Shown here piece by piece: positions 1 to 29,689 of a DNA stretch of 29,689 bases. The number at the start of each line of letters is the position of its first letter. Position 1 is the first letter of the stretch. Source of the DNA: Candidatus Abyssobacteria bacterium SURF_5 (GTDB lineage: Bacteria; Abyssobacteria; SURF-5); NCBI GenBank assembly GCA_003598085.1, contig QZKU01000054.1:1-29689 (forward strand), in the 5' to 3' direction. Made by a program: the position numbers and the translations under genes. A model generated the notes under the pieces. That model made no database searches. It worked only from the letters and a program-made list of their open reading frames with translations, and was not told the origin of the DNA.

Positions 1-18
1 ACTACATTTCGACTTCCG

Positions 19-54
19 GAAAATCGAACCCCCAAAAAATAAGGGGTTTTTGCA
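19..54 (+). terminator. weak hairpin plus T-run, possible terminator
   Basis: The arms AACCCC (28-33) and GGGGTT (44-49) can pair over a 10-base A-rich loop and run directly into TTTTT. This is a short intrinsic-terminator-like structure for a gene left of the window. The stem has only six pairs, so it is weak. It lies in the frame of the CBS fragment that follows, which argues that this part is not coding. Confidence 0.35.
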
Positions 55-89
55 GATTTTTGACCAAACCCAAGCCCAAAGTGTCCAAA

Positions 90-209
90 ATGAGTTTGAT
101 GTACGACCGGAGCATCCACCGCATCCCGGTTTTGCGAGATGGGAAAGTCGTCGGACTCGTGACCGCAATGGACGTGGTGCGAATGGTGGCGGACGGCAAG
201 CAGGAATAA
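90..209 (+). pseudogene. C-terminal fragment of a CBS-domain protein
   Basis: The 39-residue frame from ATG 90 to TAA 207-209 contains SIHRIPVLRDGKVVGLVTAMD followed by VVR. This is the classic second half of a CBS domain: a beta strand, the (I/L)PV..dG.xvGivT turn and the terminal helix. CBS domains normally occur in pairs and bind adenosyl ligands. Reading the same frame upstream (3-89) gives a Lys/Pro-rich stretch with no CBS character, and that stretch also holds a terminator-like hairpin. The frame stays open to the window edge, so a longer gene cannot be excluded. The likeliest reading is a truncated or decayed copy. A free-standing 39-residue protein seems unlikely, and no clear ribosome site precedes ATG 90. 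Confidence 0.45.
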
Positions 210-231
210 GCGCCGCGTCCGTTGTCTCAGT

Positions 232-675
232 TCAAGAGTGTGAGCGCGCTTTCTGTTTGGCGGGCTTCGCGTCGACATCCGGCTCGATGGCAGGGAAGAG
301 GGCCCGCATGAGCCGCCGGTTTCCAAGTTTCGATGCGACCTGTCTATCGGCGGCATTGCGGCATGCGACGGAGCAGACGCGCAGGTCGAGCGTATTCATG
401 CAGTAGCCGGGACAGTTTTCGTGTCCGGTGCACAAGTGTGCCGAGCATGGTTCCTCGCGGAGGTCGGCGAAGTCGGAGGCGCGCACAGCCAGGAATCCGC
501 CGCACCCTTTCGCCCGATGCTGAAACAGGAAGTGGTTATATGTTCCGTTGATGAAATCCGGCTGATAACCGGCTATTTTCACTGACTTGTCTTGAAGGAA
601 TTCGTTCCTTGTCTTCCATTTTCTTCCGCAATCGCAGGTCTTGAACAGGAATTCTGCCTTCTTTCTTTTCGGCAT
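232..675 (-). CDS. cysteine-rich small protein, probable metal binding
   Basis: This 147-residue protein has a good start: AGGAG lies 10 bases before the ATG at 675. I do not recognise the family. It carries nine cysteines arranged as CDCG (14-17), KGCGG (near 58), then a cluster C-x4-C-x5-C-x3-C-x7-C-x3-C between about 78 and 104, with nearby histidines. This looks like one or two zinc or Fe-S binding sites. The ends are basic (MPKRKK... and ...AKQKARSHS), which would fit nucleic-acid contact. No signal peptide or membrane segment is visible. It lies about 45 bases downstream of the acyl-CoA synthetase gene on the same strand and may be co-transcribed with it. Confidence 0.7.
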   Translation of the reverse strand: MPKRKKAEFLFKTCDCGRKWKTRNEFLQDKSVKIAGYQPDFINGTYNHFLFQHRAKGCGGFLAVRASDFADLREEPCSAHLCTGHENCPGYCMNTLDLRVCSVACRNAADRQVASKLGNRRLMRALFPAIEPDVDAKPAKQKARSHS

Positions 676-720
676 TGATGTTTCGCTCCTCTCTGACGCG
701 TGTGCGGCGGCCGGCCGCTT

Positions 721-2277
721 TTATGATGTCTCCTTTTTCCGTCGCCCGAGCACCTGGTTTCGCAACTCGCGTTTCAGGATTTTGCCTGTCGGCGTTGTCG
801 GCAGCGTCTCTCTGAACTCGACGGCCCGCGGCGCCTTGTATTTTGCTATTCGTTCCCTGCAGAAATCGATGATTTCTTTCTCGGTTACGGTCTGGCCCTC
901 CTTCAGGACGACGTATGCTTTGGCGATCTCGCCCTTGATCTCGTCGGGCACGCCGATGACTGTCGCCATCGCAACCGCAGGATGTTTATACAGCACATTC
1001 TCGATTTCGGCCGGATAAATGTTATATCCGCCGGTGATGATGAGGTCCTTCTTTCGATCCACCACATAGAGGTAGCCGTCGGAATCGAAGTTGCCCATGT
1101 CGCCGGTGTGAAGCCAGCCGTTGCGCATGGTCTCGGCCGTCGCCTTCTGATTGTTGTAGTATCCCTTCATCACGTTCTTGCCGCGGATAATGATTTCGCC
1201 CACTTCTCCCACCGGCATGTCCCGATCCTTCTCGTCGACCACGCGCACCTCACAACGGATCGGCACGCCGACTGATCCCGGTTTCCGCTGACCGTCGATC
1301 GGATTCGAGGTCACGAGCGCGGTCGCCTCCGTCAAGCCGTATCCTTCCGTGATGATTGCGCCGGTCCGCTCCTCGAAGCGCCTGAGCAGCGAAAGCGATA
1401 GTGGGGCCGACGAGCAAAAGCAGATGCGCAGCGAACTGAGATCGTAATTATCGATTTCGGGGTCGTTCAAAAGAAGCGCGAACATTGTCGGGACGCCGGA
1501 GAACGAGTTCGCTTTGTAGCGCGCGATGTTTTCAAGCACCATCTGCGGAACGAAAAATTCCATGAGCACGCTCGGCACTCCGCCGTACAGAGCCGCCATG
1601 ACACAGATCTGAGCCAACAGGTGGAACAGGGGAAGACCCGGCACCAGCAGCACGTCCTCGGAAGTTGTTTTCAAGAGAATATTGGCTGACTCGTAATTGT
1701 GCAGAAGGTTGTTGTGGGTCAGCATCGCTCCCTTCGGCCTGCCGGTTGTTCCCGATGTATAGATGATGCAGGCGACCGAGTCGGGATCGAACTCGCGCGT
1801 GTGAAATTCGTCGGCAGCCCTCTCCACGAGTGGCGGCAGCACCGTCACGCCGGCAGGCGGGTTATCATCCAGGTAGAGGATATGCTCGATCGTCTCCAAT
1901 TGATCCTTAATCGGCTCGATCACCGGGTACAGGTATTCGGTCGTGATAATCATTTTCGCGCGGGCGTCGTCAATGATGTACTTGGCCTCGTCCGCCTTGA
2001 GCATGACGCTGAGCGAGACCATCATTGCGCCGATCTTGATCAGGCCGAAATAGGAATACAGGAATTCGAGGCGGTTCGGGCAGAAGATGCAGACGCGGTC
2101 GCCCGGTCCCACCCCGAGTTGACTGAGAACGTTTGCGTAGCGGTTCGACAGCCTGTTCAACTCGGAGAAGGTAACCACCTCGTCGCGGAAATAGAGAGCC
2201 GGTTTCGTGGGAGCCTCCATAGCCCAATACTCGAGCATCTGCCCAACTGTCGTTATGCTGGTGGGTAGTTTCTGCAT
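721..2277 (-). CDS. AMP-forming acyl-CoA synthetase (fatty-acid-CoA ligase family)
   Basis: A 518-residue adenylate-forming enzyme that would activate a carboxylic acid, probably a medium- or long-chain fatty acid, to its CoA thioester through an acyl-AMP. The phosphate-binding loop YTSGTTGRPKG is at about 173-183. Further on are EGYGLTE, the hinge/ATP motif GWLHTGDMG, DRKKDLIITGGYNIYPAEIE, and the C-terminal catalytic lysine in PTGKILKREL. Length and motif order are typical. I chose ATG 2277, not the upstream in-frame start at 2319, because GAGGTGA sits five bases before it and the longer form would overlap the preceding gene. It follows the GalT-like gene by four bases, so the two form an operon. 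The substrate cannot be read from sequence. Confidence 0.93.
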   Translation of the reverse strand: MQKLPTSITTVGQMLEYWAMEAPTKPALYFRDEVVTFSELNRLSNRYANVLSQLGVGPGDRVCIFCPNRLEFLYSYFGLIKIGAMMVSLSVMLKADEAKYIIDDARAKMIITTEYLYPVIEPIKDQLETIEHILYLDDNPPAGVTVLPPLVERAADEFHTREFDPDSVACIIYTSGTTGRPKGAMLTHNNLLHNYESANILLKTTSEDVLLVPGLPLFHLLAQICVMAALYGGVPSVLMEFFVPQMVLENIARYKANSFSGVPTMFALLLNDPEIDNYDLSSLRICFCSSAPLSLSLLRRFEERTGAIITEGYGLTEATALVTSNPIDGQRKPGSVGVPIRCEVRVVDEKDRDMPVGEVGEIIIRGKNVMKGYYNNQKATAETMRNGWLHTGDMGNFDSDGYLYVVDRKKDLIITGGYNIYPAEIENVLYKHPAVAMATVIGVPDEIKGEIAKAYVVLKEGQTVTEKEIIDFCRERIAKYKAPRAVEFRETLPTTPTGKILKRELRNQVLGRRKKETS

Positions 2278-2281
2278 TGTA

Positions 2282-3316
2282 TCACCTCGATTCGTTAAAG
2301 AAAGCGCGGGCCTCGGCACAGATATCTTCAGGTTTGAAAATTGAGAGTACCTCGTTATGCAGCGTATTGAAGTAGTTGATATCGCTTGTATTCATTGGCG
2401 GCAGCAACACGCGCGGAATCAGTTTCGCGTAAACCTTGAAATGGTCCTCGCCGAAGCCGGAATAAATCGCCATGTTAAAGCTGTAGAAGCCCCTGCTGTC
2501 GAGAAATTTCATCGCGGCGGACAATCCCCGCGAAAAATCAAGCCAATCGGAATCCGTGATGTCCATGATGGAAACCGCCCTCTCAAAAACGGCCATAATG
2601 TCGATGAATCCTTTGGGCGAGAAACTGGTGAGCCAACTGACCGAGCCCGTTCTTGCAAGAAACCGTTGGCCCAGCCTCGCTTCTTCCTCGATCAGGTCCA
2701 ACCAGTAGCTGCTGCCGTTGCGCCTCGCGTACTCGGCGCTCGCTTCATGCACCGCCGCGTGGTAATTAGTGCCCGATTCGCCCGCAATCACCTGCAGGTG
2801 GGGGTGAATGATCGACCCGCCCGCAAGCGGCATGTAATTCCAATTGATTGAATTGAACAGGCGCGCGACCTTCACCGCCTGATTCGAGGCCGCCAGGAAG
2901 TCCTGAGAGACGCAAAAGCCATCACGCAAGAGCTCGGGCGAAAAATCAGTCAGCGGCTTGAAATGCTCCTCCGAAAAGATCGCAACCGCACTGTACGTGT
3001 CATACGGAAACATGTTCGGGAAAATCACGGCGCTGCCCCGCTTGATGCGTTCAGCGCCGGTGATATCGGGAGGGAACTTCGGAGTGACCATCTCCAGCAT
3101 CTGCGGGCAGAACGGGCATCCGAATTCGAGCGAGCGCTCGACAACCTCTTTCAGGTCGGGCTTCGGGAGCACCCTGATCGGGAAAAACAGCACCCGCGAG
3201 GTCTGACCGGTCAGCGGGTCCACCCGTATCTCGGTCGGGCGCTCGTTCTCTTGGAATCCCATGGATGGATCAAGAAACCTGGTGACTCTCACGTACTTCT
3301 TGAATTCTATTGTCAT
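2282..3316 (-). CDS. GalT/HIT-superfamily nucleotidyltransferase-like protein
   Basis: A 344-residue protein with the galactose-1-phosphate uridylyltransferase fold. It has a CPFC pair (about 67-70) in the position of the GalT zinc site and the catalytic HPHLQ motif (His171-Pro-His173-Leu-Gln175) matching HPHGQ, where the middle histidine is the nucleotidylated nucleophile. A later HF.VY stretch also resembles the C-terminal HIT half. The substrate is unknown, and coupling to an acyl-CoA ligase rather than to galactose genes is odd. The start at 3316 (MTIEFKK) is preferred over 3379. The predicted -10 box overlaps the 3379 ATG, which would therefore lie outside the transcript. It may transfer a nucleotide between sugar phosphates or another phosphorylated substrate, but this is not established. 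Confidence 0.75.
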   Translation of the reverse strand: MTIEFKKYVRVTRFLDPSMGFQENERPTEIRVDPLTGQTSRVLFFPIRVLPKPDLKEVVERSLEFGCPFCPQMLEMVTPKFPPDITGAERIKRGSAVIFPNMFPYDTYSAVAIFSEEHFKPLTDFSPELLRDGFCVSQDFLAASNQAVKVARLFNSINWNYMPLAGGSIIHPHLQVIAGESGTNYHAAVHEASAEYARRNGSSYWLDLIEEEARLGQRFLARTGSVSWLTSFSPKGFIDIMAVFERAVSIMDITDSDWLDFSRGLSAAMKFLDSRGFYSFNMAIYSGFGEDHFKVYAKLIPRVLLPPMNTSDINYFNTLHNEVLSIFKPEDICAEARAFFNESR

Positions 3317-3370
3317 GGCGCACGTGTTCCTGTTGTTGATCCAAATTATCGCGATCCAGGTGCGGCCTCT

Positions 3371-3399
3371 ACTGTACATCCTGATTCCGGATTTTTCAA
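3371..3399 (-). promoter_or_regulatory. sigma-70-type promoter for the GalT-like/acyl-CoA ligase pair
   Basis: On the minus strand, TTGAAA (3399-3394) and TACAGT (3376-3371) are separated by 17 bases. Transcription would start near 3364, leaving a leader of about 48 bases to ATG 3316. It is divergent from the sdh promoter about 40 bases away. Confidence 0.55.
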
Positions 3400-3437
3400 G
3401 CGGGTCAAAAGACGGAGTCGTCAGCTTATCATGTTAC

Positions 3438-3466
3438 TTGACAAACCAATTGCTGTTTGGTATGTT
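3438..3466 (+). promoter_or_regulatory. strong sigma-70-type promoter of the sdh operon with inverted repeat
   Basis: TTGACA (3438-3443), a 17-base spacer and TATGTT (3461-3466) form a near-consensus promoter, with predicted transcription start near 3473 and a leader of about 55 bases. The spacer holds an inverted repeat CAAAC (3442-3446)/GTTTG (3455-3459) overlapping the -35 box, which could be a repressor operator. The repeat is short, so the operator idea is tentative. Confidence 0.65.
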
Positions 3467-3527
3467 AATTGAGACATTCTCAATTTCCCGCTTTATATTA
3501 CCCCGTTTTCGCATCGAGGAGAAGCTG

Positions 3528-3866
3528 ATGGCTGCCCAGCGCGGGCTTTGGGGCTGGCTTTTTCAAAGAGTTACTGGAGTTTACCTCGTCTTCGGGTTGA
3601 TAGTTCACGTCATCGTCACCCATTTCGTCACTCGAAGTGTCACGTTCGAGTGGGTTTCGGAACGGCTGCATAGCGGCTGGTGGCTCGCGTTCGATCTATC
3701 CCTTCTGTTTGTCTCCTTCTACCATGGATTCAATGGACTATGGGGCATTGTCCTTGATTTCAATCCATCGAGGAAGTGGAGGGTCGGCATCGGCTGGGGA
3801 TTGTTTGCTCTTGCCGTCGGCTGGGTCGTCTACGGCATATTCGTGCTGATTCCATTCGTCCAATAG
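3528..3866 (+). CDS. sdhD: succinate dehydrogenase/fumarate reductase membrane anchor (SdhD-like)
   Basis: A 112-residue protein with three hydrophobic segments (about 15-35, 50-75 and 85-110). The QRVTGVYLVFGLIVH segment and the FYHGFNGLWGIVLDF segment match the SdhD pattern, in which a histidine in the middle helix can ligate heme b and nearby residues help form the quinone site. ATG 3528 is chosen because GAGGAG lies seven bases upstream. The open frame continues to 3261, but that stretch crosses the promoter. This is the first gene of the operon, and the next gene starts 11 bases after its stop. Assignment as SdhD rather than SdhC rests on motif resemblance only. Confidence 0.85.
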   Translation: MAAQRGLWGWLFQRVTGVYLVFGLIVHVIVTHFVTRSVTFEWVSERLHSGWWLAFDLSLLFVSFYHGFNGLWGIVLDFNPSRKWRVGIGWGLFALAVGWVVYGIFVLIPFVQ

Positions 3867-3877
3867 GGGGCCCTGTT

Positions 3878-4249
3878 GTGAAGTGGATGAAAGATTTTTT
3901 TCTTAACCGGCATGAAGGGCAGCCGTCCTTCGGGCTCCATCGATTGACGGGGATTCTGATGGCTGTGTATCTGATTCCCCACGTTTTCGTGAACAGTTTC
4001 GCGCTGTTGTACGGCGCCGAGGGTTACAATAAGGCGACCGAGGCGGCGCAGCGGCTGCACTGGCTTGAAATACTCATCATCCTTGGCGTCGCTTTCCACA
4101 TGTTCAACGGCATCCGCATCACGTGGGTGGATTTTTTTCGGGCGACGCGCGCCCGCCGGCAGCTCTTTTACGTCGCCGGCGCGCTCACGATGCTTGCGCT
4201 TCTGTACAGTCTGTACGTCTACATCCCGCGGATGTTTTTCGAGCACTGA
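3878..4249 (+). CDS. sdhC: succinate dehydrogenase cytochrome b subunit (SdhC-like)
   Basis: A 123-residue membrane subunit with three transmembrane helices. It has the SdhC signature SFGLHRLTGI near the first helix (compare HRxSG in SdhC), a histidine-rich helix (LIPHVFVNSF), and FHMFNGIRITWVDFF, which parallels the heme- and quinone-site helix of SdhC. GTG 3878 is the likely start, since GGGGG lies seven bases before it; ATG 3887 is the alternative. With the preceding gene it gives a two-subunit anchor, so the complex should be integral and quinone-reactive. A heme content of one or two cannot be decided by eye. Confidence 0.87.
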   Translation: MKWMKDFFLNRHEGQPSFGLHRLTGILMAVYLIPHVFVNSFALLYGAEGYNKATEAAQRLHWLEILIILGVAFHMFNGIRITWVDFFRATRARRQLFYVAGALTMLALLYSLYVYIPRMFFEH

Positions 4250-4318
4250 TACGCGAGCGGAATATCCGAATTTTCGCTGAGCGTGGGTGATCATTCGGGC
4301 AAATTTCAGGATCATGGG

Positions 4319-6046
4319 ATGCAATATCATGATGTCGTTGTAGTCGGCGGCGGGTTGGCTGGTTTGCGCGCTGCGCTCGAGGTGAACATGCACAACCTGC
4401 GCGTCGCCATTCTCTCGAAAGTCTACCCGATCCGGTCCCATTCGGTGGCCGCACAAGGGGGCATCAACGCCCCGCTCGGCAACCATCCCCGCGGAGCGCA
4501 CGACTCGTGGGAGCGGCACGCCTTCGATACCGTCAAGGGGAGCGATTACCTTGCGGATCAGGATGCCGCCGTCAGAATGGCGAAGGATGCCGCCGAGAGA
4601 ATCATCGAGATGGAACATTGGGGGTGTCCGTTCAGCCGCACGCCGAACGGAAAGATTGCGCAGCGTCCATTCGGGGGCGCCGGTTTTCCGCGAACCTGTT
4701 TCGCGGCCGACAAGACGGGCCACATGCTGATTCACACGCTGTTCGAGCAAATAGTGAAGTACGAGCAGGCGGCCGAGCGAGGCGAACTGAAGATTTACAA
4801 CGAGTGGCTGGTTACTTCACTCGTAATCGAAGGTGGTGTCTGCCGCGGCGTCATCGCGCTGGAACTAGCCACGGGCAAGCTCGAGGCGTTCAAGGCCGAT
4901 GCCGTTTTGTTCGCGACCGGCGGTTGCGGGCGCCTGTATACTAATTCGACGAATGCAATGATCAATACGGGCATGGGGATGGCGGTGCCTTTCTGGGCGG
5001 GGATTCCGCTGAAAGACATGGAGTTTATCCAATTCCATCCGACGACGCTGTACGGCTCGAACATCCTCATGACCGAAGGCTGCCGCGGCGAAGGCGGTTA
5101 TCTGACGAATAAGAGAAACGAGCGCTTCCTTGCCAACTATCCCGACAGCCGCAAGGGCATGGAGGTCGCTCCGCGCGATATCGTGTCGAGAAACATCACC
5201 ACCGAAATCCTCGAGGGACGCGCATTCGAGAACGCGTACGTCAATCTCGATCTTCGACATCTTGGTGAAGAACGGATTGCCGCGCGACTGCCGGCCATTC
5301 GCGAAATCTGCCGCAAATTCCTCGGCATCGATCCCGTTCATGAGCCGATACCGGTGCAGCCGGGCCAGCACTACACCATGGGCGGCATCGACGTCAACTC
5401 CGACGGCGCCTCCCCAGCCAAAGGATTCTATGCTGCGGGCGAGGCCTCATGTGTGAGCGTCCATGGAGCGAACCGACTCGGCGGCAACTCGCTGCTGGAG
5501 ACGATCGTTTTTGGCAAGATCGCCGGCGAGCACATGAGCAACTACGTTTTTGGAAAGACCGACCTTGGCGCCGGCGACAAGACGCTGGAAGATGCGCTTG
5601 CGCAGGAAGAAAAGAAGCTGAAGGCGCTGATGAATTCCGACGGGGGCGAGAATCCATCGAACCTGAAAGAAGAGATGCAACGGATGATGACCGACAAGGT
5701 CGGCATCTTTCGGACGAAGGAAAGTCTTTCCGACGCGCAAAGGAAGATCAGGGAACTGAGGGACCGTTATAAGAAGGTGCGCTTGCGGTACACGGGCGGG
5801 CCGTACAATTATGATCTTGCCTCAACCATCGAGTTGAAGGGGAGCATTGATGTTGCCGAAACTGTGATTGTCGGCGCGCTCGCGCGAGAGGAGAGCCGCG
5901 GATCGCAATTCCGGCGCGATTTCCCGGCGCGCAACGACGAAAAATTCCTCCAACATACGCTTGCCTATTTTACTCCTGAGGGGCCCCGGTTGGATTACAA
6001 GGACGTCACGCTTGGCTATTGGGAGCCGAAGGAAAGGAAGTATTAG
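4319..6046 (+). CDS. sdhA: succinate dehydrogenase/fumarate reductase flavoprotein
   Basis: A 575-residue flavoprotein interconverting succinate and fumarate at the inner face of the membrane. The dinucleotide fold DVVVVGGGLAGLRAALE starts at residue 5. His41 in RSHSVAAQGG is the usual covalent FAD attachment site. HPTTLYGSNILMTEGCRGEGG is the dicarboxylate-binding and capping region. HYTMGGIDVN and ANRLGGNSLLE complete the active site and FAD domain. A C-terminal helical domain follows. I chose ATG 4319 because AGGA lies about eight bases upstream and the FAD fold follows at once; GTG 4283 would add 12 residues without family support. Direction of catalysis in the cell is not visible from sequence. 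Confidence 0.96.
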   Translation: MQYHDVVVVGGGLAGLRAALEVNMHNLRVAILSKVYPIRSHSVAAQGGINAPLGNHPRGAHDSWERHAFDTVKGSDYLADQDAAVRMAKDAAERIIEMEHWGCPFSRTPNGKIAQRPFGGAGFPRTCFAADKTGHMLIHTLFEQIVKYEQAAERGELKIYNEWLVTSLVIEGGVCRGVIALELATGKLEAFKADAVLFATGGCGRLYTNSTNAMINTGMGMAVPFWAGIPLKDMEFIQFHPTTLYGSNILMTEGCRGEGGYLTNKRNERFLANYPDSRKGMEVAPRDIVSRNITTEILEGRAFENAYVNLDLRHLGEERIAARLPAIREICRKFLGIDPVHEPIPVQPGQHYTMGGIDVNSDGASPAKGFYAAGEASCVSVHGANRLGGNSLLETIVFGKIAGEHMSNYVFGKTDLGAGDKTLEDALAQEEKKLKALMNSDGGENPSNLKEEMQRMMTDKVGIFRTKESLSDAQRKIRELRDRYKKVRLRYTGGPYNYDLASTIELKGSIDVAETVIVGALAREESRGSQFRRDFPARNDEKFLQHTLAYFTPEGPRLDYKDVTLGYWEPKERKY

Positions 6047-6146
6047 AGACGGCGCGGGCGGCCGTTCCCGAAAGAATAACGAGAACCTTGGATTGACGGC
6101 GAGCAGCACAGCGCTGGTTCCTCTGTATTAACAAGGAAGAGAAAAA

Positions 6147-6866
6147 GTGGCGGATTTAACGTTTAAAATCTTCAGGTTTGATCCGGCGAACGACGCCGGC
6201 CCCCGGTTCGATACGTACACAGTCCCCGCGTTCAAAAAGGGACTGACGGTGCTGGAGTCGTTGTACTACATCCAGGACAAACTGGACGGCTCGCTCGCCT
6301 TTCGCGCTTCGTGCCGCGAGGGTATCTGCGGCTCGTGCGCCATGCATATCAACGGCAAGTATCGGCTCGCGTGCGAAACGCAGGTGGCTGACTTGAAATC
6401 CGATTCGATAACGATTCGCCCGCTCGGGCATCTGAAGGTGCTGCGCGATCTCGTTGTGGATATGGAGCCGTTCTTCGCGAAGTACAAGTATATAAAGCCT
6501 TTCCTGATGCCGGGTGATGACGCGCCGCCCGACCGCGAGCGCCCGCAGACGGAGGGCCAGCATTCAAAAATGATCCCGTCGATTGATTGCATTCTCTGCG
6601 CCTGCTGTCATTCCTCGTGCACCGTGACCGCAACCGACCCTGAATACCTGGGGCCGGCCGCACTGCTGTGGGCTGACCGCTTCGTGCTCGATTCGCGCGA
6701 CAATGCGCTCAAGGAGCGCCTGCGTCTGGTCGACCAGCTTCACGGCATCTGGCGCTGTCATACCATTTTTTCGTGTCAGGAGGTCTGCCCGAAAGACCTC
6801 GATCCGACCGGCGCAATCGCCGACCTCAAGCGCAAAGCCATCCGCCACCGCTTCCTCGGCCGCTAG
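6147..6866 (+). CDS. sdhB: succinate dehydrogenase/fumarate reductase iron-sulfur protein
   Basis: A 239-residue protein that passes electrons from the flavin to the quinone site. Cys56, 61, 64 and 76 (CREGICGSC...C) bind the [2Fe-2S] cluster. CILCACCHSSC (148-158) and C204...C210...C214P ligate the [4Fe-4S] and [3Fe-4S] clusters. The residue after Cys158 is Thr instead of the common Pro. The start is GTG 6147, with AAGGAAGAG seven bases upstream. It lies 100 bases after sdhA, a larger gap than elsewhere in the operon, but no terminator is visible in it. The gene order anchor-anchor-flavoprotein-Fe-S matches standard sdh operons. Confidence 0.96.
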   Translation: MADLTFKIFRFDPANDAGPRFDTYTVPAFKKGLTVLESLYYIQDKLDGSLAFRASCREGICGSCAMHINGKYRLACETQVADLKSDSITIRPLGHLKVLRDLVVDMEPFFAKYKYIKPFLMPGDDAPPDRERPQTEGQHSKMIPSIDCILCACCHSSCTVTATDPEYLGPAALLWADRFVLDSRDNALKERLRLVDQLHGIWRCHTIFSCQEVCPKDLDPTGAIADLKRKAIRHRFLGR

Positions 6867-7018
6867 GAAAATTCCTTTCGACAGCCGTCCGATTCTTTTG
6901 CGACTGCGGGCGCAAAGATCAATTGCTGTGATCAAATTTCCAGTTCGCTTTTCTTCGTTCAGGCATCCGGTGTTGACTGTGGATTAGGCGGGGAGCGGGT
7001 TTGAATTCTCCCTGACGG

Positions 7019-7768
7019 CTACACCAGATGAATTCCGAAGAGCAGGAGGAGGGTGAGGCTGCCAACGGCAAGGGCCAGCCAATCCCTCTGTTTCATGCAT
7101 ACCTGCAGATAGAAGGTTCGCTTTCCGCGGGCGCCGAACCCGCGCGCCTCGAGCGCCATCGCCATCAAATTCGCGTTGCGGATCGACACAAGAAAAATGG
7201 GCGCCATGAGGGGAATATAGTTCTTCATCCGCTGCCAGAGGGGGCCCTTCCGAAGTTCAAGTCCACGGCTCTTCTGAGCCTCGGCGACTGTCAGGCCGGT
7301 TTGCGCGAAAGTGGGAACCAGCCGGAGCGCCAGCGAAAAAGCGAAACATGCCACATACGGCGCCCCGAGCCTGACGAGGCCGGCGGTTATCTCTTCGTTT
7401 CGGGTGGTTACCAGGAAGATCATGCCCGCAATCAGGATTCCGGCGATCTTGACCGCCGCCAATACGCCGTGCATGAACGAATCGCGCCTGATGAAGAGCC
7501 ACAGGATATCTTCACCGCGCGGAATCATGATCCAGAGGATGATGGTGAATATGGTGATGACGATAATGAAGTTTCGCAGCCGCCTGATCGCATCCCATGC
7601 GCGCGCAAGCGAGGCATGGACCGCGATCAATGCAAACGAGCCAAGCGCCGAGGGGAGCAAGGAAGGGATCAGCATGATAAAGAAAGCGGCTATGAGGAGG
7701 AACAATTTGACTCGCGGGTCGAGTCGATGGATTATGGTCTCCCTTTCTTCGTACAGGTACGGGTTCAT
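7019..7768 (-). CDS. ecfT: ECF transporter transmembrane (T) component
   Basis: A 249-residue CbiQ/EcfT-family membrane protein that couples the ATPases to a substrate-binding S component. The start region RETIIHRLDPRVKLFLLI is typical of the family (the ...DPR.K motif before the first helix). Four to five hydrophobic helices follow. The conserved cytoplasmic coupling region includes EAQKSRGLELRKGP and MALEARGFGARGKR, the two short Ala-Arg-Gly motifs that contact the ATPases. ATG 7768 overlaps the stop of the ATPase gene as ATGA, so translation is coupled, and GAAGGAA precedes it. This is the last gene of the operon; no clear terminator follows. Confidence 0.93.
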   Translation of the reverse strand: MNPYLYEERETIIHRLDPRVKLFLLIAAFFIMLIPSLLPSALGSFALIAVHASLARAWDAIRRLRNFIIVITIFTIILWIMIPRGEDILWLFIRRDSFMHGVLAAVKIAGILIAGMIFLVTTRNEEITAGLVRLGAPYVACFAFSLALRLVPTFAQTGLTVAEAQKSRGLELRKGPLWQRMKNYIPLMAPIFLVSIRNANLMAMALEARGFGARGKRTFYLQVCMKQRDWLALAVGSLTLLLLFGIHLV

Positions 7769-9546
7769 TTTCCTTCTTCCCGCTGCTTTCTCAAGACTTT
7801 CAGCCAGTCGGCGTTGTCGGGGTCGGCATCCAGGTTGATGACCGGCTGCGCGCATTGCAGGAACTCTTCGACCGAAAGCATTGTGAGGCCGAGGCGGTTG
7901 CTGAACGAGACGATCTGCGGCGCCCTGACGTCGGCCCGTGCAAGCAGGCTCTCGTCGGCGAATATCTCTCTTGCCGGTCCGTCGGCGACAATTTTTCCAG
8001 CTTTTATCAAGATGATTCTGTGCGCATACTGCGCCGCGATCCAGATACAGTGGGTGATGATAATGATGGTGTGTCCGGCGTCGTTGAGTCGCTTGATGAG
8101 CCCCATCATCTGTTTCAGCTCGCCGTAATCCAAGCCGGTGGTCGGCTCATCCATGACGATGATGGATGGTCTTGTTGCGAGCACCGAAGCGACCGCCACT
8201 TTCTGTCGGAGCCCTTTGGGGAGTGTGAACGGGTCTTCCAGCCGCCGCTCCCACAGGCCGACCGTTTCGAGCGCATCGTGCGCCTGCTGCCGGGCTTGCT
8301 CGGGCGCAATTCCCATGTTCTGCGGGCCGAAGAGCACCTCTTCCAGAATCGTTTCCTTGAAAATCTGGTGGTCGGGGTTCTGGAACACGTAGCCGACTTC
8401 CCGCGCAAGAACACCGGCTGAAAGATTCGTGGTGCTTCTTCCGCCGACCCTCACGTTCCCTTGCCCGGGCTTCAGGAGGCCGTTCAGCAGTTTGGCGAGC
8501 GTGGTTTTGCCGCTCCCGTTCTGCCCGAGGATTGCGATAAATTCGCCGTCCTTTACCTGGAGGCTCACGCCGTCGAGCGCCTTCATTCCAGCGTCGTAGC
8601 TGAAAGAAACGTCTTCTACCTCGATCCGGAGCCGGTCGACAGGACGAACCCTCGTTTGGTCAGCGGCTGCAAGGATTTCGCGGGCGCGCCGACGAAACTG
8701 CAAGCCGTGTTTTTGCCAGAGATCGAGCGCCTCCTCTACAGTGAGCGGCAGTTCACCGGCGCCGAGTTTATTGAATGATTCCGTCACCTGGAGCGGCATG
8801 ACGCTGCACTGTTCGAGCAGGGGAATGTTTCGAAGGATGACGGCGGGCGGACCATCGGCAACTATTCGACCACCGCGCATGAGCAGAATACGATCGGCCT
8901 TCAGCGCCTCCTCGGTCTCATGCTCGGCAATGATAAGGATCTCTTTCCCGGCGAGTTTTTCCGTAATCGAGAAAATGCGGCGCTTGTTTTTCGGGTCCAG
9001 ATCGGTTGTCGGCTCGTCGAAGCAGAGGACTTTCGGCTGGAGCGAAAGCGCCGACGCGATCGCCAGCAGCTGCTTTTGTCCGCCGGAAAGCGTGCCTGGC
9101 TGGCGTCTGCGCAAGGCTTCAATACCCGTCATTTCGAGCGCCCACTGGATTCTGTGACCGATTTCATCGCGGGATATTCCCGCGTTTTCGGGTCCGAATG
9201 CTATCTCCAACTCGACAGATGTCGAAAAAAGCTGCGACTCGAAATCCTGAAATACGAGACCCACGTGCGGGAAAAAATCCTTGACGGAGTTTTCGTGCGT
9301 CTCCATATCGCACACGCGGACTGAGCCTTTGAAGTCCCCCTTCATCAGGTGCGGGATCAATCCATTCAGTGTAAAGCAGAATGTCGATTTGCCCCCCTCG
9401 TTCGGCCCCATGAGCACGACGAATTCACCTTCATCGATTTGAAGGCTAATATCTTTTAGAACAGGGGAAGGAGAACGTCGATATCGGAAGGAAAGCGAAT
9501 GTATGTCGATCAAGGGCTGTTGCATCTTTGGCGCGGACGATCGCAT
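7765..9546 (-). CDS. fused double ATPase of an ECF transporter
   Basis: A 593-residue protein with two ABC ATPase domains in one chain, replacing separate EcfA1 and EcfA2. Domain one (about 10-235) has Walker A GPNEGGKST (47-55), signature LSGGQ and Walker B VLCFDEPTTDLD. Domain two (about 310-560) has Walker A GQNGSGKTT and Walker B IIVMDEPTTGLD, but its signature reads LPKGLRQ instead of LSGGQ. One composite ATP site may therefore be weakened. Translation probably starts at ATG 9546, which overlaps the stop of the S-component gene by one base; ATG 9525 (MQQPLIDI) is the alternative. No strong ribosome site is seen, in keeping with coupling. Confidence 0.93.
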   Translation of the reverse strand: MRSSAPKMQQPLIDIHSLSFRYRRSPSPVLKDISLQIDEGEFVVLMGPNEGGKSTFCFTLNGLIPHLMKGDFKGSVRVCDMETHENSVKDFFPHVGLVFQDFESQLFSTSVELEIAFGPENAGISRDEIGHRIQWALEMTGIEALRRRQPGTLSGGQKQLLAIASALSLQPKVLCFDEPTTDLDPKNKRRIFSITEKLAGKEILIIAEHETEEALKADRILLMRGGRIVADGPPAVILRNIPLLEQCSVMPLQVTESFNKLGAGELPLTVEEALDLWQKHGLQFRRRAREILAAADQTRVRPVDRLRIEVEDVSFSYDAGMKALDGVSLQVKDGEFIAILGQNGSGKTTLAKLLNGLLKPGQGNVRVGGRSTTNLSAGVLAREVGYVFQNPDHQIFKETILEEVLFGPQNMGIAPEQARQQAHDALETVGLWERRLEDPFTLPKGLRQKVAVASVLATRPSIIVMDEPTTGLDYGELKQMMGLIKRLNDAGHTIIIITHCIWIAAQYAHRIILIKAGKIVADGPAREIFADESLLARADVRAPQIVSFSNRLGLTMLSVEEFLQCAQPVINLDADPDNADWLKVLRKQREEGK

Positions 9547-10313
9547 TAAATGAGCAGTGAGCCGACGAGTACTATGATCAGAAAAGGCGCCACACCGAGC
9601 GCGACGGGACTGAGCGCCCCCGAGCCCACTTGTGGGATGATTGCGACTCCGATTCCCAATGAGAGAGCGATTCCGGTGATAAAACCACCGAGCACGCCGC
9701 CCCATACCAGCGCGGTCCCTAGCTTTGGAGTCGGTCCTGGCGGGTTATCAGCTTGTTCCATGATTGCAGACCAGAGCAAGTCCCATCGGTTCAACCGGGC
9801 ATGCAGCAGTCCCAGGAGCGGAATCCCAAGAATGAGACAGGCGATCATATTGTTGACGGAAATGATCGGACCCACCGGCAGGAACGGGACGAGTTTCGCT
9901 CCCTCCAGTCCCCATGCGATTATCAGTCCGCAGGCGAGACTGCTCAAGACGACCACTAATCCGAAATTGACCACTTTTTTCCAGGAGTTGATCTGCAAAT
10001 CGTCGGCTGATTGCGCCAGTCCCATATGAGTCCAAACCTTATAAGCCAGAAATCCGTAGAAGAAGTTCCCGAAGAATCCGAAGATCGTTCCAATGCCGAA
10101 AGTCCCGAAGAAGTCTCCGATCACGTTCCCGAATGCCGCTCCCCACGCGCCGGCAGGCCCGAACAAGAGGCCGAATACAACGGGGACGACCGCCCCGGGC
10201 CGTAACTCGGTGTAGCCGGGAATGATGGGGATACCCTTCAGCGGGATGGTCAATGCGGCGTAGAAAGCGGCGCTCACGGCGACCAGGACGACCATCTTCG
10301 TGTACTTCCACAT
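9546..10313 (-). CDS. ECF transporter substrate-binding (S) component, QueT-like
   Basis: A 255-residue, very hydrophobic protein with about six to eight membrane segments. The PGYTELRPGAVVPVVFGLLF stretch and the AGAWGAAFGNVIGDFFG stretch resemble QueT-type and related S components, which capture vitamins or queuosine precursors. It is longer than the usual 170-200 residues, with an extra C-terminal pair of segments. The start at 10313 (MWKYTKMVV, AGGA ten bases upstream) is preferred, because the in-frame TTG at 10397 overlaps the predicted -10 box and would not be transcribed. It is the first gene of an S-AA-T operon. No riboswitch was recognised in the leader, so the substrate remains open. 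Confidence 0.82.
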   Translation of the reverse strand: MWKYTKMVVLVAVSAAFYAALTIPLKGIPIIPGYTELRPGAVVPVVFGLLFGPAGAWGAAFGNVIGDFFGTFGIGTIFGFFGNFFYGFLAYKVWTHMGLAQSADDLQINSWKKVVNFGLVVVLSSLACGLIIAWGLEGAKLVPFLPVGPIISVNNMIACLILGIPLLGLLHARLNRWDLLWSAIMEQADNPPGPTPKLGTALVWGGVLGGFITGIALSLGIGVAIIPQVGSGALSPVALGVAPFLIIVLVGSLLI

Positions 10314-10395
10314 CGTGAAGACTTCCTTCAAAACAGCGGCCTGCCTTTCTGCGGAGGAGTCGCGAATGGGTTTTTTGCGCGTGTTGAACGTAATC

Positions 10396-10425
10396 AATAT
10401 ACCGAGCAGGGTAAACGCCTGTCAA
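10396..10425 (-). promoter_or_regulatory. strong sigma-70-type promoter of the ECF operon
   Basis: On the minus strand, TTGACA (10425-10420), an 18-base spacer and TATATT (10401-10396). Predicted transcription start is near 10389, giving a leader of about 75 bases to ATG 10313. Confidence 0.7.
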
Positions 10426-10612
10426 ATCTAGGAGGAAGGCGAGTGAAGGAGAGGGGTCTTGTTTGCGGAGAGGACAAAGAAAAGCGTCTTCATATGCTTG
10501 CGACCACTTCACATTTCGCGCTCCGCGTTTCAAAACCCTTCAAAGTGGCGAGCCTAAGAAATCTGCAGTTTTTTTTGACGGGAGGACTTATATGTTATGT
10601 CCAGTGAACAAA
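10426..10612. other. intergenic stretch between divergent ECF and antiporter units
   Basis: Part of a gene-free region of about 450 bases. Reading frames here show no family features, no tandem repeats and no convincing hairpins. A T8 run near 10570-10577 has no stem before it. Apart from the flanking promoters I see nothing definable. Confidence 0.5.
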
Positions 10613-10641
10613 TTGACCGCCGAAAATCTCCGTGCTATACT
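10613..10641 (+). promoter_or_regulatory. sigma-70-type promoter of the antiporter gene
   Basis: TTGACC (10613-10618), a 17-base spacer and TATACT (10636-10641). Predicted start near 10648 leaves a leader of about 120 bases before ATG 10771. I found no known riboswitch consensus in that leader. Confidence 0.62.
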
Positions 10642-10770
10642 CGCTCAATACGACGGCATCTGCGGGGAGAACCCTTTCACACTCTCTCGCATTCGTAGCG
10701 AGTCAGCCCGTATCCGCACACCCGCCCAAATCGATAGGGTTGAGCGGTCGGGGTCACCGTGGAGTGAATC

Positions 10771-12564
10771 ATGCATGAAAGTATCTTGTTCGGAATAGCA
10801 TGCATTTTTCTGCTCGGTATAGGCGCACAATGGCTCGCGTGGCGGCTTCGATTCCCGGCGATTTTGCTTTTGCTGATAGCGGGATTCTTAGCCGGTCCGG
10901 TGACCGGAATTATCGATCCCGACGAGCTTCTGGGCGATTTACTGCCGCCGCTGGTTTCGCTCTCGGTCGGAATCATTCTGTTTGAAGGAGGCCTGAGCCT
11001 CAAGTTCCGGGAGTTGCGGCAGATTGCAGGGGTCGTTCGCAATCTTTTGTCCGTAGGGGTGATTGTGACGTGGGCGATTGCCGCGAGCGCCGCATATCGG
11101 GTTTTAGATCTGGATTTTGGGATAGCTGTGCTCTTGGGCGCGATACTCGTGGTAACTGGCCCCACTGTTATCATTCCGCTTCTCCGGCATGTGCGCCCGT
11201 CAGCTCAGGTGGGCTCGATCCTGAAGTGGGAGGGAATCCTTGTTGATCCGATAGGCGCCGTGCTTGCGGTTCTGACATTCGAGGTGATCCTCCAGACGGA
11301 GCTTCAGCCGCTGGCGAGAGTCGCTATCCTGGGACTCCTGAAGACGGTGGTTGCCGGGGGATTGGCCGGAATTGTGGCGGCATTCGTATTGTTGCTCTTT
11401 CTGCGGAAATTCTGGATTCCGGATTTTCTTCAGAACCCGGCATCACTGATGGCTGTTATTGCGGTGTTTGTCGGCTCGAACGCGATTCAAGCGGAATCGG
11501 GGCTGCTGGCGACAACGGTGATGGGGCTGATTCTTGCCAATCAGAAAAAGGTCCCCGTCAAGCATATTGTGGAGTTCAAGGAGAATCTTCGCGTGCTGCT
11601 GATATCGAGCCTGTTTGTCTTGCTCGCGGCCCGCATGCAAGTGAGGCAGTTTACAGAAATGGGGATTGAAAGCCTCGCATTTCTTGCGGCGCTGGTCGTT
11701 GTGGGGCGTCCGGCTTCGGTTTTCTTTTCGACGCTGGGATCGGAGTTAAGCTGGAGAGAGCGGCTGTTTCTTTCGTGGATGGCGCCTCGCGGAATCGTTG
11801 CGGCTGCAGTCTCCTCAGTGTTTGCTTTGCGGCTGTCCGAGGCGGGATACGGTGAAGCGAATATCCTGGTTCCGCTGACATTTTTTGTCGTTGCCGGAAC
11901 GGTCGCTCTTTATGGATTGACCGCCGCTCCCATGGCGCGGCTGCTGAAGATATCGAAGGCCGATTCTCAGGGAGTGCTCATGGCGGGCGCGCATACGTGG
12001 GCTCGAGAGATGGCCCGCACGCTGGTTGACCAGGGATACGAGGTCCTGCTGGTGGATACGAATCGCCGGAACGTGTACCAGTGCAGGATGAGCGGTCTCA
12101 GCGCGATGCACGCAAATATACTTGCAGACAGGTTTTTTAGCGAAACCGAGCTGGACGGGATACGGCGGCTTATCGCTCTCACTCCCAATGACGAAGTCAA
12201 TTCGCTGGCCTGTCTGAAAGGGCGGGAGCGGTTCGGGCGCGACCAGGTGTATCAGCTCATTCATGAAGAGGCCAAGGAGGAATGGAAATATGGCCCCCCT
12301 GCTGCCGATTTTGGTCGGTATCTGTTTGCCCCCGGCGTAACGTATGAGAGACTCGATGTTCAATTTGGAGAGGGAGCAGCAATAAAGAGAAACCGTTTGA
12401 CCGAGGAATTCGGGTATGAAGATTTCAGGAAACTGTACGGAGAAGAGGCAATTCCGCTTTTCATAATCGTTGATGGAGAGCTCACGGTGATCACGGCCGA
12501 TACCCAGCCTAACCCCAAGCCCGGCCAAACACTCATCAGCCTGGTTCCCGCTCCACGCGGTTAG
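10771..12564 (+). CDS. CPA1-type monovalent cation/proton antiporter with RCK-like tail
   Basis: A 597-residue protein. The first ~390 residues form a 12-helix Na+(K+)/H+ exchanger. TGPT (129-132) and GILVDPIGA, with Asp159, are the unwound-helix and ion-binding motifs of the NhaP-like branch. Residues from about 400 on resemble a TrkA-N/RCK nucleotide-binding domain (GVLMAGAHTWAREMA, then EVLLVDTN at the end of the second strand). The glycine pattern is imperfect (GAHTWA), so nucleotide binding is uncertain. GGAGTGA lies a few bases before ATG 10771. It probably serves pH or cation homeostasis and looks monocistronic. Confidence 0.9.
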   Translation: MHESILFGIACIFLLGIGAQWLAWRLRFPAILLLLIAGFLAGPVTGIIDPDELLGDLLPPLVSLSVGIILFEGGLSLKFRELRQIAGVVRNLLSVGVIVTWAIAASAAYRVLDLDFGIAVLLGAILVVTGPTVIIPLLRHVRPSAQVGSILKWEGILVDPIGAVLAVLTFEVILQTELQPLARVAILGLLKTVVAGGLAGIVAAFVLLLFLRKFWIPDFLQNPASLMAVIAVFVGSNAIQAESGLLATTVMGLILANQKKVPVKHIVEFKENLRVLLISSLFVLLAARMQVRQFTEMGIESLAFLAALVVVGRPASVFFSTLGSELSWRERLFLSWMAPRGIVAAAVSSVFALRLSEAGYGEANILVPLTFFVVAGTVALYGLTAAPMARLLKISKADSQGVLMAGAHTWAREMARTLVDQGYEVLLVDTNRRNVYQCRMSGLSAMHANILADRFFSETELDGIRRLIALTPNDEVNSLACLKGRERFGRDQVYQLIHEEAKEEWKYGPPAADFGRYLFAPGVTYERLDVQFGEGAAIKRNRLTEEFGYEDFRKLYGEEAIPLFIIVDGELTVITADTQPNPKPGQTLISLVPAPRG

Positions 12565-12681
12565 AGGAGAGCAGGATGAATAGCGCCTGCATCTAAAGGC
12601 GGAAGCCTGATTATTTGATTGGACAGGCACGGCATTGCATAACGTGTGATATCAACACCGGCAGAGGAGGAGTCGCTGAGC

Positions 12682-13686
12682 ATGCACCACGGAGAAGAAA
12701 AAGCCCGAGTATTCGTTAGCCAGCCGATACCCACGTCCGCTATTGCTCTTTTGGAGAAGCATTTCCGCGTGATCAGGAATGCAGATGATAGAATTCTCCG
12801 CCGCAATGAACTGAAGAAAGCGCTTAGAGACGCTGATGGCCTGTTGAGCCTGCTGACCGATAAGATCGATGGCGATCTTTTGGCCGGCGCACCGAAACTC
12901 CGCATAGTCGCCAACATGGCTGTCGGCTACGACAACGTTGATCTGAAGGCTGCCACGGAGCGCGGCATCATGGTCACGAATACTCCGGGCGTGCTGACCG
13001 AGACGACGGCCGATCTGGCATGGGCCCTCATTCTGGGAGTCGCGCGGCGACTGGTCGAGAGCGATCGCTACACCCGCGAAGGCAAGTTCAGGGGCTGGGG
13101 ACCGATGCTGTTTCTTGGAACTGACGTGTACGGGAAAACCCTGGGTATCATCGGATTCGGAAGGATCGGGCAGGCGTTGGCAAGGCGCGCGCGCGGCTTT
13201 AAAATGAAGGTACTGTTCTACGATGAGATGGAGGTATCTCCACGGGTATATGAGCGGCTGAAGGCGCGGCCTGTTACGCTCGAGACGCTGCTGAGGGAGG
13301 CCGATTATATCAGTCTGCATGTTCCGCTCACTGATACAACGCGCCGGCTCATCTCGCGGGAGCAACTCGGCATGATGAAATCCTCGGCCTACCTGATCAA
13401 TACATCGCGAGGCCCCATCATTGATGAAAAAGAGCTGGTGCGAGCGCTCAAGAGTAAACAGATAGCGGGCGCCGGCCTCGACGTGTACGAGAAGGAGCCG
13501 GCTCTCGCAGCGGGTTTGAAAGGTCTTTCTAACGCGGTTCTGTTGCCGCACATCGGCAGTGCGTCGGTGGAGACCCGGACGAAAATGGCGCTCATGGCGG
13601 CCGAAAACATACGCAAGGCGCTTTCAGGCAAACGGCCGCCGAATCTGCTGAATGAAGTCCGATGGAATCGAGGGAAGCAGCCATGA
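12682..13686 (+). CDS. D-2-hydroxyacid dehydrogenase (glyoxylate/hydroxypyruvate reductase type)
   Basis: A 334-residue NAD(P)-dependent oxidoreductase reducing a 2-oxoacid to a D-2-hydroxyacid. The Rossmann motif GFGRIGQALARR is followed by VLFYD, whose acidic residue suggests NADH. The catalytic triad is visible: Arg in INTSRGPIID, Glu in DVYEKEPAL, His in LLPHIGSAS. VGYDNVDL and the length are typical. ATG 12682 is preferred because GAGGAGGAG lies about nine bases upstream; the GTG at 12646 would add 12 residues with no family support. Its stop overlaps the next start as ATGA, so the two proteins are made together. Confidence 0.93.
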   Translation: MHHGEEKARVFVSQPIPTSAIALLEKHFRVIRNADDRILRRNELKKALRDADGLLSLLTDKIDGDLLAGAPKLRIVANMAVGYDNVDLKAATERGIMVTNTPGVLTETTADLAWALILGVARRLVESDRYTREGKFRGWGPMLFLGTDVYGKTLGIIGFGRIGQALARRARGFKMKVLFYDEMEVSPRVYERLKARPVTLETLLREADYISLHVPLTDTTRRLISREQLGMMKSSAYLINTSRGPIIDEKELVRALKSKQIAGAGLDVYEKEPALAAGLKGLSNAVLLPHIGSASVETRTKMALMAAENIRKALSGKRPPNLLNEVRWNRGKQP

Positions 13687-14969
13687 CACTAGCGCAAGAA
13701 CTGCATGAAGAGATTCAGCAAATCAAGATCATCGACACGCATGAGCATCTGGTGAACCGGCAGATGCTCTCGGATATGGGATTCAACATTATCCATGCCA
13801 TGGAAATCGAATACGTGAAGGATTCGCTCCTGGCCGTGGGCATCGATCCCAATCTGCTTGTGCAGGGCGGTTTCCAAACCGACAATTTGCTCGACCAGGT
13901 GATACCGGTTCTGTGGAAAGTGCGAAATACCTCTTACTATCGCTCATTATTCCGGGCATTTCGCGATCTTCACGGTTTGCAGGGAGAGGAGCTTGATCGC
14001 CGCAATCTGAAACGAGTATCAGACAGCATCGAATCGGCGTATGCCCGGCGGGACTGGTACGAGCAGGTGCTGCAGAAAAAATGCAACATACGATACATCC
14101 TCAGAGACATGGAGTACATGCCGATCGAGCATGATTTCATCCGGCCGGTCATACGAATGGACAACTTCCTGATGTTGCGCCACCGGCGCCTGCTGCAGGA
14201 TTGGATCGAGAGGGGAGCGCCGATCTTTACGCTTCGCGTTTCCGAATATGATTATACAAACACGGTGAAGACGTTTACCGATTATCTTGACCTGCTTGAA
14301 TCTCATTTTCAAGAGGCTCAAACATTTGGCGCCATTGCCGTGAAAGTGGGAATCGCTTACAACCGTACATTATATTTTGAACAGGTCTCTCAAGATGAAG
14401 CCTTTCGCATTTTTGCGCTACCGGACGAGAAGACAACGGAAAGCGATATCAAGGCATTCCAGGATTTCATGATGTTCCGGATAATCGAGAAGGCTGCCGA
14501 ATACCGGTTGCCCGTTCAGATACATACGGGCTTGCTTTCGGCGGGGAAAAACCGACTGGGAAACACGAATCCGCTCCTCCTGACTGATGTTTTTCTTCAG
14601 TTTCCCGAGGTTCGGTTCGACCTTTTTCATGGCGGGTTTCCTTTCACCGGCGAGACTGGTGCGCTGGCATTAATGTTCCCTAACGTTTATCTCGACACGT
14701 GTTGGCTTCCGATCATTTCCGAGATGACCTTCAAGAGAGCGCTCAAAGAGTGGCTCTGCAGCGTTCCCGCTTCGAAAATCTTGTGGGGAGGCGATTGTGC
14801 GTGCGCCGAAGGAACGTACGGTGCGGTCGCAACGATGCAAGAAGCGCTGGCAGCCGTGCTTGCGGAAAAGATCGAGGAGGACGTGCTTGATTTCGAATCC
14901 GCGGTTTGGACGGCAAAGGGCATACTGCATGACAATGCGGAAGAGCTTTTCGGCCTGAAAGCGCCCTGA
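13683..14969 (+). CDS. amidohydrolase-superfamily protein
   Basis: A 428-residue protein with a metal-dependent TIM-barrel hydrolase layout: HEH (His20, His22) after the first strand (IIDTHEHL), a later histidine in VQIHTGLL, another in DLFHGGFPF, and an aspartate at the last strand in LWGGDCACAEG. This order matches the amidohydrolase_2/uronate-isomerase-like branch, which acts on carboxylate or sugar-acid substrates. The exact reaction is not recognisable. Translation starts at ATG 13683 overlapping the dehydrogenase stop, so the two probably act on related metabolites, for example a hydroxyacid and its precursor. No signal peptide is seen. Confidence 0.8.
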   Translation: MTLAQELHEEIQQIKIIDTHEHLVNRQMLSDMGFNIIHAMEIEYVKDSLLAVGIDPNLLVQGGFQTDNLLDQVIPVLWKVRNTSYYRSLFRAFRDLHGLQGEELDRRNLKRVSDSIESAYARRDWYEQVLQKKCNIRYILRDMEYMPIEHDFIRPVIRMDNFLMLRHRRLLQDWIERGAPIFTLRVSEYDYTNTVKTFTDYLDLLESHFQEAQTFGAIAVKVGIAYNRTLYFEQVSQDEAFRIFALPDEKTTESDIKAFQDFMMFRIIEKAAEYRLPVQIHTGLLSAGKNRLGNTNPLLLTDVFLQFPEVRFDLFHGGFPFTGETGALALMFPNVYLDTCWLPIISEMTFKRALKEWLCSVPASKILWGGDCACAEGTYGAVATMQEALAAVLAEKIEEDVLDFESAVWTAKGILHDNAEELFGLKAP

Positions 14970-14994
14970 TGGTTCCGAAAACAGCTTTTGTCTT

Positions 14995-15501
14995 TTAATC
15001 GGTTGCTTCCGCTTGTTTCAGAATCTGTGCGATCTCCGCCTGACCTTTTCCTTCAGCATATCGCAGTGCGGTGAGGCCCAAGTCATTTTTCTTTGTTGGG
15101 TCGGCGCCATTCGTTAAAAGAAACTGAACGAGCACTTTCTGGCCGCTGGCCGCTGCGATCATGAGTGCTGTGGTTCCATCTGTGGTTTCAGCATTGATAT
15201 CTGCTCCCGCATCTACCAGAGCTTTCGCGAATTCCTGGCGCCCTTTCGCTGCGGCAATCATTAAGGCGGTATAGCCTGTCTGCTGATCCCTGGCGTCAAC
15301 TTCGGCTTTTTTTTCAAGCAACAGGCGGGCAACTTTCTCATGACCGCCGGCAGCGGCAATGATCAGAGGAGTTGCGCCGCTTGCGGCATCCCGCGCGTTC
15401 GGATTGGCGCCCTTCTGTAGAAGGATGTTCACCGCCTCCGCGGCGCCTCGCGATGCCGCAATCATCAATGCTTTTTCAAGGTCCGCCCCGCGTGATGCCA
15501 T
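14995..15501 (-). CDS. ankyrin-repeat protein
   Basis: A 168-residue protein made almost wholly of five ankyrin repeats of about 33-35 residues (for example GATPLIIAAAGGHEKVARLL and GTTALMIAAASGQKVLVQFL), ending in a capping helix. Ankyrin repeats mediate protein-protein contact and do not show the partner. Bacterial relatives often carry a signal peptide; here ATG 15501 opens directly in the repeat array, with an in-frame TGA 13 codons upstream and no clear ribosome site. A lost N-terminus is therefore possible. It converges with the amidohydrolase gene (25-base gap). Confidence 0.82.
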   Translation of the reverse strand: MASRGADLEKALMIAASRGAAEAVNILLQKGANPNARDAASGATPLIIAAAGGHEKVARLLLEKKAEVDARDQQTGYTALMIAAAKGRQEFAKALVDAGADINAETTDGTTALMIAAASGQKVLVQFLLTNGADPTKKNDLGLTALRYAEGKGQAEIAQILKQAEATD

Positions 15502-15833
15502 TCGGGATACCCGCTTTTTCTCACCCAGCCCAGCACATCAAACGCGTCGGCGTGGCGAGGGAATGGGCTCTCTTTCAGAAGACGCAGTCGAACGAACGGA
15601 AAATTAATTCTATCAATTCACCGACTCCGCCGCGAACTTTTTCGCTGATAAACGAGATCATCCCATATAGCGCCGGGCCGCCGCTTCATTCGCAACGTGG
15701 GCGACCCACAAGAACCGTCTTTCGCGCCCTGCAAAGAAAGTTTTTCAGCGGAATCTTTCCTTGTTGAATACTCCTTCCTGGTCTCGCCGATGTTTCGAGG
15801 GGTGAGACCCTGAATCGGAGCAGATCGTTCTAA
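15502..15833. other. intergenic stretch with one inverted repeat
   Basis: There is no coding signal in this 332-base gap. An inverted repeat GGTCTC (15780-15785)/GAGACC (15804-15809) lies just downstream of the RRM gene, but no T-run follows on either strand, so a terminator role is doubtful. I found no convincing promoter for the ankyrin gene. Confidence 0.45.
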
Positions 15834-16202
15834 TTACCAGCGCCTGTTGCCTGAGCGTTCGCTGTTCTGCCTCCGTCCGCCTCCTCCGCCGGCCCCACCG
15901 CGACCGCCACGGCCGCCGCCCCTGCGGTCTTGCGAGAAGCCTCCTTCACGCCGACCTTCCGTGCGGGGACGCGCCTCATTCGCGACGATGGCGCGACCCT
16001 TTAGGTCCTTTCCGTTCAGGCCGCTGATGGCTGCGTCGCCTTCCTCTTTGGACGACATTTCAACAAATCCGAAACCTCTGGATTTGCCGCTCACTTTGTC
16101 GAGGATGACTTTGGCGGTTACTACCCGCCCGTAGGCTTCAAACGCCTGCTGTAAATCGGCCTCGGTCGTCTCGTACGAGAGATTGCCCACGTAAATGTTC
16201 AT
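15834..16202 (-). CDS. glycine-rich RRM RNA-binding protein
   Basis: A 122-residue protein. Residues 1-80 form one RNA recognition motif with RNP2 IYVGNL (3-8) and RNP1 KSRGFGFVEM (about 45-54), including the aromatic residues that stack on RNA. The tail (about 85-122) is Gly/Arg-rich (RRGGGRGGRGG), an unstructured RNA-binding extension. Bacterial proteins of this type are often cold- or stress-induced and have been proposed as RNA chaperones. GAAGGG lies upstream of ATG 16202. The leader is about 290 bases if the promoter at 16501-16529 is correct, which suggests regulation at the RNA level. Confidence 0.92.
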   Translation of the reverse strand: MNIYVGNLSYETTEADLQQAFEAYGRVVTAKVILDKVSGKSRGFGFVEMSSKEEGDAAISGLNGKDLKGRAIVANEARPRTEGRREGGFSQDRRGGGRGGRGGAGGGGGRRQNSERSGNRRW

Positions 16203-16500
16203 TGTTTTTCCCTTCTTCTTTTTGCTTTAGTTGCCATGCTTGCGCCTTCTCACATGCAGAACCACAATGTCCGCTGTGCGAGGGCGGAGCAAACCCACGC
16301 AGAATATAGGTATCTCGGTGCAAAAAAACAATTTTCATGTGTCAGTCCCCAATCATGCGGATAACATGCAGATTATCAGGGGGAGAAAAACGCCCATCAA
16401 GTTCTTTCCTAACATTCTAAGACGGTTGGGGACCGGCTTGCTATTTGATTGGTTAGTTTCGTTCGGCATGTAATTTCTTTAAGATTTGCTCTCCATCCAT
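16203..16500 (-). promoter_or_regulatory. long 5' leader of the RRM gene with long-range stem
   Basis: A gene-free leader of about 290 bases. GTCCCCAA (16345-16352) and TTGGGGAC (16426-16433) are perfect 8-base complements and could close a large hairpin of about 90 bases in the RNA. Long leaders are known for cold-shock and RRM mRNAs in bacteria. The structure here is only inferred from complementarity. Confidence 0.4.
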
Positions 16501-16529
16501 ACTATAACACCGCTCTCTTACGTCGCTAG
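16501..16529 (-). promoter_or_regulatory. possible promoter of the RRM gene
   Basis: TATAGT (16506-16501 on the minus strand) is a good -10 box. The -35 position at a 17-base spacing falls inside the 20-base palindrome and matches the consensus poorly (CTAGCG). A weak -35 over a palindrome suggests an activator- or repressor-controlled promoter. Confidence 0.42.
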
Positions 16530-16537
16530 CGACGTAA
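16518..16537. repeat. perfect 20-bp palindrome
   Basis: TTACGTCGCTAGCGACGTAA is its own reverse complement. It lies 29 bases after the deaminase stop and over the -35 region of the putative RRM promoter. With no T-run on either side it is unlikely to be an intrinsic terminator. A homodimeric regulator's operator is the simplest reading. Confidence 0.7.
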
Positions 16538-16565
16538 TTGATGATTTTCATGTGGGGCAGGAACA

Positions 16566-17819
16566 TTAATTCTTACGCGCCTCCCGCTCGACAGATCGCA
16601 ATGCGATCTTCCCCCCTATGAGTGAAAAAAATGCCCCCGAGCTGTCGGCGAATATCGCCTCAAGCGGACTTTTGTCTTGTTCTTCTTTTCCTGCGCCAAC
16701 TCGTATGACGGTTATATCGGCGGGGCGGCCCGGCCGGAGCAACTCTTCTTCATGAGGGAGCGAGAGCGCTCTTAATCCATTGAGTGTCGCCATCTTCAGA
16801 ATATCAATCGATGATACTCCCGAATAGGATCGTCTCAGCGCCTTCATCTCGTCGAGGACGCTCAGCGATGGGCTGCTGGCGAGACTGTCCGTCCCAATCG
16901 CCACGTTGATTCCCCATTGAAGCATGGCTTCCACCGGATGCCGGCGATGGCGAAAATACTGGTGGCTCCTGGGACAGAATACAACTGAAGAGCCCGATGC
17001 GGCGATAATCTTCAGATCATTCTCATCAGCATAATTGCAGTGCACCAGAACGGCAGGCCGATCCAGTCCCCCAAGATCCCGAAAATATTCGACCGGTGTC
17101 TTTTTCGGGGGTGTCCATCCCGGCGGCATGCCCAATTCCTCTCGAAATCGCCTCAGCTCACCGGTGCCTTCCCGAAGGAACTCGAGCTCGGGAACGGTTT
17201 CCCCCAAATGAATGCAAAGAGGGGCTGAGATGCTGTGACCCAGTGAGACGCACTGCCGCAATAGTTCTTCCGATACCGTATAGGGGGAGTGGGGTGATAT
17301 CCCCGCCAGCATGCATCCGTTTGTCGGATGCTCCGCCAGATTTCTTTTTAAGGCAGCGCTTGTTTTATCAGCCGTATGGGAATCGAAGTTGATAACTTCG
17401 TAATACGCTCGTCCCTGCAGGGGGAATTCAGAATAAGCGGCGCCGTCCGCCTGCCGGATGATATCGCCGGCCGCAGTGGTTCCGCATGCCACACTCTGCT
17501 GGATTCCATCGCGGAGCGATTGCGAAAAATAGTCGATCTCCCATTGGCTTGTCACGCTGATGATCGTGCGGATCCAGTTCGTAAAGAGAGGCTGTGGTCG
17601 AAAGCAATTTTGCGCCAGCGTCAGTTCCAGATGAGTATGCGCATTGACCAGACCGGGAATGAGGATGCTGTCATCGCCCAAGTCGATACATTCTTCAGGC
17701 GGAAAGGCGGGTGCGTCTCCACAATCCATGGCGGCAATATATCCGCCTGAAATCGTCAGATACACATTTTCTTCAATGCGGCCGGAGCAGTCAATCAGGT
17801 GCTTGCAGCGGATGATCAT
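16566..17819 (-). CDS. amidohydrolase: adenosine-type (MTA/SAH or aminofutalosine) deaminase
   Basis: A 417-residue deaminase of the TrzN/MtaD/MqnX branch. Metal ligands are visible in NAHTHLE (HxH), CIHLGET, VLVHCNY and GTDSLASSPSL, the last being very characteristic of this branch. It should convert the 6-amino group of an adenosine derivative to the inosine form. ATG 17819 overlaps the stop of the phosphorylase as ATGA and is preferred; ATG 17831 would add four residues. Its partner is an MTAP-family phosphorylase, so deamination of 5'-methylthioadenosine or 5'-deoxyadenosine followed by phosphorolysis is the likeliest pathway. Aminofutalosine deamination in menaquinone synthesis is the alternative; no other futalosine gene is in the window. 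Confidence 0.86.
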   Translation of the reverse strand: MIIRCKHLIDCSGRIEENVYLTISGGYIAAMDCGDAPAFPPEECIDLGDDSILIPGLVNAHTHLELTLAQNCFRPQPLFTNWIRTIISVTSQWEIDYFSQSLRDGIQQSVACGTTAAGDIIRQADGAAYSEFPLQGRAYYEVINFDSHTADKTSAALKRNLAEHPTNGCMLAGISPHSPYTVSEELLRQCVSLGHSISAPLCIHLGETVPELEFLREGTGELRRFREELGMPPGWTPPKKTPVEYFRDLGGLDRPAVLVHCNYADENDLKIIAASGSSVVFCPRSHQYFRHRRHPVEAMLQWGINVAIGTDSLASSPSLSVLDEMKALRRSYSGVSSIDILKMATLNGLRALSLPHEEELLRPGRPADITVIRVGAGKEEQDKSPLEAIFADSSGAFFSLIGGKIALRSVEREARKN

Positions 17820-18679
17820 GTTCGAATCCATTCGCGCCAGTTCTCGCCGATGACTCCCCGGTCTCGATACCGCTGCATCAAGCTTGCACAGGAGCAGGTC
17901 GGTTCCGAATTTCGAGTCGCTTTCGCCATCATTCCCGCTATTGCCGGAAACGCCTTGACACTTGCCTCAATGGCTTCAAATTCGGCTTCGCTTGTTAACC
18001 CTTCAAAAAGGATTCCCGGACGAAACGGTTTTTTCCTAATGCCTTCTGCGTAGTTGGTGACATAGCAGAGAGCCGCATAACAGATTTCCAATTCGCGCGC
18101 AAGGAAGACTTCAGGCGCCAAAGTCATCCCGACAAGATGAGCGCCGTATGCCGCAAACTTTCTTATCTCCGCCGGCGTTTCCAGTCGGGGTCCTTCCGTG
18201 CAGACATAGGTGCCGCCCGCGTCGTATTTCAAGCCGAGATCTGCGAGGATTTGTTCGAGCAACCCGCGAAGGTGGGGACAGAAAACCGGGTTCTGGCGTA
18301 TGAAACCCAGTCCTCCGTGTTCATAAAACGTGGCCGGCCTGCGGCGGGTCTCATCGATGATGTCGTCGATAACGATGAATTGTCCAATGGCGAATTCGAC
18401 TGTTATCGCGCCAGGTCCGGACCACGCAATGATCTGTCTCACCCCAAGGTCTTTGAGCGCGTATATGTTCGCCCGGTAATTCACGAATGAAGCCGCAACC
18501 GAGTATCCGGTTTCGCCATGGCGTGAAAGAAAAAGATAATCAGAGTCATTGGAACGAATCAGGTGAACGGGTTGACTTTTTCCGAAGGGTGTCTGAAGCG
18601 GGCCGATCGTTTTTCGACCGGACTTTTGGTCGAGAAATCTAAAGGCTTGGCTGCCGCCGATAACAGCGAACCGCGGCAT
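17816..18679 (-). CDS. MTAP-family purine nucleoside phosphorylase
   Basis: A 287-residue phosphorylase that would split a 5'-modified purine nucleoside with phosphate. The start IGGSQAF gives the phosphate loop (IGGS, 7-10). RHG near residue 60 and NYRANIYALKDLGV are family hallmarks, with EGPRLETPAEI and VGMTLAPEVFLARELEICYA lining the substrate site. I chose ATG 18679 because family members begin right at the IGGS strand; ATG 18769 would add 30 mostly charged residues with no counterpart. Coupling to a deaminase suggests action on a methylthioinosine- or deoxyinosine-type product, as known for the bacterial methylthioinosine phosphorylase route. Confidence 0.88.
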   Translation of the reverse strand: MPRFAVIGGSQAFRFLDQKSGRKTIGPLQTPFGKSQPVHLIRSNDSDYLFLSRHGETGYSVAASFVNYRANIYALKDLGVRQIIAWSGPGAITVEFAIGQFIVIDDIIDETRRRPATFYEHGGLGFIRQNPVFCPHLRGLLEQILADLGLKYDAGGTYVCTEGPRLETPAEIRKFAAYGAHLVGMTLAPEVFLARELEICYAALCYVTNYAEGIRKKPFRPGILFEGLTSEAEFEAIEASVKAFPAIAGMMAKATRNSEPTCSCASLMQRYRDRGVIGENWREWIRT

Positions 18680-18720
18680 ATCACTGGAATGGGCGGAACG
18701 GGTCGGGACGCTTCTGCGCC

Positions 18721-18744
18721 GGGAAGAGCTTTTCTTCTCTTCCC
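18721..18744 (-). other. hairpin just upstream of the phosphorylase start
   Basis: GGGAAGAG and CTCTTCCC are perfect 8-base arms around an 8-base loop, about 40 bases before ATG 18679 in the transcript. No T-run follows. It could protect the mRNA end or gate translation. It is also inside the frame of the longer start form, so it could be incidental. Confidence 0.35.
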
Positions 18745-18798
18745 GCCCCCCTGGCTTATCTTTCATCATCCGGCAATCAATTTTCTCTACGGCCCGAG

Positions 18799-18826
18799 AT
18801 TATCTCCGGCTCATCGCAACAGCCAA
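18799..18826 (-). promoter_or_regulatory. weak sigma-70-type promoter for the phosphorylase/deaminase pair
   Basis: TTGGCT (18826-18821) and GATAAT (18804-18799) on the minus strand with a 16-base spacer. Predicted start is near 18792. Confidence 0.33.
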
Positions 18827-18906
18827 GGGAACGATTTCAGTGATGTGAAGCTTCTCGTCGAGGAGGACATCGGTGGAAAATCCAGCAAAGTGCCGCTGCC
18901 TCTTTC

Positions 18907-19308
18907 CTAGTGGGTGCGTTTTTGGGTTCCGGCTGAAAGCCGGCGCCCCATCAGTGCAATTCGTCCTGCAAGAGCCCACGTCCCGTTGTTCGTTGACTCT
19001 CGCGGGATGGGCCGAACGAATGGACCCGATTCCATCGAAAATGCGATCGCGGCTCCGATTGCAGCCGCTATCTCCTCTTCTCCAAGTTCTAATTCCGGCG
19101 CTTCGGCCAGACCGGGTTCCTTTTGACGCTCCGCTTCCTTTTTTCGCCGCCCTTCCTGAGACACCAGCCGGGACACGATACTTCCGAGAAGCTGCATGCC
19201 TATCATCAGGATGGCAAGGACAATAAAGACGCCGACGAAGCGGATGACGAGGGTGCTCATTATATATGCCCAGGGCAACTCGACGGCCCGCTGGATGAGC
19301 TCGCTCAA
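18907..19308 (-). CDS. OadG-like gamma subunit of a sodium-pump decarboxylase
   Basis: A 133-residue protein with one N-terminal membrane helix (about 18-42), a charged KKEAERQKEP linker, EEEIAAAIGAAIAFSM, and the C-terminal WALAGRIALMGRRL segment. This is the usual order of OadG proteins, which anchor biotin-dependent Na+-pumping decarboxylases (oxaloacetate, methylmalonyl-CoA, glutaconyl-CoA). TTG 19308 is the likely start since GAGG lies about seven bases before it; ATG 19260 would start inside the region before the helix. It has its own good promoter. The alpha, beta and biotin-carrier genes are absent from this window, so the partner complex must be elsewhere. Confidence 0.78.
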   Translation of the reverse strand: MSELIQRAVELPWAYIMSTLVIRFVGVFIVLAILMIGMQLLGSIVSRLVSQEGRRKKEAERQKEPGLAEAPELELGEEEIAAAIGAAIAFSMESGPFVRPIPRESTNNGTWALAGRIALMGRRLSAGTQKRTH

Positions 19309-19353
19309 AAAGACCTCACTTTAGTGGTTTCTCATTGTATTAAACCCAGCTTC

Positions 19354-19382
19354 AGTATACAGGTATGCTTTGAAAAAATCAA
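19354..19382 (-). promoter_or_regulatory. sigma-70-type promoter of the OadG-like gene
   Basis: TTGATT (19382-19377), a 17-base spacer and TATACT (19359-19354) on the minus strand. Predicted start near 19347 gives a leader of about 38 bases ending in GAGGT before TTG 19308. This supports the TTG start. Confidence 0.62.
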
Positions 19383-19400
19383 AACGCGTCTGATCGGATT

Positions 19401-20030
19401 CTATTTCTGCCGGTCCAACTTGACGCGCGTGCTGATAAAGACGTGATCGGTCTCAATCGAGTAAGCGAGGCCGGTCTGATCGCAAATGCGAACGATTATC
19501 TTTCTCAATGAGGTATCTTCGTCGACTCGCAGAGATATCTTAGGGTCCAATACCTTGTTATCGTCTCGAAACACCGTGTCGTCGACGATAATGTTGACAT
19601 CGGTAAGGAAAGTCAACGATTTCGCCACGCTCTGAATGTCTTTTCCTTCAAAATCGACCCGGATTAACTGGTTGAGCTTCTGGTAAAATTCGTCCTGAGC
19701 TTCTCCCTGTTCCTCGATTTCCTCGATGACCGTTTTGCACGTCGCAATCGATTCATCCACCATCCGATCGAGCCCATGCGGCCGCTCTTCCGGCAGGTTC
19801 GGATACTCTTGCCAAATCCGCTCATAAGCGTTTAGGGCCTCCCGATATTTCCGCAAGGCAAGCGCGTAGTCCTTTTCCTCCAAAGCTTTCATGGCTTCTT
19901 CTTCGAGCGGCTTGGCCTCGTGCAAAAAACAGAAGAGAGCCGATCTTTCGACTTCAAAAGCAGCCGCTCTTGTCGCAAATCCCGGCAGCAGAAGCGTTAT
20001 CGCCATCAGGACAAGCAAGGATCTTCTCAT
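19401..20030 (-). CDS. exported protein with helical repeat and STN (secretin-type) domain
   Basis: A 209-residue protein. Residues 1-24 are a signal peptide (MRRSLLVLMAITLLLPGFAT then RAAAF). Residues about 36-80 look like a TPR-type helix pair (EEKDYALALRKYREALNAYE). Residues about 122-209 match the short N-terminal domain of secretins and TonB receptors (VDFEGKDIQSVAKSLTFLTD, then ISLRVDEDTSLRKIIVRIC and a final HVFIST strand). It would sit in the periplasm. No secretin channel domain follows. Its start overlaps the stop of the PHP gene as ATGA, so the two are translationally coupled. Confidence 0.78.
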   Translation of the reverse strand: MRRSLLVLMAITLLLPGFATRAAAFEVERSALFCFLHEAKPLEEEAMKALEEKDYALALRKYREALNAYERIWQEYPNLPEERPHGLDRMVDESIATCKTVIEEIEEQGEAQDEFYQKLNQLIRVDFEGKDIQSVAKSLTFLTDVNIIVDDTVFRDDNKVLDPKISLRVDEDTSLRKIIVRICDQTGLAYSIETDHVFISTRVKLDRQK

Positions 20031-20731
20031 CGTTTACCGTTCCATAGATGTCGCAGGCTTCCGTACAGTACATCGACTACGTGTTCGACACCGTGTCGTG
20101 TGAACTTCCTTAAGTTCAACGGTGTCGCAGCGATCTGCACACGTCCCCGTTTGACGGCATCGATAATAGCGTCGGTGTCCTTCTCTGCTTCAACGAGCGA
20201 ATAAGCAGAACCGAAGTTCGGCAAATGATGGCAGTCGGAGGAGCATACAAGCGGCATATTATATCGCAACGCCACATTAACTGCAAAGGTATTGAAGTTG
20301 ATGTTGTCGTTGAAGAACCAGGAATATTCGAGCGCGTCGAAAAGATCGATGTTTTTGCGGACGTGCCAGAGCAACGATGCGAGACCGGGGAAGAATGGGT
20401 GCGGAGCTACCACCAGGTTGGATCGGTTTTTCAGGTTTTTTATGTCCGCGAATGTGCGCGCCGAAAGAAATTTCTCTTGTGCATTTACGATGAGCACATG
20501 TTTCCCGTGAACCGTGATTTCCGCTCCCGGAATGAGAATGATGCCCCGCTCAGCGGCGTAATCACGCAGGTAACTGTTGAAACAAATGCCGTTATGATTC
20601 GTGACGCTCAAAGCGTCGTACCCGAGAAGATGTGCTCTGTCGATGAGTTGGCAACTGGTATGGCGGATAGGCTCTTCCGGATCTTCGGCCGTATGGGTAT
20701 GGAAATCTGTCTTTAAAAGCTTTGTTGCCAT
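20027..20731 (-). CDS. PHP-domain metal-dependent phosphoesterase
   Basis: A 234-residue cytoplasmic protein of the PHP family. Metal ligands are visible in DFHTHT (His11, His13), VTNHNG, the glutamate of PGAEITV, APHPFF, and SSDCHHLPNFGSAY. Stand-alone PHP enzymes hydrolyse phosphate monoesters or nucleotides; the substrate is unknown here. ATG 20731 is preferred, because the upstream in-frame TTG at 20767 overlaps the predicted -10 box. It heads a two-gene operon with the STN protein and is divergent from the pseudokinase operon, which suggests but does not prove a link. Confidence 0.86.
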   Translation of the reverse strand: MATKLLKTDFHTHTAEDPEEPIRHTSCQLIDRAHLLGYDALSVTNHNGICFNSYLRDYAAERGIILIPGAEITVHGKHVLIVNAQEKFLSARTFADIKNLKNRSNLVVAPHPFFPGLASLLWHVRKNIDLFDALEYSWFFNDNINFNTFAVNVALRYNMPLVCSSDCHHLPNFGSAYSLVEAEKDTDAIIDAVKRGRVQIAATPLNLRKFTRHGVEHVVDVLYGSLRHLWNGKR

Positions 20732-20766
20732 TATTCTTGGAAACTCGCCCGAGAAATAATGATTCA

Positions 20767-20795
20767 ATTGTAGTTCAGTTTCTCTTCCTTGTCAA
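20767..20795 (-). promoter_or_regulatory. near-consensus promoter of the PHP/STN operon
   Basis: TTGACA (20795-20790), a 17-base spacer and TACAAT (20772-20767) on the minus strand. Predicted transcription start is near 20760. Confidence 0.72.
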
Positions 20796-20855
20796 TGCGA
20801 TTTCCGGCTTTTTCGCGGCTTTTTTTTACAACAGAAAAACTATTTCATATTTCCA

Positions 20856-20890
20856 TTGACATTGACAAGAAACCGTTTATGCACTATAAT
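20856..20890 (+). promoter_or_regulatory. perfect consensus sigma-70 promoter with doubled -35 box
   Basis: TTGACA occurs twice in tandem (20856-20861 and 20862-20867). The second is exactly 17 bases from a perfect TATAAT (20885-20890). Predicted start is near 20897. This is the strongest promoter in the window and drives the pseudokinase/FHA/propeller operon. Confidence 0.85.
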
Positions 20891-20928
20891 CTCCAATTAT
20901 GAATGGCAAGCAAATGCTCGGGGGTTCC

Positions 20929-23073
20929 ATGTTTCATATCGGCCAGTGGATTGACAACCAGTACCAGGTGCTGGAAAAATTGGTCAGCCGCTGGTGGATC
21001 CAGTATGTGGTTCAGGACCGCATCTCGGGAAACACTTTTCTTGTCAAGCGGTTTTCCGATGTGATCCTTCTGGACGAATCCGCACGTATTCGATTTGAGG
21101 CAAAAGCTAAAATTTGGATCGGCCTCAGCGAAGGCGATGAAACGGTAAAAGCCTTCATGGTCAAAGAATACGGAGGGATTCCACATATTTTTATTGAATA
21201 TGTCGCGGGTCCGACTCTGGCGACCATATTCAATGCCGCTTCCGGCAAGGCGCTGCCGTTGGAACAAACAGCCGCCTTGATGAAACAGTTGGTCAGCGCA
21301 ATGAAAGTGCTCCACAACGCCAGCCTTTTCGAACAGAGCGGCAGCGTGATCCACGGCGGCTTGAACCCGCAGGTGATCCTGCTCCATGACGGGAACGTCA
21401 GGATAACCGATATCGGTTTTGCGCCTGTCATCCATCAAGCTGCGAAGACGAAAAATATGAGCTTGTTCAAGAATGAAATACAGTATCTGGCGCCGGAACA
21501 GCTCCGCGACCCTGCCTCCGCAAATGAATTGACCGATATCTATGCATTTGGCGCAATCATGTATGAGGCGGCGACGGGCACTACGCCGCCGGTTGTCAAA
21601 AAGACGCAGGATCCTCTGCATGAATTCATTGCCGTCGCACCTGTTGCCCCGCGTCTGAGAAACCGGTCCTGCCCCCAGTGGCTCGAAGAAACCATCCTCA
21701 AATGCATGGCGAGAGACCCGCAGAACCGATTTCAAACGTTTGACCACATCGCCGATTTTCTTGCTCAGTTGCTGGATTCGGGGAGGTTGCCGCATAAGCT
21801 GGAGGTCGAAGAGGAGGGTGGCTCGGCTTCCAGAGTAGCTCGGATCCGCGGAGTTGCAAAGAAAGAGTCGCGCAGGCTGAACCACTATTACATTGGCGTC
21901 GAGCACATGATGCTGGGCCTGCTCGCCGAGGAAGAAAGCCTGGTGGTCAGCTGCTTTGGCGATCAATATACCGCTCCTCAAATACGCTCCGAATTGTTTG
22001 ACCGCCTGCCGAAAGGCGAGGGACCGTGGTACTGGGACGGTATTATCAAGACGCCACGGTACAAGAACATCATGAAATCGGCGCGAATCATCAAACGCGA
22101 GTTTGGTCATGAACGGATGCTTCCGCAACATGTGCTCCTCGCAATACTCGAGGAAGGCAAAAACGTGCCTGTTCGCGCTTTGAAAGAAATGAATATTGAC
22201 GTAAAAGCCGCTGCCGACTACCTGCGACAGGAATTCATACAAAAAATTCCCGCTTTTTGCCCAAATGATCCCGATACCCCCCTCGGCAAATGCGCCCGAA
22301 AACTTGTGTGTGCAAGATATCTTCCTGACACGATTCCTTTTATCAACCGGAAAGACGAGCTTCAGGCGGCGGTTCATTCGATACTCGACAGCCGAAGAAG
22401 CGTAATTCTGAATGGCCCGCCCGGCATCGGCAAAAAGGCCTTCGTCCGCGAGCTCGAGTGCCACCTCGAGCAAACCTGCCAGGATAACGGCATACCCTAC
22501 GGAGGAATGTACGAGCTGAGAAAAGCCGACTTGCTTTCGGTAACCGAAGATGACGAGCAGAGAGAGGAACTTTTCCTGAATCTGATTACCTCTGTAATTG
22601 GATTCAATGGCATCCTCGCCGTGGAAGGACTCGATGTGCTTATCGGAATAGGCGCGCGCGCTCGAATCGGTTTTATTGCGGAAATCATGACAAGTTATCT
22701 CGACTCAAATGACCTTATTATTGTGGCCACGACGACTCCGGAAGGGGTGGAATCGTGCGAAATGGAGTCGAAAGAAATACTTTCCCATTTTGACGTGATC
22801 AACCTGTCAGAGCCGTCCGCGGAGACAGTTATGGAAATCCTGTCCGCCGCCAAAGATGTCTTGGAAGTGGAGCATTCGTTCACTATTGAACCGGATGCTC
22901 TTGCAGCCGTAATGGAGCTTTCCGGCCGTTTCGCCGAGCCGGCGTTTCCGGCAAGAGCGCTGGAGGTGCTTGATCGCACATGCATCTTCGCCAAACTGTC
23001 CGGGAATTCTCAGAAAGGTGTGATTGATTCAGAATCCGTAACCGAGTTTATCGCCGCCTGCTCACAAGGTTAG
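20929..23073 (+). CDS. pseudokinase / Clp-N / degenerate AAA fusion protein
   Basis: A 714-residue protein. Residues about 4-285 have the protein kinase fold: lysine in FLVKRF (Lys40), TDIGF (Asp161, the DFG site), YLAPEQL and TDIYAFGAIMYE. The catalytic loop reads HGGLNP (142-147) instead of HRDLKP, so the base Asp and the Lys are missing, and the glycine loop (LVSRWWIQYV) is absent; it is probably a pseudokinase. Residues about 300-440 resemble two Clp N-repeats (YIGVEHMMLGLL; LPQHVLLAILEEG). Residues about 460-700 resemble the Clp D1 AAA domain, but Walker A is GPPGIGKK (Lys503 for Thr/Ser) and Walker B is VEGLD, lacking the DE pair. ATG 20929 is preferred (GGGGG five bases upstream); ATG 20899 would sit at the transcript end. 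An FHA gene follows after six bases. Confidence 0.85.
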   Translation: MFHIGQWIDNQYQVLEKLVSRWWIQYVVQDRISGNTFLVKRFSDVILLDESARIRFEAKAKIWIGLSEGDETVKAFMVKEYGGIPHIFIEYVAGPTLATIFNAASGKALPLEQTAALMKQLVSAMKVLHNASLFEQSGSVIHGGLNPQVILLHDGNVRITDIGFAPVIHQAAKTKNMSLFKNEIQYLAPEQLRDPASANELTDIYAFGAIMYEAATGTTPPVVKKTQDPLHEFIAVAPVAPRLRNRSCPQWLEETILKCMARDPQNRFQTFDHIADFLAQLLDSGRLPHKLEVEEEGGSASRVARIRGVAKKESRRLNHYYIGVEHMMLGLLAEEESLVVSCFGDQYTAPQIRSELFDRLPKGEGPWYWDGIIKTPRYKNIMKSARIIKREFGHERMLPQHVLLAILEEGKNVPVRALKEMNIDVKAAADYLRQEFIQKIPAFCPNDPDTPLGKCARKLVCARYLPDTIPFINRKDELQAAVHSILDSRRSVILNGPPGIGKKAFVRELECHLEQTCQDNGIPYGGMYELRKADLLSVTEDDEQREELFLNLITSVIGFNGILAVEGLDVLIGIGARARIGFIAEIMTSYLDSNDLIIVATTTPEGVESCEMESKEILSHFDVINLSEPSAETVMEILSAAKDVLEVEHSFTIEPDALAAVMELSGRFAEPAFPARALEVLDRTCIFAKLSGNSQKGVIDSESVTEFIAACSQG

Positions 23074-23079
23074 TTCGCC

Positions 23080-23457
23080 ATGATGGATGAAGGACCCCTG
23101 AATGAAGCTCAGTCAGTCAATGCTGCAAAATCTTCCTCCAGGAGAATAGGCAGGTTTGTGATCGAGATCATGAACGGACCGGAAGACGGTCGCATCATCG
23201 AATGCCGGGAATTCCCGATCACGATCGGTCGAGCGAGTGACAACATCGTCCATCTTCCCTATGACCATCTTATTTCCAGGCATCATGCCACGATTGAAAG
23301 GGAAGGCGACTCGCTTACCCTCACTGATTTGAAGAGCACAAACGGGACCTTTTTTCGCGAACACAAGGTTCAGGGGCAGGTTGCCATTGATTTGAATAAA
23401 TTGTTACGAGTCGGAGCCACCCTCTTAACCGTCAGGCTCCGCTCCGTAAAAGGATAA
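23080..23457 (+). CDS. stand-alone FHA-domain protein
   Basis: A 125-residue cytoplasmic protein that is almost only an FHA domain, which binds phosphothreonine peptides. The key residues are intact: IGR with Arg51, SRHHA with Ser66 and His69, and STNGTF with Asn88. Binding competence is therefore expected. The first 25 residues are Ser/Arg-rich and flexible. It starts six bases after the pseudokinase stop, and AAGGT upstream of ATG 23080 serves as ribosome site. In known systems FHA proteins act with Ser/Thr kinases. Here the local kinase looks inactive, so the phosphate donor may be elsewhere. Confidence 0.94.
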   Translation: MMDEGPLNEAQSVNAAKSSSRRIGRFVIEIMNGPEDGRIIECREFPITIGRASDNIVHLPYDHLISRHHATIEREGDSLTLTDLKSTNGTFFREHKVQGQVAIDLNKLLRVGATLLTVRLRSVKG

Positions 23458-23498
23458 GTTCCGCCTCAAGGCCGCCTCCCGTAGGCAAACCGCGTGCG

Positions 23499-25232
23499 AT
23501 GCCAGAAGAGCGACAGGAACAGAGACTTTTTCGCCGCAAGCTTCCGTGCGCCAACCATCAATTTATTGCCGCAGCCGCGCATTGCGACATCTGCGGCAGG
23601 CCTATCTGCAAGGACTGCATCCGTTACTACGGCGGCGAGCATATCTGCAGCGCCGAGTGCTGGACCCAGAAAATCGCGCAAGACTCTCTCCATATGTTTG
23701 CGGCCTACCGCAGAAAATCGAAATTCAAGCTGGGCGCCCTCATAGGACTTGCGGCAAGCATCTGTTTATTGATCGGGCTCTCATTTTTTTTCATTTACTC
23801 AAAGATGGAACGCCCGGGCGCCAGGCTCTGGGAGCTGAAATATTCGCCCCAATGTTTCGGATATAAAATCGTGCCATCCATAGACACGGTTTTTGTAATG
23901 AAAGACGATAATACGGTGCAAGCCGTCGACACGAATTCCGGAAAACAGCGATGGCTGGCCCATCTGCCGGAGGAACACAAGGGCTGCCGGCTTACTGCCT
24001 TCGATTCAGGGCGCGCCTTTGTTGATTTTTCCGGAAAGCTCCTCCTCCTCAATTCGGTCGAAACGAGGCCGGCATGGGAATACGCTCTACCGCAGCCGGA
24101 CCTGTCCGCTTCCCTGGTGTTTTCGAACGAAACGCTTTTTCTTTCCTCTTCATCCGCCGGACCTCGGGGCGGATATTCCTCCCGCCGAGCGCGTGCAGAT
24201 TCGCGGGGGAACCGGGTTCAAGAAGGAGACGCGCCGGCCTCGATGATATCCGCGGTCGAAGCAGGCACGGGTAAGGAAATATGGGCCTTTCCTGCAGAAG
24301 AAGTCGTTGTCAATGATCTGTTCCTGGTTGATGCGACCCTCTATGGATTTGGAGAAAGAGCCGTTTCTCTCCCGGCGTCCGAAGAAGCGTCACCCGCCGG
24401 ACAGAAAACGGAAAATGATCTGAATGCCGGCTCAGCATTGCTTGCGCTTGATCCCCATACTGGTTTCCTGAGATGGCAAACGGATTTGGATGGCGGGTGC
24501 GTTCTTCCACCGATGCCGATCCCGCAAGGTTTTCTTATTGCTACAAGGGAATCGATTTCCCTGATTTCCTTGAGCGGGAGTGTCCTGTGGCAACACCCCC
24601 TTGCCCAACAGACTGTATTGTCACTTGATTATTCAGATGGGCTCCTGTTCGTGCTTTCACAGGATGGTCTGCTCTCGTGTATCGAGGCCGACAGCGGATT
24701 GCGGAAATGGATGGCGGACGTCCGCCTCGCGACGGGCCGCCTCTTTACCGCTTCTCAATATGTATATGTTTGCGGGCGGAGAGAGCATAAGCCGAAACCT
24801 CCAAAGACCGCTGTGCACAATCCGCCATTTCCCGAAATTGCGGGATCATCCTCCCAATTGGATCCGGATATCTTCACGTTGACTGAGGCAACCACGGAAA
24901 AGGTGCTGTGCGGGCTGGATATGGCTTCAGGTGAGGAGTTTATCTCGAGAACCCTTCAAGGGAATCTCCACTTCTTGAATGGAGCCGTGTATGCGCTTTC
25001 GCTGCTGCACTGGGAAAATAATTCGGAAATGCCAGTTGATCCCCCTCAAGATATTGCCCCTCTCTCGGCGCTTTCTGCATATGAATTATCGACGGGTGTG
25101 AAGAAATGGGAAATACTCATAGACGGAGCAGCTTCCGATGTTCATGTCTCGGGTTCTGTCGCCATAGTGAAAGTTGTGCCGTTGGATGGTTCCGATCAAT
25201 CGCCTCGCTTGATCGGTTTTTCACTCAGGTGA
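23499..25232 (+). CDS. zinc-finger, one-pass membrane protein with PQQ-type beta-propeller
   Basis: A 577-residue protein in three parts. Residues 17-54 form a B-box-like zinc finger (C17-x2-H20, CDIC, CKDC, H48, C50, C54). Residues about 78-100 are one membrane helix preceded by RRKSKFK, so the finger should be inside and the rest outside. Residues about 105-577 hold about eight PQQ/BamB-type blades, each with a turn like DTNSGKQRW, EAGTGKEIW, DPHTGFLRW, EADSGLRKW or ELSTGVKKW. No quinoprotein catalytic residues are evident, so a binding or scaffold role is likely. It is 41 bases downstream of the FHA gene in the same operon. The ribosome site at ATG 23499 is weak. Confidence 0.85.
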   Translation: MPEERQEQRLFRRKLPCANHQFIAAAAHCDICGRPICKDCIRYYGGEHICSAECWTQKIAQDSLHMFAAYRRKSKFKLGALIGLAASICLLIGLSFFFIYSKMERPGARLWELKYSPQCFGYKIVPSIDTVFVMKDDNTVQAVDTNSGKQRWLAHLPEEHKGCRLTAFDSGRAFVDFSGKLLLLNSVETRPAWEYALPQPDLSASLVFSNETLFLSSSSAGPRGGYSSRRARADSRGNRVQEGDAPASMISAVEAGTGKEIWAFPAEEVVVNDLFLVDATLYGFGERAVSLPASEEASPAGQKTENDLNAGSALLALDPHTGFLRWQTDLDGGCVLPPMPIPQGFLIATRESISLISLSGSVLWQHPLAQQTVLSLDYSDGLLFVLSQDGLLSCIEADSGLRKWMADVRLATGRLFTASQYVYVCGRREHKPKPPKTAVHNPPFPEIAGSSSQLDPDIFTLTEATTEKVLCGLDMASGEEFISRTLQGNLHFLNGAVYALSLLHWENNSEMPVDPPQDIAPLSALSAYELSTGVKKWEILIDGAASDVHVSGSVAIVKVVPLDGSDQSPRLIGFSLR

Positions 25233-25272
25233 CGATAGATCGCGACCAGGTTTCTGTCGCTCCGCTCACATC

Positions 25273-25308
25273 AAAAACCCCCGCCCGGCTGCTGAACCGG
25301 GCGGGGGG
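25273..25308 (-). terminator. strong intrinsic terminator of the acyl-CoA dehydrogenase operon
   Basis: CCCCCGCCCGG (25278-25288) and CCGGGCGGGGG (25297-25307) form a perfect 11-pair, GC-only stem with an 8-base loop. On the minus strand the stem is followed by TTTTT (25277-25273). It is about 27 bases past the dehydrogenase stop. It could also slow transcription from the convergent propeller gene, but the plus strand lacks the T-run. Confidence 0.9.
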
Positions 25309-25334
25309 CAAACCGTTCGCACTACTCCATCACC

Positions 25335-26573
25335 TTACTTCAATTGATCCCTCGAGTAGTCGAGGATTCGCCGGGCGACGATAAGCATGTTGATTTGCCC
25401 GGTTCCTTCGAATAGATCATTGATCTTGGCGTCGCGCATCCATTTCTCCAACAGCAGATCGCGTGAATACCCGAGAGGCCCCATCAACTCGACGGCTTTT
25501 TGAGTAACCAGAGTTACGGCCAGCCCGGCCTTTGCCTTGGCCATCGAGGCCTCGAGGTTGTTGCGCAGCCGTTGATCCATCATCCAGCAGGCCCGCCAGG
25601 TCAGCAAGCGCGCGGCCTGTAGATTCGCCTCCATCTGCTGGATGTCGCGCTCAACGGAAGTCATCCGATAGGGCGAAATACCATAGCGGATCGTGATTCC
25701 TCTGTTCGCCAGCTCTTCCCGAACAAAGTCTATTGCCGCGCGCCCGATGCCCAGCGCGCTCGCCGCTACCATCGGGCGGGTCGCGTCGAATGTCGCCATT
25801 ACGCCTTTGAACCCGGAGGTGCTCCCTTTTTTCTGGACCTCAGGACTTCCCAAGATGTTGTCGAATGGTATGCGGCAGTCTTCGAAAACGATCGTGCACG
25901 TGTCGGAAGCTCGAATGCCAAGTTTTCTCTCGAGCTTGGTGACGGTCATTCCCGGCGTCCCGTGTTCGACGATGAAACTCTTGATGCCGGCACGACCGGC
26001 GGATTTATCGATCGTCGCCCATACCACCACGAAACCTTCCGAATCCACGACGGCCGATTTGCCGCTGGTGACAAATATTTTCTCTCCGTTGAGAACCCAC
26101 TCGTCGCCGTCGCGGGTGGCTGTTGCCGTGATCGCGGCGGTATCGGAGCCGGCGTTTGCTTCCGTAATTGCCATGGCGCCCCATTTGGGTGCACCTTCCT
26201 GAAAGCGCTTCAGGAAGCGTTCCTTCTGTTCCGGAGTGCCGACTGCTTCAACCGCAGCCACGCCAAGTCCGCCCGGCATGTTCAGATACAGACCGCAGTC
26301 GCCCCAGGAAAGCTCTTCAATAATGTTGGCGAACGTGATTGAATTCTCCGCCGGTCGCTCAGGCTTGCCCTCTTTCGGCTTCTTCTGTGATTCGATCCGG
26401 GCCTTTGACCGACGCTTCGAATCCTCCCACATCATGTTGATGAAATCCCACGGCTTTTCTTTGTGCTCCTCCTCGTCGAATTGACGCGCCACCGGCCGCA
26501 TCATGTTTTCGGCCAGCATGTGGACCATATTCTTCATGTTTTGTATATTTTCAGATAACTCGAAGTCTATCAT
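25335..26573 (-). CDS. acyl-CoA dehydrogenase (first of a pair, downstream copy)
   Basis: A 412-residue FAD enzyme introducing a 2,3 double bond into an acyl-CoA. AITEANAGSDTAAI and GEKIFVTSG are the flavin and substrate motifs. The C-terminal MRDAKINDLFEGTGQINMLIVAR segment holds the EGT motif where the catalytic glutamate often lies. A very basic insertion (residues about 50-75, SKRRSKARIESQKKPKEGKP) in the N-terminal helical domain is unusual. ATG 26573 is chosen for its AGGAGGG; the longer form to 26648 would overlap the upstream gene. It follows the other dehydrogenase by about 20 bases, so the two may form a heteromer or act in succession. Confidence 0.93.
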   Translation of the reverse strand: MIDFELSENIQNMKNMVHMLAENMMRPVARQFDEEEHKEKPWDFINMMWEDSKRRSKARIESQKKPKEGKPERPAENSITFANIIEELSWGDCGLYLNMPGGLGVAAVEAVGTPEQKERFLKRFQEGAPKWGAMAITEANAGSDTAAITATATRDGDEWVLNGEKIFVTSGKSAVVDSEGFVVVWATIDKSAGRAGIKSFIVEHGTPGMTVTKLERKLGIRASDTCTIVFEDCRIPFDNILGSPEVQKKGSTSGFKGVMATFDATRPMVAASALGIGRAAIDFVREELANRGITIRYGISPYRMTSVERDIQQMEANLQAARLLTWRACWMMDQRLRNNLEASMAKAKAGLAVTLVTQKAVELMGPLGYSRDLLLEKWMRDAKINDLFEGTGQINMLIVARRILDYSRDQLK

Positions 26574-26593
26574 TGGGGATCGCCCTCCTCGCC

Positions 26594-27703
26594 TCAGACG
26601 GTTATAAGACCTTCGAACGTCGCAAAGCCGCGTCCGTTGCGCAGCCACAGTTCCACGGGATGTTCCCTGATGTAGCCATGCCCGCCAAGCACCTGAACGG
26701 CGCGGTCGGTTATCATGAGGGCTTTTTCGGCTGCATATTGTTTCGCAAGATATGCCTCACGCTCCGCATCATGTCCCTTGTCCATTCTCCAAGCAGCCTC
26801 CCAGGTGAGCAGCCGCATCGCATCGACCTCGATCGCCATTTCCGCGAGCATGAAGGCAATTGCCTGGCGAGAAGCTATCGGCTCGCCGAAAGCGACTCGG
26901 TCTTTTGCGTAGTCTCGAGCATATTCGAATGCCGCTTTGGAAACGCCGGTTGCCATAGCGGCCAAAGCAATGTTTGAATAACTCAGCAGTTTGGCCGCGT
27001 TGCAGCCTTTTTCACCACCCAATTTGTTCTCTTTCGGTATACGACAATCCTTGAAGCTGACTTTTCGCGTGTCGAGCGCCTTGATCCCCATGTTCTTCTC
27101 TCGCTCGCCGATCTCCATTCCAGCGGTCCCCTTGTCCACCAGGAATGCCTGGACTCCGGCGGCGCCGGCAGCTTTGTCCGTCTGCGCATAGACCAACAGA
27201 ACTTCCGCTTCAGCCGCCATCGGCACAAGACATTTTTCTCCGTTCAGAACATAATTGCCGCCCTCAAGTGTAGCGGTTGTCTGCATCGATGGCAGATCAA
27301 AATCAATTCGCGGCTCCAACAGGGCCGCTCCCGCCGGCTTGAACTCCTCCTCGCAGAAGAGCGGAAGATACTTTTTCTTCTGGTCGTCGGTTCCGAATTC
27401 GATCAGCGGATATACAACGGCGGCCGGATTCAAAGCGGCGGCGGCCAGCGAAAGGTCGCCATAAGCAAGTTCCTCTGCAATGATGGCCCCCGTCACAATC
27501 GATCTGGGCTCGCCGACGCCACCAAATTCCTCGGGGATGCTGTTGGGGATCAGGAATAGCTCCCACGCCTTGCTGATGAACTCGGGGGGTATCTTGCCTC
27601 CTTCGTCGCATTCCCGGTAAATCGGGCGCATCTCGTTCATTGCGAACTTCTTTACGGTCTCCGAGATCATGCGTTGATCATCGCTCAGTTCAAATGATAC
27701 CAT
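26594..27703 (-). CDS. acyl-CoA dehydrogenase (upstream copy, short C-terminus)
   Basis: A 369-residue acyl-CoA dehydrogenase. ELSDDQRMISETVKKF starts the N-terminal helical domain. VLNGEKCLVPMA and MGIKALDTRKVSF cover the beta domain. GGHGYIREHPVELWLRN is the C-terminal flavin segment. It ends at ...ATFEGLITV, so the helix that normally follows the EGT motif is missing. This short end looks natural, since the operon continues directly with the second dehydrogenase. AGGAGAGG precedes ATG 27703. Electron transfer would need ETF or a similar partner, not present here. Acyl chain specificity is not readable. It is downstream of the MerR-type gene on the same strand. Confidence 0.92.
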   Translation of the reverse strand: MVSFELSDDQRMISETVKKFAMNEMRPIYRECDEGGKIPPEFISKAWELFLIPNSIPEEFGGVGEPRSIVTGAIIAEELAYGDLSLAAAALNPAAVVYPLIEFGTDDQKKKYLPLFCEEEFKPAGAALLEPRIDFDLPSMQTTATLEGGNYVLNGEKCLVPMAAEAEVLLVYAQTDKAAGAAGVQAFLVDKGTAGMEIGEREKNMGIKALDTRKVSFKDCRIPKENKLGGEKGCNAAKLLSYSNIALAAMATGVSKAAFEYARDYAKDRVAFGEPIASRQAIAFMLAEMAIEVDAMRLLTWEAAWRMDKGHDAEREAYLAKQYAAEKALMITDRAVQVLGGHGYIREHPVELWLRNGRGFATFEGLITV

Positions 27704-27847
27704 TGCGTCCTCTCCTTCATCGTTCTCTTATCAGACCAGTATTACTTCCTAATCAATAGTCATCCATACCGCATTCTGACAGAACAGGGCTTTTACCTCC
27801 TTTTCTCCTGCCCCCACCGGCGCCTGTTGCACTGCAAAAAAGTCAAT

Positions 27848-28609
27848 TCATTCGCCGGCTTTAATCCTGGCGCCCTCTGGAGGATGTATCTTTTTCAAAC
27901 GAACTGCGAAAGCCTTTCGGATCGCTTTTCGCCGCATCCACAGAAAAAGCCCGAGGAAAAGATCTTCTCCCATCCCTCCAAACAGATCCTGTGTATCTCG
28001 AGGATGCAGCCCATCCATCATCCTTTGAAACAGTTGCTCCACTTCTCTTTCGGCGAGATGACCGGCCGCCTCGACATATATGCAAAGCGCCTCCAGCGGC
28101 CATCCTCGAGCCGGAGTGAATCCCAGTTCGCTCATCCTCAGCAGTATCCTCAAGATCTCCACATCTTCGGGATGATAGATCCTATTCCCCCTCTTTACCT
28201 CGGGGTGAAGTACCCCCAATTGCTCCAGCCGCTCCAGTGTCTCCGGAAAAAATCCGAATTCGGCCGCTATGTCAGCCTCACAAAGTGGGCGGCCACGGGA
28301 GGCGTCGGCCAGCCATCCCGCATAATGAGAACTGATGTGGAGCACATTCTCTAACATCTCCATGTCTTGCACCGTATCAAGCAATCGCTTAATGCGGCCG
28401 AGCGGCAAAAACGCCTTCTTTTGAAGCCTGCGAATTAATCTGATTCTTTCAATGTAGCTTTCGTCGTACAGGGCTGAGGTTCGATTAAGCTTGACGGGGG
28501 AAGGCAGGAGCTGTTTCTCCATATAATAATGGATAGTGGATTTGCTTACGCCGGCTTGTTTCGCAAGCTCCTGAATTTTCATTCGTTTTATTTGCGAAAC
28601 TTTTTCCAT
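27848..28609 (-). CDS. MerR-type regulator with two HTH domains
   Basis: A 253-residue DNA-binding protein. Residues about 10-75 are a clear MerR winged helix (KIQELAKQAGVSKSTIHYYM, then ESYIERIRLIRRLQ and LPLGRIKRLL). Residues about 111-166 resemble a second one: EADIAAEFGFFPETLERLEQ, then NRIYHPEDVEILRILLRMSELGF. The tail is basic and helical with no cysteines for metal sensing. ATG 28609 is within the predicted transcript (start about 28679); ATG 28582 is the alternative, and neither has a strong ribosome site. It lies about 145 bases before the dehydrogenase pair on the same strand and may control it, as MerR proteins of the LiuR kind control acyl-CoA catabolism. That link is inference. 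Confidence 0.88.
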   Translation of the reverse strand: MEKVSQIKRMKIQELAKQAGVSKSTIHYYMEKQLLPSPVKLNRTSALYDESYIERIRLIRRLQKKAFLPLGRIKRLLDTVQDMEMLENVLHISSHYAGWLADASRGRPLCEADIAAEFGFFPETLERLEQLGVLHPEVKRGNRIYHPEDVEILRILLRMSELGFTPARGWPLEALCIYVEAAGHLAEREVEQLFQRMMDGLHPRDTQDLFGGMGEDLFLGLFLWMRRKAIRKAFAVRLKKIHPPEGARIKAGE

Positions 28610-28661
28610 AAAAACACAGCCACTTTCGGCTCGGATGTGACTTAACGGGCGGGAGAACAAA

Positions 28662-28682
28662 CTATCAAGCTTCGCTTGATAG
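28662..28682. repeat. 9-bp inverted repeat at the MerR transcription start
   Basis: CTATCAAGC (28662-28670) and GCTTGATAG (28674-28682) are perfect arms around TTC. It covers the predicted start site and first bases of the transcript, so it can be an autoregulatory operator or a 5' mRNA hairpin. Confidence 0.7.
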
Positions 28683-28685
28683 ATG

Positions 28686-28714
28686 ATTTTATAAAGGGCC
28701 GCCCGCGTTGTCAA
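28686..28714 (-). promoter_or_regulatory. near-consensus promoter of the MerR-type gene
   Basis: TTGACA (28714-28709), a 17-base spacer and TAAAAT (28691-28686) on the minus strand. The spacer is of normal length, unlike the 19-base spacers at classical MerR-activated promoters, so repression rather than MerR twisting is expected here. Confidence 0.72.
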
Positions 28715-28842
28715 GTAAAAAAGCGCCGAATCAACAGAAAACCAGAGCCGCATTTCGCAATTCATCCGCCAAGGCGGGACAATCAAACTTGCCGCCTCAG
28801 TTCAGCGCAATGACGACCGGCGAAAACGATTGAAAAATTTTC

Positions 28843-28872
28843 TTGGATTTCCGAGCGTGGGTGTGCTATACT
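28843..28872 (+). promoter_or_regulatory. promoter of a candidate small RNA
   Basis: TATACT (28867-28872) is a good -10 box; TTGGAT (28843-28848) is a partial -35 at an 18-base spacing. Predicted start is near 28879, exactly where the first hairpin begins. Confidence 0.5.
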
Positions 28873-28878
28873 GTGCGT

Positions 28879-28951
28879 GCAACCTTCTCTTGGTTGCGTC
28901 TCTTCCTCATCAGGCTGGGTGTTAGGGGTGACACCCAGCCTTCTTCCTTTT
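28879..28951 (+). ncRNA. candidate small RNA with two hairpins and terminator
   Basis: The unit of about 73 bases begins with hairpin GCAACC/GGTTGC (28879-28884, 28892-28897). A pyrimidine-rich single strand GTCTCTTCCTCATCA follows. It ends with a perfect 10-pair hairpin GGCTGGGTGT/ACACCCAGCC (28913-28922, 28931-28940) and TTCTTCCTTTT. The layout is that of a trans-acting small RNA: own promoter, accessible linker complementary to purine-rich ribosome sites, intrinsic terminator. No protein frame covers it. It matches no RNA family I know. It could also be an attenuator ahead of the dsr region. Confidence 0.5.
28913..28951 (+). terminator. intrinsic terminator
   Basis: A perfect 10-pair stem with an 8-base loop, followed by an interrupted T-rich tract (TTCTTCCTTTT). 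It ends the candidate small RNA. Confidence 0.7.
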
Positions 28952-29244
28952 AACAGAACTTAATAGATCCTTGAGTTCTCCGAACGTCCTCCGAAGCGTT
29001 GTCGCGGCTTTTTCAAAATTTTTCTTTCTTATGGTCGGGCTTTCAGAAATAACTCACGTTGACGAGCAAGCCGAGGAAACACCCGCTCGTTGAGGCTTTT
29101 GCATCCAAAATGCGAATCGGCCTGTCCGAATGTTAGGAGGAGATAAGAGTCAGTAGTATCCGGTCAAAAACGAGCCTGTTCTCCTTCTCGCTACGATCGG
29201 AAATAGCCTTGCAAATTTTGCGTAGTAGGGGCAAAATCCACGAA

Positions 29245-29269
29245 AAAACATGCAAATATTTCATGTTTT
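29245..29269. promoter_or_regulatory. inverted repeat, possible upstream activator site
   Basis: AAAACATG (29245-29252) and CATGTTTT (29262-29269) are perfect 8-base arms; the 9-base spacer itself contains the palindrome AAATATTT. It ends 130 bases before the sigma-54-like -24 box, a usual distance for an enhancer-binding protein site. Confidence 0.45.
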
Positions 29270-29338
29270 CTTGAGCGCCAAACTGGCTAAAGATACTTAA
29301 AAAGCCCCGGATCTTCTTTCCAGATTAGCCATGTAAGA

Positions 29339-29358
29339 TAAGCCTGTAGCGAGGCTTA
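29339..29358. repeat. 7-bp inverted repeat
   Basis: TAAGCCT (29339-29345) and AGGCTTA (29352-29358) around a 6-base spacer, about 40 bases before the sigma-54-like promoter. It could be a regulator site. No T-run follows, so it is not a standard terminator. Confidence 0.4.
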
Positions 29359-29398
29359 CGAGGCGTGCGCGCCCCGTCGAATCTTCAGGCGAAAACTC

Positions 29399-29414
29399 TG
29401 GCATGGTAGTTGCT
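29399..29414 (+). promoter_or_regulatory. sigma-54-type promoter ahead of dsrA
   Basis: TGGCAT (29399-29404), five bases and TTGCT (29410-29414) match the -24/-12 consensus TGGCAC-N5-TTGCW in all but one position, with exact spacing. Predicted start near 29425 would place the whole structured leader in the transcript. Confidence 0.55.
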
Positions 29415-29440
29415 GAATAACTCTGTTGAAATGCTTACCA

Positions 29441-29590
29441 AAAAATCCCCACTGTTCGCAATCTCCAGCACCCGAACAGGAAAGGATTTTGATGATGGAC
29501 TGGAGGTAACCGGGAAAACCCCCTGACACAACGTGTCATTTCGGTTACCTTTCGGGCGGGCAAAACCTCATTTGATTTTGCCAGAGGTCA
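29441..29590 (+). ncRNA. structured 5' leader of dsrA, candidate cis-regulatory RNA
   Basis: Several stems can form here. P1 is AAAATCC/GGATTTT (29442-29448, 29484-29490). P2, nested in P1, is CTGTTCG/CGAACAG (29452-29458, 29473-29479). The P2 loop CTCCAG (29463-29468) is complementary to CTGGAG (29500-29505), a possible pseudoknot. P3 is AGGTAACCG/CGGTTACCT (29504-29512, 29542-29550), enclosing P4 TGACAC/GTGTCA (29524-29529, 29533-29538). P5 is GGCAAAA/TTTTGCC (29559-29565, 29576-29582), whose loop ACCTC can instead pair with GAGGT (29584-29588) close to the ribosome site. I recognise no known riboswitch class. The TGACAC/GTGTCA core could also be a DNA operator. Confidence 0.5.
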
Positions 29591-29609
29591 GCAAAGACAG
29601 GAGAAGGAT

Positions 29610-29689
29610 ATGAGTGAAAATGGGACGCCGTTGTTGGACGAGCTGGAGAAGGGTCCATGGCCGAGCTTTGTGAAGGAGATCAAGCGAGC
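29610..29689 (+). CDS. dsrA: dissimilatory sulfite reductase alpha subunit, N-terminus (partial)
   Basis: The frame from ATG 29610 runs off the window after 26 codons. [20 protein letters not shown] is the highly conserved start of DsrA (GPWPSFV is a hallmark), close to how I recall archaeal and bacterial DsrA proteins beginning. DsrA pairs with DsrB to reduce sulfite with siroheme and Fe-S clusters in sulfate and sulfite reducers, or works in reverse in sulfur oxidisers. GGAGAAGG lies six bases before the ATG. The catalytic residues are outside the window, so reductive or oxidative type cannot be told. dsrB should follow to the right. Confidence 0.85.

Follow-up and report, generated by a model that had tools for sequence, protein, structure and literature searches.

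A pseudokinase–ClpC-type fusion in a conserved membrane module of Abyssobacteria, probably a phosphorylation-controlled scaffold

Introduction

What can a kinase fold do that is fused to Clp-type domains and encoded next to an FHA protein and a membrane-anchored propeller protein? This question is raised by a locus of Candidatus Abyssobacteria bacterium SURF_5, found in an analysed stretch of 29,689 nucleotides which, at its whole length, is called the window here. To our knowledge, most bacterial pseudokinases, and most bacterial rhomboids too, have no known function. A preliminary description of the locus held that no described system has this gene set, and the open-access literature, in which none was found, is consistent with that.

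Layout of the Locus and Its Promoter

Three tightly spaced genes behind a perfect consensus promoter had been proposed at this place, and the open reading frames and domain matches bear out all three of them on the forward strand at 20929–25232 (Table 1), in the order fusion, FHA protein and B-box–TM–propeller protein. The promoter is not a chance match, because TTGACT-17-TATAAT occupies the equivalent position in both relatives (G001 and G002). The span first given, 20899–25232, is right in location and probably not in its start: for gene 1, the ATG at 20899 (724 aa, the longest ORF) has to be weighed against 20929 (714 aa), and the latter appears likelier, since it is preceded by GGGGGT and aligned with the starts of the relatives, while transcription is expected to begin almost at the ATG of 20899 itself. 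The divergent PHP-family gene is a conserved neighbour only, with a putative link to the module; the neighbourhood is metabolic in content, and synteny at the locus holds across three genera.

Table 1. Features of the locus in window coordinates (residues of gene 1 are counted from 20899).
Feature	Position	Strand	Basis
PHP-family metallohydrolase gene, divergent	20027..20767	-	Adjoins the fusion in all three phylum genomes
Sigma-70 promoter of the gene set	20862..20890	+	TTGACA-17-TATAAT, 12/12 consensus matches
Gene 1: pseudokinase, two Clp_N repeats, ClpC-type AAA D1	20929..23073	+	Pfam/NCBIfam; orthologs
Predicted pseudokinase domain, residues 15–295	20941..21783	+	HGGLNPQV replaces HRDxKPxN
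Two Clp_N repeats, residues 310–450	21826..22248	+	Clp_N profile, ClpC alignment
ClpC-type AAA D1, residues 479–721	22333..23061	+	GPPGIGKK Walker A
Gene 2: single FHA domain	23080..23457	+	Pfam; orthologs adjoining the fusion in G001 and G002
Gene 3: B-box-like zinc finger, TM 81–99, PQQ/BamB-like propeller	23499..25232	+	Profile matches, model

The Five-Gene Operon in Relatives

Genes 1–3 are present with the promoter and in the same order in all three phylum genomes examined, so that the neighbourhood proves to be conserved in three genera; an assembly chimera as the source of the fusion is rejected, as the same fusion occurs in three separate genomes. In G001 and G002, two further genes follow: gene 4 for a B-box–TM–TPR protein and gene 5 for a rhomboid protease with TPRs, and the five-gene order is identical in both. 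What had been taken for a system of three genes is thus only part of a five-gene set. The rhomboid motifs GASGA (with the GxSG serine) and AHIGG (with the catalytic His) are invariant, and the active site of the relatives' rhomboid is intact in sequence.

The window itself does not encode a rhomboid. In its genome, genes 4 and 5 lie on another contig (the rhomboid on C87), next to a further propeller gene that an insertion element interrupts, and joint action with genes 1–3 is thus not a given. Since the module is divided there and has decayed in part, it may function with no rhomboid in its operon. In all three genomes, mcsB lies directly upstream of clpC.

The Fusion Protein

The union of a kinase fold, Clp N-repeats and a Clp-type AAA domain in one protein was described correctly: profile matches were obtained for Pkinase (E 1.7e-19), Clp_N (E 4.9e-16) and the ClpA/ClpC D1 (TIGR02639, E 5.9e-20, plus AAA_lid_9). 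The orthologs in G001 and G002 are 45–46% identical, and the conservation tests that follow are weak, because only three orthologs exist.

The HRD Asp is lost in 3/3 fusions, which have HGG, HGV or HGN instead of HRD, and is retained in 30/30 further kinases checked in the phylum. A kinase fold that lacks one or more of the VAIK Lys, HRD Asp and DFG Asp is classed as a pseudokinase, so the domain is a predicted pseudokinase with a conserved HRD Asp loss. The β3 Lys50 and Asp171 (of DIG in the window copy) are retained in all three orthologs, while the glycine loop is lost in the window copy; thus, the kinase site is degenerate, as had been said, in its HRD Asp and glycine loop and not in its β3 Lys and DFG Asp. 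The catalytic-loop Asn has become Val in the window copy. As the relatives keep both this Asn and an intact Walker A, nucleotide binding or an unusual activity of their fusions is possible. In SelO, to which the relatives' kinase part was likened, the Lys, the catalytic-loop Asn and the DFG Asp are kept without the HRD Asp. The C67 paralog, placed in a tree with the pseudokinase, combines an active-looking kinase with a weak Clp_N, and this tree does not resolve whether the pseudokinase originated from it. The AlphaFold model of the fusion, made from a three-row alignment, is poor in the kinase part (pLDDT 25–50) and usable only for the AAA domain.

The model of the D1 domain resembles ClpC (Z 23.9). 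Clp_N repeats followed by an HSP100 D1 are the architecture of ClpC/ClpA, and the N and D1 domains of the fusion derive from a ClpC-type protein. The M-domain, D2 and the ClpP-binding loop were looked for by comparison with ClpC and are all absent; the protein ends after D1. The Walker A Lys is retained; the window copy has Lys for the Walker A Thr. The Walker B DE is changed to EG (the window copy) or ED across the three orthologs, and the arginine fingers RR to SH, AR or QC. The AAA site is therefore degenerate in Walker B and the arginine fingers, as claimed, and not in the Walker A Lys.

Clp_N is the most conserved part, with 62–64% identity between orthologs versus 31–43% for the AAA large domain, and it is equally constrained in the window copy and the relatives, while the AAA domain drifted. 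Among the phosphoarginine residues of ClpC, E32 and E106 (PMC12583610), the first aligns with Glu335 of the fusion, and the site of the second is occupied by Gln410, with Gln in all three orthologs; because of this Gln, phosphoarginine binding may be lost.

The FHA and Propeller Proteins

The FHA domain of gene 2 (E 7.3e-15) has, as first observed, the complete phosphothreonine-binding residues (GR, SRHH and STNGT), which are invariant across the three orthologs except for one His to Arg change in G002. The orthologs of gene 2 in the two relatives are 52–53% identical.

Gene 3 carries a B-box-like finger (residues 17–54), of which C17, H20, C29, C32, C37, C40, C50 and C54 are invariant and are the predicted zinc ligands; its B-box scores are 16.9 bits in the window and 23.6 bits in G001, against a Pfam gathering cut-off of 24.1. 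It is followed by one TM helix with a positive cytoplasmic flank and by a PQQ_2/BamB propeller (E 9.8e-21), whose predicted model has about 36 strands in 8 or 9 blades and resembles BamB (Z about 19) and YxaL (Z 18.9). An inner zinc finger and an outer propeller were thus recognised rightly from the start, while the count of eight blades is uncertain in the model. A BamB-type N-terminal lipoprotein signal was not found in gene 3, which has the TM helix after the cytoplasmic finger instead. The window gene 3 is a divergent copy (31% identity to that of G001), and the second copy elsewhere in the genome, interrupted by the insertion element, shows 39–40% identity.

Distribution

Outside the phylum, no fusion spanning kinase and AAA was found in 386 genomes, of which the best 2–3 candidates each were scored, so that rare distant copies may have been missed; on the same scoring of these genomes, no B-box–propeller protein was found at E 1e-25. 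A named genome collection searched for the fusion gave plain kinases only. The check proposed at the outset, on architecture and neighbourhood across genomes, thus points to a set present in 3/3 phylum genomes, with no such fusion outside among the candidates scored.

Proposed Mechanism and Known Systems

The components of the module, i.e., gene content, order, promoter, domains, catalytic losses, rhomboid site and mcsB-clpC, are well supported. Taken together, they are probably those of a phosphorylation-controlled scaffold for membrane protein handling, of a kind for which the open-access literature gave no description. As regards the physical complex, the kinase and its targets, the handling of clients and the way in which the signal runs, we infer the following. 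The window genes would supply the cytoplasmic and sensor half of a membrane module specific to the phylum, with the fusion as a non-catalytic adaptor. Its pseudokinase would be a docking surface phosphorylated by an active cellular Hanks kinase, and the FHA protein would read the phosphothreonine placed there. The ClpC-type N domain would bind clients or segments marked by phosphoarginine; both single-pass membrane proteins would hold the complex at the inner membrane with their B-box fingers, and the propeller and TPR domains outside would sense or bind partners. The rhomboid could cut recruited clients or the membrane proteins themselves, and the products would then be handed to McsB-ClpC-ClpP.

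This membrane-tethered, phospho-gated adaptor, with Clp_N collecting clients for rhomboid- or ClpC-linked membrane proteolysis, is preferred tentatively, at somewhat short of even confidence. It is favoured because Clp_N stayed conserved while the AAA domain drifted and D1 lacks arginine fingers, M-domain and D2; because the five-gene order recurs in the relatives, with genes 1–3 kept in the window's genome and the rhomboid motifs invariant; because the HRD Asp is lost in the fusions and kept in the other kinases; because of the intact FHA motif, the B-box–TM genes 3 and 4 and mcsB-clpC in all three genomes; and because of the precedents below.

The MviN pseudokinase of Mycobacterium tuberculosis (ActPs3 family) recruits FhaA via its FHA domain (PMC12599244), and there, too, a pseudokinase scaffold at the membrane is paired with an FHA protein. 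In MviN, however, the VAIK and DFG motifs are lost as well and a TM region is part of the protein, whereas the fusion, joined to Clp_N-AAA, loses the HRD Asp and keeps the other two residues, and thus falls outside ActPs3, in which all three motifs are degraded. The rhomboid YqgP of Bacillus subtilis is an adaptor of the AAA protease FtsH in membrane protein quality control (PMC7231995) and likewise pairs a rhomboid with an AAA-type partner; in the present module, the AAA part is a degenerate ClpC D1 without protease, and the FHA, pseudokinase and B-box proteins are added. With McsB-ClpC-ClpP, the fusion shares ClpC-like Clp_N repeats and D1 and one of the two phosphoarginine glutamates, and its genomes share mcsB-clpC; it differs in the missing M-domain, D2, ClpP loop and arginine fingers, in the Gln at the E106 site and in the fused pseudokinase. 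Prokaryotic B-boxes are linked to the way in which membrane proteins fold, remain stable and undergo proteolysis (Burroughs et al. 2011, as cited in PMC4506424), and there, as here, B-boxes sit on membrane proteins beside a rhomboid; the tie to a pseudokinase–ClpC fusion and an FHA protein and the large outer propeller set the present module apart. The propeller fold is common to gene 3 and BamB/YxaL, but BamB is a lipoprotein of the BAM complex, while gene 3 is TM-anchored with a cytoplasmic zinc finger.

The idea of a scaffold or relay that links proteostasis or phospho-recognition to the cell surface survives in its degenerate domains, its conserved HRD loss and its occurrence in three genera, and not in its three-gene unit; its link to proteostasis gains support from the intact rhomboid and the second B-box membrane protein, both in the operon of the relatives, and from the presence of mcsB-clpC in all three genomes. 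A bolder version, which we consider doubtful, would make the module a membrane receptor of a new class that serves protein quality control: a dead kinase fused to a dead Hsp100 ring domain would be a phospho-gated adaptor feeding clients to the rhomboid, and the kinase part of the relatives might carry out non-canonical nucleotide transfer.

Alternative Explanations

Receptor kinases with propellers, such as PknD and AfsK, exist. An envelope-stress relay without proteolysis, in which the propeller senses the periplasm, the B-box tail signals to a pseudokinase–FHA pair controlling an active kinase and the Clp part only oligomerises, would agree with the persistence of genes 1–3 alone as a unit in the window's genome, with an AfsK model that matches both gene 1 and gene 3 and with the frequent scaffold role of pseudokinases in the literature. 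It is rather unlikely, as the most conserved part is Clp_N, the client-binding domain in ClpC, and the operon of the relatives also encodes a rhomboid and another B-box protein.

Another explanation is that the fusion is a decoy or inhibitor, co-assembling with ClpC or competing for its substrates through the N domain and dead D1, and so regulating ClpCP at the membrane. The ClpC-type origin of these domains, the presence of mcsB-clpC and the one phosphoarginine glutamate retained speak for it, but the low identity of the AAA large domain argues against a conserved hexamer interface, and the E106 site is Gln throughout, so we regard it as improbable.

The window copies have decayed further than those of the relatives, and a remnant with little function in this genome would explain the additional losses (Val for the catalytic-loop Asn, Lys for the Walker A Thr and Glu-Gly for Walker B), the longer branch of the window copy in the tree (0.61 versus 0.36 and 0.39), and the cut by an insertion element in the gene-3 copy elsewhere, which is the closer one. 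Such a reading has an equally small chance, given that all three frames are open behind the perfect promoter, with no loss among the FHA residues or zinc ligands, and that Clp_N is constrained as in the relatives.

An anti-phage defence module is very improbable and was rejected: the PADLOC kinase models PD-T4-6 and MAD6 match gene 1 over the generic kinase fold alone, neither gene 2 nor gene 3 has a match, and the neighbour genes are metabolic at a locus whose synteny spans three genera. The type VI secretion phosphothreonine pathway (PpkA-Fha-ClpV), which the preliminary description had mentioned as a parallel, is hardly credible: kinase, FHA and Clp-type domains are adjacent and TagH and ClpV models match weakly, but the AAA domain is ClpC-like and degenerate, and a tie to sheath-based type VI secretion is rejected, as the sheath protein VipB/TssC was found in 0/3 phylum genomes while E. 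coli was positive in the same run.

Significance

A conserved operon in which a pseudokinase fused to a ClpC-derived domain is joined by an FHA reader and, in the relatives, by a rhomboid offers a testable link from Hanks-type phosphorylation to membrane proteolysis. The fusion is also a natural case of decay in the ClpC motor alongside retention of its client-binding N domain.

Gene Organization and Conservation

Three genes of the window stand behind a sigma-70 promoter that agrees with the consensus in all of its 12 positions (12 of 12) and has a 17-base spacer. The preliminary description had already called this promoter perfect, and domain matches likewise confirm that description's reading of gene 1 as a kinase fold joined to Clp N-repeats and a Clp-type AAA domain. 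Transcription is expected to begin just a few bases from the ATG at 20899. The likelier start is the ATG at 20929, which has a purine-rich site upstream and aligns with the relatives' starts; the longer frames of the relatives overlap their own promoters.

The comparison covered three genomes from the phylum, each representing a different genus of a single family: the window's own (G000) and two relatives (G001 and G002). The fusion, FHA and B-box–propeller genes are found in identical order in all three, with the consensus promoter at the matching position and a divergent PHP-family metallohydrolase gene upstream, and the relatives' fusions are 45–46% identical to that of the window. A fusion split by assembly error, or neighbours not conserved in relatives, had been foreseen as grounds against the set; neither holds in the three genomes, and given this conservation the fusion cannot be a chimera made in assembly, nor the neighbourhood a matter of chance. 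In G001 a gene for an exported protein, 209 aa long in the window, adjoins the fusion together with the PHP gene. The phosphorylase and amidohydrolase genes, upstream in the window, are found in G001 downstream of the rhomboid gene. The block therefore appears to have undergone rearrangement inside a neighbourhood that is partly conserved.

Locations of the genes discussed
Feature	Location	Strand	Basis
Gene 1: kinase domain, two Clp_N repeats, ClpA/ClpC-type first AAA domain	window 20899–23073 (ORF)	+	domain matches
Gene 2: single FHA domain	window 23080–23457	+	domain match
Gene 3: B-box-like finger, one TM helix, PQQ/BamB-like propeller	window 23499–25232	+	domain match, topology, structure comparison
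PHP-family gene; 209-aa exported protein with weak secretin-N0-like domain	window 19401–20767		
Phosphorylase and amidohydrolase genes	window 16566–18769		
Interrupted propeller gene, part on C68	locus L074 7444–8173 (G000 C68)		
Interrupted propeller gene, part on C87	locus L073 8024–9483 (G000 C87)		
Kinase–Clp_N protein, 434 aa	locus L042 7603–8907 (G000 C67)	−	
Second FHA protein and ClpB-like gene	G000 C94:9187–13482		
Second FHA protein and ClpB-like gene	G001 C251:25185–28404		
Second FHA protein and ClpB-like gene	G002 C29:35641–39300		

In G001 (locus L041) and G002 (locus L040), genes 1–3 are followed by a B-box–TM–TPR gene and then by a rhomboid with C-terminal TPRs, whose GASGA and AHIGG motifs are intact. 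This five-gene module is split in the window's lineage: the last two genes are located on contig C87 of G000, behind a second B-box–TM–propeller gene, which is interrupted and lies in two parts at the right ends of C68 and C87. Both contigs terminate within a common inverted terminal repeat with near-identical ends (GGTTCTTCTCC...GGAGAAGAACC), flanked by an identical 8-base direct repeat, the target duplication GGAAAGTA, which shows that an insertion element interrupts the gene; a duplication of 8 bases would be compatible with an element of ISL3 type. The interrupted copy is 39–40% identical to gene 3 of G001, whereas gene 3 of the window is only 31% identical, so the window copy is a divergent paralog.

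Catalytic State and Constraint of the Fusion

The degeneracy suspected in both active sites was found at the level of residues. In the kinase domain, the three fusions have Gly, Val or Asn at the position of the HRD Asp, a residue that 30 of 30 other kinases examined from these genomes possess; the glycine loop has disappeared around an invariant Trp, while the β3 Lys and DFG Asp are present in all three fusions. The AAA domain matches ClpC structurally, the match spanning residues 452–724 as counted from the ATG at 20899 (Z 23.9, rmsd 3.2, 259 aligned) and omitting about 55–60 residues at the M-domain of ClpC; the domain retains the Walker A Lys, but its Walker B reads EG or ED instead of DE, and no arginine-finger pair is left. 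The fusion has neither D2 nor the ClpP loop. Peculiar to the window copy are the changes of the catalytic-loop Asn to Val, the Walker A Thr to Lys and the second Walker B position to Gly. Separately, the 434-aa protein at locus L042 combines a kinase that looks intact (HRDLTPAN, DFG) with a weak Clp_N repeat; this active-looking fusion is possibly a partner or cousin of that in the window.

Orthologs share 62–64% identity across Clp_N, 47–57% across the kinase and 31–43% across the AAA large domain. It is in AAA that the window copy diverges furthest (31–33%, versus 43% between the other two fusions), and it shows no extra drift in Clp_N, which is therefore likely to be the working part. Of the two phosphoarginine sites described in ClpC (PMC12583610), all three fusions retain the glutamate of pArg2 (E32, here Glu335) and have Gln410 in place of the pArg1 glutamate, E106. 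Since mcsB immediately precedes clpC in the three genomes, these cells probably use phosphoarginine as a mark. A distinct FHA–Hsp100 neighbourhood, in which a second FHA protein of 253–257 aa adjoins a ClpB-like gene, also occurs in each genome.

Proposed Role

A defence role for the gene set is little favoured, the matches in its support all being generic kinase matches. Type VI secretion is excluded: VipB, for which E. coli served as positive control, is missing from all three genomes. This agrees with the earlier remark that no type VI structural gene is present in the window.

The reading that we favour, with somewhat less than even confidence, is that the module is a non-catalytic, membrane-tethered adaptor. 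The pseudokinase would be a phosphorylated docking platform and the FHA protein would read this phosphorylation, similar to MviN, which is read by FhaA (PMC12599244). The Clp_N domain would bind clients, and the B-box proteins would position the complex at the inner membrane; prokaryotic B-boxes are thought to work there in membrane-protein folding, stability and proteolysis (PMC4506424). Cutting would be done by the rhomboid, which is likened to YqgP, a rhomboid that cuts together with FtsH (PMC7231995). The interactions, phosphorylation sites, clients and signalling direction of such an adaptor are what we infer, beside gene content, residues and topology that were observed.

Outside the phylum, none of 386 genomes yielded a fusion extending over both kinase and AAA (best 2–3 candidates per genome scored). 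There was likewise no B-box–propeller of the gene-3 type among the best candidates per genome, and no full-length match to the rhomboid–TPR protein. The preliminary description knew of no system with this set, and searches of the open-access literature turned up none. Since every part belongs to a known family, the set is akin to scaffolded membrane proteolysis or pseudokinase–FHA scaffolds rather than categorically new.
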